From: Synechococcus sp. RS9916
Lineage (GTDB): Bacteria > Cyanobacteriota > Cyanobacteriia > PCC-6307 > Cyanobiaceae
Assembly (NCBI RefSeq): GCF_000153825.1
Contig: NZ_DS022299.1
Coordinates: forward strand, 1,452,869-1,516,868
Length of the DNA stretch: 64,000 bases
Reading direction: 5' to 3'
The notes under the pieces are model-generated. The model was not told the DNA's origin and did no database searches. It worked only from the letters and a program-made list of their open reading frames with translations. Made by a program: the position numbers and the translations under genes. Positions 1-64,000 of the stretch are shown here, in pieces; the first letter of the stretch is position 1; each line of letters begins with the position of its first letter.

Positions 1-485
1 GGGATGGCTACATCTGCGACGAGCCACTGCTGGTCAGCGACACCTTCTTCACGGCGTTGAGCGGCAAAGACGTCGCCTGGGGATTCGTGAGCGGCGCTGA
101 ACCCCCCTCCGCCCGCTTCCTGCTCTCCACTCGTCTCACGCTCAGCGATCCACCGCTCATCGCCATGGGCGATGCCCCCGACAAGCCCGACCCCACCGGA
201 TTGCTCACCCTCGCCAACGCATTACTGAACCAACCGTTTTCTGCGACAGCCCCACCAGTGGCCTACCTGGGCGACACCGTGGCTGACGTGGAAACTGTTG
301 TGCGCGCCCGAGCCCAACACCCAGAGCAACGCTTTGTGAGCCTGGCGGTTGTACCACCCCACCTGCAAACCCCTCAACAGGTTGCAGCAAGGGACCAGTA
401 CGAACATCAACTGATGAAGGCCGGCGCTGATGTGATCCTCAGCTGCACCCAGGAGGTCCTGGGATGGGTGGACCAGCTGGATTGA
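1..485 (+). CDS. HAD-superfamily hydrolase, C-terminal part (gene starts upstream of window)
   Basis: The reading frame is open from base 3, so only the last ~160 residues are present. Visible sequence includes DGYICDEPLLVSDTFF, then a WGFVSGAEPPSARFLL segment, a K-P-D-P turn (GDAPDKPDPTGLL) and the late acidic motif YLGDTVADVETV, typical of the Mg-binding end of HAD phosphatase-like domains. The match in style is to the cyanobacterial HAD-IA subfamily also found near imidazoleglycerol-phosphate dehydratase-like proteins, but the substrate cannot be read from the sequence. An apparent TTG start at 57 lies inside the protein and should not be used. The next gene is convergent, 16 bases away. 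Confidence 0.75.
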   Translation, partial: DGYICDEPLLVSDTFFTALSGKDVAWGFVSGAEPPSARFLLSTRLTLSDPPLIAMGDAPDKPDPTGLLTLANALLNQPFSATAPPVAYLGDTVADVETVVRARAQHPEQRFVSLAVVPPHLQTPQQVAARDQYEHQLMKAGADVILSCTQEVLGWVDQLD

Positions 486-501
486 GGAGCGCGAAAAGGC
501 C

Positions 502-1836
502 TTAACGCTCCATATCGGCTGTGGCCTTCAGCGCCGCGGCCGTCAGCACCTCATGTCCACAAGCCACCTCCTGGCAATCCCGCACGGCAACGTCATCTTC
601 GATACGAATGCCGATGCCCTTCCAACGGTCATCAATGGCAGGTTGGCCATCGGGAACCGGCAAGCGGTCGCTCACGTAAAGACCTGGCTCGACGGTCAGC
701 ACCATGCCTGGTGCCAGGTTCACGGGATGGTCCCCAAGGCGATACGCGCCAACATCATGCACATCGAGGCCGAGCCAATGGCCGGTGCGGTGCATAAAGA
801 GGTGGCGGTAGGCACCCTGCTCGATCACACCATCGGCGTCGCCGCTCAGCAGGCCGAGATCCAGCAACCCCTCCACCATCACCCGCAGGGCGGTGTCGTG
901 AACCTGTTCTGCCGTTCCGCCAGGGGCCACAGCCGCCACGGCTGCGATCTGGGCCTCAAGCACCAGGTCATAAAGGTCTCGCTGTTCACCACTGAAGCGA
1001 CCATTCACGGGGAAGGTGCGTGTGATGTCGCCGTTGTAGTAATCGCTGAGGGAGCATCCAGCATCAATCAGCAGCAGATCGCCGTCACGGAGCTGGGCGC
1101 TATTGGCGATGTAGTGCAGAACGCAGGCGTTATCCCCACCGGCAACGATCGATCCATAGGCCGGGCCACGCGCACCCGCAGCCAGAAAATGCTGTTCAAT
1201 CAGCGCCTGGATCTGGCGTTCCCCCATTCCTGGCTGGGCGGCCTGCCGGGCCAGTTCATGGGCCTCAGCGGAAATCCGGCAGGCCTCCCGAAGACGCTCC
1301 AACTCCTGCGGAGTTTTCTCGAGGCGCAGACGATGCAGCAACGGGCAGGGGGCCACCAAAGCCAGTGCTGCAGCACCGGTGCGGGGCTGCCGGTCGAGCT
1401 GCGTCCCCCAGGCCTGAAGCACCAGAGGTTCCACCTTGGAATGATGACCAACCCGGAAGGCGATGCCTTCGGCACCCTCGAGATAGTGCGGCAACAGCTC
1501 CGCCAGATCCTCCAGGGGATGGGCAAGATCGGCCCCGAAATGCTCCATCGCCCCCTCGACACCCCAGCGGCGCCCGGTCCAGACTTCAGCCCCCGGTTCG
1601 CGGGGCTGCACAAACAGCACGTAACGCTCCCCGTCCGGACGATGGGGCAGGAGCAAGGCAACCGCATCCGGCTCATCGAATCCGGTGAGGTACCAGAAGT
1701 CGCTGTTCTGGCGGAACGGCCATTCGCAATCGGCATGGTGGGTGACCAGAGGCGCAGCCGGAATCACCGCAGCGGCATCACCCAAAAGATCAAGGAAACG
1801 CTGACGCCGCTCGGCATGGCAGTGCTGATCGATCAC
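502..1836 (-). CDS. pepP: Xaa-Pro aminopeptidase (aminopeptidase P)
   Basis: Metallopeptidase of family M24B that removes an N-terminal residue preceding proline, acting in the cytoplasm. The N-terminal domain has the typical RQNSDFWYLTGFDEPDA block. The pita-bread catalytic domain shows LIDAGC and DITRTFPVNG (two metal-binding Asp), HRTGHWLGLDVHD (His) and the two Glu in LTVEPGLY and IRIEDDV. I place the start at GTG 1836, giving 444 residues and an N-terminus that aligns with the E. coli-type enzyme. TTG 1878 is an alternative; the open frame runs to 2040 but would overlap the divergent gene at 1890 heavily. Function is confident, the start is not. Confidence 0.9.
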   Translation of the reverse strand: MIDQHCHAERRQRFLDLLGDAAAVIPAAPLVTHHADCEWPFRQNSDFWYLTGFDEPDAVALLLPHRPDGERYVLFVQPREPGAEVWTGRRWGVEGAMEHFGADLAHPLEDLAELLPHYLEGAEGIAFRVGHHSKVEPLVLQAWGTQLDRQPRTGAAALALVAPCPLLHRLRLEKTPQELERLREACRISAEAHELARQAAQPGMGERQIQALIEQHFLAAGARGPAYGSIVAGGDNACVLHYIANSAQLRDGDLLLIDAGCSLSDYYNGDITRTFPVNGRFSGEQRDLYDLVLEAQIAAVAAVAPGGTAEQVHDTALRVMVEGLLDLGLLSGDADGVIEQGAYRHLFMHRTGHWLGLDVHDVGAYRLGDHPVNLAPGMVLTVEPGLYVSDRLPVPDGQPAIDDRWKGIGIRIEDDVAVRDCQEVACGHEVLTAAALKATADMER

Positions 1837-1889
1837 GGCGAAGACAGAGCGACGGGGTTCCGTCAGGATGGCAGGCAAAGCGTCCCGCC

Positions 1890-2903
1890 ATGAGCTCCGA
1901 TCTCCTGATCCTGCTGTTGATGGTGGTGGTGGTGCTCGTCGGCTCCGCCCTCTGCTCCGGTGTGGAGGCAGCCCTGCTGTCGGTGAACCCTGTTCGTCTG
2001 CACGAACTGGCCAGTCGCAGCAAACCCGTGGCCGGCGCACGCACCCTGCAGCGCCTGCGTCAACGGCTCGGCCGCACTCTTTCGGTGCTGGTGATTGCCA
2101 ACAATGCCTTCAATATTTTCGGCAGCATGATGTTGGGCGGCTGGGCTGCCCGGGTCTTCAAGGAACAACAGTTCAGCGACATCGCCTTACCACTGTTTTC
2201 AGTTGCGCTCACCGTGCTGGTGATCCTGCTGGGGGAGATCCTTCCCAAAGCGCTCGGCACCCGCCTCGCGATCCCCGTTGCCCTCAGCAGTGCGCCAGTC
2301 CTTCAGGCCCTAGGAGTGATCATGCGCCCACTGGTGCTGCTGCTCGAGCGTCTGCTGCCTGCCATCAGCGAAGAGAACGAACTCAGCACGGATGAAAACG
2401 AAATCCGCCTGCTGGCCCGGTTGGGCTCGCAACAGGGGCAGATCGAAGCGGATGAAGCGGCGATGATCGCCAAGGTGTTTCAACTCAACGACCTCACGGC
2501 CAGGGAGCTGATGACCCCTCGGGTTGCCGCCCCCACCTTGGCCTGCAACGCAAGCCTGCATCAGCTGCGTCAACAACTGGTCGACAACGCCTCCCCCTGG
2601 TGGGTGGTGCTCGGCAAGGAAGTGGACAACGTGCTGGGCGTCGCCAGCCGAGAGAATCTGCTGACCGCTCTACTGGAACACAAGGGACATCTCACCGCCC
2701 TCGATCTGGCCGAGCCCGTCGAGTTCGTGCCCGAAATGATCCGGGTGGACCGACTGCTCACCAGCTTCCGGCGCGACAACAGCGGGGTGCGTGTGGTGGT
2801 GGATGAATTTGGCGGCTTTGTTGGCGTGATCGGTGCGGAGGCTGTGTTGGCGGTGCTGGCCGGCTGGTGGCGCAAATCCGCTACTCCGGGGGCAGCCCCG
2901 TGA
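1890..2903 (+). CDS. CNNM/DUF21 membrane protein with CBS domains (CorC-like, metal transport)
   Basis: A 337-residue integral membrane protein. The first ~180 residues form the DUF21/CNNM domain: hydrophobic helices at about 4-25, 60-80, 88-115 and 130-150, with the family hallmarks SGVEAALLSVNPVR and LGEILPKALGTRLA. A pair of CBS domains follows from about 205 (LMTPRVAAPTLA, VVDEFGGFVGVI). It lacks the extra C-terminal CorC_HlyC domain of longer relatives. Family members act in Mg2+ or other divalent-cation efflux or homeostasis. The ATG at 1890 is close to the divergent pepP start, so the two may share a control region. It overlaps the following GTPase by four bases (GTGA), pointing to coupled translation. 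Confidence 0.85.
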   Translation: MSSDLLILLLMVVVVLVGSALCSGVEAALLSVNPVRLHELASRSKPVAGARTLQRLRQRLGRTLSVLVIANNAFNIFGSMMLGGWAARVFKEQQFSDIALPLFSVALTVLVILLGEILPKALGTRLAIPVALSSAPVLQALGVIMRPLVLLLERLLPAISEENELSTDENEIRLLARLGSQQGQIEADEAAMIAKVFQLNDLTARELMTPRVAAPTLACNASLHQLRQQLVDNASPWWVVLGKEVDNVLGVASRENLLTALLEHKGHLTALDLAEPVEFVPEMIRVDRLLTSFRRDNSGVRVVVDEFGGFVGVIGAEAVLAVLAGWWRKSATPGAAP

Positions 2904-4258
2904 GCAGCACAGCGACTGAAGCCCCGCAAACCACCCTGGAGCGAGGCCTTCTCTGGCTCCAGCACTGGCGGAGTGACCTCGTGCTGAGCGGGCGTGAACG
3001 CAGCCTGCTGGCCGGCAGCCTTGCCAGCCTCGACCGGCAGCTGGAGCGCCTGCACCATCGCGTCCTCCGAGTGGCGGTGTTTGGCCGCGTGGGAGTGGGC
3101 AAGTCGAGCTTGGTTAATGCCCTTTTGGGGGAAGAGCGCATGGCCACTGATGTGGCCCATGGCTGCACCCGACATCAACAAGCCGTGACCTGGCCGCAAC
3201 GCATCGAAGGCCTGCAACGGGTTGAGCTGGTGGACACCCCCGGGATCGATGAGGTGTCGGCGGCGGCCCGGGGACGGCTGGCGGCACGGGTGGCTCTTCA
3301 ATCCGACCTGGTGCTGCTGGTGCTCGATGCCGACATCAGCCGTGTGGAACTCGAGGCCCTTGAGACCTTGGTGGACAGCGGCAAACCGGTGCTAACGGTG
3401 CTGAACCGCAGCGATTGCTGGTCGGACGACGAGCGCAACCTGCTGGTGGCAAGCATCGGCCGCCGCGTCAAGGCCCACTGCGGCGCTCTCGCCGGACAAG
3501 GCCTGCGCGAACCACTAGCGGTGGCAGCGGCACCACGTCAAGCCACCCAGCTCCAGGACGGCCGCGTGCGCAGTGCGCGGCAATCCCCCCGCATCGCCTT
3601 ACTGCGCGACAAGCTCCAGGAACTCCTGCACGCTCAGGGTCCCGCCCTGCTCACCCTCAATGCGCTGCGACAGGCCGAACGGTTGCAGCACCAGATCGAA
3701 CAGGCACGCCTGAAGCACCGCCGCCGCGATGCCCAGGGGATGATCGGCCGCTTTGCTGCCATCAAGGCCACCGGCGTCGCTGTGAATCCGATGGTGCTGC
3801 TCGACCTGGCCGGTGGGATGGCCTGCGACACCGCACTGGTGATGCAGCTCTGCCAGCTCTATGAACTCCCCATGGGAGGGCCAGCGGCCCGGCAACTTCT
3901 GCAACGACTCACGGGGCATAACGCCCTGATCGGAGGAGCCCAGCTTGGGATTCAGGCGGCCCTGAGTGGCGTGCGTCAGCTGCTCCTCGCAGCCGCTCCC
4001 TTCACCGCCGGCCTCAGCCTGGCGCCTGCTGCACCGGTCGCCCTTGCCCAGGCCGCTTTGGCGGTTCACACCACCCGGCGCACCGGCAAGCTCACCGCCC
4101 GCTGGCTCCTGGAACAACGAGGCCGTGGTCGCCGCAGCCAACCGGTGCCCGCCTCCCTGCTGCGGCGCCTTGCCGGCCGTGATCACACCCTGCGTTTGCT
4201 CCTGCAGGACTGGCCTCGCCCAGCGCAGCAGTCAGGTCTGGCGGATGTGTTGCCATGA
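2900..4258 (+). CDS. Era-like GTPase with C-terminal DUF697-type membrane domain
   Basis: A TRAFAC-class GTPase of about 452 residues. G1 is GRVGVGKSSLVN, G3 is VDTPGIDE and G4 is NRSD, each in the expected order. After the G domain comes a helical region and a hydrophobic C-terminal part (ATGVAVNPMVLLDL, LIGGAQLGIQAALSGVRQLLLAA) like the YcjF/DUF697 domain seen in cyanobacterial membrane-associated GTPases. I chose GTG 2900, which overlaps the upstream stop as GTGA; an in-frame codon at 2867 would extend it 11 residues into the previous gene. The next gene, nadD, starts by ATGA overlap. The cellular target is unknown. Confidence 0.82.
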   Translation: MSSTATEAPQTTLERGLLWLQHWRSDLVLSGRERSLLAGSLASLDRQLERLHHRVLRVAVFGRVGVGKSSLVNALLGEERMATDVAHGCTRHQQAVTWPQRIEGLQRVELVDTPGIDEVSAAARGRLAARVALQSDLVLLVLDADISRVELEALETLVDSGKPVLTVLNRSDCWSDDERNLLVASIGRRVKAHCGALAGQGLREPLAVAAAPRQATQLQDGRVRSARQSPRIALLRDKLQELLHAQGPALLTLNALRQAERLQHQIEQARLKHRRRDAQGMIGRFAAIKATGVAVNPMVLLDLAGGMACDTALVMQLCQLYELPMGGPAARQLLQRLTGHNALIGGAQLGIQAALSGVRQLLLAAAPFTAGLSLAPAAPVALAQAALAVHTTRRTGKLTARWLLEQRGRGRRSQPVPASLLRRLAGRDHTLRLLLQDWPRPAQQSGLADVLP

Positions 4259-4842
4259 CCACGGTCGCTTTGCTGGGGACCAGCGCCGACCCTCCCACCT
4301 GCGGTCATCAGGCCCTGCTAGAGCAATTGCTGGACCACCACGACCGGGTCGTGACCTGGGCCAGTGACAACCCTGGCAAACGGCATGCGTTGCCCTTGGC
4401 GCAACGCTGCAGCCTGCTGAAGACCCTGGTGCAGGCCATCGACAATCCCCGCTTGAGCCAGGTGCAGGAGTTGAGCAGTCCCTGGGCGATCACGACCCTG
4501 AGGCGCGCTGAAGCACTGTGGCCCGATCACCACCTGAGCTTTGTGGTGGGCAGCGACTTGGCCGATCAGATTCTGCGCTGGAAAGATGCCGACCAACTCG
4601 TGAGGCACTGCCGCATCACCATCGTGCCCAGGGAAGGGTGGCCCATAGCCGATGACGCCATCCACCAACTTCAGAGCAAGGGTGCGGAAGTGGAACTACT
4701 GCCGTTGAAGATCCCTGGCACCGCCAGCTCCAACGCCAGACGCAATCACGATGCCTCCCAGATTCCTGCTGTGCTGAGGCCCCTGCTGCAGAAGCAAGGG
4801 TTCTACGGTTTCAGCGCAACGTCCGATCCCGCCGCACGCTGA
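4255..4842 (+). CDS. nadD: Nicotinate-nucleotide adenylyltransferase (divergent NadD)
   Basis: Nucleotidyltransferase that adenylates nicotinate mononucleotide to deamido-NAD. The 195-residue protein opens with ALLGTSADPPTCGH, the superfamily (H/T)xGH motif in its Thr form rather than the usual HxGH of NadD. FVVGSDLADQILRW matches the typical NadD GxD...W block. The C-terminal ISSTxxR motif is degenerate (GTASSNARRN). Placement immediately before nadE (six bases apart) supports a role in the last two NAD steps. Because both signature motifs are altered, substrate preference should be treated as inference. Confidence 0.8.
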   Translation: MTTVALLGTSADPPTCGHQALLEQLLDHHDRVVTWASDNPGKRHALPLAQRCSLLKTLVQAIDNPRLSQVQELSSPWAITTLRRAEALWPDHHLSFVVGSDLADQILRWKDADQLVRHCRITIVPREGWPIADDAIHQLQSKGAEVELLPLKIPGTASSNARRNHDASQIPAVLRPLLQKQGFYGFSATSDPAAR

Positions 4843-4848
4843 AGGTTC

Positions 4849-6570
4849 ATGCGCATTGCTCTGGCCCAGATCAATCCCCTGGTTGGTGACCTCAGCGGCA
4901 ATGCCCAGCGCATCCTTGAGGCCAGCCGGCAAGCAATCGACCAACAGGCTGATCTGGTGGTGACGCCGGAACTGGCGATCTGGGGGTACCCGCCTCGCGA
5001 CCTGCTGCTGAATCGAGCGCGGGTGAACGAACAACAACAGGTGATGGACCAGCTCAGCAGGGAACTGGGCGAGCTGAATGCAGAACTCGGGGTGCTTGTC
5101 GGCCTTGTCGAAGGGACTGCCGATGGCCAACACCCCCGTCTGTTCAACGCCGCAGCCTTGATCCGCCAGGGGCAGTGGGAAGTAGTGGGGCGCAAACAGT
5201 TGCTGCCCACCTACGACGTCTTCGACGAAAGCCGCTACTTCCGGCCTGCCGATGGGCCCTCAATGTTGACGTTCCCCATCGGAGACAGAACCTGGCAGCT
5301 GGGCCTCACCCTCTGCGAAGACCTGTGGGTGGATCCAACCCTGCATGGTCAGCGACTGAAGGGTCCCGATCCGATTGCCGCATTGGCGACAAAAAAGTGT
5401 GATCTGCTGCTCAACCTCTCAGCCTCACCCTTCGGACGGGACAAAACCGCCGTTCGCCATCAACTGGCGCAACAAGCGGCCAACCGTCTGCAGTGCCCAG
5501 TGGTGTACGTCAACCAGGTGGGCGGCAATGACGAACTGGTGTTCGACGGCGCCAGCTTCGTGATGCTGCCGGGCAAGGGGGCTGCCTCAGCAGGCTTCAT
5601 GCCCCTGCAACTGCCGAGCTGCCGTGAATCCGTTGCGGTGTGGGATGCGAAAGCGAGCGAATCCAGCCCCTTGGCCTCCACAGCATCACCAATCCCAGTG
5701 GAAGAGGAGCTGTTTCGTGCCCTGGTGCTCGGTGTGCGCGACTACGCCGGTAAATGTGGCTTCCAGCAAACCCTGTTGGGCCTCAGTGGCGGGATCGATT
5801 CAGCCCTGGTAGCTGTGATTGCCGCCGCCGCCCTTGGGGGCGATCGCGTGCAGGGTCTGCTGATGCCGTCCCCTTGGAGTTCGCAGGGGTCGATCGACGA
5901 CGCAGCAGCTCTCGCCAGCCGCCTGGGACTGAGCACTCAGACACTGCCGATCGCCCCACTGATGCACAGCTACGACGCGGCACTCACTCCAGCGCTGGCC
6001 GGACCGCCAACGGATGTGACCGCGGAAAACTTGCAATCCCGCATCCGCGGAACCTTGCTGATGGCCGTGGCCAATCAGCAGGGACAGCTGCTGCTCACCA
6101 CCGGCAACAAATCCGAGTTAGCCGTGGGGTACTGCACGTTGTACGGCGACATGAACGGAGGGTTGGCTGTGATCGGCGACCTCTATAAATCCACCGTGTT
6201 TGCCGTGTGCGATTGGCTCGATAGCAACCGCTCCAAACCCTGCCGCCAAGACTTCCATCTCCCGCTTGATGGGGAACTCATAGGCCAGGCGATCCGCGAA
6301 AAACCGCCGAGTGCTGAACTCAGGCCGGATCAGAAAGACAGCGACTCCTTGCCGGACTATGCCCTGCTCGACCCTCTCCTGAAGGATCTGATTGAAGAGC
6401 GCTGCGGCCGCGAACAACTGTTGAAACGCGGCCATCCAGCAGCAGAGGTTGATCGGGTACAACGCCTGTTCCGGCGGTCTGAATTCAAACGCCGCCAAGC
6501 AGCCCCCCTGCTCAAGGTGAGCAGTCAGGCGTTTGGTAGCGGATGGAGGCTGCCGATCGCGTCTGGCTGA
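4849..6570 (+). CDS. nadE: Glutamine-dependent NAD+ synthetase
   Basis: Two-domain enzyme of 573 residues that amidates deamido-NAD to NAD. The N-terminal nitrilase-like glutaminase domain shows its Glu (TPELAIWGYPPRD), Lys (GRKQLLPTYDVFDE) and Cys (LGLTLCEDLWV) catalytic residues. The C-terminal synthetase domain has the ATP P-loop LGLSGGIDSALVA and the LLTTGNKSELAVGYCTLYGD block. Length is normal for the glutamine-dependent form. It follows nadD directly, so the last two NAD steps are co-transcribed. Confidence 0.95.
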   Translation: MRIALAQINPLVGDLSGNAQRILEASRQAIDQQADLVVTPELAIWGYPPRDLLLNRARVNEQQQVMDQLSRELGELNAELGVLVGLVEGTADGQHPRLFNAAALIRQGQWEVVGRKQLLPTYDVFDESRYFRPADGPSMLTFPIGDRTWQLGLTLCEDLWVDPTLHGQRLKGPDPIAALATKKCDLLLNLSASPFGRDKTAVRHQLAQQAANRLQCPVVYVNQVGGNDELVFDGASFVMLPGKGAASAGFMPLQLPSCRESVAVWDAKASESSPLASTASPIPVEEELFRALVLGVRDYAGKCGFQQTLLGLSGGIDSALVAVIAAAALGGDRVQGLLMPSPWSSQGSIDDAAALASRLGLSTQTLPIAPLMHSYDAALTPALAGPPTDVTAENLQSRIRGTLLMAVANQQGQLLLTTGNKSELAVGYCTLYGDMNGGLAVIGDLYKSTVFAVCDWLDSNRSKPCRQDFHLPLDGELIGQAIREKPPSAELRPDQKDSDSLPDYALLDPLLKDLIEERCGREQLLKRGHPAAEVDRVQRLFRRSEFKRRQAAPLLKVSSQAFGSGWRLPIASG

Positions 6571-6598
6571 GCCAGATTGAGAGCAATTCCTGAGAACC

Positions 6599-7738
6599 AT
6601 GGCCCACTCCGTTCTCACGGCACCCATGGCCACCATCGGTGTTCCGAGCGAAATCAAGGTGGATGAGCAACGGGTCGCGCTCACCCCAGATGCGGTGCGC
6701 GAGCTGGTCACCCAGGGACTGGAAGTGCGGGTGCAGAGCGAAGCCGGAGCCGGGGCCGGCATCAGTGACCAAGCTTTCGCAGCGGCAGGCGCGCGGGTGG
6801 TGACCCGGGAAGAGGCCTGGGCCGCCCATCTCGTGGTGAAAGTCAAAGAGCCTCAAGAGGAGGAATTCGGCTTCCTACGCGACGACATGGTGCTGTTTAC
6901 CTACTTGCATCTCGCGGCGTACCCGAAGGTGGGTGAGGCCCTGCTGAATGCGGGCACCACCGGCGTCGCCTACGAGACGGTGCAGCTCGAAAACGGCAGC
7001 CTGCCCCTGCTGGCTCCCATGAGCGAAATCGCCGGACGCCTGGCAGCCCAAGTGGGAGCCCACTTGCTCGAGCAACCCCATGGCGGCCGTGGAGTCTTGA
7101 TGGGCGGCTGCACCGGTGTACAGCCTGCTCGAGTGGTGGTATTAGGTGCCGGCACCGTGGGATGGAATGCGGCCCGCGTGGCAGCAGCGATGGATGCAGA
7201 AGTGATGTTGCTGGATCGATCCCCAGAAAAGCTACGCAGCCTGGAAGCAGCAAGGCGAGGCCGATTGATGAGTGTGGTGAGTAGCCGTGGACTGCTGGAA
7301 CGTCTCGTACCCAGCGCCGACCTGCTCATTGGCGCCGTGCTCACTCCGGGAGGACGGGCCCCAACCCTTGTGGATGAAGACCTGGTCAAACAGATGAAGC
7401 CCGGTTCAGTGATCGTGGATGTGGCGATTGACCAGGGGGGGTGCGTGGCCAGCAGCAAAGAAACCACCCACACCGACCCCACCGTCAACATCCATGGCGT
7501 GCAGCACTACGCCGTCGGCAACATGCCAGGGGCTGTGCCCTTCACATCCACCGAAGCATTGGTGAGCGTCACCTTGCCCTACATCCTTGGCATCGCCGGC
7601 AGGGGACTGGAAGAAGCTGTCACCGAGCGGCCGGAACTTCTCTCCGGTCTCAACACAGTGCAGGGGGCGGTCTGCCATCCCGGAGTGGCCAAGGCACTCG
7701 GACTGCCGCCGCGACACCCAATGGCCTGCCTGCGCTGA
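6599..7738 (+). CDS. ald: Alanine dehydrogenase
   Basis: NAD-dependent oxidoreductase interconverting L-alanine and pyruvate plus ammonia. The N-terminus IGVPSEIKVDEQRVALTP is the family signature. The Rossmann motif is VVVLGAGTVGWNAARVA near residue 185, and the C-terminal active-site region is YAVGNMPGAVPFTSTEAL. The 379-residue form from ATG 6599 is used here; a second ATG at 6626 would give a length closer to bacterial relatives. It lies 28 bases after nadE. Downstream, base composition changes abruptly at the lanthipeptide gene. Confidence 0.93.
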   Translation: MAHSVLTAPMATIGVPSEIKVDEQRVALTPDAVRELVTQGLEVRVQSEAGAGAGISDQAFAAAGARVVTREEAWAAHLVVKVKEPQEEEFGFLRDDMVLFTYLHLAAYPKVGEALLNAGTTGVAYETVQLENGSLPLLAPMSEIAGRLAAQVGAHLLEQPHGGRGVLMGGCTGVQPARVVVLGAGTVGWNAARVAAAMDAEVMLLDRSPEKLRSLEAARRGRLMSVVSSRGLLERLVPSADLLIGAVLTPGGRAPTLVDEDLVKQMKPGSVIVDVAIDQGGCVASSKETTHTDPTVNIHGVQHYAVGNMPGAVPFTSTEALVSVTLPYILGIAGRGLEEAVTERPELLSGLNTVQGAVCHPGVAKALGLPPRHPMACLR

Positions 7739-7807
7739 GCAAGGCTTCAAAATTCTGCCGCCACCTGACATCACATCTAGGCTTAGAGATGACATCAAGG
7801 TGGGGTG

Positions 7808-10800
7808 ATGAGAGAGAACTGGAAGCAGCAATGGCTCGATATCGTTGCACCAGACGAACCACATAAACTCTCAAGACGCCTTGACTGGGATGAGCTAACG
7901 GAAGAAGAATTCCGTGAACATCTTTCAACATCTCCGACCAAGGCCAATCGCTTCGAGGGGCATTGGCAGAACTGCCTGAACGAATGCCGGCTAGCCATTC
8001 AGAAGGCATGGGAGCAACCCCTTCTACCCATTTCTCCTGACAACCAGCAACGGCCCTTTGAAGACCTGTGGCGACCAATCTGCAACGAGGCCAGGGAAAT
8101 ACTAAAGAAAAGATTAAGCAGGCTTGATGGAGTCGGGGAAGGCATTTTTGAGCAATTGACAAACAGCCTGCTCAACCGACTCTGCTCGATTGGCGAACAG
8201 GTTCTGTGGGAGAAATTCAACAGCGAACGCTCGCCAGGCGTCATGCTTCTTGCCCATCTAGGGAGCAATGGCGATGGCTCGGGCCCACCGGTACGCGAAG
8301 GCTACGAGCAGTTCATTCGCAATCATCGCCAGGATGGCCTGACACAACTGCTTGGGGAATTTCCGGAACTCGGCCGACTGATTGGCACGATCGTGCTGCT
8401 ATGGCTGGAAGGAAGCCAGGAAATGCTGGAACGGATCGACCAAGACCGGCAGACCCTGGAAACCCTTTTCGGCATCCCCAAAAACGCTCCTCTACAAACA
8501 ATCCACCAGGGCCTCAGCGATCCCCACCGAGGGGGTCGAGCAGTGGCCATCCTCGGTTTTGCAGGACCTGGGGAAGAACAATACAAACTTGTCTACAAAC
8601 CCAAAGACATGGCAGTCGATGCTGCCTATCAGGACTTACTAAAAGACATCAATCGAAGCAGCTCAGACAAGCCCCTTAAGATACTCAAGATCCACAACGG
8701 AGAAGGCTATGGATACATGGAATATGTCAGCCACAAACCAGCACGCGACGACAAAGAATTAGGTTTCTTTTACAAAAATGCTGGACGCCTAACGGCCGTA
8801 CTACACCTCTTAGGCTGCACAGATTGCCACCACGAGAACCTGATCGCATGCGGAGATCAACTCCTACTCATCGACACAGAAACTCTCCTCGAAGCAGAGT
8901 TACCCAACCATATCAACAATGACACCTCAGAGGCGCCGGAGCTATCAGCGCTCCAGAAGAGATGTCAACGCTCAATCCTGAGGTCGGGACTCATGCCTCA
9001 ATGGATGTTTCTAGGGTCCGAAAAAATTGCAATTGACATCAGCGCTCTTGGCATCAGCCCACCCAAACAGGAGACGCAGAAAACCTCGGGATGGCTTGGA
9101 CTGAATAGCGATGGGATGATGCCGGGAGTCATCGAAAGGAATGCAGACCTACCAACGAGCCTTCCAATTGGCATTGGCTCACCCAACCCGTTCAGCCTCC
9201 ATTTAGACACATTCTGCGAAGGCTTCAGGGAACAAAATCAAACACTGATCGAACAGAAGGATCAGTGGCTCAAGGAGGGTACATTTCTAAATCGATTCAA
9301 AGGGCTGAGGCGAAGAATTGTCTTGAGGGCCACCCGAGTTTATTTTGCAATTCAACGACAGCAACTGGAACCGGCGGCGTTACGATCACCGCTCATTCAA
9401 GCGATCAAGCTCGAACAGTTAAGCAGAAGCTTTCTACTCGCCGAACAGAAACCTCTGCACTGGCCAGTTTTCGCAGCAGAACTGGAGCAAATGCAGCAGC
9501 TTGACATCCCCTTCTTCACTCACCAAATCGATAGCGACGCACTCGACCTCAATCAGGCACAGACCCAGCTTCCGGGATACATCGAAACAAGCGGACTAAG
9601 CGCCGCCAAAGAGCGCTTAGAACAGCTGGACACAAGCGAAGTCGAATTCCAGATCAAACTGATTCGCGGTACTTGCAATGCCCAAAAAATTCGTCGTGGA
9701 GCAAGCGTGGAGACCAGCGTCCACAGCGCGCAAGAGAACCAATACACAACCCAAACCAAAAGCGCTGCTGACCACCAAGTAGCAGCAACAAACGTGATGA
9801 ACTGCCTCGCTGATTTAGCCATCGAGGACAACAGTGGACAGATGGAGTGGCTCGGGATGGATCTAGGTGCTGATGGTGAGTCATTCTCATTCGGCCCAGT
9901 CGGATTTTCCCTTTATGGGGGATCGAGTGGTGTCGCCATTCTTGATCACACACTCCAGCGCCTCAACGGCACAAATTCACAACTCTCGGCCATACAAAGC
10001 GGTGTACTCCAATCGATACAGCAACTCGCTGAAAAGGCTTCAGAAGACCAACGACTGCGATGGTGGCGTGATCAATCGCTCGGACTAAGTGGATGCGGGG
10101 GGATGCTACTGACTTTGCAATGTCTGGGGCAAACTTCATGGGCACAAAGCCTTCTGAAATCAGGACGTCAGCGATTTCTGGAGGCAGACCGGCAACTTGA
10201 CTTGATCGGTGGTTGTACAGGACTGATTGGTCCCTTGCTGCACCTCAAGAGCCCTGAGGCCCTAGACCTTGCAATCCACGCAGGCAAACACTTACTTGAG
10301 CAACAACAAGAGGATGGATCATGGCCAGGCAGAGCAAAAAACACTCCAGGCTTACTGGGGTTCTCCCACGGGACAGCAGGGCATGCAGCGGCTCTCGCCA
10401 AGCTTCATCAAGCAACGCATGACAACCGCTTCCTCGAAGGAGCAAAAGCCGCGTTGCACCATGAGCGGGCACACTTTGATTCGAAGGAAGAAAACTGGCC
10501 AGACTTCAGAGACATCACGCAATCTGGGAGCTTCATGACCAGTTGGTGCCATGGAGCACCAGGCATCGGAATCGCTCGCGCCTGCCTTTGGCAAACAGAA
10601 CTCTGGGATGAGCAATGCCGGGATGAAATCCACGCAGCAATACGAACAACGTCAAAATCAATCGGTCAACTGCGATCTGACCACCTCTGCTGCGGCAAAG
10701 CCGGGCTGGCAATCATCCTGGAAATGTTGTGCGATGGCCCGTGGGGAGTAGAAGCTCATGTTGCCGATCTCGCCCGTGAGCGAACGATTCAAATTCACAC

Positions 10801-10984
10801 TTCACTCATGAATCGCACTTCAAGCAAGATGCCCGACCTGATTTGCTTTGCAGCGAAAGAAACCAGTTTGGTCCTTCCAGGTTTTTTCACAGGCCTAAGC
10901 GGCATTGGGATGGCGTTACTAAGAGACGATCAATCGAAACAGACAACACGGCGTTTGTTAACTGCAGGTCTCTGGACGGAATAA
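7808..10984 (+). CDS. lanM: Class II lanthipeptide synthetase, ProcM-like (LanM)
   Basis: Bifunctional enzyme of about 1058 residues that phosphorylates and eliminates Ser/Thr in a precursor peptide, then forms (methyl)lanthionine rings. The dehydratase (DUF4135) domain covers roughly residues 80-600, with the kinase-like KLVYKPKDMAVD, CTDCHHENLIA and LLIDTETLLEAEL motifs. The LanC-like cyclase spans about 680-1055. Its zinc ligands are Cys914 (SWCHGAPG) and the pair Cys961-Cys962 (LCCGKAG), so a third Cys replaces the usual His. That three-Cys site is the hallmark of ProcM-type synthetases, known for tolerance of many substrates. ATG 7808 is preferred over GTG 7805 because AAGG at 7797 is better spaced. 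It converges on the export operon; no precursor gene adjoins it. Confidence 0.93.
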   Translation: MRENWKQQWLDIVAPDEPHKLSRRLDWDELTEEEFREHLSTSPTKANRFEGHWQNCLNECRLAIQKAWEQPLLPISPDNQQRPFEDLWRPICNEAREILKKRLSRLDGVGEGIFEQLTNSLLNRLCSIGEQVLWEKFNSERSPGVMLLAHLGSNGDGSGPPVREGYEQFIRNHRQDGLTQLLGEFPELGRLIGTIVLLWLEGSQEMLERIDQDRQTLETLFGIPKNAPLQTIHQGLSDPHRGGRAVAILGFAGPGEEQYKLVYKPKDMAVDAAYQDLLKDINRSSSDKPLKILKIHNGEGYGYMEYVSHKPARDDKELGFFYKNAGRLTAVLHLLGCTDCHHENLIACGDQLLLIDTETLLEAELPNHINNDTSEAPELSALQKRCQRSILRSGLMPQWMFLGSEKIAIDISALGISPPKQETQKTSGWLGLNSDGMMPGVIERNADLPTSLPIGIGSPNPFSLHLDTFCEGFREQNQTLIEQKDQWLKEGTFLNRFKGLRRRIVLRATRVYFAIQRQQLEPAALRSPLIQAIKLEQLSRSFLLAEQKPLHWPVFAAELEQMQQLDIPFFTHQIDSDALDLNQAQTQLPGYIETSGLSAAKERLEQLDTSEVEFQIKLIRGTCNAQKIRRGASVETSVHSAQENQYTTQTKSAADHQVAATNVMNCLADLAIEDNSGQMEWLGMDLGADGESFSFGPVGFSLYGGSSGVAILDHTLQRLNGTNSQLSAIQSGVLQSIQQLAEKASEDQRLRWWRDQSLGLSGCGGMLLTLQCLGQTSWAQSLLKSGRQRFLEADRQLDLIGGCTGLIGPLLHLKSPEALDLAIHAGKHLLEQQQEDGSWPGRAKNTPGLLGFSHGTAGHAAALAKLHQATHDNRFLEGAKAALHHERAHFDSKEENWPDFRDITQSGSFMTSWCHGAPGIGIARACLWQTELWDEQCRDEIHAAIRTTSKSIGQLRSDHLCCGKAGLAIILEMLCDGPWGVEAHVADLARERTIQIHTSLMNRTSSKMPDLICFAAKETSLVLPGFFTGLSGIGMALLRDDQSKQTTRRLLTAGLWTE

Positions 10985-10993
10985 AATTCTCAA

Positions 10994-13165
10994 TCAATGA
11001 CTGTCGAGCATTTTCTTCAAATAGCCATGACCCTTAAGATCCTCCCATGCACCAAACTCAGCGGGAAGGCCCTTTTCCAAAACAATAATTTGATCGGCAC
11101 GTTGAATCGTCGAAAGGCGGTGGGCGATACTGATACGAGTAATACCGAGAGAGTCAACGACTTCAGTGATGTGCTGTTGAGAGCGAGGGTCTAAAGCACT
11201 GGTCGCCTCATCCAGGATCAACACCTTTGGATTCGAAATCAAAGCACGGGCGATGGCAATTCTCTGAACCTGACCACCAGAAACATTTCCACCCGAATCA
11301 CTAAGCAGAGTTTCAAGCTGCATTGGCATAGAGCGAATTTCATCGGCAATCGCAGCACGCTCAAGCGCATCCCATATCTGATCCTCGGTGTACTGAATGC
11401 CACCGGAGATGACATCAAAAATTGAACCGGCATTCAACCTTGCGGTTTGCATTACAACACCCAACTGGCGTCGATACGCACGGATTGCAAGCTGAGTCAG
11501 TGGAATGCCATCAACAAGCACCTCACCACCTTGTGGCTGAGTAAAACCGAGCAGCATCCGTACCAGAGTTGTTTTCCCACAGCCACTCGCTCCAGTGATT
11601 GCCGTATGCTTCCCAGAGGGAATATCAAAGGAGAGGTTGCTAAAAAGGGGATCCGAACTTCCTGGGAACTCATAAGAAATATTCTGGATGCGAAATTCTC
11701 CACGAAGGGAATGGCGCAAAGCGTCAGCCTGATAGCCCTTTTCAACATCGGCATACATCACAGGTGCAGCACGTCTCCAAAGCACAGCAGCTCGCCCCGC
11801 AGTGTTGGCGAACATGTTGACAGCATTTGTCACAGCACCATTGAAGCTTGAGAATGCAGCATTAAAAGAAATAAACGCGACAACAGTTTGATCAAGGTTG
11901 ACACTTTCAGAAGAAGAAAGAATCTTGTAAGCAACAACTGCAAAAAGGAAGAGAGAAGCTATAGGAGAGACAACTTCGCCATACTGAGAAATCGCGTCGC
12001 CGTAGACATTGGCACGCAACTGTAATAGCGCATATCGGTTCACCTCACGCAACCAACGCAACAACAGAAAAGGCTCAGCACCAGCTGTACGTATCTGTGG
12101 CATGCCCATCACAGACTGCAAAGAAAAATTCGTAATCTCCGCTCCACTCTCAAGCAATGGCATCTGAAGACGAATAGAACGCCATGTAATCACTAACAAG
12201 CAGACAACCGCAATCGACGTGAATGCCAACGCCCAAAACGCAAGCTGACGATCATAAACAAACATCAGAACAAAATAGCTTAATGAGAATAACGTCGAAA
12301 GCAGTGTTGTCAAAACTCCACTACCCAGAAGCTGGCGGAGTTGACTAATTGAATTCACGCGCGATGCAAGGTCTCCTGTCGTATAGCGACTGATAAAACT
12401 CATTGGCAGACGCATCAAGCGATCCCAGACTGCTGACTGCAACCTGAGGTCTGCCACACTCTCAAGCCGGAGCATCATTAGATTCTGCAAAAAGGATGCA
12501 GCAATGGAACCCAAAACGATCAAAAAGACGACAACAACACCTTCCACAAGAAGACGCTGATCATTTTGAGGGAGGATCTTACTAACAAGAGTATTCGTCA
12601 GGATTGGAATCGAAAGATTGAACAACATCACCACAGCAGAGGTGATGATCAGTGCAAGAATAGGGAAAAGGTCTGCAGCGAAAGCAAATTTCAAGACCGA
12701 CAAAGGCCCTGGAACCAATGGCGGCAAGGATGGGTAAATCTCGTAAGCATCGTCCACCAGAGACGGACCACGATCCGCTCGAACATGAACTTGCTTATGA
12801 GCACTGTACAACCAGTTTTCACCAGAATGACGGTATAGAGCCCAGGGCTGTTGATGATCAGCATCAAAGACAATCATCAAAGGGAACTCATTATCATTAG
12901 TAGGGTCTAAATCCCAATAATGGGTCTCAAAATCACGAGGTGTTGTTATCTGCCTATGATGAATATCATTATAATCAAGCAATTGAACAATATCGGCACC
13001 AGGAAGTGAATCAAGGGTCATTGTCCTGCATCCCAATTGCGCCATACAAAAGCCAAGCAAGCGTAATTCTGGGTATTGATCATCCTCAACAGGAGGAGTG
13101 AACAAAAGCTCCTCTTCTAGATCACGTGCAGAGCGAAGAGCTTGCTGAGAAAAATTCAAACTCAT
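10994..13165 (-). CDS. Lanthipeptide/bacteriocin ABC transporter, ATPase-permease without active peptidase (NHLM ABC2 type)
   Basis: A 723-residue ABC exporter half. The N-terminal ~160 residues are soluble and show no catalytic Cys/His arrangement of a C39 protease. Six hydrophobic helices follow between about 165 and 445. The nucleotide-binding domain carries Walker A GASGCGKTT, signature NVSGGQVQR and Walker B VLILDEATSALD. Architecture and operon place it with the second transporter of NHLM-type peptide systems. It lies two bases after the C39 transporter gene and probably forms a heterodimer or parallel unit with it. The stop is ten bases from the convergent lanM stop. Confidence 0.88.
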   Translation of the reverse strand: MSLNFSQQALRSARDLEEELLFTPPVEDDQYPELRLLGFCMAQLGCRTMTLDSLPGADIVQLLDYNDIHHRQITTPRDFETHYWDLDPTNDNEFPLMIVFDADHQQPWALYRHSGENWLYSAHKQVHVRADRGPSLVDDAYEIYPSLPPLVPGPLSVLKFAFAADLFPILALIITSAVVMLFNLSIPILTNTLVSKILPQNDQRLLVEGVVVVFLIVLGSIAASFLQNLMMLRLESVADLRLQSAVWDRLMRLPMSFISRYTTGDLASRVNSISQLRQLLGSGVLTTLLSTLFSLSYFVLMFVYDRQLAFWALAFTSIAVVCLLVITWRSIRLQMPLLESGAEITNFSLQSVMGMPQIRTAGAEPFLLLRWLREVNRYALLQLRANVYGDAISQYGEVVSPIASLFLFAVVAYKILSSSESVNLDQTVVAFISFNAAFSSFNGAVTNAVNMFANTAGRAAVLWRRAAPVMYADVEKGYQADALRHSLRGEFRIQNISYEFPGSSDPLFSNLSFDIPSGKHTAITGASGCGKTTLVRMLLGFTQPQGGEVLVDGIPLTQLAIRAYRRQLGVVMQTARLNAGSIFDVISGGIQYTEDQIWDALERAAIADEIRSMPMQLETLLSDSGGNVSGGQVQRIAIARALISNPKVLILDEATSALDPRSQQHITEVVDSLGITRISIAHRLSTIQRADQIIVLEKGLPAEFGAWEDLKGHGYLKKMLDSH

Positions 13166-13167
13166 AA

Positions 13168-15387
13168 CTACACCTCTAAACTCTGACTTTGACCGTTCTC
13201 GTTTTGAACAAGCTGATGAAATAATCCACCTTGCGAAAGCAGTTCTGATGGGGAGCCCCTTTCAACAACAAGGCCGTTTTGCAGAACAAGGACTTGATCA
13301 CTGCGCAAGGCTGCATCGAGTCGATGTGCAACATTGATCACTGTTATTTTTCTCCTCTTAAGAGCATTCAATACCTTAGATTGAGTTTCATTGTCAAGAG
13401 CACTCGTCGCCTCATCAAATAAAAGAATGCTCGGATCACGCAACAGAGCCCTGCATATTTCAAGTCGTTGACGCTCGCCTCCACTCAGATCACTTCCATT
13501 ATCTCGAAGATGGCGATGAAAGGATTCAGGGTGATTATTTATGGTTTGGAGAATCTGAGCATCCTCTGCAGCATGTTCCAACTGTTCCAAGCTGTAACCA
13601 GGGCGCCACAACGAAAGGTTGTCATGAACACTGGCATTAAAAACAAAGACCTGCTGTGGGACATAAGCCAGACTGTTCCTCATCACTGCATCACCATGGG
13701 CTGACCACGGCTGATCATCAAACAGCAAGTCGCCGGACGAGGGTTGATATAAACCCGCCAAAATACGTATCAACGTTGTTTTACCTGAGCCACTACCACC
13801 AACAATTGCCAACTGGGAACCAGCAGGCACAGAGAGATTCAGGTTGCTGATAAAGGGCGGAGAAACAGGGTCAAAGGCAAAACTGAGATCCCTCAACTCA
13901 ATGGATCCTTTCAGACGAAGAGAAGCTGAATCCTGACTAACCGAACCAGGGCTTGAGGAGGACAGATTAAAACTACGCACCAAGGGATCATCGTCATTCT
14001 TTTTAAGATCATCAAGGCGTCCCATATCTCCGATCAGCCTCTGGATGACAGAGTTCAATTGCGGCAATAATGAGATTGGGGCGGTCAACTGGCCCTGGAT
14101 GAACTGAAAGGCGACTAGAGTTCCTAAAGAGATTTTTCCTTGAATAATAAGAAAACCACCAACTGCAATAATCAAAGCATTAAGCATAAAGGTACTACCA
14201 CTCGCCGTAATCGTTGAAAAGGCCATCTGGGCACCCAGAAGCTGATTCTGTATAACAACATTTCCAAAACTTCCTTGCCATTGACTCAGGAAGTCGAATT
14301 CAAGACCTGAAGCCTTTAATGTTTCAATGTTATTAATGCCTTGCAGGCCTTTTCCTTGTGCCTTGCCTTGCTCAATTGCCAATTTGCGGTTGGCATCGTA
14401 ACGCCTCTCAGTCAACCACCAATTCAGGAAGAGATTCCCACCCATCACGAAGATAACGAGAATCGCAAGCCAAGAAGATATGATCAGCGCAAAAACAAGA
14501 ACAATCAACCCCGTCCAAAGGCTAATCGCAAAAGTAATAATTTGAGCAACAAGAACCTGGGTTGCTTGCATCCCAAGCAGCATTCTACTAGCAATTTCAC
14601 CGTGAAAGCGAGTTTGATAAAATCCATAGGTAACACTAAAAAGCTTCCTAAATAAGTTTGCGGTCATCTTTTTGGACAACAACAATGTCATCCGCCGCAA
14701 AATGACGTACTGAACGGCCAACAACGACAGCCAGCCCAAAACGGAAGCAGTTAGAAGCCAAATGATTGGAATGCCAAAATACAATCGTTGGTTCTGGAGA
14801 AAACTATCAATAAATGTGGACGTCAGGCCAGCAACCAACAAGGTCAGAATTGCTTGACCAGTTGCAATGAAGGTCAACTGAAGCAATGCATTGCGATAGG
14901 GCCAAAGTGTCGAAAACAACCCCCATAGTGGGGATCGCTGAGAACCACCTGTTTGAAAGTCAGGTCCCGGCTCAAACTCAAGAACGACTCCGGTAAAACT
15001 ATCTAAGAATTCGTCCATCAGGACGCGCACACGGCCCTGAGCTGGATCGCTTAGAAAGGCATGGTCTCCCTCAAAACCTTCGACAACAAGAAAATGGTTG
15101 AAACCCCAAAATATGACGCACGGGAATCGCCCCTCATTGCGCAACTGTTCGCCAGAGCAACGGTACGCCCTGGTGTTCAATCCATATCCACGCGCCGCAA
15201 CGAGCAGTTGCTTGGCATTGGAGCCATCACGATTCACACCACAAGCTTGGCGAAGATCACTGAGCTCAACAATTCGGCCAAAAAAATCCAAAATCGTCGC
15301 CAGTGAAGCAGCGCCACATTCAGCCGCTTCATACTGCAATCGAGTACGTACCTTAATCCGAGTTTTTGAGAGTTGCTTCGTCATCAA
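13168..15387 (-). CDS. lanT: Peptidase C39-containing ABC transporter (LanT / NHLM ABC1 type)
   Basis: A 739-residue exporter that cleaves leader peptides at a double-glycine-type site and pumps out the core peptide. The N-terminal C39 domain has Gln18 (RLQYEAAECG), catalytic Cys24, His98 (FWGFNHFLVV) and Asp114 (LSDPAQG), all intact. Membrane helices span about 165-430. The ATPase has Walker A GGSGSGKTT, signature DLSGGERQR and Walker B ILLFDEATSALD. It sits between the HlyD-like adaptor and the second ABC gene, forming with the TolC-like protein a complete type I secretion path across both membranes. The catalytic set implies a substrate with a GG, GA or GS leader end. Confidence 0.93.
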   Translation of the reverse strand: MMTKQLSKTRIKVRTRLQYEAAECGAASLATILDFFGRIVELSDLRQACGVNRDGSNAKQLLVAARGYGLNTRAYRCSGEQLRNEGRFPCVIFWGFNHFLVVEGFEGDHAFLSDPAQGRVRVLMDEFLDSFTGVVLEFEPGPDFQTGGSQRSPLWGLFSTLWPYRNALLQLTFIATGQAILTLLVAGLTSTFIDSFLQNQRLYFGIPIIWLLTASVLGWLSLLAVQYVILRRMTLLLSKKMTANLFRKLFSVTYGFYQTRFHGEIASRMLLGMQATQVLVAQIITFAISLWTGLIVLVFALIISSWLAILVIFVMGGNLFLNWWLTERRYDANRKLAIEQGKAQGKGLQGINNIETLKASGLEFDFLSQWQGSFGNVVIQNQLLGAQMAFSTITASGSTFMLNALIIAVGGFLIIQGKISLGTLVAFQFIQGQLTAPISLLPQLNSVIQRLIGDMGRLDDLKKNDDDPLVRSFNLSSSSPGSVSQDSASLRLKGSIELRDLSFAFDPVSPPFISNLNLSVPAGSQLAIVGGSGSGKTTLIRILAGLYQPSSGDLLFDDQPWSAHGDAVMRNSLAYVPQQVFVFNASVHDNLSLWRPGYSLEQLEHAAEDAQILQTINNHPESFHRHLRDNGSDLSGGERQRLEICRALLRDPSILLFDEATSALDNETQSKVLNALKRRKITVINVAHRLDAALRSDQVLVLQNGLVVERGSPSELLSQGGLFHQLVQNENGQSQSLEV

Positions 15388-15397
15388 GCCACTGCTC

Positions 15398-16795
15398 TCA
15401 TCGCTTCTGAGATTCAGAAAGTGAGCCAGCCGTCCCTTTATCCGGTGGGGTTAAGCCAAAGAAATTCTTGATCGCCGGAAGAACGAGAGCAATTGGAGCA
15501 ACGCGACGGGTAGTAATTTCAACCATGACTTGATCACCGGGAGTAGGGGGGAAAGGCAAATCGGAATTCGAACTCCAGACATAACCACCGCTATTCATTG
15601 GAGTAGTTTGATTAGAACGCTCTAAAGCAACAACTGCAAGGGTGGGAGAAGGTTCGCGATTGACAATTGTTTGTGCCATCGCCTTCACACCAATTCGAGC
15701 AGTGACTTGGTCAACACCACTCGGCAATTTACCCATGGAGATCACAGTGCCCTTAATCCCTCCCACTTCAGAACGCTTGTACCCAGAAGGGGTGGCTAGA
15801 GCAGACATACCAGGGAAAACCTGAGCCATTTCCCTGCTTGATAAAAAAACTGGAATCATGGTTGGTTCATCAAGACGATTCTCACTCAATTCCATTAGTA
15901 CTTCACCTCTGGTTACGCTTTCCCCATCATTCGGAACAATCGTCGACAGATACACGTCACGAGGTGCAAAAATCAGCTGATTATTAACGAGTTGCGCCAA
16001 TTGTGTCCTGACTTTCTGATAAGCCTGATCCTTCCGAGACGAAATCCGTATTAATTCATTATCATTGCCATGCATCTGCGAACTAAGTTGATCGATGGTT
16101 GCTTGCTCTTGCAATATTTGCGATCGGCTCACAAAGCCTTTAAGCTCAAGAGGTTTCATGCTCTCTAAATAGGCAGATCGACTGACATACTCATTCTTCA
16201 ACATTTCTTGTTTAGCCACAATATTATTCATCTCCTCAACTGATTTGCGAAGTGTGCGGTTCAATTGATCAATCGCGCTGCTTAACTTCTCCAGCTCTGC
16301 TGATGATTGCACCCAAAGCAACAGCCGACCCTTTGAGACTTTTAAACCATTAAAAGCTTCTTTTAGACTGTCCGAAAAACGAGAGGAAGCGGTTTTCTCT
16401 TCATTCGCTGTGGCCGAGTGCAAGCCTGGCTGACTGGCTTCGTAAATATCAACTGCCAGTTCAGCCATCTCGCGATCATTAAATTGCATCGGCGTCGCAA
16501 GAAAAAGCCGTGCTTTTTCTTGCCATTCTTGTTGAGACCGATTGAACATATAAACAGCCGAACCATCAGTACCACTCAAACTGGAATTAATGGTACTCAC
16601 AGGCAACAACACACCTGTTCCTTGCACACTCACGGGGATTCGAGCCAAAGTGGCCCAAAACCCACCAGCTAAAGCAATCAAGCCACCCAGCACCAATGTG
16701 GCACGAAGGGGAGGCGTGAGCAACGTAACTGGTCCATTACGGTCGCCAACCCGACGCCGTTTTTGAAGAGCGCGTTGCGTGAAAAGTTGAGTCAT
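15398..16795 (-). CDS. HlyD-family membrane fusion protein of peptide secretion system (NHLM type)
   Basis: Periplasmic adaptor of 465 residues linking the inner-membrane ABC transporter to the TolC-like channel. One transmembrane helix lies near residues 30-48 (LRATLVLGGLIALAGGFWATLA). A long helical hairpin follows at about 120-250, rich in heptad-like Leu/Glu/Lys (AELEKLSSAIDQLNRTL region). The beta-barrel and membrane-proximal part continues to the C-terminus, with the PGDQVMVEI motif typical of this family. Its ATG overlaps the end of the tolC-like gene by four bases, so the two are translationally coupled. Confidence 0.88.
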   Translation of the reverse strand: MTQLFTQRALQKRRRVGDRNGPVTLLTPPLRATLVLGGLIALAGGFWATLARIPVSVQGTGVLLPVSTINSSLSGTDGSAVYMFNRSQQEWQEKARLFLATPMQFNDREMAELAVDIYEASQPGLHSATANEEKTASSRFSDSLKEAFNGLKVSKGRLLLWVQSSAELEKLSSAIDQLNRTLRKSVEEMNNIVAKQEMLKNEYVSRSAYLESMKPLELKGFVSRSQILQEQATIDQLSSQMHGNDNELIRISSRKDQAYQKVRTQLAQLVNNQLIFAPRDVYLSTIVPNDGESVTRGEVLMELSENRLDEPTMIPVFLSSREMAQVFPGMSALATPSGYKRSEVGGIKGTVISMGKLPSGVDQVTARIGVKAMAQTIVNREPSPTLAVVALERSNQTTPMNSGGYVWSSNSDLPFPPTPGDQVMVEITTRRVAPIALVLPAIKNFFGLTPPDKGTAGSLSESQKR

Positions 16796-18384
16796 GGCGA
16801 GGTGGGATTGCGCAGACGTTGAACACGCTCTTCAACGTCTTGCTTAGCTGTTACTGGCCATGTTGCTGAGTAACGATACAATTCTGCAATAGAAGTATTA
16901 TATTTCAAGATCGAGTCTGCCATCTGCTGTGAGGACTGGGACAGCTGATTAATCGCCTGCACCACTGACGTAATATCTCCGACACCGACCTGAAAACGTG
17001 CTCGCGCTGCAGCTTGCGCCAATTCAGCACTTTGATAACTCCGACGGGCTGCTTTGATTGCAATCGCTGCGGTTTGCATTTGCCCATAAGCTGTCCTCAC
17101 TTCGCTCACGACCTGATCTTCCGTCTTTGCTTTCAAGGCAAGTAAATTTCGGCTTTGTGCAAAATTCTGCTGCGCCTGGGCAGCATTGATACCTCCATCA
17201 AATTGCCAATTAAAGCCAATACCAACATTCGCTGTCCATTGGCGATTCGTGTTGTAAGTACGTCCTGGGTCGATCCCCAAGTAGGTTTGAGGATAGCCAT
17301 TGTTTCCCTGGACCCCCCCCCGTCCAACAAGAGAAAACACTGGCAAATAAGCTTTCATGTTAGCGATTCCTGTCCATCGATATGATTCTGCCTGCGCGGA
17401 ATACGCCAAAATCTCCTCTCGATATTGGAGTGAACGCTGCAAAGTATCACCAAGAGTCCTATCCCATAACCCCTGAGGCGAAGCCGGCTCCGAAGGCACC
17501 GCCAGCGCATCTTCCGGAAGCGCCATGAACTGGGCAAGCTGAGCAGTTGACGCAATATAATTTTGCATATATTGCACTAATTGCGTCAACTGAATATACA
17601 AACTAGAACGCTGCTGTTCAACCTCAGCAACGGTTACCATGCCAATCGCTTTTCGAGCCTCAAGCATGTCAAGCTGCTGCTTGTTAATATCAAAAATCTG
17701 CTTGAAACTATCGATCAACTGTTTGGTGTTTTGAATCTGAAAATAGGACTGCTGAAGACTCAAAATCAGCTGCCTCGCTGCATTATCAAACAATAACCTT
17801 TGCTGCTCTAGGGAACTTTGAGCTGAATTAATGCCTGGCTGCCTAGTGGGATCAATAAATGTCCATTTAAGCTGGGCCGTCACTCCCACTTGAAATTGCT
17901 GCTGTTGCTGAGCTTGCTTGGATTGATACTTCTGAGGCACATTGCTTTTAATTTTCTTCCATTTAGATCCCTGATAAGGCCTAACTTGTGCGTAATTATC
18001 TTGAACATACGTCGTCCAGTTGTAACCTACAAATGGATTGGAGCCTTGAATCTGGAAAGTAGGATTCCACTTCCGCTGAGCCTGAATCAAAGCCCACTCT
18101 TGGCCTTGTAATTGGGCGAACTGCTCAGCAAGAGAGGGATTATTCGCCACACCTTGAGCGACCGCTTCCTGCAGGCTCACCTTCACGGCACGGGCCTCAA
18201 TTGTGGCCTGCAAGTTTTCAAGCTCACCAAGAAGTTCTTGTGGACGAACTTGGCCTGAAACAGCAGCTGGCTGATGGGACTGGTGTGCAGAGGGAAAGGG
18301 TTCAGCCCTTAAAGCAACCAACCAACCAGACGCCCCGGTAAGACAAACTGTCGCGATCGAAACCAGCTTCAGCGGATCCAGCAC
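16792..18384 (-). CDS. TolC-like outer-membrane efflux protein
   Basis: A 530-residue outer-membrane channel, first gene of the export operon. An N-terminal signal-like segment (LKLVSIATVCLTGASGWLVA, residues 5-24) precedes the mature part. Two OEP repeats, each with long amphipathic helices, are visible (EAVAQGVANNPSLAEQ at about 75 and the QAAARARFQVGVGDITSV region near 465). The protein is rich in Gln and Asn. A run of nine G on the coding strand (17313-17321) falls in this gene with the frame intact. The 117 bases upstream (18385-18501) must carry the operon promoter unless it reads through from ychJ. Confidence 0.87.
   Translation of the reverse strand: MLDPLKLVSIATVCLTGASGWLVALRAEPFPSAHQSHQPAAVSGQVRPQELLGELENLQATIEARAVKVSLQEAVAQGVANNPSLAEQFAQLQGQEWALIQAQRKWNPTFQIQGSNPFVGYNWTTYVQDNYAQVRPYQGSKWKKIKSNVPQKYQSKQAQQQQQFQVGVTAQLKWTFIDPTRQPGINSAQSSLEQQRLLFDNAARQLILSLQQSYFQIQNTKQLIDSFKQIFDINKQQLDMLEARKAIGMVTVAEVEQQRSSLYIQLTQLVQYMQNYIASTAQLAQFMALPEDALAVPSEPASPQGLWDRTLGDTLQRSLQYREEILAYSAQAESYRWTGIANMKAYLPVFSLVGRGGVQGNNGYPQTYLGIDPGRTYNTNRQWTANVGIGFNWQFDGGINAAQAQQNFAQSRNLLALKAKTEDQVVSEVRTAYGQMQTAAIAIKAARRSYQSAELAQAAARARFQVGVGDITSVVQAINQLSQSSQQMADSILKYNTSIAELYRYSATWPVTAKQDVEERVQRLRNPTSP
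17313..17321 (-). repeat. Homopolymer G9 tract inside tolC-like gene
   Basis: Nine consecutive C on the plus strand, i.e. nine G on the coding strand, encoding an Arg-Gly-Gly stretch. The frame is intact here. Runs of this length can slip during replication. Confidence 0.9.
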
Positions 18385-18501
18385 CTAGCTCGCGTTTCTA
18401 CACAGCAAGAAGTTACCGCAATCTCGCTTGATGACGAGCCAACGAGCCTTCAGATGCACACTTTGGCATAAGCACAAATCCCGTGAGCGCCAAAGGGGTA
18501 T

Positions 18502-18954
18502 TCATTGGGTAAGTGCGAGTGCACGCAGATAGACCCACTCACCATTGAGATCTCTCGAACGCCTCTCAAACAACGAGACCTCCTGCAGAGAATGACGATG
18601 CCCACCCTCAGAGAATGAGGCTTTAAACGTCACAGTTCCCTCGACATCTTGGATTCCTCCAGCCTCCACGGCCTCAATCTCAAGACCTAGCCAACGGGTC
18701 TTCCGGCAGCTGTTGCGGAGTTCTCTGCGACGCCGCTCCAATGGAGCCTCTGGATCCAAGTGGGTGGCAATGAGATAGTCGACATCCCCCAAAACGAAAG
18801 CGGTGTAGCGAGAGCGCATCAACTGTTCAGCCGTTTCAGCTCTTGTTGTGGCCCAATGCAATGGGCCACAACAAGAGCCGTAGACAAGACTGCTACCGCA
18901 GGGACACGGAGACTTGGGGGAGCACAGCGACGTTCCAAAACCAAGCGCCATCAC
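18502..18954 (-). CDS. YchJ-like protein with SEC-C zinc motif (UPF0225)
   Basis: A 150-residue protein of the YchJ/UPF0225 family. The N-terminal SEC-C motif CPCGSSLVYGSCCG (residues ~17-30) is a zinc-binding element. The following region (AEQLMRSRYTAFVLGDVDYLIATH) is the family's NTF2-like core with its usual Arg-Ser-Arg-Tyr segment. No catalytic role is established for the family. The start ATG overlaps the DUF3326 stop as ATGA, so it is the last gene of the chain running from the ferredoxin at 20547. A perfect 17-bp inverted repeat lies over the Cys-rich codons. Confidence 0.85.
   Translation of the reverse strand: MMALGFGTSLCSPKSPCPCGSSLVYGSCCGPLHWATTRAETAEQLMRSRYTAFVLGDVDYLIATHLDPEAPLERRRRELRNSCRKTRWLGLEIEAVEAGGIQDVEGTVTFKASFSEGGHRHSLQEVSLFERRSRDLNGEWVYLRALALTQ
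18839..18878. repeat. Perfect 17-bp inverted repeat inside the YchJ-like gene
   Basis: Arms 18839-18855 and 18862-18878 are exact reverse complements (GCTCTTGTTGTGGCCCA and its complement) with a 6-base loop. The hairpin lies within codons for SCCGPLHWATTRA. There is no T-run, so it is not a standard terminator. Confidence 0.9.
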
Positions 18955-20030
18955 GGAAGCACCTGAAGTGCAGGGAATGGTCGCTGTACCGCCGAAGCAG
19001 ACAATCCCTCACGCAAAGCAACGATGAGACCCGCAGCCTCGGCGTAGGAGGACGCCGCCAACAGAGGGCACGTCCGATCCAGATCAAGCGCCTGAGCCGT
19101 GACTTGAAGCAATGAGGGGTTGGCCACGGTGATCACAGGCACCGATCGCTCCATGCAAGCCAGCAGCGCCTCACTGCCAAGTGCTCCATCGGGCACAACC
19201 ACAGCACCGAGCTGATCGGGATGTAGGAGGTGGCTTGACTGCAACGCATCAGCACGCAAAAGATCGGGTGCCCTGCTGAGACCCACCAACACGCAGGACA
19301 AAAAGGTGTACCCCAGCTCTTCACCGGCAGCACGAGGGTCCAGTTGGGGATCCAAGGGGAGCGGTGCCAACGCGGGAGCATGGGCACAAGGCAGCTGCAG
19401 GTGCCTCACCAGAAGGTGACTGATCACTGCTTCCGCGCCAGCGAGAGCGTCCACCCCACTGCCATGGCGATAAGCCTCGAGGGCTTCACTGTCAGGGTCT
19501 TCGGGGAAGCGTGCCACCACAGCAATGGCCGTCGCCCCGGCCGCCTTGAGACGCTCCCCAGCTCGGAGCAGCGCATCCGGCCGCTCCAATGTCCCCCAGC
19601 TAATTCCACTATCCCCCAGCTCCAGATGCACCCCCAATGGAGCATCGGTCGTTACTACCGGGCCAATCTCGAGGCCAAGGCTGGCGCGGCAACCATCCGC
19701 CACCTGGAGATGACGTTGACGCAACTCAGGCTCGATGCCCGCATCCAGCAACAAGCCAATGCGTTGGCGACGCACCGGCCGCAGCATCCAATCACCGACC
19801 GCAAAACGATCGAGGGCATAACCCTCTACATAATGAATCCGGGGATCACTCCAGTAGAGCGAAGCCCCGTTCATCACGTTGGGATGGGTGATCAGGCATC
19901 CGCTGGCTGCCGCCAACAATCGAGCGCTGGGTAAGGCATCTCCAGCAAAACCACCCACATCACAACCAATACCCGTGGGAACCAGGAACAAAGTGAGACA
20001 AGGCTCGGCACCCGAGGGAAAAGCACTCAT
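18951..20030 (-). CDS. DUF3326 domain protein
   Basis: A 359-residue conserved protein with the DUF3326 opening LFLVPTGIGCDVGGFAGDALPSARLLAAA and an internal THPNVMNGASLYW segment. These glycine-rich turns suggest a ligand-binding alpha/beta protein, but no reaction is known to me. I chose ATG 20030 because it overlaps the upstream stop as ATGA and removes a low-complexity extension reaching 20105. It is followed by the ychJ-like gene, also with an ATGA overlap. The family is widespread in cyanobacteria and plants, so a core housekeeping role is likely though unassigned. Confidence 0.82.
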   Translation of the reverse strand: MSAFPSGAEPCLTLFLVPTGIGCDVGGFAGDALPSARLLAAASGCLITHPNVMNGASLYWSDPRIHYVEGYALDRFAVGDWMLRPVRRQRIGLLLDAGIEPELRQRHLQVADGCRASLGLEIGPVVTTDAPLGVHLELGDSGISWGTLERPDALLRAGERLKAAGATAIAVVARFPEDPDSEALEAYRHGSGVDALAGAEAVISHLLVRHLQLPCAHAPALAPLPLDPQLDPRAAGEELGYTFLSCVLVGLSRAPDLLRADALQSSHLLHPDQLGAVVVPDGALGSEALLACMERSVPVITVANPSLLQVTAQALDLDRTCPLLAASSYAEAAGLIVALREGLSASAVQRPFPALQVLP

Positions 20031-20215
20031 CGAATCAGCACAGCCTCCACCTGAAGCAGCGTGGACGCGCCTGCAGGATCCCGATCCACCGCGGTGATCG
20101 CCCAACGCAACGGCTCACCCTCGCGACGAAGTTGCTCCAACAACCACGCCCGCAACTGGTGCCGAGGTAGATCCACGGGACAGGACAGACTCAATCGCCG
20201 CGAAGCGAGCTTCAC
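20027..20215 (-). CDS. Small conserved-looking protein, 62 residues
   Basis: Not recognised. The frame starts at GTG 20215, whose last two bases join the ferredoxin stop (GTGA), and ends in ATGA with the DUF3326 start, so it is tightly locked between two real genes. The sequence (KLASRRLSLSCPVDLPRHQL, then a charged LLEQLRREGEPLRWAITAVD stretch) is compact and without membrane segments. The overlap pattern is the main evidence for it being coding. Confidence 0.65.
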   Translation of the reverse strand: MKLASRRLSLSCPVDLPRHQLRAWLLEQLRREGEPLRWAITAVDRDPAGASTLLQVEAVLIR

Positions 20216-20547
20216 TTCTGGTATTGACCGAACTGGGCCTCGTAGAGCGCATCCTCCTGACCAGCCAGAACCTTGAGATCCGATCGGGGATACGACACGC
20301 ACAACAATGCAAAGCCGTCTTTGCGCAGATCCTCTTTGACGCCCATCGCATCAGGCTGGTGCACTTCACCCTCACCAATGCGGGCCGCACAGGTGGTGCA
20401 CACTCCAGCGCAGCAGGAGCTGGGGATCATCACACCTGCCGCTTCAGCAGCAGCAAGAACGGTCTGATCAGAGCGGCAAGAAAAAGAATGCTGCTCGCCA
20501 TCAAGATCAACGGTGATGGAGTAGGTGGCCGCAGAGGTGTCGCTCAT
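20212..20547 (-). CDS. Plant-type [2Fe-2S] ferredoxin
   Basis: A 111-residue ferredoxin. The cluster ligands are visible as SSCCAGVCTTCAAR (Cys-x4-Cys-x2-Cys pattern, with an extra Cys) and a distant Cys in FALLCVSYPRSDL. The N-terminal YSITVDLDGEQHSFSC and the acidic C-terminus fit the fold. It is longer and differs from the main photosynthetic PetF, so it is probably a paralogue with a specialised electron-transfer partner. It leads an overlapping chain with a 62-residue protein, DUF3326 and the YchJ-like protein, suggesting a shared process. Confidence 0.9.
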   Translation of the reverse strand: MSDTSAATYSITVDLDGEQHSFSCRSDQTVLAAAEAAGVMIPSSCCAGVCTTCAARIGEGEVHQPDAMGVKEDLRKDGFALLCVSYPRSDLKVLAGQEDALYEAQFGQYQK

Positions 20548-20580
20548 CCGTCAAGAGACGTACCGGGAGCGCGCATTCTC

Positions 20581-21282
20581 TCAGGGCGCGGGCCTCGAAC
20601 AGCTCTGCCACTGATTGGGATGGGGAGATAAGTATTCAGGTGGCCGTTTTGCAGCACGCGCCGTGAGCACAAAATCAAAGCTCACCGACACGCGCAAGCC
20701 ATCAGGATCGGCATTTTCAAGCACGCTGTGATCCAGCCGTGAAGGGAACACCACCAGAAGTCCCGGCTCAGGAGCAAGGAACCATTGGGGTTGGATTCCA
20801 GGATGGTCATCACGAAGCGGTCCACCATGGCCCACTGCGAGACCGGGAACCAATTCGTTGAGATGGCTCGGTGCATGCAAACACAGCGCACCGTCGGCTC
20901 CGGTACCACCACCGCTGAGGTACACAACCGCACTGAGATGGGCATTGGGATGGTGGTGACGACCGATCACCTGCCCCCACTCACTGAGCACCGGCCAACA
21001 ACGCTGGAGATGTAAATCCACCTGAGCACAATCGAACCCAGTGCACGCGAGATAGTCCCAAACCCGAGCCACCACCTGGTCGGCTAGAGCACGAAAATCA
21101 CGGTGCTCGTGCAGCTGCCAGACACCATTAAGGTCTCCAGTCCAGGCACACCCAGGATCAGGATTGCTGCTTTGATCACCTCGCAGGGCCATCAGCGTTT
21201 GAAGCTGCGCCGCGACCTCCAGAGGGTCGAATCGCAGCTGCTCGGTGGCGACCACGGTGGGGAAAAGAGCGTGCAAGTCCAA
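20581..21282 (-). CDS. 2OG-Fe(II) oxygenase-like protein (TIGR02466-type)
   Basis: A 233-residue protein resembling the putative 2-oxoglutarate/Fe(II) oxygenases of the TIGR02466 group, often seen in phages and cyanobacteria. A His-rich turn GRHHHPNAHLSAVVYLSG gives a likely first metal His. The second is in FPSRLDHSVLEN, followed by RVSVSFDFVL with the Arg expected to bind 2-oxoglutarate. The substrate is unknown. It stands 34 bases upstream of the ferredoxin gene, which could supply electrons, but this is inference only. Confidence 0.7.
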   Translation of the reverse strand: MDLHALFPTVVATEQLRFDPLEVAAQLQTLMALRGDQSSNPDPGCAWTGDLNGVWQLHEHRDFRALADQVVARVWDYLACTGFDCAQVDLHLQRCWPVLSEWGQVIGRHHHPNAHLSAVVYLSGGGTGADGALCLHAPSHLNELVPGLAVGHGGPLRDDHPGIQPQWFLAPEPGLLVVFPSRLDHSVLENADPDGLRVSVSFDFVLTARAAKRPPEYLSPHPNQWQSCSRPAP

Positions 21283-21342
21283 AGATGCACCACCGCACTG
21301 ACTGCATCATCCCTCCAGCAGGATCCACACCAACAACACGCC

Positions 21343-21368
21343 AAAAAAAAGCCGGCCCTTGGGCCGGC
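21343..21368 (-). terminator. Rho-independent terminator of the ATP synthase operon
   Basis: On the minus strand an 8-bp stem (GCCGGCCC with GGGCCGGC, 2-base loop) is followed directly by eight T. It lies 22 bases after the gamma-subunit stop. Confidence 0.92.
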
Positions 21369-21390
21369 AAGCGATGAATGAATACGTCGG

Positions 21391-22341
21391 TCAACCAACG
21401 GCAGCTGCACCACCGGCAACTTCCAGAATCTCCTGGGTAATCGCAGCCTGACGGGCCTTGTTGTAATCCAGGGTCAACTCCTTGGCGAGAGCCTTGGCGT
21501 TGTCGCTGGCATTATTCATGGCCGTCATCCGACTGGCCAGCTCGGAAGCAGCCGATTCCTGGAGGGAACGGAGAAGCTGATTCTGCAAATAAAGGGGCAG
21601 AAGAGCATTCAACAACTGATCAGGGCTCTGCTCGAAAACGATGTCCGAAGGCACAGAAGGCTGGGCATTCGCCGGAGCGGATCCAGCCTCGACACGAAGC
21701 TGCCCCTCTTTGGTGGTGAGACGGAAGATCTCATCATCAGCAGCTGCAATCCCCTGGGCATCCAGAGGAAGCAGAGTCTGAACCACGGGCTTGCAGCTCA
21801 CCAAGTTGATGAACTTCGTGAAGATGATCTCAACACGGTCTGTGCTGCCGGACAGGAATTCGGCAAACACCTCGTTGGCGATCGATCCAGCCTCGTCAGC
21901 GGTCGGAACCTGATCAAGACCCGTGAAGGTGGCCTGGATCGGATAGCTGCGGTTAGTGAAGTAGGTGATGGCCTTGCGACCGATGAGCACCAGGTCAACC
22001 TTGTAACCCTGTGCCTTGAGCTCATCAAAACGCTGTTCGGTGCGCTTGATGATGTTCGTGTTGTAACCGCCGCAGAGACCCCGGTCACCGGTGACGGCGA
22101 CAAGGGTGATGGACTCAACGGTGCGTTGATCAAGCAGAGGAGCATCGGCATCCTCGAAACGCATGCGTGACTGCAGGTTTTCCAGCAGGCGTGCGAGCCG
22201 ATCTGCGAAAGGACGGCTACGGAGTACCTGCTCCTGAGCGCGACGGACCTTGGCGGCCGCCACGAGACGCATGGCCTCAGTGATCTTGCGGGTGTTTTTG
22301 ACCGATTTGATTCGGTCTCTGATCTCCTTGAGATTTGCCAT
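21391..22341 (-). CDS. atpG: ATP synthase F1 gamma subunit
   Basis: Central stalk of the F1 motor, 316 residues. N-terminal [24 protein letters not shown] and C-terminal [20 protein letters not shown] helices are the conserved coiled-coil shaft. [17 protein letters not shown] is the family core motif. The insertion of about 35 residues near 195-235 ([19 protein letters not shown]) is typical of cyanobacterial and chloroplast gamma subunits, where it acts in regulation. I see no paired Cys of the plant redox switch in it. It is the last gene of the operon. Confidence 0.97.
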
Positions 22342-22354
22342 GAGTGAAAACCTC

Positions 22355-23932
<1,578 letters not shown>

Positions 23933-24481
23933 TCAGCTCGCTTTCGCAAGCGCCAGACCGAGGCGACGGACCTGGCCGGCAAGGCTGGCATCAATGACCT
24001 GGGATCCCAGATTCACGACAAAGCCACCGATCAGGGAAGGGTCAACGGAGAGATCCATCTCAATGGAGCCCTTGCCGACCATCGCTTGAACCTTTTTGGT
24101 GAGGGCAGCCTGCTGCTCCTCAGAAAGAGGTTGGGCCGTTGAAACCTTCGCCAGGGACACCTGGCGTGACTGCCTGTAGAGCTCAAGGAAACGGTTGAGA
24201 ACTGCGTCGAACGCGACAAGGCGTTGACGATCAGCCAGAACCTTGAGCAGGTTCATCAGTGAGGGCTTCAGCGATTCACCGAGAAGACTGCTGAGGGCTT
24301 TCTTCTTGGCATCGGGTTCCAGAACAGGCGATGTCATCGCATCCCTGAAAACCTCCGAATCGGACCAGAGTGCAAGCAACTCCTTGCACTGTGATGCAAC
24401 ATCATCTGACTCAGATCTGGCATCTGTGATCTGGAGAAGGGCTTCGGCGTATGGGGTCGCCAAGGAATTCAGCAGAGGCAT
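23933..24481 (-). CDS. atpH: ATP synthase F1 delta subunit (OSCP)
   Basis: Peripheral-stalk subunit of 182 residues joining b/b' to F1. The N-terminal LLNSLATPYAEALLQI and the C-terminal MDLSVDPSLIGGFVVNLGSQVIDASL are clear family signatures. Its start overlaps the b-subunit stop by one base. Length and position in the operon are standard. Confidence 0.95.
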   Translation of the reverse strand: MPLLNSLATPYAEALLQITDARSESDDVASQCKELLALWSDSEVFRDAMTSPVLEPDAKKKALSSLLGESLKPSLMNLLKVLADRQRLVAFDAVLNRFLELYRQSRQVSLAKVSTAQPLSEEQQAALTKKVQAMVGKGSIEMDLSVDPSLIGGFVVNLGSQVIDASLAGQVRRLGLALAKAS

Positions 24482-25002
24482 CAGGCACCCTCCAGGTTTG
24501 CGATGGAGGCATCGATGATCTTGGCTTGCGCCTTGTCATCGAGCCGAGCAGGCAGGTCGGCCATCACTTTGTCGATGGCGGCAAGTGCAGCCTTGCGACG
24601 AAGCTCCTCAGTGAGGCGAGCGCCCTCGGCATTCAGATCGGCTAGGGCATCTTCCTTGAGAGCCGCCATAGCCTCAATGGTGCGCTTCTCACCATCGGCG
24701 CGGATGGCAGCGGCGCGGGCCTTACCTTCCTCGCGAATTTTTTCAGCTTTCTGTTGCGCGGTTGCCAGATCCGACTGGGCCTTCGTGAGGTCAGCCGATG
24801 CGGTTTTCAAACGAGCCTCAGCATCGTCGAGTTCCTTGAGAATTGACTCACGACGGCGATCGAGCATGTCGCCGAGAAATCCCTTGAGGAAATAGACCAG
24901 AACGCCGATCACGATGACCAGGTTGATCAGATTGGTCTCAAGGGGATTGAGATTGATCGCGAAACCGCCTTCGGCGGCGAAAAAATCGAAAACGGTCATC
25001 AT
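24481..25002 (-). CDS. atpF: ATP synthase F0 subunit b
   Basis: Membrane-anchored stator subunit, 173 residues. A single hydrophobic helix lies at about 25-45 ([18 protein letters not shown]) with the [13 protein letters not shown] motif after it. The rest is a long charged coiled coil rich in Ala, Glu and Lys. The start overlaps the b' stop as ATGA, consistent with the 1:1 pairing of b and b'. Confidence 0.95.
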
Positions 25003-25466
25003 GAAACGGCCAGCAGACGTTGGATGATCTGGGCGCTGAGCTGATCAACCTTGGACATCAGTTGAGTCTGAGCTGCCTCGCGCTGGGATTCGATCTCACG
25101 GCGCGCCTGTTCACGGGTGCGATTGGCCTCTGCCTCAGCAGCAGCGAGTGCCTCGCGATACAACTTGTCGACTTCCTGCTCGGCCTCGACGATGGCTGAT
25201 TGCGCCGCCTGGCGAGCCTCGCGAAGTTGTTCCGTCAGGTCAGCTTCCAGTCGTTCAACCTGAGCAAGCTTCTGCTTGGCATCGGCACGGCTGGTTGAGA
25301 TATACCCCTCGCGTTCTTCGACGACCTTGCCGACCGGACGGAAGAAGAGGGAATTAAGCAGAAAGGTCAGGAGAACCACCTGAAGTGCCATCAGAGGCAG
25401 GGTGGCGTCGAGGTCAAAAAGACCTCCCTCCGGAACCGCCGCTTCAGCGAACAGAAGCCAGGTCAT
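24999..25466 (-). CDS. atpG2: ATP synthase F0 subunit b'
   Basis: Second stator subunit found in photosynthetic bacteria, 155 residues. It begins with a short acidic leader, then a hydrophobic helix ([21 protein letters not shown]) and the [15 protein letters not shown] motif. A coiled coil continues to the end. Together with atpF it forms the b/b' heterodimer. It is separated from the c-subunit gene by a strong hairpin. Confidence 0.95.
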
Positions 25467-25515
25467 GGAAGAGGTGAGCTGGAGAGGAGCGAAAGAGTGC
25501 GACGAGAGTCATATG

Positions 25516-25546
25516 GGGGAGCAAACCGTCAAGACGGTTGCTCCCC
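25516..25546 (-). promoter_or_regulatory. Large intercistronic hairpin between atpE and the b' gene
   Basis: Plus-strand arms 25516-25530 and 25533-25546 pair over about 14 bp with one bulged base and a 2-base loop. No T-run follows in the minus direction, so it is better read as an mRNA processing, stabilising or attenuating element than as a full terminator. It may help raise c-subunit output, which is needed in many copies per complex. Confidence 0.7.
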
Positions 25547-25554
25547 AGACCTCA

Positions 25555-25860
<306 letters not shown>

Positions 25861-25970
25861 TCACCCTGCGCAGGGACACTGTCTCTAGAGAAAGTGGGCC
25901 CGAATCCTGATGACCGGACCTGCGCGCAGAAGGTTTTAGCAGACGGGCGATCTGAGGAGGTGTCTGCTGA

Positions 25971-26696
25971 TTAATGCGATTCGTGGAGACCTTCACCGAT
26001 GTAGAAGGCCGCAAGAGTCGCGAAGATCAGAGCCTGAATGGCACTGGTGAACAGGCCCAGCAGCATCACGGGCAGGGGGACAATCAGTGGCACGAGATAG
26101 ACGAGCACACCAACCGCGAGTTCATCGGCGAGGATATTTCCGAAAAGACGGAAGGAAAGCGATAGAGGTTTTGTGAATTCCTCGATGATTTTGAACGGGA
26201 GCATGATGGGGGTCGGCTCCACGTACAGCTCGAAGAATCGAAGCCCCTTCTTGCTGAGTCCGGCATAGAAATAAGCCAGAGAGACCAGCAAAGCCATCGC
26301 CACCGTGGTGTTGATGTCGGCTGTCGGAGCGCCGAGTTCGCCTTCAGGAAGCTCAATCACCTTCCAGGGGATCAGAGCACCACCCCAGTTGCTGACAAAG
26401 ATGAACAGAAAAAGAGTGCCGATGAAGGGAAGCCACTCGCGGTAATACTTCTCACCGATCTGATCACGGGCAAGATCGCGCAGGTAATCCCACATGAACT
26501 CCAGAAGGTTCTGCACCCCTTGGGGATCCCGATTGAGCTTTCGGGTCCCCACAAGCACGAGGGCGAGCAGGACACCAATCAGGATCCAGGAGCTGAGAAA
26601 GACCTGACCGTGCAGATTGAGGTTGCCGATCTGCCAATACAGATGGTGGCCAACCTCCAGTTCGGCGAACGGCAGTGAGAAAGGCAGCAAAGCCAT
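25971..26696 (-). CDS. atpB: ATP synthase F0 subunit a
   Basis: Integral membrane stator subunit, 241 residues, with five to six hydrophobic helices. The proton-path Arg lies in [21 protein letters not shown], and the late GEGLHESH end is typical of cyanobacteria. It is 25 bases downstream of atp1, as expected for the operon. Confidence 0.97.
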
Positions 26697-26721
26697 GAAT
26701 GCAGGAGGGAAGTGCGCGGAC

Positions 26722-27057
26722 TCAGCCGTCGAGGACGGTCTGAAGAATCAAGGCGGGCTTGTAAAGGAGAAAACCCACGAATGCGGGGAGGAGATCAAGT
26801 TGGGAGAAACGAGCCGCAGAAACGATCAGAATGATCGGAACAACGAGCTGAAAACGGCCAACCTGACGTGAAGCTCCACCGAGCCGGGCCACGCTGCGGG
26901 AGAGGAGACGCAGGTAGAGAACACCAGCAAGAGCTCCGACCAACAGGCTGCAAGCCACATGCCCGTCGAAACCGATGGCTGCTACGGGAACAGCAACAGC
27001 GGAAACAACCAAGGTGGCCTGCATCAGGCGCTGTTGCAAACGTCTGAAATCCTCCAT
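26722..27057 (-). CDS. atpI: ATP synthase protein I (Atp1)
   Basis: Small membrane protein at the head of the ATP synthase operon, thought to assist c-ring assembly. From ATG 27057 it has 111 residues with about four hydrophobic helices ([63 protein letters not shown]). An upstream in-frame start at 27147 would add a 30-residue low-complexity head; I prefer the shorter form since helix 1 then begins soon after the N-terminus. Confidence 0.85.
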
Positions 27058-27161
27058 ACCGTTGTCTGAGGAAGAAGTTTCCCCATCCAGACCAGTGGGA
27101 GGCGACGCCTGCAAACTGCACCTGAGAAAGCGCGCGGAATCTATCACGCGCTATAGACATT

Positions 27162-28364
27162 TCAGTCGAGCGCTGGGATCAACAACAGCAGGCGGAGGTT
27201 CAAAAGTTGGCGAGCCAAAGCAGCCGTTCCTTCACCAAAGCCCAGCGTCCCGAGGGGAGTCTGAGGCTGCTGGTCCACAGCTTTCAACAACTCCAAGGCC
27301 TCTGGCTCAATCGAGAGGGGCTCCAGATCCGGACCAAGCATGCTGGTGGAAGGCCAACCCCAGACGCAGGGCTGACGCTCTCCGAAGGCAGCAAGCAACT
27401 CCTCGTCGTCATCCCATCGCTTGTGGATGACTGGAGCAGCACTCACGAAAAATTCGAAATGGCTGATATCGGGGTCAAGCTCTTCGACAAGCAGCCACTG
27501 GTCCAGCTGAGGAAGGCTGCGGGCGCGTTCCAGCAACTCCCCCTGAAGCAGACGTGCAGGATCCCAGACGCTCGGATTCGAGAAGCCAGCGAAGTGCAGA
27601 CCCGAGGAGTCCAAATAGTTCAGTAGCCCCCGCAGGTTGTAACTGGTTTCCTGCGGATGCAGGTACATGTCCGCGAAGTTGGCGTCTGCAGCGCAATCGA
27701 CTGACCATCGCTGCTCGTGGTGGCGGCGCAAGCGGTTGTCTGCGGGCAAGACCTCAAACAATTGGCGGCCCAAAGCCAAACCTTCAGGACCTGTGCCCAC
27801 GGAGAGCTGAGTCAAAGCGCGCTGCACTCGATGGATTTCCCACCGCCCAGCATCGGCATAAAGGAAAAGGTGCAGCAGACCATGAGGGGCAAGGCGGTCA
27901 CCCAAAGCCTTCAGTCCGGCGGAAGGGTCATCCAGATGGTGCAGAACCCCAACGGAATTGATGTAATCGAATGCCCCCTCCCCAGCCAGATCCAGCAGGC
28001 TTCGCTGCTCTTGCCTAAGAGACGACACCACCTCAGCAGCACCGGAACGACGCAGACGTTCCCGAGCCACATCGAGGGCGCCTGCGCTGATGTCCACAGC
28101 CAGTACGTCGGCACCAGGATTGGAGTGGCAGAGATAGTCCGTGGTCACCCCCGTGCCGCAACCGGCATCAAGAATCCTGAGTGGTGGTGCGGAACTGAGC
28201 GGAGGCTTGGACACACCAAACACCGCTTGATGAACACTGCGGAGATTCCAGCGCCAGTTGTACCCGGGCGGTGGGCCGTCCTGGAGAGGATCTCCAGGGA
28301 AAGGGAAACGGTCGTAAAAGGCACTAACAACTGGCGTTGCAGCATCCGTTGAGGACTGGGACAT
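27162..28364 (-). CDS. Class I SAM-dependent methyltransferase
   Basis: A 400-residue protein with methyltransferase motif I LRILDAGCGTGVTTDYL near residue 60, motif II VLAVDISAGAL and a post-motif YINSVGVLHHLDDP. The first ~45 residues (VVSAFYDRFPFPGDPLQDGPPPGYNWRWN) form a lead-in seen in a cyanobacterial family of unknown substrate. The C-terminal ~170 residues are not methyltransferase-like. ATG 28364 is preferred to 28394. It diverges from apcE with 161 bases between them. It does not look like BioC. Confidence 0.8.
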   Translation of the reverse strand: MSQSSTDAATPVVSAFYDRFPFPGDPLQDGPPPGYNWRWNLRSVHQAVFGVSKPPLSSAPPLRILDAGCGTGVTTDYLCHSNPGADVLAVDISAGALDVARERLRRSGAAEVVSSLRQEQRSLLDLAGEGAFDYINSVGVLHHLDDPSAGLKALGDRLAPHGLLHLFLYADAGRWEIHRVQRALTQLSVGTGPEGLALGRQLFEVLPADNRLRRHHEQRWSVDCAADANFADMYLHPQETSYNLRGLLNYLDSSGLHFAGFSNPSVWDPARLLQGELLERARSLPQLDQWLLVEELDPDISHFEFFVSAAPVIHKRWDDDEELLAAFGERQPCVWGWPSTSMLGPDLEPLSIEPEALELLKAVDQQPQTPLGTLGFGEGTAALARQLLNLRLLLLIPALD

Positions 28365-28525
28365 CGGCAGCAGGAGACGGCAAAAGCCACGCACGTTCAG
28401 CCGAGCATTTCATGGGCGACACCCCTGTCAGGGCCAGGCTCCCCATCCCTGCAAATATTTGTTCATGGCAGCTCAGAATCCTCTGACGCGAGCCGTATGG
28501 TGTCTCGATCTGGCTTGCTTCGTTC

Positions 28526-31500
28526 ATGACCGTGACCGCCAGCAGCGGCAGCACAAGAGTTACCCCCCAGCTCTTCGACACCCTGCCTCTTTCGAGCGTT
28601 CGCCAGGCTGAGCAGCAAGATCGCTTCCCTGATGGGGGAGAGCTGGACAACCTGATCACTTTCTTCCGCAGCGGACAGGACCGTATACAGGCTGCAGAAC
28701 TATTGGCAGTGAATGCTGAGGCGATCGTCGCTCGCGCTGCCAACCGGATTTTTGCCGGCGGAACACCTCTTTCATTCCTCGATGCTCCACTCAGCCGCGG
28801 GGAAATCACCAAAGCGGATGGAACCGTTCTGGCTGCTGACCAGGTGGCCTTCCAGCGCTCAGTTGAGACATTTACCGGCTCGAGCGCAACTGTCAAGAGG
28901 GGCAATGCCTTCACCCGGTTGCTACGCGGAAATAACGAAGACGCTGACGTTCGGGTCGTCCTTCCGACTGGTTTTTCACCAATCAGCGTGGCCAAGTACG
29001 GACCCGAACGAATGCGGAAATCAGTCCGCGACATGGGTTGGTTCTTGCGCTACGTGGGCTACGCACTCGTGGCTGGTGATCCGAGCATTCTTTCGGTCAA
29101 CACCCGTGGGCTGAGGGATCTTCTCGAAAAAGGCTGCTCATTGGTCGCCACAAACGTGGCCTTGCAGGAGATGCGAGCCGCTGCAGCGTCCCTGCTGAGC
29201 GACCGCCCCGAAGCACGTCGGCTGACCATCGACTGCTTCAACGTCTTGTTGACTGAATTGGCCGTTGCCACGCCTTCTACTCGACAAAAGCTCGGAAGCA
29301 AGCAACGCCAAGGCCTGCAGCTTCCTGCGATTTATGCCCTTGCCTCCCAGGGAGGTTCGCAGCGCTACAGCATCAAACCATCGATGAGCGGCAGCGAACG
29401 CCAAGAGATTGTTCGCGCTGCGTACCGGCAAGTTTTTGAGCGCGACATTGCTAAGGGCTACTCCCAAGCCCCCTGTGCTGCTGAGGCCTCTCAGTTGGTG
29501 CAAGGCAAAATTTCAATGCGGGAATTCATTCGTGCTCTCGGATGCTGCAAGGAATACCGCCAGCAATTCCACGACCGCTTCGTGAACAGCCGCGTGGTTG
29601 AGCTCGCCTACCGCCATTTCCTCGGCCGAGGCATTAGCTCCCTGGAGGAGTTCAAAACCACCTTCGCGATCTTGAGTGATCAAGGCTTGAACGGCTTGAT
29701 CGATGTGCTGGTGAATTCTTCGGAATACGCCCAGACTTTCGGCGAGGAAACCGTTCCGTTCCTGCGGGACCTTGGAGAGGAAGCCCAGGAAAGTGCTGGG
29801 TGGGGCTCGAACAGAAAACTGTTCCGTTTCAGTGCTCCTTTCGATGGCGCTCCCCAATACGTCACCCTTTACGCCTCCTATCGCCAGCCACTGGCTGACC
29901 AGCACGTCTACGGCGGGGGTAATGATCCCATCGGCAACCAGTACGGAGCGATCTTCCCCAGCGGCACTGCCTCGGTCAGCACCCGTCCAGCTCCCTATGG
30001 ATACGACACCCGTCGTTTGCTGGTGAGCAACGGTCTGGCCGCTCCCGGGCAGATGGATAGTGATCAGTTCCGCAGCAGCCGTCCCCGCAAAGTGGGCCCT
30101 CGGGTCATGCGTCTTCAACAGATCGCCACAGGCGGAGCAACTGTTCCCCGTCGTGGAGGCCAGCCGAGTATCAGAGCCACAGAATCGAGCACACAGGCCG
30201 TTATTAACGCCGTTTATGTGCAGGTACTAGGCAATGCTGGCTACGCAGGCGAGCGGATGGGATCAGACGAGGCAAGACTTGAAAACGGTGATATTTCTCT
30301 GCGCGACTTTGTGCGCATCGTGGCCAGTTCTGATGCTTTTCGGCGTCGCTACTGGAGCGGCCTCTATATCGCCAAAGCGATCGAAGTCATGCATCGCCGG
30401 TTGCTCGGTCGCCCCACATTTGGCCGCTGGGAAATCGACGCTCTCTTCGATACAGCAGCGCGCAAAGGCTTTTACGGCCTCGTCGATGCTCTGATCGACA
30501 GCAAGGAGTACAAAGACTGCTTCGGGGAAGACACTGTTCCCTATGAAAGATTCATCACCCCTGCCGATCTCAACATGAGGCGGGTTCCAACATGGAAGCA
30601 AGCTATTAACCTTGAAGCCATTGCTCCTAGTAAACAAGTATCGAGACCTGAGACAAAAACTGTCGAGAGACTGAAGACCAGCGGAGATCTCACAAAGCGC
30701 AACCTCCCCCCTTCAGGAGGCCAGATCAAATGGCAAGAATCCTCATCCACTAGAAAGAGTCAGAATCAAGCGCCCTCTTTTGCCCTCACAAAGACATTTG
30801 ATAGAGCCAATAAAACTAAAACTCCATCGTGGCAAGCCAAGGTTGAGTTCAGAGGGATCGTCAGCCCGGAGATTCCTGGCGAAAAGATTCTTCAGGCCCT
30901 AAGGCGCAATGACATCAATGGCTTTGCATCACGCGTTGGCCTCAAATCCTCAATTGAATTAAATCCACCTTTTACCGAAGAAGCACTGTCTTCCGTTATT
31001 GACGAGACCTATCGGCAACTCCTCAATCGAATCCCATTTGATGACGAACGCCTTGTTGAAGCAGAATCTCAACTAAGAGATCAAAAATTCCCCCTTGTAG
31101 GCTTTATTGAAGCTGTTGCGCTGAGCGACATATTCCAGAAACGTCTCAGCGCCATGGCTCCTTTGAGAGCTGCAGCCGCAAGTCATCTTGCCATCCTTGG
31201 ACGCGCTGCAACCCCCAAAGAAGCAGCTGAATTCGTCCAGGTCAGAGCGAGCGATGGCCAATCCGCAGCCATTCGCAAAATCTTTGAACGGCGCGAAGCA
31301 GAGGATGCCAACCGTCTACTGCAAATCAAACTTCCTTCCACGGATGGGCGCCAAAGTTTCAGGGAGCTTCAGACCTCCAGGAAAGAGAGCCTTCCAAGGC
31401 CTATTTCTGCTTCTACTTCGCCTACCTACCTAGTAGACACGGATCAAAATGCTGGAGCCAAAACAAGCGGCCGCTTCAAGTCCCCCAAGGCATCCCGTCC

Positions 31501-32074
31501 AGCGACTGCACTACCACTGCCTCCATTAGCGCGAGCACTTGAAAGCAAAGACACCACAGGCTTCCAAAGAAGGTCAGGCATCGCTTCACCCATAGCTCTA
31601 ACCCCTCCCTTTAGCGAAGACGAGTTGACCATTGCCATTGAGGCCACCTATCGCCAACTCATTAACCGCATCCCGCTAGATAACGAACGACTGACAAGCG
31701 CCGAATCCTTACTTCGCAATGAAGACCTCGACCTTTCGGGATTTGTGGAGGCAGTTGCCATGAGCGATCTCTTCCAACAAAGGCTGTCAACCATGGCGCC
31801 ACTTCGGGCGGCATCTGCAGCCGCCCTAGCCCTATTAGGACGCGCATCCACACCTTCGGAAGCTGCCGAATTCCTAAAGATTCGCGCAGCTGCTGGACAG
31901 CCAGAGGCCACGCGCTGGCTTCTGACTTCTGCAGAGACCTTCAACACCAACGAAGTCCCTCGCATCCAAGGCATGGAGACGAGCCCAGGACAATCTCAGT
32001 CAACAGTGATTCGCACTGCCTCACTGTATCGAGGAAATTCAGCACTGAACCCCCCAAAAGATTCCGCAATCTGA
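28526..32074 (+). CDS. apcE: Phycobilisome core-membrane linker ApcE (LCM)
   Basis: Anchors and assembles the phycobilisome core and serves as terminal energy emitter; 1182 residues. The N-terminal phycobilin-binding domain (about 20-230) carries the chromophore Cys204 in LLEKGCSLVATN, and a loop insertion near 77-145. REP1 (about 285-414, ending FGEETVPFLRD) and REP2 (about 552-678, ending FGEDTVPYERF) are canonical linker domains. Two further REP-like units at 812-921 and 1025-1136 resemble each other strongly and lack the usual S-EY...FGE..VPY ending. A basic, AT-richer spacer lies at about 680-800. It heads the apcEABC cluster. Confidence 0.95.
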   Translation: MTVTASSGSTRVTPQLFDTLPLSSVRQAEQQDRFPDGGELDNLITFFRSGQDRIQAAELLAVNAEAIVARAANRIFAGGTPLSFLDAPLSRGEITKADGTVLAADQVAFQRSVETFTGSSATVKRGNAFTRLLRGNNEDADVRVVLPTGFSPISVAKYGPERMRKSVRDMGWFLRYVGYALVAGDPSILSVNTRGLRDLLEKGCSLVATNVALQEMRAAAASLLSDRPEARRLTIDCFNVLLTELAVATPSTRQKLGSKQRQGLQLPAIYALASQGGSQRYSIKPSMSGSERQEIVRAAYRQVFERDIAKGYSQAPCAAEASQLVQGKISMREFIRALGCCKEYRQQFHDRFVNSRVVELAYRHFLGRGISSLEEFKTTFAILSDQGLNGLIDVLVNSSEYAQTFGEETVPFLRDLGEEAQESAGWGSNRKLFRFSAPFDGAPQYVTLYASYRQPLADQHVYGGGNDPIGNQYGAIFPSGTASVSTRPAPYGYDTRRLLVSNGLAAPGQMDSDQFRSSRPRKVGPRVMRLQQIATGGATVPRRGGQPSIRATESSTQAVINAVYVQVLGNAGYAGERMGSDEARLENGDISLRDFVRIVASSDAFRRRYWSGLYIAKAIEVMHRRLLGRPTFGRWEIDALFDTAARKGFYGLVDALIDSKEYKDCFGEDTVPYERFITPADLNMRRVPTWKQAINLEAIAPSKQVSRPETKTVERLKTSGDLTKRNLPPSGGQIKWQESSSTRKSQNQAPSFALTKTFDRANKTKTPSWQAKVEFRGIVSPEIPGEKILQALRRNDINGFASRVGLKSSIELNPPFTEEALSSVIDETYRQLLNRIPFDDERLVEAESQLRDQKFPLVGFIEAVALSDIFQKRLSAMAPLRAAAASHLAILGRAATPKEAAEFVQVRASDGQSAAIRKIFERREAEDANRLLQIKLPSTDGRQSFRELQTSRKESLPRPISASTSPTYLVDTDQNAGAKTSGRFKSPKASRPATALPLPPLARALESKDTTGFQRRSGIASPIALTPPFSEDELTIAIEATYRQLINRIPLDNERLTSAESLLRNEDLDLSGFVEAVAMSDLFQQRLSTMAPLRAASAAALALLGRASTPSEAAEFLKIRAAAGQPEATRWLLTSAETFNTNEVPRIQGMETSPGQSQSTVIRTASLYRGNSALNPPKDSAI
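30959..31934 (+). repeat. Tandem duplicated REP-like units in ApcE
   Basis: Residues 812-921 and 1025-1136 align with identical landmarks (PPF-E-L, ETYRQLLNRIP against ATYRQLINRIP, SAMAPLRAA against STMAPLRAA, LGRAATPKEAAEF against LGRASTPSEAAEF), offset by 213 residues. Confidence 0.88.
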
Positions 32075-32106
32075 ATCAACGAACAACTCAATAGCTAAAA
32101 GCCAAA

Positions 32107-32144
32107 AACATTGGCTCGCAATAGGCGAGCCAATGTTCTTTTTA
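32107..32144 (+). terminator. Rho-independent terminator after apcE
   Basis: A 13-bp perfect stem (32107-32119 with 32125-32137, loop AATAG) followed by CTTTTTAT. It separates apcE from apcABC, so the latter needs its own promoter or readthrough. Confidence 0.88.
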
Positions 32145-32389
32145 TGGAAAATAAATTTGACAGAAAGCAGCAAATTTTCAATAGCAGAAAATAGCAAATG
32201 CGAATCACCAGAATCACTGCGGCGCAGCAGGTCTGCCCCTATACAGCCCATGAAGAACTGTTAACGAGTCCTAATAAGTGCCAGCCGCTGCCCGCACAAT
32301 GATTGAGCGATCAGCCAAACTGTTCGCGTCAACCTATTCACCGGATCTCGGCCTCCTTCGGGCGGCCGCGCTTTTCGAGGCAGAACTGC
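32145..32389 (+). promoter_or_regulatory. Intergenic leader upstream of apcA
   Basis: This gene-free stretch should hold the apcA promoter and a long 5' leader. It is AT-rich up to about 32280 and GC-rich after. I see GAGG about ten bases before the apcA ATG as a ribosome site, but no convincing -35/-10 pair. Confidence 0.5.
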
Positions 32390-32875
32390 ATGAGCATCGT
32401 CTCCAACTCGATCATCAACGCGGACGCCGAAGCCCGCTATCTCAGCCCTGGCGAACTCGACCAGATCAAGGCGTTCGTGAGCGGCGGCCAGCGCCGTCTT
32501 CGCGTTGCCCAGGTTCTGTGCGAAAGCCGTGAGCAAATCGTCAAGCAAGCTGCTGGCCAGCTCTTCCAGAAGCGGCCTGACGTCATTTCACCCGGCGGCA
32601 ATGCCTACGGCGAAGAAATGACTGCGACTTGCCTTCGCGACATGGACTACTACCTGCGCCTGGTGACCTACGGCGTGGTTGCTGGCGACGTCACCCCCAT
32701 TGAAGAAATCGGCGTGATCGGCGCCAAAGAGCTCTATCGCTCCCTGGGCACCCCCCTGGAAGCACTGGCCTCTTCTGTGCGTGAAATGAAGATTGTTGCC
32801 ATGGGCCTCCTCACCGGCGCTGACGCTGAGGAAGCAGGAACCTACTTCGATTACGTGGTCGGCGCTCTCGCCTGA
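32390..32875 (+). CDS. apcA: Allophycocyanin alpha subunit
   Basis: Core phycobiliprotein, 161 residues. Phycocyanobilin attaches at Cys81 ([13 protein letters not shown]). [22 protein letters not shown] is the family N-terminus and fixes the start at ATG 32390; an in-frame upstream codon at 32303 is not supported by family length. It pairs with ApcB to form the trimers stacked by ApcC and organised by ApcE. Confidence 0.98.
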
Positions 32876-32914
32876 TCCCTCATTACTGCCACACCACGCA
32901 ACTACTGAGACTCC

Positions 32915-33403
32915 ATGCAAGACGCCATCACCAACGTCATCAACAAGTCCGACGTCCAGGGTTTGTATCTCGACACTGCCTCGATGAGCAATCTCGAGCA
33001 GTACTTCGCGAGCGGTGAGCTCCGTGTTCGTGCTGCTGCCACCATCAGCGCTAATGCCTCCGGCATCATTCGCGATGCTGTTGCCAAAGCACTGCTCTAT
33101 TCGGACATCACCCGTCCGGGCGGCAACATGTACACGACCCGTCGCTATGCAGCCTGCATTCGCGACCTCGACTACTACCTCCGTTATTCCACCTACGCCA
33201 TGCTGGCTGGTGACACCTCGATTCTCGACGAGCGTGTTCTGAACGGCCTCAAGGAGACCTACAACTCCCTGGGCGTGCCGATCGGCGCCACCGTTCAGGC
33301 GATTCAAGCCATGAAGGAAGTGGTGGCTGGTCTTGTTGGCCCTGATGCTGGCAAGGAAATGGGTGTCTACCTCGACTACATCTGCTCAGGCCTCGGCAAC
33401 TGA
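32915..33403 (+). CDS. apcB: Allophycocyanin beta subunit
   Basis: Partner of ApcA, 162 residues. The bilin site is Cys81 ([13 protein letters not shown]). Asn71 ([11 protein letters not shown]) is the residue that is gamma-methylated in beta phycobiliproteins. It begins 39 bases after apcA, standard operon spacing. Confidence 0.98.
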
Positions 33404-33407
33404 GCCC

Positions 33408-33608
33408 ATGCGGTTGTTCAAAGTCACCGCCTGCATACCTTCCCCTGAAAAGGTTCGTACGCAGCGCGAATTGCAAAACACCTTCTTTACGAAGTGGGTT
33501 CCTTACGACAGCTGGTTCGCTGAACAACAGCGCATCCAAAAGCAGGGTGGTCGAATCATCAAGGTCGAACTCTGCACAGGCGGTCGTCAGGTGAACGTCG
33601 GCAATTGA
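33408..33608 (+). CDS. apcC: Phycobilisome 7.8-kDa core linker LC
   Basis: Small linker of 66 residues that caps allophycocyanin trimers. MRLFKVTACIPSPEKVRTQR and the basic QKQGGRIIKVELCTGGRQ end are characteristic of the CpcD-like linker family. It starts four bases after apcB and is followed by a strong terminator that ends the operon. Confidence 0.96.
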   Translation: MRLFKVTACIPSPEKVRTQRELQNTFFTKWVPYDSWFAEQQRIQKQGGRIIKVELCTGGRQVNVGN

Positions 33609-33634
33609 TCTGAGTTCCAACGCTCAAGCTCCTC

Positions 33635-33663
33635 AAAGTCCGGTCAACGACCGGACTTTTTTT
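33635..33663 (+). terminator. Rho-independent terminator of apcABC
   Basis: An 11-bp stem (33635-33645 with 33649-33659, loop AAC) runs into seven T, 26 bases after the apcC stop. Confidence 0.93.
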
Positions 33664-33714
33664 GTTTCCACGCCTTGGCAAAGTGCCGATCAGACGGCTG
33701 AATGGAGCCTCTGA

Positions 33715-34995
33715 GTGCTGTTGTCCTTGTCCCGCAAGCGCGTGAACCCAACACGGAGGTCCCGCAGGAGTGAGGGACGCCCGACAGTCGAAGCGGAGCA
33801 AGGACGTGAACCACGCAACGTTTTGCAGCGCACGCTCCCTCTCGACTGGTCACTGTGGCCAGCCGAAGCCCGCTTGCTGCTCAGTCTCACAGCGATCTGG
33901 AGCTTGGCTGGCCTCTTGGTGCTGGGATCAGCAAGCTGGTGGGTTGCCGCCCGCGAAATGGGCGAAGGGGCTTACTACCTGAAACGCCAACTGATCTGGA
34001 TGCTGGCCAGCTGGGGATTGCTGGCAGCAGCCATCAGCACTGATCTACGCCGGTGGATGAAGTGGGCGGGACCAGCCGTATGGATCGGCTGCTTGCTGGT
34101 TGCCGCCACCTTGGTGTTCGGCAGCACCGTGAATGGCGCCAGCCGATGGTTGGTGATCGGCCCCGTTCAGATCCAACCGTCCGAATTGGTCAAGCCATTT
34201 GTGGTGCTGCAGGCCGCCAATCTGTTCGCCCACTGGAAGCGCAGTGCGATCGATCAGAAGTTGCTGTGGCTCGGAAGCTTCGCAACGCTGATCCTGCTCA
34301 TCCTCAAACAGCCGAACCTAAGCACCGCAGCCCTCACAGGCCTGCTGCTATGGCTGATGGCCTTCTCCGCGGGCCTACGGCTGCGCACCCTGTTCGGGAC
34401 GGCCTTAGCCGGTGCCTCATTGGGCATCACAAGCATCTTTTTCAACGAATACCAACGCCTGCGCGTGATTTCCTTCGTGGACCCGTGGAAGGACCCCCAG
34501 GGCGATGGCTACCAACTGGTGCAGTCCTTGCTGGCCATCGGATCCGGCGGCATTTTTGGCCAGGGCTTCGGCCTCTCGACGCAGAAGTTGCAATACCTGC
34601 CCATCCAAAGCACCGATTTCATCTTTGCCGTCTATGCCGAGGAATTCGGGTTCATCGGCTCGGTGATGCTTCTGGTGTTTTTGATGCTTGTCGCCTTTCT
34701 CGGTCTACGCGTCGCCTTGCGCTGCCGCAGCAATACCGCCCGCCTGATCGCCATTGGCTGCACCACCTTGCTGATTGGCCAGTCGTTAATGAACCTCGCT
34801 GTGGCCTCCGGCTCCATGCCCACCACGGGCCTCCCTCTCCCGATGGTCAGCTACGGCGGCAATTCCCTCCTCTCCAGCTTGCTGGTGGCCGGCCTGCTGA
34901 TCCGCTGCTCGCTGGAATCCACCAGCCTGGTGGGGGGTCGCCGGCCTCGGCGGCGGCGCGCACCTGAAGACCGACACCTGGCATCCACTCGATAG
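33715..34995 (+). CDS. ftsW: SEDS-family peptidoglycan polymerase, FtsW/RodA
   Basis: Polytopic membrane protein of about 426 residues that polymerises lipid II at the septum or cell wall. Signature NGASRWLVIGPVQIQPSELVK is FtsW-like, and the late GLPLPMVSYGGNSLLSSLL motif is the SEDS C-terminal hallmark. About ten hydrophobic helices are visible. The N-terminal ~45 residues are basic and cytoplasmic. The start GTG 33715 is uncertain; GTG 33742 is also possible. No penicillin-binding partner is nearby. Confidence 0.88.
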   Translation: MLLSLSRKRVNPTRRSRRSEGRPTVEAEQGREPRNVLQRTLPLDWSLWPAEARLLLSLTAIWSLAGLLVLGSASWWVAAREMGEGAYYLKRQLIWMLASWGLLAAAISTDLRRWMKWAGPAVWIGCLLVAATLVFGSTVNGASRWLVIGPVQIQPSELVKPFVVLQAANLFAHWKRSAIDQKLLWLGSFATLILLILKQPNLSTAALTGLLLWLMAFSAGLRLRTLFGTALAGASLGITSIFFNEYQRLRVISFVDPWKDPQGDGYQLVQSLLAIGSGGIFGQGFGLSTQKLQYLPIQSTDFIFAVYAEEFGFIGSVMLLVFLMLVAFLGLRVALRCRSNTARLIAIGCTTLLIGQSLMNLAVASGSMPTTGLPLPMVSYGGNSLLSSLLVAGLLIRCSLESTSLVGGRRPRRRRAPEDRHLASTR

Positions 34996-35150
34996 GGTGA
35001 GCCTTCCCGAACGACCCGGATCCACCGGCTGGGACCATTCACGCTTCCTTCCTGACGTTCGCCACCCTCGATCTATCGGACCTGGCCCGCAGCAGCGAAC
35101 ATCTCCTGCAACAGGCGCTGAACCAACCGGGGCCACTCACCCTGGGACTG

Positions 35151-35771
35151 GTGTTTGCAGGTGGAGCCCTGACCAGCCTGGGCCCCTGTTCGCTGTCTCT
35201 GCTGCCGGTGACCCTGGCCTACCTGGCCGGTTTTGAAGCCAAGCAGCCCGCATGGCAGCGGAGCGTTCTCTTCTGCTCAGGCATCGTCGGCGCTCTGGTG
35301 GTGCTGGGCAGCCTCAGTGGTCTAGTGGGGCGGATCTACGGTCAGGTACCGGATGTGGTGCCCACCCTGGTGGCCCTTCTGGCCGTCGTGATGGGGCTGA
35401 ACTTGTTAGGGCTGATCCGAATCCCCCTCCCTGCCGGACCCGACCCCATGCGCTGGACAAAGCGCGTGCCCGCACCCTTAGCTCCGATCGCCGCTGGACT
35501 GGCCTTCGGACTCGCCGCCTCCCCCTGCACAACCCCTGTACTGGCGGTACTGCTGGGCTGGATCGCCACGAGCGGCCAACCCCTGGTGGGCGTGATGCTG
35601 CTCACCAGCTTCGGCATCGGCCAGGTGCTTCCTCTGCTGATCGCCGGCAGTGCAGCGGCCAGCGTGCCCAAACTGCTGGCGCTGCGTCCCATCGGGCGCT
35701 GGGTTCCCCCCATCAGCGGCGTGGTGCTGCTCAGCACAGGCATGCTCACCTTGCTGGCCCGCTGGACCTGA
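35151..35771 (+). CDS. ccdA: Cytochrome c biogenesis protein CcdA (thiol-disulfide transporter)
   Basis: Membrane protein that moves reducing power across the thylakoid membrane for heme attachment to c-type cytochromes. Six hydrophobic helices are seen with the two redox Cys, one in LTSLGPCSLSLLPVT and one in GLAASPCTTPVLAVLLG. The canonical start GTG 35151 falls inside the first helix. The same frame stays open back to 35001 and encodes plausible N-terminus (LDLSDLARSSEHLLQQAL, then PGPLTLGL), so the real start probably lies upstream, perhaps at a rare codon such as ATT 35037. It is three bases before ccs1. Confidence 0.85.
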   Translation: MFAGGALTSLGPCSLSLLPVTLAYLAGFEAKQPAWQRSVLFCSGIVGALVVLGSLSGLVGRIYGQVPDVVPTLVALLAVVMGLNLLGLIRIPLPAGPDPMRWTKRVPAPLAPIAAGLAFGLAASPCTTPVLAVLLGWIATSGQPLVGVMLLTSFGIGQVLPLLIAGSAAASVPKLLALRPIGRWVPPISGVVLLSTGMLTLLARWT

Positions 35772-35774
35772 TCG

Positions 35775-37070
35775 ATGTCTGTGCTTCGCCGTCTCGCCGC
35801 TCTGCTCTCCGATCTGCGGCTGGCCATCGTGCTGCTGCTGTTGATTGCCATCGCCAGTGCCATCGGCACGATCCTTCCGCAGGGAGAAGCCCCTGATCTG
35901 TATCTGGAGCGGTTCAATGCCGATCCCTGGCTGGGTTTCGTCAATGGGGATCGCATGCTGCAACTGCAGCTGGATCGGATCTATTCCAGCGGCTGGTTTC
36001 TGCTGCTACTGGGATGGCTTGGCCTGGCCCTGATTCTCTGCAGCTGGAGACGACAATGGCCCGCTCTACAAGCAGCACTGCGCTGGATCGATTACCGGGA
36101 ACCTCGCCAGCTAAGCAAGCTGGCTCTTGCCGAAACGCTCCCCAGCGACGATCCGAACACCTCCCTCAACGCGCTCGGCCAAAGCCTGCAGGCCCAGGGA
36201 TGGACCGTGCAGGAGAAAGACGGACGCCTGGCCGCGCGGCGCGGCGTGATGGGCCGGGTTGGGCCCTTGCTGGTTCACACCGGATTGGTGCTGTTGATGC
36301 TTGGGGCCGCATGGGGAGCCCTGGCCGGCAATCGTCTGGAACGTTTTCTCGCGCCTGGCCGGAGTCTGGATCTTCTCGATCGATCGGGCACCAGTCAGAT
36401 GACGCTCACCCTGGACAGCTTCGCGATCGAGCGCGATCCCGCTGGTCGCACCGAACAATTCCGATCCCAGCTGCTACTGCAGTCGGCAGGAGACGCACGG
36501 CCGCTGCGGGAAGAGATCAGCGTCAACCACCCACTTCGCTATCGCGGCATGACCGTCTATCAAGCGGATTGGTCTCTGGCCACGATCACCGTGCAACTGG
36601 GCAAAAGTCCCCTGCTACAACTCCCACTGCAAACCTTCCCTGAACTCGGGGATCAACTCTGGGGCCTGGTGCTTCCGACCCGGCCCGACGGCAGTGAACC
36701 GGTGTTACTCACCACCAGCAGCGAGGCCGGCCCAGTGCAGGTGTTTGGTGAGGGCGGCGACTTAATCACCAATCTGCGCCCCGGCGGCACACCAGCCGAC
36801 GTGAACGGCTTGCCCCTGCGTGTGGTGGAGGTGATGCCCGCCAGCGGGTTACTGCTGAAACGGGATCCCGGGGTCCCCTTGGTGTACTTGGGATTTGCGA
36901 TCACCTTGCTGGGGGGTGGCTTGAGCCTGGTGGCCACCCGACAGCTTTGGGCCGTCAGCGACTTACAACATGGAAAGTTGCATGTTGCAGGGCTCTGCAA
37001 CCGCAACCTCAGTGGCTTTGCTCAGGAGTTCCCGACACTGCTCAACAAGGTTGCCGGGTCCCATGGCTGA
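35775..37070 (+). CDS. ccs1: Cytochrome c biogenesis protein Ccs1 (ResB)
   Basis: System II heme-ligation component, 431 residues. N-terminal [26 protein letters not shown] starts the first of three early helices, then [20 protein letters not shown] lumenal domain follows (about 140-370), including [22 protein letters not shown]. The fourth helix near the end reads [17 protein letters not shown]. The pairing with ccdA is the classic system II arrangement; CcsA is not in this window. Its 3' end overlaps the convergent queF by 29 bases. Confidence 0.93.
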
Positions 37071-37452
37071 CGCGCACCACGGTGTGCACATTGCCGCGGG
37101 GGTTGAAGTCGGCCTCGAGTTGCATCCACACGGGCTCGCAGGCTGAAACCAGGTCGTCCAGGATGCGGTTGGCCACCTCTTCATGGGAGATGGTGCGGTC
37201 GCGATAGCTGTTCACGTACAGCTTGATCGCCTTGAGTTCCACCACCCGGGGTCCCGGCTGGTAGATGAGCCGCAGCACCGCAAAGTCGGGATAGCCCGAG
37301 AAGGGGCAGAGGCAGGTGAATTCCGGAAGCTCGATCGAGACCTCATAGGGGCGCCCCGGCCGGGGGTTGTCAAAGCAGATCAGCTCGGCATCAGCGATGG
37401 CCCGCTCGCCATAGAGAGGCGTACGCGTGGCATCGGAGGCGGCTTTGCTCAA
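37042..37452 (-). CDS. queF: NADPH-dependent 7-cyano-7-deazaguanine reductase
   Basis: Reduces preQ0 to preQ1 in queuosine biosynthesis. The 136-residue unimodular form has the catalytic Cys in [17 protein letters not shown], with the Asp of the same block, and the QueF motif [17 protein letters not shown] that binds NADPH. The 3' end overlaps the ccs1 coding end, so the two convergent transcripts share antisense sequence. Confidence 0.95.
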
Positions 37453-37726
37453 GGCTTTTCAACAGTCGCTTTGAACCCTACGACCGAGCCCCAGTACTCC
37501 GCGAGAAAAATTTTTCAGACAATCTTCCAGCGCAACCCCTAAAACTGTTCACCATGAACAGCAAAGCGGGAATAGAGCATCTCTGAAGGACAAAACGTTG
37601 AGCTCGGTCGACCTTTCGCGTCGACCCGCAAGCCGGAAGTAGCCCATCCGCAAGGCGAAGCAACGCTCCTTCCATCGAAGCGGCCCCGACTCTCGGGATT
37701 GATCCACTCCCTTCGACACGGCCACC
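37453..37726. promoter_or_regulatory. Gene-free region with two hairpins upstream of the DUF4278 gene
   Basis: Two short stems are visible: 37545-37551 with 37555-37561 (CTGTTCA/TGAACAG, loop CCA) and 37606-37612 with 37620-37626 (GGTCGAC/GTCGACC, 7-base loop). Neither has a T-run. They could be an operator, leader structure or small RNA. I see no tRNA or conserved ncRNA. Confidence 0.45.
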
Positions 37727-37903
37727 ATGTCCACTCAACACTGCACCTACCGCGGGGTCAGCTATGCCCACGCCCAAGACGCACAAGTGAGCGACGCTCC
37801 GGTTAAACACACCTACCGAGGCCTTCAATACTCCTCCTCTCTGCGCCATCAAGCAGCAGCCCCCGACGCCACTGTCGAGCTCCATTACCGCGGCAGCGCC
37901 TAA
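37727..37903 (+). CDS. DUF4278 small protein
   Basis: A 58-residue protein with three copies of a Tyr-Arg-Gly motif: TYRGVSY, TYRGLQY and HYRGS, spaced about 22 residues apart. This repeated pattern is the mark of DUF4278, a small cyanobacterial family of unknown role. It stands alone between queF and glnB with an unusually long upstream region, hinting at regulated expression, possibly under stress. No membrane segment. Confidence 0.75.
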   Translation: MSTQHCTYRGVSYAHAQDAQVSDAPVKHTYRGLQYSSSLRHQAAAPDATVELHYRGSA

Positions 37904-37966
37904 TCACCACCGCCAGCAGGCGTGCCAGGAGCAGGTGAACTGCTGAGGCGACCGATCGAGAAATCG

Positions 37967-37980
37967 GTAACGAACCGCAC
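37967..37980 (+). promoter_or_regulatory. NtcA-like site upstream of glnB
   Basis: GTA, eight bases, then CAC: one mismatch from the NtcA consensus GTA-N8-TAC. An AT-rich TAATAG lies 24 bases downstream as a weak -10. glnB is an NtcA target in cyanobacteria, so the position is reasonable, but the match is imperfect. Confidence 0.4.
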
Positions 37981-38010
37981 AATTGCCTCGATCCGGCTGC
38001 GCCGTAATAG

Positions 38011-38463
<453 letters not shown>

Positions 38464-38477
38464 GCAGAGTCTGCGAC

Positions 38478-39338
38478 TCAACGCGCTGACGCCAGGGTGG
38501 TGTCCACCACCTTGGCTATCTGTTCCTTCTCCAGTGCAACAACCGCTTGCCCAGCATGAGGACCTGCAGTCCAGGGCAGTAAGGGCGCGCATGCACGCAA
38601 CCACAGCAGGTATTCATGGTTGCCGGCGGGCCCCGTGATGGGTGATCCCACCAAGCCGTAGGCGGTCCACCCGAGCGATCCGGCTGACTCCAGCACGTCT
38701 CGGATGGCATCGCAGTGGGCAGCAGGGTCCCGCACCACACCCCCTTTCCCCACCCGCTCTTTCCCCACTTCGAACTGGGGCTTCACCAACAGCAGAGCTT
38801 CACTCGATTCAGTCGTCAGCAGCGCCTGCATCGCGGGCATGACCAGCCGCAAGGAAATAAACGACACATCGGCCACCGCCAGATCAGGTCTGGGATCGTT
38901 GGGGCCATACAGCTCTTCAGGCGTCAGCCGACGCAGATTGGTGCGCTCCTTCAGCACCACCCGAGGATCCGTGCGCAAACTCCAGGCCGTCTGGCCATAG
39001 CCCACATCAATCCCGTAGACCCGGCTGGCCCCGTGCTGGAGCAGGCAATCGGTGAAACCGCCGGTGGAGATGCCCCCATCGAGACACACCCGGCCCTCCA
39101 CCTGAATCGGGAAAACCTCCAATGCACCGAGCAGCTTCTCCCCTCCCCGAGACACGAAGCGGGGTGGCTGCTCCACACGCACCGCGAGATCAGGCGCCAC
39201 CTGTTGGCCTGGCTTGTCCAGCAACTGACCACAGCCATCACGCACCTTCCCGGCCCGGATCAACTGTTGCGCCTGTTGACGGGTCGGCACCAGGCCGAGC
39301 GTCAGCAGGTGCTGGTCCAATCGGGTCTTGTGTGCCAT
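38478..39338 (-). CDS. tlyA: TlyA-family rRNA 2'-O-methyltransferase (hemolysin-like)
   Basis: Methylates a ribose in rRNA; 286 residues from ATG 39338. An S4 RNA-binding domain covers about 1-65 (RLDQHLLTLGLVPTRQQAQQ). The FtsJ-like methyltransferase follows with FVSRGGEKL, CLDGGISTGGFTDCLL (SAM site), VADVSFISLRLV and LLVKPQFEVGKE, together giving the K-D-K-E set. The longer frame to 39371 adds a hydrophobic head without family support. It converges on glnB. Confidence 0.92.
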   Translation of the reverse strand: MAHKTRLDQHLLTLGLVPTRQQAQQLIRAGKVRDGCGQLLDKPGQQVAPDLAVRVEQPPRFVSRGGEKLLGALEVFPIQVEGRVCLDGGISTGGFTDCLLQHGASRVYGIDVGYGQTAWSLRTDPRVVLKERTNLRRLTPEELYGPNDPRPDLAVADVSFISLRLVMPAMQALLTTESSEALLLVKPQFEVGKERVGKGGVVRDPAAHCDAIRDVLESAGSLGWTAYGLVGSPITGPAGNHEYLLWLRACAPLLPWTAGPHAGQAVVALEKEQIAKVVDTTLASAR

Positions 39339-39436
39339 TTCGTCATAAAAGCAGAGGGGAAAACCGAACAAATCCAGGTGGTCAGACCGGAGACCCCAAA
39401 ACCCCGGGGAAGATCAATCCAACCGAGCCTTTGGCC

Positions 39437-39700
39437 GTGTCAGCCAGTCAGCCTCCCCGCAGCCATCGCCCCGGCCGGAATCAGGCTGAGCGCACGCTTC
39501 ATCCCATCAGCAGCAACCCAGACAACGCCGTGTTCGAGCTGCTGCCGCCCGGCAGCTTCGCGACCCTCGACAACCACCCCTCCGATCTGCCTCCTTTCCA
39601 AGTGATCCATTGCCGAGGCGGCCGCTGCCTCGTGCGGCAACAGGCCTGGGGCAAACACGTGCAGTGGGAAGTGGAGCACCAGCGCCTCCATTCGGCCTGA
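39437..39700 (+). CDS. Hypothetical protein, 87 residues
   Basis: Not recognised. From GTG 39437 the frame encodes a basic head and a more regular C-terminal part (VFELLPPGSFATLD, FQVIHCRGGRCLVRQQAWG). The frame is open much further upstream, antisense to tlyA, which is a shadow. The stop precedes purB by 43 bases. The last ~60 residues look like real protein, the start is a guess. Confidence 0.5.
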   Translation: MSASQPPRSHRPGRNQAERTLHPISSNPDNAVFELLPPGSFATLDNHPSDLPPFQVIHCRGGRCLVRQQAWGKHVQWEVEHQRLHSA

Positions 39701-39743
39701 AGGCTGGGCCATACATTGGACAGGTCGTTGCCACGCGCTGGCC

Positions 39744-41039
39744 TTGATCGAGAGATACACCCTGCCCGAAATGGGCGAACTCTGGACTGACAGAGCCAAA
39801 TACCAGAGCTGGCTCGATGTAGAGGTTGCAGCCTGCGAAGCCAATTGCAGCCTCGGCCGCGTGCCCGTGGACGCCATGCAGGACATCCGAACCAAAGCGG
39901 CCTTCGAACCTGAACGCATTCTCGAAATCGAGGCGGAAGTGCGTCACGACGTGATTGCCTTCCTCACCAACGTGAATGAGCACGTTGGTGATGCCGGTCG
40001 GTTCATCCATGTGGGCATGACCAGCAGCGACGTGCTCGACACCGGGATCGCCCTGCAGCTCAAGGCGTCGGTGGCCCTGCTGCGCAAGGAACTGACTGCC
40101 CTGGATGGGGCCATCGCCAAGCTGGCGGCGGAGCACAAGGCCACCGTGATGATCGGTCGCTCCCATGCCATCCACGGTGAACCGATCACGTTCGGCTTCA
40201 AACTAGCCGGCTGGCTGGCGGAAACCCGCCGCAACGCCGAACGACTCGAGCGCCTTGAACAGGATGTGGCTGTGGGCCAGATCAGTGGCGCCATGGGGAC
40301 CTACGCCAACACGGATCCCGAGGTGGAACGGCTCACCTGCGAACGACTGGGCCTCACCCCCGACACCGCCAGCACCCAGGTGATCTCCCGTGATCGCCAC
40401 GCCGATTACGTGCAAACGCTGGCCCTGGTGGGGGCTTCCCTGGATCGCTTTGCCACCGAAATCCGCAACCTGCAGCGCACCGACGTGCTCGAGGTGGAGG
40501 AAAGCTTTGCCAAAGGACAGAAGGGCAGCTCAGCGATGCCCCACAAGCGCAACCCCATCCGCAGTGAACGGATCAGCGGCCTGGCCAGGGTGCTGCGCGG
40601 GTATGTGGTGGCAGCCCTAGAAAACGTGGCTCTCTGGCACGAGCGCGACATCAGCCACAGCTCCACGGAGCGCATGATGCTTCCCGACTGCTCGGTGACC
40701 CTCCACTTCATGCTGCGGGAAATGACTGCGGTGGTCGCAGGCCTCGGGGTCTATCCCGACAACATGCGCCGCAACATGAACGTGTACGGCGGGGTGGTGT
40801 TCAGCCAGCGGGTCCTGCTTGGGCTGGTGGATGCCGGCATGAGCCGGGAGGACGCCTACCGCGTGGTGCAGCGCAACGCCCACACTGCGTGGAACACCGA
40901 TGGTGGTGATTTCCGCGCCAATCTGGCCGCTGACCCGGATGTGACCAGCAAGCTCAACGCCGAGCAACTGGCGGAGTGCTTCAGCACAGACCTGCACCAG
41001 GCCAATCTTGGTGTGATCTGGGATCGTCTTGGTCTCTGA
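39744..41039 (+). CDS. purB: Adenylosuccinate lyase
   Basis: Catalyses two fumarate-releasing steps of purine synthesis. 431 residues, normal for the short bacterial form. The superfamily signature GSSAMPHKRNP lies near residue 265; HVGMTSSDVLDT and IGRSHAIHGEP carry the general acid/base His regions. The start is TTG 39744 (IERYTLPEMGELW follows), which fits homologues well. Confidence 0.96.
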   Translation: MIERYTLPEMGELWTDRAKYQSWLDVEVAACEANCSLGRVPVDAMQDIRTKAAFEPERILEIEAEVRHDVIAFLTNVNEHVGDAGRFIHVGMTSSDVLDTGIALQLKASVALLRKELTALDGAIAKLAAEHKATVMIGRSHAIHGEPITFGFKLAGWLAETRRNAERLERLEQDVAVGQISGAMGTYANTDPEVERLTCERLGLTPDTASTQVISRDRHADYVQTLALVGASLDRFATEIRNLQRTDVLEVEESFAKGQKGSSAMPHKRNPIRSERISGLARVLRGYVVAALENVALWHERDISHSSTERMMLPDCSVTLHFMLREMTAVVAGLGVYPDNMRRNMNVYGGVVFSQRVLLGLVDAGMSREDAYRVVQRNAHTAWNTDGGDFRANLAADPDVTSKLNAEQLAECFSTDLHQANLGVIWDRLGL

Positions 41040-41169
41040 GCTGGTTTCTGACTTGCTGCCAGCGGCCCTGTTCTGGACGCCCTATGCCGACTGGATTTAC
41101 ACGATCGTCAGCACCACAGGGCTGCTGGTGATCGTGTGGCTGGTGCTGAGACCCCGGGCAGAGGACTGA
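41029..41169 (+). CDS. Possible small membrane protein, 46 residues
   Basis: From TTG 41029, overlapping the purB stop, the frame encodes LLPAALFWTPYADWIYTIVS and then a clear transmembrane stretch GLLVIVWLVL ending in RPRAED. One helix with a positive C-terminal tail is typical of real small membrane proteins. There is no other evidence. Confidence 0.45.
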   Translation: MVSELVSDLLPAALFWTPYADWIYTIVSTTGLLVIVWLVLRPRAED

Positions 41170-41226
41170 ACCCTGGCTGGCAGGATGAATCCTTGAGCAC
41201 AGGCAGCGCAGCGGAGCCCAACAACG

Positions 41227-42624
41227 ATGGTGGCAGCGACCCGGGTTGAAACCGACAGCATGGGCCCTGTCGAGGTGCCTGCTGAGGCTCTTTGGGGGGC
41301 CCAAACCCAGCGTTCGCTGCATAATTTCGCCATTGCTGCGGATCGCATGCCGGCGGAGCTCATCCACGCCCTGGCTCGGATCAAGCAAGCAGCCGCGATC
41401 ACCAATGCACGACTTGGCGTATTAGATGCAGAACGCCGCGATTACATCGTTGCTGCAGCAACCGCTGTGGCGGAAGGCCTGCACGACGGGCAGTTCCCGC
41501 TGCGGGTCTGGCAGACCGGCAGCGGGACGCAAACCAACATGAACCTCAATGAGGTGATCAGCAATCTGGCCGCGCAGGCAGCCGGCGAGCCCCTGGGAAG
41601 CCACAAACCGGTGCACCCCAACGACCACGTCAACCGCTCCCAGTCGACCAACGACGCCTTCCCCGCAGCGATTCATGTGGCAGCGGCGCAAGGCATCAGC
41701 CACCGTCTGCTGCCGGAACTGCAACGGCTGAAAAACGCCTTCGGGGCCAAAGCGGATGCCTGGACTGACATCGTCAAGATCGGGCGCACCCACCTGCAGG
41801 ACGCCGTGCCGCTGACCCTTGGCCAGGAAGCGTCGGCCTGGCGCGATCAGATCGGTACCGCAGCACAACGGATCGACGCCAGCCTGGCGGAGGTGCTGCC
41901 ACTACCGCTGGGGGGCACGGCTGTCGGCACCGGCCTGAATGCTCCTGATGGATTTGCCCGACTAGCAGCGGAAGAACTCACCCGGCTCACGGGCCTGCCC
42001 TTCAGCTCAGCACCCAACAAATTTGCGGTGATGGCTGGCCATGACGGGCTCGTCAATGCCATGGGTCAGCTGCGCCTGCTGGCGGTCAGCCTGCTGAAGA
42101 TCGCCAACGACATCCGTCTGCTGGCCTGCGGTCCGCGCGCTGGCCTGGCGGAACTGCATCTGCCGGCCAATGAACCGGGCAGCTCAATCATGCCGGGGAA
42201 GGTGAATCCCACCCAGTGCGAGGCGATGGCGATGGTCTGCACCCAGGTGATCGGCCTCGATGCAGCGGTGGCGATGGCCGGCAGCGGCGGCCATCTGCAG
42301 ATGAACGTCTACAAACCGTTGATCGGCTTCAACCTGCTAGAGACGATCACCCTTCTCACCGATGCCTGTCGATGCTTCCGCGTGGCGATGGTGGAGGGCA
42401 TGGAGCCCAATCGCAGCCGCATTGAGCACGACGTTGAACAATCGCTGATGTTGGTGACTCCCCTCGCTCCAGTGATCGGCTACGACAAAGCCAGCGCGAT
42501 CGCCAAACACGCCCACGAACAAGGCTCAAGCCTCAAAGAAGCAGCCTTGGAACTGGGCTATGTGAGTGCTGAAGAGTTTGACCAGGTTGTTGACCCTGCA
42601 GCGATGGCTGTGGCTCAGGATTGA
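41227..42624 (+). CDS. fumC: Fumarate hydratase, class II
   Basis: Converts fumarate and malate without an iron-sulfur cluster; 465 residues, standard. Signature GSSIMPGKVNPTQCE, the TGSGTQTNMNLNEVI substrate loop and the KIGRTHLQDAVPL block are intact. It follows purB, which produces fumarate, so the two may be linked metabolically. Confidence 0.97.
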   Translation: MVAATRVETDSMGPVEVPAEALWGAQTQRSLHNFAIAADRMPAELIHALARIKQAAAITNARLGVLDAERRDYIVAAATAVAEGLHDGQFPLRVWQTGSGTQTNMNLNEVISNLAAQAAGEPLGSHKPVHPNDHVNRSQSTNDAFPAAIHVAAAQGISHRLLPELQRLKNAFGAKADAWTDIVKIGRTHLQDAVPLTLGQEASAWRDQIGTAAQRIDASLAEVLPLPLGGTAVGTGLNAPDGFARLAAEELTRLTGLPFSSAPNKFAVMAGHDGLVNAMGQLRLLAVSLLKIANDIRLLACGPRAGLAELHLPANEPGSSIMPGKVNPTQCEAMAMVCTQVIGLDAAVAMAGSGGHLQMNVYKPLIGFNLLETITLLTDACRCFRVAMVEGMEPNRSRIEHDVEQSLMLVTPLAPVIGYDKASAIAKHAHEQGSSLKEAALELGYVSAEEFDQVVDPAAMAVAQD

Positions 42625-42651
42625 GGCCCAGTTGAGTGGGGCAACGGCGAC

Positions 42652-45426
42652 TCAAGCAGCCCGCTCAGTCGCCGGATTGAGCCCCGCCGCTTCCGCAGCC
42701 GCGGCCTTGAGCAGATCGTCGGCTTCCGCCACCGGGAAGCGATTGATCGCCCGCAACGCTTGACGCGCATGGCTACGCAGCTGTTCGCTGATGGCTTCGC
42801 AATAGGGAACCTGCGCCAGCAGATCCACGGTGCGGCGCATGATCCGCACCACATCGCCTTCATCCAGGGAGGTGTTGGCAATCAAGTCATTCCAAGCGCA
42901 ACCGTTGGCCCAGGCTTCCACCAGACCCATCAATTCCGGCTCCCACCAGGCGGGCACCACCACGTTGCAGCGCTCCTGAGCCCTGAGCAGTTCACGGCGG
43001 ATCCCCATCAGATCGTGCAAGGCCTCCTCGGCGCGCGGCGGTGGCGGAAAACCACTCCAGAGATCTGGGCGGTTGACCTCCGTGCTGATGGCCTCAAACA
43101 CCGCTGCCAGCTCCGCCGGCGGCAGGTCATCGAGATGGCCACTCATCAATGCCAGACCAAGCCAGAGCTCGTTATCCCCACGCAGAGCTGCCACCGTGCG
43201 ACCGATCTCAGTGGGCTGCAACTCATCGAGGCAGCCGAAGTGCTGAAGAATCTCGATCAGCGCCAGGAATATCTCCCAATGGCGATTGGCGCGGTGATGG
43301 AGCAGCTGCTGGCGCTCGCTGATTTCAATCTCCAGTTCCTCCATCCGCCGGCGATGCTTCTTGAGCTGGCGGCGATCACCCCAGCGATGGGCCGGATGGG
43401 TCTCGAGGTCGTCTTCCAACTCCTTCACCAACCGAGCCTGGGAGAGCACTTCACCGGCCAGGTCGTATTGCGGAGTGGTCATGTCGTGGCGCTGGGCCAT
43501 ATGGGCGACCGCCAAGGCCAGACCACCACTCTGTTGATCGCCATGGCGCAGCTCACCAGCCCGATGCAAATCCGGAGTGGTGACACCATCCACCTGCAGA
43601 CAGCTGAGCTCGGCATGCAGGCTGACCACCGCCTGACAGGGCACCAGTAGCCAAACGTTCTCCTGGGTGAGGCAGAGCAGTAACGGAAACTGTCCTGGGC
43701 CATCGAGCTTGTCGACAATCACCGCCGGGGTCACACCACCACGCAACTGCGGGGCCTTGAGGCTGACGAGGGTGCCCACGCTGGCGAACTGCAGGGCCAG
43801 CGTGAGTTCGTTGGCCAATGTTTCCTCGGCCTGCTGTTGAAGGATGCGCAGCAACCGGCGTTCCTCCCGCAGCCGCCCGCGACGTTTTTCGTAGTCCTCG
43901 AAGTCTTCCCAGGGCACGTCACCAGAGGTGCCTTGAAGCTGGCCCAGCTGCAGACGCAGCTGGGTAAGGATTTCCTCCTCCTCAACCAGGTCGAGACTGG
44001 CCAGATAACGGCCAAAACTGCGCTCCACCAATTCCCTGGCCTTGGCGAGGTCGTGGCGAGCCAACAGATTGAGCACCATCCCGTAGCTGGGGGTGAACTG
44101 ACTCACCAAGGGATCCGCGGGGCTCGTGGCCAGCTGACCGGCCTCACGCACCCCCTCAAAACGGCTCTGAACCGTGACCACATAGCCCTTGGAATCAAGA
44201 CCTCGGCGGCCAGCACGACCGGCCATCTGCAGAAACTCACTGGCCATCAAAGGCCGATGCCCCCGTTCGGTGCGCTTGGAGAGCGACGCAATCACAGTGC
44301 TGCGGGCCGGCATGTTGATGCCTGCGGCCAGGGTCTCGGTGGCAAACACCACCTTCACCAACCCTTGCTGGAACAGCTCTTCGATGAGTTCCTTCCATGC
44401 CGGCAGGACGCCGGCGTGGTGGGCAGCGATACCCCGCAACAGGGCATCGGCATGCAACCCATCACGAACCGCCTCTGGATTGGCGGCGGTGTAGGCCTTC
44501 AGCCGAGCTGCAATCCGAGCCTGCTCTTCCGCGGTCACCAGGCACTGCACTCCCAGATCACGCACCGCCTTGTCGCAGCCGCGGCGGCTGAAAATGAAAT
44601 AGATCGCGGGGAGCATCGCGCGCTCCGCCATCTGGGCCACCACAAAGCTGATCGGCGGTGCCTCCGGCTGGGGCGGCTTGGGCGAACGCCCCTTGCGTTT
44701 GTGACCTTTGGGAGCCCGCCACACCTTGCAGTTGGGATGCAGACCAGTACCTGCCTCATTCAGCAAGGGATGCAGCCCCTTGGCACTGCAGAAGCTGAAC
44801 TGCAGGGGCACTGGCCGAAAATCACTGAGCACCAGCCGGGTGGGCCCATGCACCCGCTCAATCCAATCCGTGAGCTGACCGGCGTTGGCCACCGTGGCCG
44901 ACAGCGCCACCAACTGCACTGAAGGAGGGCAGTGAATGATTGATTCCTCCCAGACGGTGCCGCGCTGGGAGTCATTCATGTAGTGGCACTCATCGAGCAC
45001 CACCGCCTCCACATCCGCCAGTGGATCGTTGCCCTCCTCTGCCTCGGCGTAGAGCATGTTGCGGAAGATCTCGGTGGTCATCACAACCACCCGGGCTTCG
45101 CGATTCACGCTCAGGTCGCCGGTCATCAAGCCGACATTCTCCGCACCAAACTGCTCACGGAAATCCCGGAGCTTCTGGTTCGACAACGCCTTCAGCGGTG
45201 TTGTGTAGAAGACCTTCTGACCATGGGCAATGGCCCGGTGGATGGCGTATTCGCCCACCAGGGTTTTGCCCGATCCTGTCGGCGCGCTAACAACAACCGA
45301 ATGCCCCTGGTTGAGGGCATCAATCGCCTCCAACTGAAAGTCATCCAGAGGAAAAGGAAACAGCTGATTGAGGTCGATCACCCCATCGGCTTGCTGTTCC
45401 GTGGAGGGTGAATCGCGATCAGCCAT
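42652..45426 (-). CDS. Ski2/Mtr4-like DEAD-box RNA helicase with DSHCT domain
   Basis: A 924-residue superfamily 2 helicase. Motif I is SAPTGSGKTLVGEYA, motif II VVLDECHYMND, motif III ALSATVAN, and motif VI QMAGRAGRRGLD. The C-terminal ~150 residues form a DSHCT-type helical domain (WANGCAWNDLIANTSLDEGDVVRIMRR). Homologues act in RNA unwinding or decay; cyanobacterial and plastid ISE2-like members are linked to RNA processing. It converges on fumC. Confidence 0.9.
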   Translation of the reverse strand: MADRDSPSTEQQADGVIDLNQLFPFPLDDFQLEAIDALNQGHSVVVSAPTGSGKTLVGEYAIHRAIAHGQKVFYTTPLKALSNQKLRDFREQFGAENVGLMTGDLSVNREARVVVMTTEIFRNMLYAEAEEGNDPLADVEAVVLDECHYMNDSQRGTVWEESIIHCPPSVQLVALSATVANAGQLTDWIERVHGPTRLVLSDFRPVPLQFSFCSAKGLHPLLNEAGTGLHPNCKVWRAPKGHKRKGRSPKPPQPEAPPISFVVAQMAERAMLPAIYFIFSRRGCDKAVRDLGVQCLVTAEEQARIAARLKAYTAANPEAVRDGLHADALLRGIAAHHAGVLPAWKELIEELFQQGLVKVVFATETLAAGINMPARSTVIASLSKRTERGHRPLMASEFLQMAGRAGRRGLDSKGYVVTVQSRFEGVREAGQLATSPADPLVSQFTPSYGMVLNLLARHDLAKARELVERSFGRYLASLDLVEEEEILTQLRLQLGQLQGTSGDVPWEDFEDYEKRRGRLREERRLLRILQQQAEETLANELTLALQFASVGTLVSLKAPQLRGGVTPAVIVDKLDGPGQFPLLLCLTQENVWLLVPCQAVVSLHAELSCLQVDGVTTPDLHRAGELRHGDQQSGGLALAVAHMAQRHDMTTPQYDLAGEVLSQARLVKELEDDLETHPAHRWGDRRQLKKHRRRMEELEIEISERQQLLHHRANRHWEIFLALIEILQHFGCLDELQPTEIGRTVAALRGDNELWLGLALMSGHLDDLPPAELAAVFEAISTEVNRPDLWSGFPPPPRAEEALHDLMGIRRELLRAQERCNVVVPAWWEPELMGLVEAWANGCAWNDLIANTSLDEGDVVRIMRRTVDLLAQVPYCEAISEQLRSHARQALRAINRFPVAEADDLLKAAAAEAAGLNPATERAA

Positions 45427-45485
45427 GGCCAGGATCCTAAGGAGGACTAGCGCAACGTCTGTACTGCGTGCACCAAAGTGATGGG

Positions 45486-46670
45486 ATGGCCAGCCTTCCG
45501 CCTGCCCGCCGTCGCCGCTTGCGCACCTGGGCCCCGACCCCGCACAGCACCAACGACGAAGGACGTCTACGCGCTGTCAGCAGCGACGGCAATGATCCTG
45601 GGCTGCGCGACCTGGCCAGCAACGACTACCTCAATCTGGCGCGCCATCCCGCACTCCTGGAGGCTGCCGGGGCGGCCATGCACGAGCAGGGAGTGGGATC
45701 CGGTGGTTCTCGCCTTGTGAGCGGAAGTCGTCCCGTGCACCAGCAATTAGAGGCCGACCTCAGCACTTGGCTGGGATGGCAGCGGGTGTTGCTCTTCCCT
45801 AGCGGGTTTCAGGCCAATCTCGCGGCGGTGTCCGCCCTCGCCGATCGCCACACCACGGTGCTGGCCGACCGCTTGATCCACCACTCCCTGCTGGTGGGGG
45901 TGCAAGCCAGCGGTGCGCGCCTCAAGCGCTTCGCCCATAACGATCTCAACCATCTGGAGCGGCATTTGCAGCAGGTGCGGACGAACCGCCCCAACCAACC
46001 GCTCCTGGTGCTGAGCGAAAGCCTGTTCAGCATGGAAGGCACCAGCCCCGACCTCGCCGGTCTGTCTGCCCTCTGCAGCCGCTTCCACGCCCAGCTGCTG
46101 ATTGATGAAGCCCACGCCCTCGGGGTGCTCGGCCCTGGCGGACGAGGCCTAACGGCAGCGCTCGCACAGCCCGAGGCCAACGCCGGCGCCGGGGTAACGA
46201 TGGTGAGTGGCACCTTTGGCAAAGCCTTCGGCAGTGGTGGAGCCTTCCTAGCCTGCGACGAAGCACTGGGCGAGAGGCTGCTGCAAACCAGCGGCGCGTT
46301 CCGCTACACCACCGCCCTGGCCCCACCCCTCGCCGCTGCAGCCTTGGCAGCCTTGGCACTGATCAGGAGCCAGCCGCACTGGGGGCAAGAGCTGGTCGCC
46401 AAGGCCGAGCACTGGCGGGATGCTATTGCCGCGGCCGGTTGGCCCCGGCCCGGAGGGAAAGGGCCGATTCTTCCCCTTCTGGTGGGAGACGACCAGGCAG
46501 CGCTGGATCTGCAACAACAGCTGGAGGCAGACGGTGTGCTGAGCATTGCCATTCGCCCACCCACCGTGCCGGAGGGCTCAGCCCGCTTGCGCCTAGTGCT
46601 GCACCGACAGCAGAGCGATGACACATTGGCGCTACTGCTGCGCCGCCTGAAGGCAACACGACACCCTTGA
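45486..46670 (+). CDS. bioF: 8-amino-7-oxononanoate synthase
   Basis: PLP enzyme condensing pimeloyl-ACP with alanine in biotin synthesis; about 394 residues. The PLP Lys is in MVSGTFGKAFGSGGAF; LIDEAHALGVLGPGGRG holds the cofactor Asp-x-x-His. ATG 45486 is used; GTG 45468 is an alternative. It leads a tight bioF-bioK-bioD cluster. Confidence 0.95.
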   Translation: MASLPPARRRRLRTWAPTPHSTNDEGRLRAVSSDGNDPGLRDLASNDYLNLARHPALLEAAGAAMHEQGVGSGGSRLVSGSRPVHQQLEADLSTWLGWQRVLLFPSGFQANLAAVSALADRHTTVLADRLIHHSLLVGVQASGARLKRFAHNDLNHLERHLQQVRTNRPNQPLLVLSESLFSMEGTSPDLAGLSALCSRFHAQLLIDEAHALGVLGPGGRGLTAALAQPEANAGAGVTMVSGTFGKAFGSGGAFLACDEALGERLLQTSGAFRYTTALAPPLAAAALAALALIRSQPHWGQELVAKAEHWRDAIAAAGWPRPGGKGPILPLLVGDDQAALDLQQQLEADGVLSIAIRPPTVPEGSARLRLVLHRQQSDDTLALLLRRLKATRHP

Positions 46671-46680
46671 TCCAGCACCC

Positions 46681-47421
46681 ATGAAGCAGGTGATCGCGAT
46701 GCATGGTTGGAGCGGCGACAGCCGCTCCTGGGGGCCCTGGGGACGCCACTTCCAAAACCATGGTTGGATCTGGCAAAGCGGTGAACGGGGCTATGGATCA
46801 CTGGAGCCACGCCAACTGCACTGGCAGAAGGACCCCGACCCTGCAGCACGTCGACGTCGCGTCGTGATCGCCCACTCCTTAGGGGCCCATCTGCTCGCAT
46901 CGCCCCTGCTTGCCGAGGCCACCGACGTGGTGCTGCTGGCGAGCTTCAGTCGTTTTGTGCCTCAGGGCAGGGCCGGACGAGCGCTGCAAACCGGCCTCCA
47001 AGGCATGGAACGCTGCATCGGAACCTCCAGGGAAAGCGCCATGTTGCAGACCTTTCTCGAACGAGCTGCAGCGCCCACACCCAACAGCGCTCTGCCATCA
47101 AGCCCCGTCAACGAAGGCCTGAGCGAGACAGGCCGCCAACGCCTGCAGAACGACCTCCAGCTGCTGATGGCCACCACCGCCCTTCCCGACGGTTTTCCTG
47201 CGCGGGCCCGGGTGCTGGTGGTGAACGCGGAGGCTGACGCCATCGTGGTGGCGGAAGCACGCCAGCAGCTCCAGCGTGACCTGGACACCCACCTCGAGGT
47301 CCCCGCAGACCTCTGGGTGCTGAGCGGCTGCGGCCATGCCCTCTTGGCACCAGACCTGCTGATGCGGGTGCGCCACTGGCTGGATGGCGAGGATGCTTCT
47401 ACCCAATCACTCAGCCAATGA
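46681..47421 (+). CDS. bioK: Alpha/beta hydrolase, probable pimeloyl-ACP methyl ester esterase (BioK type)
   Basis: A 246-residue alpha/beta hydrolase. The nucleophile elbow is VIAHSLGAH, the acid is probably in VVNAEADAIV and the His in LSGCGHALL. N-terminal VIAMHGWSGDSRSW has the HGW oxyanion turn. Placement between bioF and bioD fits the cyanobacterial BioK, which frees pimeloyl-ACP from its methyl ester. The bioD start overlaps its stop as ATGA. Confidence 0.8.
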   Translation: MKQVIAMHGWSGDSRSWGPWGRHFQNHGWIWQSGERGYGSLEPRQLHWQKDPDPAARRRRVVIAHSLGAHLLASPLLAEATDVVLLASFSRFVPQGRAGRALQTGLQGMERCIGTSRESAMLQTFLERAAAPTPNSALPSSPVNEGLSETGRQRLQNDLQLLMATTALPDGFPARARVLVVNAEADAIVVAEARQQLQRDLDTHLEVPADLWVLSGCGHALLAPDLLMRVRHWLDGEDASTQSLSQ

Positions 47422-48098
47422 CCTCCGCCCCCCCTGGCGCGGCCCCACTGCAGCTGGTGGTCTGCGGCACCGACACCGATGTGGGCAAGACCGTCGTCAG
47501 CGCGCTGCTGGTGCAGGGCCTGCAGGCCAAGTACTGGAAACCAGTGCAAAGTGGACTGGAGCAAGGAGGCGATCGACAGTGGCTGACCCAATTGCTCCAA
47601 CTTCCCAAACAACGCTGGATTCCTGAGGCCTATGCGTTTCAGGCACCGGTCTCACCCCACTGGGCTGCCGAGCAGGAAAACTGCTGCATCGACCCAGACC
47701 AGTTGAGCCTGCCCTCAACGACAGAGCCGTTGGTGGTTGAAACAGCTGGCGGCGTGATGGTGCCCCTGAGCCGCAACTGGCTACAGATCGAGCAGCTGGA
47801 ACGCTGGCAGCTGCCGATCGTGCTGGTTGGCCGAAGCGGCCTTGGCACGCTCAATCACACCCTGTTGAGCCTCGAAGCCCTACACCGCCGCGGCCTGACC
47901 GTGCTGGGACTCGTCCTCAACGGACCCGCCCATGCCGACAACCCCCGCACCCTCGAACAACTGGGGGGTGTTCCCGTGCTGGCGCAACTACCTCCGCTGA
48001 ATCCCCTCACCGCCGAAAGCCTTGATCAACAGTGGCGGCAGCAGCAACTCGGCCCTAAGTTCGAAGCACTGCATTCCAGCCGGTCCACCTGCCCATGA
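47418..48098 (+). CDS. bioD: Dethiobiotin synthetase
   Basis: ATP-dependent ring closure of diaminopelargonic acid; 226 residues. P-loop VCGTDTDVGKTVVSALL, the KPVQSG substrate motif and VVETAGGVMVPL are family signatures. It follows bioK with a 4-base overlap. In other marine Synechococcus I recall bioC between these genes and bioA after bioD; neither is here. Confidence 0.93.
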   Translation: MTSAPPGAAPLQLVVCGTDTDVGKTVVSALLVQGLQAKYWKPVQSGLEQGGDRQWLTQLLQLPKQRWIPEAYAFQAPVSPHWAAEQENCCIDPDQLSLPSTTEPLVVETAGGVMVPLSRNWLQIEQLERWQLPIVLVGRSGLGTLNHTLLSLEALHRRGLTVLGLVLNGPAHADNPRTLEQLGGVPVLAQLPPLNPLTAESLDQQWRQQQLGPKFEALHSSRSTCP

Positions 48099-48250
48099 GC
48101 CGCCGTCAGACCTGGGCCACCCTCGCCGTCGTCCTTCTTTGTGGTGGCATCTTGGTGCTGTTCACCGACGTGGAAGTGAACCTGGTGCGCTGGTTCAACT
48201 GTGGTCCCCTGTCCACCAGCGGCGAACAACGCAGCGACGTGTGCCGCTGA
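48095..48250 (+). CDS. Small membrane-anchored protein, 51 residues
   Basis: Begins with ATGA overlapping the bioD stop. A basic start (MSRRQTW) is followed by a hydrophobic helix ATLAVVLLCGGILVLFTDV and a short tail with two Cys (WFNCGPLST, SDVCR). It looks like a one-helix membrane protein translated with bioD. No function recognised. Confidence 0.6.
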   Translation: MSRRQTWATLAVVLLCGGILVLFTDVEVNLVRWFNCGPLSTSGEQRSDVCR

Positions 48251-48252
48251 TC

Positions 48253-48585
48253 TCAACCAAGAGGACGGGAGCGCAGCGGACACAATCCCGTCGAAAGAGA
48301 TACCTGACGGGCCGCCATGGTCAGAGGCCATCCCTGACGAAGCTGATCGTGAATCAGCTCGATCTGGGTGGGTGACCAACCCCGGGCTTCCAGCCGGATG
48401 CGAATCGCCGACCAGCCGCCTTCGGCGAACATCTCCATCCCGTGGGTCAGCGCCGTACCAGCGGCAAGAGAGTGATACGGGCTGCGCTGCGCGGGCGAGC
48501 AAAAACGGTTCGACCGTCGGGTCTCTGGATGTGCTCTGGCCACCGGATCCACCGCAACGACATTGTCATGATGGCAACGCTTCAA
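48253..48585 (-). CDS. Conserved-looking protein downstream of DUF3143, 110 residues
   Basis: Not recognised by name. TTG 48585 overlaps the DUF3143 stop as TTGA. The core ALTHGMEMFAEGGWSAIRIRLEARGW, followed by a helical IHDQLRQGWPLTMAARQVS, is well-formed and amphipathic. It is the third gene in the J-domain/DUF3143 chain and stops two bases from the convergent small gene. Confidence 0.65.
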   Translation of the reverse strand: MKRCHHDNVVAVDPVARAHPETRRSNRFCSPAQRSPYHSLAAGTALTHGMEMFAEGGWSAIRIRLEARGWSPTQIELIHDQLRQGWPLTMAARQVSLSTGLCPLRSRPLG

Positions 48586-48848
48586 GGCCCCGCCCGCATC
48601 GCCGCTTCGATATCCAGACGAGACAGGCCGTAGGGGAAGCTGCGCTGAGAGGTCGCTCCATCCTGGAGCCAGATCACCTGAAGGTCCTCCTGATCCAGTC
48701 GGATCTGGGCTGACCAGAGCGGTTGTGACCACTGCCAGAGGCAGGCATCCTGGTCACTGCGCACGGCGCCGAGATCGGCCAGCCAGGTCTCAAGGGCCCG
48801 CAACGAATGCTGGTTCAGGGGCGTCTGGGCGGGCGGCAGGGGGCTCAT
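48582..48848 (-). CDS. DUF3143 protein
   Basis: An 88-residue cyanobacterial protein of the DUF3143 family, with [39 protein letters not shown] and the C-terminal [18 protein letters not shown]. Function unknown. It overlaps the J-domain gene by about 59 bases from ATG 48848; the family core begins ten residues in, so a later start is possible. The constant pairing with a J-domain protein suggests a chaperone-related role. Confidence 0.82.
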
Positions 48849-49326
48849 CGCTGCGGGCGCGGTTCAGAGGCTGAGGAGAAGTCTGCTCCGCCACCATCCA
48901 ACTGGGCTGCACCTGAAGTTCCAAGCCCCGGGCCCAGGCACCACCGAGCCCCAGCAGGAGACAAAACGCCAGGGCCAGCACCAAGAGCACCAAAGCCCAC
49001 CACTCGCCGCCGGATAAGGGGCGACGTTCACCCACGTGCCCCCAGCCATCGGAATGACGCTGAGCAACCGGCGAAGGGGTTGGGACAGGTGAAACCTGAT
49101 CCGCTGCAGCCAACCCTGCGTCATAGGCAGCCCTCTGGCGTGGATCCTGCAGCAGGTCATACGCCTCACGCAGCTTCTGGAACTGCCGAGCCGCCTCGGC
49201 TGCAGGCAATGCAGTGGTGTCGGGATGAAGGGCTTTGCTGCGACGACGAAAGGCTTGACGCAGCGTCAACGCATCGGCCTCTGGGGCCACACCAAGACGT
49301 TCGTAGTGGCTCTGTGCGCTGCTCAA
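48790..49326 (-). CDS. J-domain (DnaJ-like) membrane protein
   Basis: A 178-residue protein. The N-terminal J domain (about 6-70) has the essential HPD ([10 protein letters not shown]) and ends [13 protein letters not shown] hydrophobic helix at about 108-130 ([21 protein letters not shown]) anchors it to a membrane, followed by a short Pro-rich tail. It would recruit a DnaK to a membrane site. It starts divergently from rsmG, 74 bases apart. Confidence 0.88.
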
Positions 49327-49400
49327 ACGTCGAAGGGCCAGGCCCGCTTGGATCCGGTGGGCGAGGCGTCATCCTAGGAAGAACTGAGCTGCCGGCTGCC

Positions 49401-50153
49401 ATGCCGACCCCGCCCACCTACAGCGTTCCAGGTCCGGCCCTCTGGGAGGCCCTGGGCTGGACGCCGTCTGCGGAGCAGCGACATCAGTTCGAAGCACTGC
49501 AGCAGGAACTGCTGCGCTGGAACGCACGCGTCAATCTCACCCGACTGCTGGAACGGGAGGACTTCTGGATCGCACAGATCCTCGACAGCCTCTGGCCCCT
49601 GCAGGACGAATTGCGAACCCCGAACGCACCGCGACGATGCATTGATGTGGGCACCGGTGGCGGTTTCCCGGGTCTGGCCGTCGCCATCGCCTTGCCGGGA
49701 GCCCAGCTCACGCTGGTCGATTCAGTCGGGCGCAAAACCGCAGCCGTGCTGGCGATGGCCGAGGCCATCGGCCTCAAGGAACGGGTCCGCATCCGCACCG
49801 AACGGGTGGAACTCACCGGCCGTGACCGCGGCTGTCGGGGCCAGTTCGATCTCGCCATGGCACGGGCTGTTGCCGCCGCTCCCGTGGTGGCCGAATACCT
49901 GGTCCCCCTGCTGCAACCCCAGGGTGAGGCGCTTCTGTATCGGGGCCGCTGGGATCAAACCGACCAACGCGAGCTCGAGCAGGCCTTGCTGGCACTCAAA
50001 GCCAGAATTCGATTCCAGGAAGGACGCGAACTCCCCGCCGGAAAAGGGATGCGCCATCAGTTCCGGTTGCAGCCCACAGCTCCCTGCCCCAAGGCCTACC
50101 CACGGGCCATTGGCCTGCCGGCGAAACTGCCACTGGGTTCAACACCTAGTTAG
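49401..50153 (+). CDS. rsmG: 16S rRNA (guanine527-N7)-methyltransferase
   Basis: Methylates G527 of 16S rRNA; 250 residues from ATG 49401. Motif [22 protein letters not shown] is the RsmG signature, with [14 protein letters not shown] as motif II. The frame is open much further upstream, antisense to the J-domain gene, but that part is a shadow. It converges on the aldo/keto reductase. Confidence 0.95.
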
Positions 50154-50171
50154 ACCGTTTGTGATCGTTGA

Positions 50172-51395
50172 TCAGGTGCTCGACAGCCGTTTCTGCGTCG
50201 CGCCTCCCACCCGCTTGCGCAAGCCCCGCAAAAGCTCAGGGATCTGATCACTCCAAGGACTCTCGCCCAGCACGGTCTGCAGATTCGCCTCGCTGACCGC
50301 ATGGTCGAGGGCATCGGCATTCGCACCCGGGAACCAATGGGACCCCTGACCCAGCAACCCATAACGGGCACGGGCATATCCCTCTAAGCCCCAGGCCTCC
50401 ACCAGACCATGCAGCCACAGCAGCACCGGTAAATTGATCTGCCCGGGTGTTTGATCCCAGTCGGGAAGCCCCTGACGCCAGGTGTCACACCAGGCCTCCC
50501 CCAGAGACGAACGCGCCGCAGCCTCCAGCCGCGCTGCAATCGGTGCAATCAGCTCCTGTGCATGCTCCAGATGGGTGAGCGCATCCAGATGAAGGTCAAG
50601 ATCGCCCGGACGGGCGGCACCAACGCTGATGGTGTGGACGCGGGGATCACTGAGACAGAACAGATCGTTGAAGACGATCGGATGCAGGGGCTTGCACAGC
50701 TCGGACAATCGAGCCGAAGGCGTGTGCAGGTGCCCGCCTTTATCAGTGGGACTAATGATGAACACGCCCATGTCGTGACGGGTTGCCGCCGTCAGAGCAG
50801 GGTCGTTGTCTTGACGGATGAAGTACCAATGCAGGTTGACGAAATCGAAGGCATCGGTGGCAATCGCCGCAAGGATGAGCTCCGTGGGGCCATGGGTGGA
50901 AAAGCCGACATGGCCGATACGGCCCTGCTGCTGCCAGCGACGCACCACATCCAGACACCCGCCTGCCCGCACCGTCCAGTCAAGATGTTCAGGCAGGTTG
51001 ATGCCATGAATCGCCAGCAGATCGAGCCTTAATCCGCCGAGGCGTTCCACGCTGAGCTCCAGTTCCTGCTCAAAGAGCGCGGGATCGTCCTTGGGCGGCA
51101 CCTTGGTTTGCAAAATCCTTTGCGGATCAGGCACATCAGGCAAAGCCCAACCGATCTGACGCTCGGAACTGCCGTAGTGGCGAGCTGTTTCCAGATGATG
51201 GAAACCGCAGGACACAGCCCGCTTCAAGGTTTCAGCAACTGTCTGCTGAGAACTGGTGGTGATGTCTGCAGCGGGAAGATCGGTCCAGCTCTGCTGAAAA
51301 CGCATGCCGCCCAGCGACAGCACCGGCATGGACAGCTCGGTGCGCCCGAAGCGACGGGTCGGCAAGGCCGAAGGCATGGATAAAGACGACATCAC
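50172..51395 (-). CDS. Aldo/keto reductase family protein
   Basis: A 407-residue NADPH-type oxidoreductase, longer than the usual ~300-330. The barrel starts with RRFGRTELSMPVLSLGGMRFQQ. The catalytic set appears as Glu (FHHLETARHYGSSE, in place of the usual Asp), Tyr, Lys (ILQTKVPP) and His (LLAIHGIN). The ~90-residue C-terminal extension has no clear iron-sulfur motif. It overlaps the ferredoxin stop as ATGA, so electron transfer between the two is plausible. Confidence 0.82.
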   Translation of the reverse strand: MMSSLSMPSALPTRRFGRTELSMPVLSLGGMRFQQSWTDLPAADITTSSQQTVAETLKRAVSCGFHHLETARHYGSSERQIGWALPDVPDPQRILQTKVPPKDDPALFEQELELSVERLGGLRLDLLAIHGINLPEHLDWTVRAGGCLDVVRRWQQQGRIGHVGFSTHGPTELILAAIATDAFDFVNLHWYFIRQDNDPALTAATRHDMGVFIISPTDKGGHLHTPSARLSELCKPLHPIVFNDLFCLSDPRVHTISVGAARPGDLDLHLDALTHLEHAQELIAPIAARLEAAARSSLGEAWCDTWRQGLPDWDQTPGQINLPVLLWLHGLVEAWGLEGYARARYGLLGQGSHWFPGANADALDHAVSEANLQTVLGESPWSDQIPELLRGLRKRVGGATQKRLSST

Positions 51396-51790
51396 GGTCG
51401 ACTTCGCGGGAGCTGACGGCGGGGACGCGCTGGTGAAGGGAGGCCCAATGGCAACAGCTCCATGCCTTCCAGGCGCACCCTCAAGCCCTCGAGCTCTTCG
51501 AAATCGACCCAGTGGATGCAGTCCACGGGACAGGTATCAATGGCCTCCTGAATGCAGGCACTGCTATCTCCGTCTTGGCGGAGTGCGCGCGATCGGCCCA
51601 GTGTGGGCTCGATCGCGAAAGTGTTGCAGGCCACGTGGGCGCAATAGCGGCATCCAATACAGACCGCTTCATCGACCCAAACAGCTTTTTCGCGCAACTC
51701 ACCACCAAGCACAGGCTCATGGCCTGTGCGCTGGTCAGCCGCCTCAGGTGATGCCTGGTACGCCGCCGAAGGATCGAATGAGAGCGACAC
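51392..51790 (-). CDS. 4Fe-4S ferredoxin-like protein
   Basis: A 132-residue protein with a bacterial-type cluster motif: Cys44, Cys47 and Cys50 (CIGCRYC), with Cys87 (DTCPVDCIHWV) as the probable fourth ligand. Three more Cys (55, 79, 91) are present and do not make a clean second motif, so one [4Fe-4S] cluster is most likely. It lies between Ycf35 and the aldo/keto reductase in one operon. Similar ferredoxins occur in cyanobacteria and plastids. Confidence 0.85.
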   Translation of the reverse strand: MSLSFDPSAAYQASPEAADQRTGHEPVLGGELREKAVWVDEAVCIGCRYCAHVACNTFAIEPTLGRSRALRQDGDSSACIQEAIDTCPVDCIHWVDFEELEGLRVRLEGMELLPLGLPSPARPRRQLPRSRP

Positions 51791-51808
51791 GCTACGAACG
51801 CTCGTTGA

Positions 51809-52201
51809 TCAGGCGTCCCAGCGGGTCACGACCAGCTCAATCGAACCGTCTTGACAGTTGCGCTGCTCAGCGACTTCAAACCCTTCCTGAGCACTGGCCG
51901 CGAGAACGGTGTTGAAGGCATAGCGCTGCGTGAGCTTGGAGAGAAAGCGCTCAATCGGCACCTGCTGCTTCCAGAGGTCCAGATCGGTCACCAGCTCGTA
52001 AGCACCAGATTCGGCATTCCAGCGGAATCCGAGATCACCACCCTGGTCCATGGTCACAGCCAACTCGGCTTCAACCGTCTGACCGCGATAACCCCGCACC
52101 TGACGCGCGCCCTCCTCAGGGGAGTAACCCAGATCACGCAGAGCAGCAACCAAAGGCTCCCGTTGGCGCAACTCGGTTTTGACAGTGCTGAAGTGGGACA
52201 T
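51809..52201 (-). CDS. ycf35: Ycf35 / DUF1257 protein
   Basis: A 130-residue protein of the Ycf35 family conserved in cyanobacteria and red-lineage plastids. MSHFSTVKTELRQREPLVAAL and the end of the form FEVAEQRNCQDGSIELVV are typical. Function is not established. Its start overlaps DUF2997 by one base and it precedes the ferredoxin by 18 bases, suggesting one transcript. Confidence 0.9.
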   Translation of the reverse strand: MSHFSTVKTELRQREPLVAALRDLGYSPEEGARQVRGYRGQTVEAELAVTMDQGGDLGFRWNAESGAYELVTDLDLWKQQVPIERFLSKLTQRYAFNTVLAASAQEGFEVAEQRNCQDGSIELVVTRWDA

Positions 52202-52404
52202 CAGTGTTGTTCAACGGACAAGGGCTGGGACTGTTCAGTCCGCGTGCTGTAGGCCTCAGATGTGGCCTCTCTCCGTTCGACGGAACCCAGAGTGGTCTCC
52301 AGTCGTTCAGTGAGACCCAGACACGCATCTCCTTCAATGCCTTCGACCCGTTCCTCGACGCGGCCGTCAGGAAGGATCCGGAAGCGGAGTGTGCGTTGGG
52401 GCAT
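52201..52404 (-). CDS. DUF2997 protein
   Basis: A 67-residue protein beginning MPQRTLRFRILPDGRVEERVEG, the DUF2997 hallmark. It is regularly found next to Ycf35. An in-frame ATG three codons earlier (52413) is an alternative start. It is the first gene of the DUF2997-ycf35-ferredoxin-reductase operon. Confidence 0.82.
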   Translation of the reverse strand: MPQRTLRFRILPDGRVEERVEGIEGDACLGLTERLETTLGSVERREATSEAYSTRTEQSQPLSVEQH

Positions 52405-52508
52405 GCACCTCAACCAGGAATGGAGAAATGCTAAGCAACCCAGGGCGTCAGTGACGGCCAGCTGTTACAGCACACCAACAGAAGAGGGGCCGGAGCGAAG
52501 GGCAGAGA

Positions 52509-53318
52509 TCAGCCCAGCAATCCCTCATCCACAAGGGTCTGAACCCGCTCGAGCAATTCAGGGTTCTCAAGCTGCTCAAGAGCGGTGCGCGCCTCGTCCC
52601 GCACTGAAGGCTCCTGATCGTGCACCAGCGCATTGACAAAGGCTTCCACCACCTCATCACGACGAGGATCCACCAATTGGTCGATCAGCCGACCCAGAGA
52701 CCAAATGCAGTTGCTGCGCACCACCGGTTCGCTGTCGATCGCGAGACTCGTGAGGAGCTGACCAGCCGCCAGATCAGCTTTGGCGGGCGACGTGACACCC
52801 GCTTCAGCCAGAGACACAGAAGCCCAAAGCCGAACAGCAGCGATATCGGCCTGCAGAGCCCGCACCAGCGGGGTCAAGACAGGTCCGTCAGCGTGATTCC
52901 CCAAGCTCCAGGCCACTGCCTTGCGCACATAGCCATTGGCATCGAGTTGAAGCAATTTGAGCAGTGGCTCAACAGCAGCGGGCGATGGATTCCGACCCAG
53001 TGCATAAACAGCACTCATCCGAACGATCGGACAGGTCTCCTGGAGCAAGGGCAGCAACAGCGGAACTGCACGCGGGTCACGATGCTCACAAAAAACCCTC
53101 AAACCCTGAAGCCTGTGCTCAGGCCCACTCTTCAACCATTCGAGACCGGCATCACAATCCCGTGCTGCCTGGAGCGTCTCATCAGCGTTTTCATCGCATG
53201 AGATCTCGTCGAGCGGGTCAACAAGTTGTTCTGCCTCCAGCTCTTTTTCAAGCACATCAGGATCGATGGCCAAGTTGGCCAACTCCTGGTCGCTTAGCTG
53301 GTTCTCGTGATCGCTCAT
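52509..53318 (-). CDS. HEAT-repeat protein
   Basis: A 269-residue protein. An acidic N-terminal region (about 1-55) precedes at least five HEAT-like repeats (LRVFCEHRDPRAVPLLLPLL, VRMSAVYALGRNPSPAAVEPL, VRKAVAWSLGNHADGPVLTPL and later copies). Cyanobacterial proteins of this type include phycobilisome lyase-like and assembly factors, but nothing here shows which partner it binds. ATG 53318 is preferred to the upstream 53429. Confidence 0.85.
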   Translation of the reverse strand: MSDHENQLSDQELANLAIDPDVLEKELEAEQLVDPLDEISCDENADETLQAARDCDAGLEWLKSGPEHRLQGLRVFCEHRDPRAVPLLLPLLQETCPIVRMSAVYALGRNPSPAAVEPLLKLLQLDANGYVRKAVAWSLGNHADGPVLTPLVRALQADIAAVRLWASVSLAEAGVTSPAKADLAAGQLLTSLAIDSEPVVRSNCIWSLGRLIDQLVDPRRDEVVEAFVNALVHDQEPSVRDEARTALEQLENPELLERVQTLVDEGLLG

Positions 53319-53352
53319 GGTGCTGATCGTAGAGGGAGTGGCATCAACGGGA

Positions 53353-53478
53353 TCAGCCGACGGGAGCAGGAGCCAACATGTCGCCCGGAAGCCAGATCCG
53401 GGCACTGACCGCCACCAGCGCCAGGGCAAACAACAGCACGATCAGTGCCGGCAGAAGGGTGGAACGGAAGAACTGCAC
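53353..53478 (-). CDS. One-helix membrane protein, 41 residues
   Basis: GTG 53478 starts FFRSTLLPALIVLLFALALV followed by AVSARIWLPGDMLAPAPVG and stop. A single transmembrane helix with a short polar tail. It lies between the symporter and the HEAT protein on the same strand. I think I recognise it as a conserved small picocyanobacterial protein, but cannot confirm this. Confidence 0.55.
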   Translation of the reverse strand: MQFFRSTLLPALIVLLFALALVAVSARIWLPGDMLAPAPVG

Positions 53479-53530
53479 GTCAACAATGCTTTGGCAACCA
53501 TTGTGAAGCCTGCTGCTCCGGCCAGTCTGC

Positions 53531-55297
53531 TCAGTTGGATCCAAAACGAAGGCCATAGGAGCGCAGCAGGGGTAACCCGCAGAGCACCGCCACCACCAGA
53601 CCAAGCCAACCGATCCGCGATTGATGCAGAAGGAAGGCACCCGATCCCAGCAGACCCCCGAACAGCACCGCACTGCTGAGCAGAAAGCGACGGATCAATT
53701 CACTGAGTGGATCCACCATCTCAACCCCGAAGCGCTCACGCCAACGACGCCAACCAGGGCCTGGCGGCTGCACCTGACGCACAAACGTCTCCATCACCGC
53801 TTCCGATTCCGGCGGCGTGATCAGCATGACCACAATCCAAACCACGGCCGTGATGCCCGTGGTGACCATCAAACGCATGCCGTAGTCAGGAATCACCAAC
53901 AACGGCACCACGGAGGTACAAAGGCCAACCACAAAACCACAGACCATGGCCGTCAGTTCGGCGGCTGCATTGATGCGCCACCAGAACCAACGCAACACGA
54001 GCACCACCCCGGGACCCGTACCAATGGCAATCACCAGACGGAACACCGTGCCGATGCTGTCACTGATCAATGCCGTGATCACCCCCAATACCAGCAGGAG
54101 AACACTGGTGAGCTGACCGACCAGCAGCAGCTCGGTCTGGCTGGCCTTGGGTCGCAGAAAACGCTGATACAAGTCATGGGTGAGGTAACTGGCTCCCCAG
54201 TTCACTGCCGTACTCACAGTGCTCATGAAGGCCGCCACCAGCGACACCACCACCAGGCCCAGCACCACCGGCGGCAGATAGTTCACGGCCAGGGTGGGAT
54301 AACTGAGTTCCCAATCACCCTGGGCCGGTAGCAACACCAAAGCCGCAAGAGCCACCAAGACCCACAGCCAGCTGCGCAAGAGGTAGTTGACACCCAAAAA
54401 CACCCAGCCAGCCAGCTGAGCTTGCCGCTCATCCCGCGTGGCCAGCATGCGCTGAATGAACTCACCACCCCCGTCGCTGCGGCGAAAGCTCCACCACTGC
54501 ACGCTGAGGTAAGCCAGGAATGTGGCAGCACTGATCCCAGCTCCGCCGATCCACTCGAAACCACTGTCATTCCAGTGCCAAGGCACCAGAGCCAAGAGCT
54601 CCGGCCGGCCCAGATCCTCAAGCTGATTGAGCATGGCGTTCATGCCACCGGCGGCATGAACGGCAGCCCAGGCCACTGCAATTGCCCCCAGCAGCGCCAG
54701 TACCAACTGCACAAAATCGGTGACCACAACCGCCCAGAGGCCACCCGCCACGGTGTAGATCAACACGAGCAAAGCCACCACTGCCAACAGAGCCACCGTG
54801 TCGGGCAAGCCAGCCAACGAGGCCATGGGCTGATTCGACACGATGCCCAGGGCTTCCACCACCTTGCGCATGGCCAGAAAGGCATAACCAATGCCAATGC
54901 AGTTCACCGGCAGGGCCAGCAAAAAGGCCTTGATCCCCCGCAGCCAGGCCGCCGGTGCACCGCCGTAGCGCAGTTCCGTGAAGGCCGCGTCGGTCATCAC
55001 GCCACTGCGACGCCAGAGGGGTGCAAACACCACCGCCATCGCCACGTGGGCAAGGCCAAAACTCCACCATTCCCAGTTACCGGCAAGACCGCGGGTCCCC
55101 ACCAGCCCGGCCACGTACAACGGCGTATCGATCGAGAAGGTGGTGGCCGCCATCGAGGCACCGGCCAGCCATCCGCTGAGGCTGCGCCCGGCGACGAAGT
55201 AATCGTCTTCGCTGCGGTTCCGACGTGCCAACCACAACCCCAACACCAGCGTGCCGGCCATGTAGAGCACAAGAATCAGCCAATCAACGCCGGTCAT
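53531..55297 (-). CDS. Sodium:solute symporter family protein
   Basis: A 588-residue transporter with about 13-14 hydrophobic helices. The opening WLILVLYMAGTLVLGLWLARRN, then EDDYFVAGRSLSGWLAGASMAATTFSIDTPLYVAG, is the SSS-family signature. The helix 5-8 region (VNCIGIGYAFLAM, YTVAGGLWAVVVTDFVQ) is intact. Substrate is not evident; relatives carry sugars, proline or carboxylates. It stands 41 bases from rlmN on the same strand. Confidence 0.88.
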   Translation of the reverse strand: MTGVDWLILVLYMAGTLVLGLWLARRNRSEDDYFVAGRSLSGWLAGASMAATTFSIDTPLYVAGLVGTRGLAGNWEWWSFGLAHVAMAVVFAPLWRRSGVMTDAAFTELRYGGAPAAWLRGIKAFLLALPVNCIGIGYAFLAMRKVVEALGIVSNQPMASLAGLPDTVALLAVVALLVLIYTVAGGLWAVVVTDFVQLVLALLGAIAVAWAAVHAAGGMNAMLNQLEDLGRPELLALVPWHWNDSGFEWIGGAGISAATFLAYLSVQWWSFRRSDGGGEFIQRMLATRDERQAQLAGWVFLGVNYLLRSWLWVLVALAALVLLPAQGDWELSYPTLAVNYLPPVVLGLVVVSLVAAFMSTVSTAVNWGASYLTHDLYQRFLRPKASQTELLLVGQLTSVLLLVLGVITALISDSIGTVFRLVIAIGTGPGVVLVLRWFWWRINAAAELTAMVCGFVVGLCTSVVPLLVIPDYGMRLMVTTGITAVVWIVVMLITPPESEAVMETFVRQVQPPGPGWRRWRERFGVEMVDPLSELIRRFLLSSAVLFGGLLGSGAFLLHQSRIGWLGLVVAVLCGLPLLRSYGLRFGSN

Positions 55298-55337
55298 GGC
55301 CCATCGCAGATGGGCGCAGTCTCCCTTAGTTCAACCG

Positions 55338-60744
<5,407 letters not shown>

Positions 60745-60755
60745 TCAATCAGGCG

Positions 60756-62660
<1,905 letters not shown>

Positions 62661-62709
62661 TGACGGTTAGGGAAGGAAGAGAGGGTTATTCGGTTCGTTC
62701 GTTGATCCG

Positions 62710-64000
<1,291 letters not shown>

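What the first reader, a model, noticed from the sequence alone, without database searches (positions are those of the whole stretch)
7808..18384. ProcM-type lanthipeptide synthetase and full export line without a precursor gene
The sequence shows a LanM with a three-Cys zinc site (Cys914, Cys961, Cys962), an intact C39 peptidase/ABC transporter, a second ABC transporter, an HlyD adaptor and a TolC channel. No open frame in the block or elsewhere in the window has a Nif11- or nitrile-hydratase-like leader ending in a double glycine. In known ProcM systems many precursors are scattered over the genome, so one synthetase serves a dispersed peptide library. This strain probably has the same trait, and its peptides may be new.
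Basis: partly seen in the sequence, partly recalled or inferred. Interest (0 to 1): 0.85.

Follow-up and report, generated by a model that had tools for sequence, protein, structure and literature searches.

The report
Prochlorosin synthetase with far-off precursors
A marine cyanobacterium carries one ring-forming enzyme and its export line at one place and about nineteen peptide genes for it scattered elsewhere on the chromosome, which is the known prochlorosin system and is not a surprise.

Summary
Observation confirmed. Window 7808-10984 (+) is a full-length class II lanthipeptide synthetase with the three-Cys zinc site Cys914/961/962. It faces a minus-strand run TolC-HlyD-C39/ABC-second ABC (18384-10994). 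No Nif11 precursor was found in the window. Leaders average 66% identity, cores 24% (18 of 19); 17 of 19 cores hold Cys plus Ser/Thr. Of 10 genomes of the genus, the 4 with LanM have at least 28 Nif11-leader matches each, the 6 without 9-14. This is a prochlorosin/synechococsin system. A review gives 19 cores for Synechococcus RS9916, probably this strain (inferred), so it is most likely in print. Modest additions: the cassette sits between alanine dehydrogenase and a YchJ-like gene. Relatives have that site without it, hold the exporter there without LanM (G156), or carry the cassette elsewhere; two keep reciprocal relics of a broken LanM-exporter pair. The machinery thus seems to move and fall apart independently of its substrates. 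Interest low to moderate.

The parts
7808..10984 (+). LanM, ProcM/SyncM-like class II lanthipeptide synthetase, 1058 aa
   Evidence: TIGR03897 867 bits; only match in the genome; 57% to Synechococcus UW105 LanM
10547..10549 (+). codon of zinc ligand Cys914 (WCHGAPG)
   Evidence: aligned with the Cys of LicM2 WCHGAPG
10688..10693 (+). codons of Cys961 and Cys962 (LCCG), Cys962 in place of the usual His
   Evidence: LicM2 has CHG at the aligned place
10994..13165 (-). second ABC transporter (permease + ATPase, no C39 match), 723 aa
   Evidence: best NCBIfam TIGR03797, 551 of 709 bits; Walker A, signature, Walker B present
13168..15384 (-). LanT, C39 peptidase/ABC transporter (AMS/PCAT type), 738 aa from ATG
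   Evidence: Pfam C39 + ABC; catalytic Cys23/His97/Asp113 align to the LahT-type protease 6mpz
15398..16795 (-). HlyD-like membrane-fusion adaptor, 465 aa
   Evidence: TIGR03794 E 3.5e-26, below cut-off; no Pfam match
16792..18384 (-). TolC-like outer-membrane channel, 530 aa; its stop overlaps the HlyD start by 4 bases
   Evidence: Pfam OEP E 5.6e-53
6599..7738 (+). left flank: alanine dehydrogenase, one side of the site
   Evidence: TIGR00518; present in 31 of 31 genomes of the genus
18502..18954 (-). right flank: YchJ-like gene
   Evidence: Pfam YchJ_M-like; next to alanine dehydrogenase in relatives without the cassette
18951..20105 (-). right flank: DUF3326 gene
   Evidence: Pfam; present in 31 of 31 genomes of the genus

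Best explanation
A prochlorosin/synechococsin system. One LanM dehydrates Ser/Thr and closes Cys thioether rings on many Nif11-leader precursors made from genes scattered over the chromosome. The conserved leader is the shared handle for LanM and for LanT; LanT cuts after the double glycine, and the ABC-HlyD-TolC line carries the cores out of the cell. Shown here: the enzymes with their active-site residues, the 19 precursors, conserved leaders against unrelated cores, and the coupling of LanM to Nif11-leader number in the genus. Inferred: catalysis on all 19, cleavage and export by this LanT rather than by the second such transporter of the genome, and any role of the peptides, whose function the literature calls unknown (abstract of PMC10783134).
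For: Sole LanM found, CCG zinc motif, as in 14 of 14 relatives' LanM copies inspected (of 20 LanM-type loci in hand, L069, L074, L081, L082, L084 and L085 were not inspected). 19 intact Nif11-GG precursors. Leader identity 66% against core identity 24% over 153 pairs of 18 of the 19 precursors. Cores hold 42 Cys in 407 residues, leaders 0 Cys in 1226; 17 of 19 cores have Cys and Ser/Thr. Genus: 4 of 10 genomes LanM-positive with >=28 Nif11-leader matches each (scoring limit), 6 LanM-negative with 9-14. Window-type LanT (>=75% in the C39 domain) found in 7 of 201 genomes, 6 of them LanM-positive. LahT150 cleaves ProcA leaders in vitro (PMC6363468, passages), and 6mpz is the best match of the window's C39 domain among solved structures by sequence.
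Against: Two of the 19 cores have no Cys and could at most be dehydrated. A second C39/ABC line exists at 1.833-1.840 Mb, so export by the window's LanT is not proven. ABC2, LanT and HlyD fall below NCBIfam equivalog cut-offs. At family level the coupling is loose: G072 has LanM but only 6 weak Nif11-leader matches (best E 3.3e-11), G107 has LanM and 7; G075, G134, G156 and G165, for example, have strong leaders (best E 9e-24 to 4e-22) but no LanM match.
Confidence: 0.93

Rival explanations
1. The LanM acts, but its products leave through the other Nif11/NHLP-type exporter (1.833-1.840 Mb: bacteriocin-type transport-associated protein, ABC2, HlyD, C39/ABC); the window's exporter serves other peptides.
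For: The second C39/ABC scores 1025 bits in TIGR03796, above the cut-off of 853, the window's only 684. In G029, a LanM genome with precursors, no window-type LanT (>=75%) was found (best 50%) and only a scrap of ABC2 is left beside LanM.
Against: Window-type LanT is in 7 of 201 genomes, 6 LanM-positive, and lies beside LanM in 5 of those 6. C39 domains only about 50% like the window's, as the second one is, also occur in genomes without LanM; I did not compare those with the second line itself.
Confidence: 0.2
2. The LanM locus is an abandoned remnant and the scattered Nif11 genes are not its substrates.
For: No Nif11 match within 93 kb of LanM; in related genomes the LanM-exporter pair is found broken.
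Against: All five genes are open, LanM, LanT and ABC2 with their motifs; in the genus Nif11-leader number follows LanM; cores are Cys-rich.
Confidence: 0.04
3. A dedicated precursor in the window was missed (unusual leader).
For: The nitrile-hydratase-leader search had a silent control.
Against: Nif11, TIGR03798 and own-precursor models and tblastn find none in the window; only 69 and 117 bp of intergenic DNA lie at the two ends of the cassette.
Confidence: 0.03

Closest known systems
Prochlorosin system (ProcM/ProcA, Prochlorococcus MIT9313)
   Same: One LanM with the CCG zinc motif, many dispersed Nif11-GG precursors, conserved leader and variable core. G071, which I take to be MIT9313 from its genome length of 2,410,873 (length of MIT9313 recalled), has a LanM 56% identical.
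   Different: In G071 precursors lie 2.1 kb from LanM and the exporter about 0.77 Mb away, with a scrap of LanM (residues 997-1057) beside it; here LanM and exporter are together and precursors are far.
Synechococsin system (SyncM/SyncA) and the nine ProcM-like clusters of PMC10783134
   Same: Marine Synechococcus LanM with TolC, HlyD, ABC transporters and C39 protease nearby, CCG motif, precursors spread over the genome (section 4, parts 1-2 of 3).
   Different: Nothing in kind; the strain here may be the one printed there as RS9116 (clade IX), by inference.
AMS/PCAT transporter LahT
   Same: C39 triad aligned residue for residue with 6mpz, E 3.7e-44; LahT150 cleaves ProcA leaders (PMC6363468, passages).
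   Different: Here followed by a second ABC protein and accompanied by a Gram-negative HlyD/TolC line.

Membership tests
ProcM-like LanM (prochlorosin synthetase group) | DUF4135 dehydratase + LanC-like cyclase in one protein | tested here: met
ProcM-like LanM (prochlorosin synthetase group) | three-Cys zinc site, CCG motif instead of CHG | tested here: met
   the motif as a group marker: PMC10783134
ProcM-like LanM (prochlorosin synthetase group) | one synthetase, several precursors encoded apart from it | tested here: met
   1 LanM, 19 precursors in seven places
ProcM-like LanM (prochlorosin synthetase group) | modifies many unrelated cores | not testable with these tools
   needs co-expression and mass spectrometry
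Prochlorosin/SyncA precursors | Nif11 leader ending in the -D/E-E-L-E-x3-G-G- type motif | tested here: met
   19 of 19 aligned share E-x3-G-G, Met1 and seven further invariant columns; the full published motif with E-L before it is not in every one
Prochlorosin/SyncA precursors | variable core with Cys and Ser/Thr | tested here: met
   17 of 19; two cores lack Cys
AMS/PCAT (LanT) exporters | intact C39 Cys-His-Asp triad with ABC permease and ATPase | tested here: met
NHLM/NHLP exporter equivalogs TIGR03796, TIGR03797, TIGR03794 | score over the curated cut-off | tested here: not met
   684 of 853, 551 of 709, 92 of 156 bits; not filed as members
Identity with Synechococcus sp. RS9916 | same genome | tested here: inconclusive
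   19 precursors here, 19 reported; genome length about 2.66 Mb is recalled; no named record compared

The most novel reading that the evidence does not exclude
The synthetase and exporter form a module that changes chromosomal place and falls apart independently of its dispersed substrates, using for one of its sites (alanine dehydrogenase/YchJ) a spot where peptide-modification genes recur: LanM cassette here, exporter alone in G156, SagB-type dehydrogenase in eight other genomes. Strains such as G156 would then export Nif11 peptides that are no longer lanthionine-bridged.
Probability: 0.35. Interest if true: 0.45.

Novelty: already known. Interest (0 to 1): 0.27.

Why it matters
It confirms by computation that a synthetase locus without any precursor can be read correctly as part of a dispersed prochlorosin system. 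The site comparison offers testable material on an open point, what prochlorosins do: G156 keeps the exporter and at least one strong Nif11 leader gene, but no LanM was found in it, which lets one ask what the exporter does without ring formation.

Tried and rejected
Nitrile-hydratase leaders: none found, but the control was silent. Precursor remnant in the window: only chance-level tblastn matches, the recurrent one inside a 306-aa frame. Remnant of LanM between alanine dehydrogenase and ABC2 in G156: none recognisable in six-frame reading of 280 bp and no tblastn match at 1e-5. A tRNA as insertion site: no tRNA in the window. Promoter/terminator scan: 14 promoter-like sites against 9.4 (sd 2.9) in shuffles, 12 terminator-like against 14.0 (sd 3.3); not used. 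Repeats around the IS200-like gene: three short direct families and two weak inverted pairs, nothing I could use. Two PNAS papers (2010, 2017) and one ACS paper (2014) were asked for by id and are not held; nothing is taken from them. The TnpAREP preprint was seen only as cited in PMC10783134 (also named in section text); a search for it gave only that paper. Core comparison with other genomes used only the 29 cores that a strict pattern found in the loci in hand, and that pattern missed one of the 19 own cores.

Full report
Observation. LanM runs 7808-10984 on the plus strand; 9 bases separate its end from the end of the minus-strand run TolC (18384-16792), HlyD (16795-15398), LanT (15384-13168), second ABC (13165-10994). 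Families: LanM 867 bits in TIGR03897; LanT has C39, membrane and ATPase domains; TolC is a clear OEP protein; HlyD is weak. Cys914, Cys961 and Cys962 check letter for letter; against LicM2 the first two fall on Cys and the third on His. The motifs DCHHEN (from 339) and LLIDTET (from 353) of the dehydratase half are present. The C39 triad Cys23, His97, Asp113 sits on positions 27, 101 and 117 of 6mpz in a gapless alignment (LahT residues Cys27, His101, Asp117 from passages of PMC6363468; that 6mpz is LahT147 is recalled).

Genome-wide search. The window is part of a single contig of 2,664,873 bases. One LanM was found. Nif11 (PF07862) gives 37 matches, TIGR03798 35, and a model made from the 19 precursors 30 (E up to 0.1); none is in the window. 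Of the Nif11 matches, 19 are intact small ORFs with a leader ending in GG of the prochlorosin type: four at 62.3-64.4 kb, one at 87.4 kb, one at 776.4 kb, two at 810-811 kb, two at 1085-1086 kb, eight at 1357.6-1362.7 kb and one at 2483.6 kb. A further one at 63.8-64.0 kb has an in-frame TAA. I left out the other 17 matches: ORFs without such an end, one at 586 kb whose leader ends AAG, and a near-identical pair at 1366-1367 kb with a partial Nif11 match. The nearest of the 19 is 97,976 bases from LanM (the precursor that this script missed is farther).

Are they its substrates? Mean pairwise identity is 66% in leaders and 24% in cores over 153 pairs (18 of 19 precursors; my pattern missed the one at 63.2 kb in that count). 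In all 19, cores hold 42 Cys in 407 residues and leaders none in 1226; 17 of 19 cores have Cys and Ser/Thr. Among the 10 genomes of the genus in the 201-genome draw, the 4 with LanM each reach the scoring limit of 28 Nif11-leader matches, the 6 without have 9, 12, 10, 9, 14 and 10; a perfect split of random labels has a chance of 1 in 210 (by hand, ignoring relatedness). At family level (13 of 201 genomes with LanM over the cut-off) there are exceptions both ways: G072 has LanM and 6 weak leaders, G107 LanM and 7; G075, G134, G156 and G165, for example, have strong leaders and no LanM match. These counts include Nif11 leaders that do not end in GG. The CCG motif is in 14 of 14 relatives' LanM copies inspected, of 20 LanM-type loci in hand.

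Export. The genome holds a second C39/ABC line at 1.833-1.840 Mb with HlyD, ABC2 and a bacteriocin-type transport-associated protein. Window-type LanT (>=75% identity in the C39 domain) is in 7 of 201 genomes, 6 of them LanM-positive, and beside LanM in 5 of these 6; this favours, without proof, the window's line as the prochlorosin exporter.

Site history. In the genus (31 genomes; 30 with alanine dehydrogenase and DUF3326 matches on one contig) the gap between these genes is 16-500 bp in 19, 897 bp in one and 2.2-12.2 kb in ten. Five of the 19 short gaps and the 897-bp one were read: G213, G141, G218 and G169 have the YchJ-like gene in the gap, G181 and G193 nothing. The ten long gaps are this genome (LanM cassette), G156 (exporter, no LanM; about 220 bp between alanine dehydrogenase and ABC2) and eight with a SagB-type dehydrogenase after alanine dehydrogenase (family scan of two of the eight). 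In G071 the exporter stands with a scrap of the LanM C-terminus (residues 997-1057) in the position where LanM stands here, and the intact LanM is about 0.77 Mb away; in G029 LanM stands with an 81-residue ABC2 scrap. So the LanM-exporter pair looks like the older arrangement, broken more than once; this is inference from arrangement, no tree was built. In five of the relatives read (G193, G169, G071, G186, G029) a precursor lies within 2.2 kb of LanM; in G141 none lies in the 20 kb read and in G120 none on the 15-kb contig; the loci of G047, G072, G082, G107 and G144 were not read that far. Far-off precursors are thus usual for part of the library in this group, but a LanM with none nearby is the less common case.

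Literature. PMC10783134 (outline, section 4 parts 1 and 2 of 3, passages) describes ProcM-like enzymes with the CCG motif, the same transport genes nearby and precursors spread over the genome. PMC11433236 (one passage) gives 19 cores for Synechococcus RS9916. PMC8533319 (one passage) names RS9916 with ProcM. PMC11667668 (passages) gives 30 to as many as 40 precursors for MIT9313. PMC4949707 (passages) reports the RS9916 exoproteome; in its main text 'nif11' and 'bacteriocin' occur 0 times and 'lanthipeptide' once, in a reference.

Verdict.

Noticed in passing
G000:C1:2482603-2483388 (L116:2104-2889): The only IS200-like (Y1_Tnp) gene found in the genome (1 match; Pfam) ends 226 bp from the precursor at 2483615-2483869, in line with a reported association of TnpAREP with lanthipeptide genes (cited in PMC10783134).
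   Followed up: partly
G000:C1:1366068-1367101 (L061:9569-10602): Two tandem precursor-like ORFs of 90 aa, one leader residue apart, with a partial Nif11 match and an identical tail GWCSYGGCIFTAFITTGVPLK after GG; not counted among the 19.
   Followed up: partly
G000:C1:63777-63977: A precursor gene with an in-frame TAA after 20 codons, a sign of gene loss in the family.
   Followed up: no
L123 (G156:C3:84000-98000): A relative (draft, 99% complete) with the exporter at the same site and no LanM found, though it keeps a strong Nif11 leader.
   Followed up: partly
L129:5467-5640 and L133:7577-7825: Reciprocal scraps: LanM C-terminus beside the exporter in G071, ABC2 C-terminus beside LanM in G029.
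   Followed up: yes
L141-L148, after alanine dehydrogenase: A SagB-type dehydrogenase follows alanine dehydrogenase in eight genomes of the genus at the site where the LanM cassette sits here; three of them also have a full-length PSII-family gene there.
   Followed up: partly
L067 (Roseovarius lutimaris) 10001-13840: A ProcM-like LanM 53% identical to the window's in an alphaproteobacterium, with a Nif11-leader ORF (TIGR03798 44.8 bits, leader end ELEGCC, no GG) and a tRNA-Leu next to it; transfer between phyla is my inference.
   Followed up: partly
window 7808-18384 against L066: LanM is 57% identical to that of UW105 while LanT and ABC2 are 76-78%: the synthetase seems to change faster than its exporter.
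   Followed up: no
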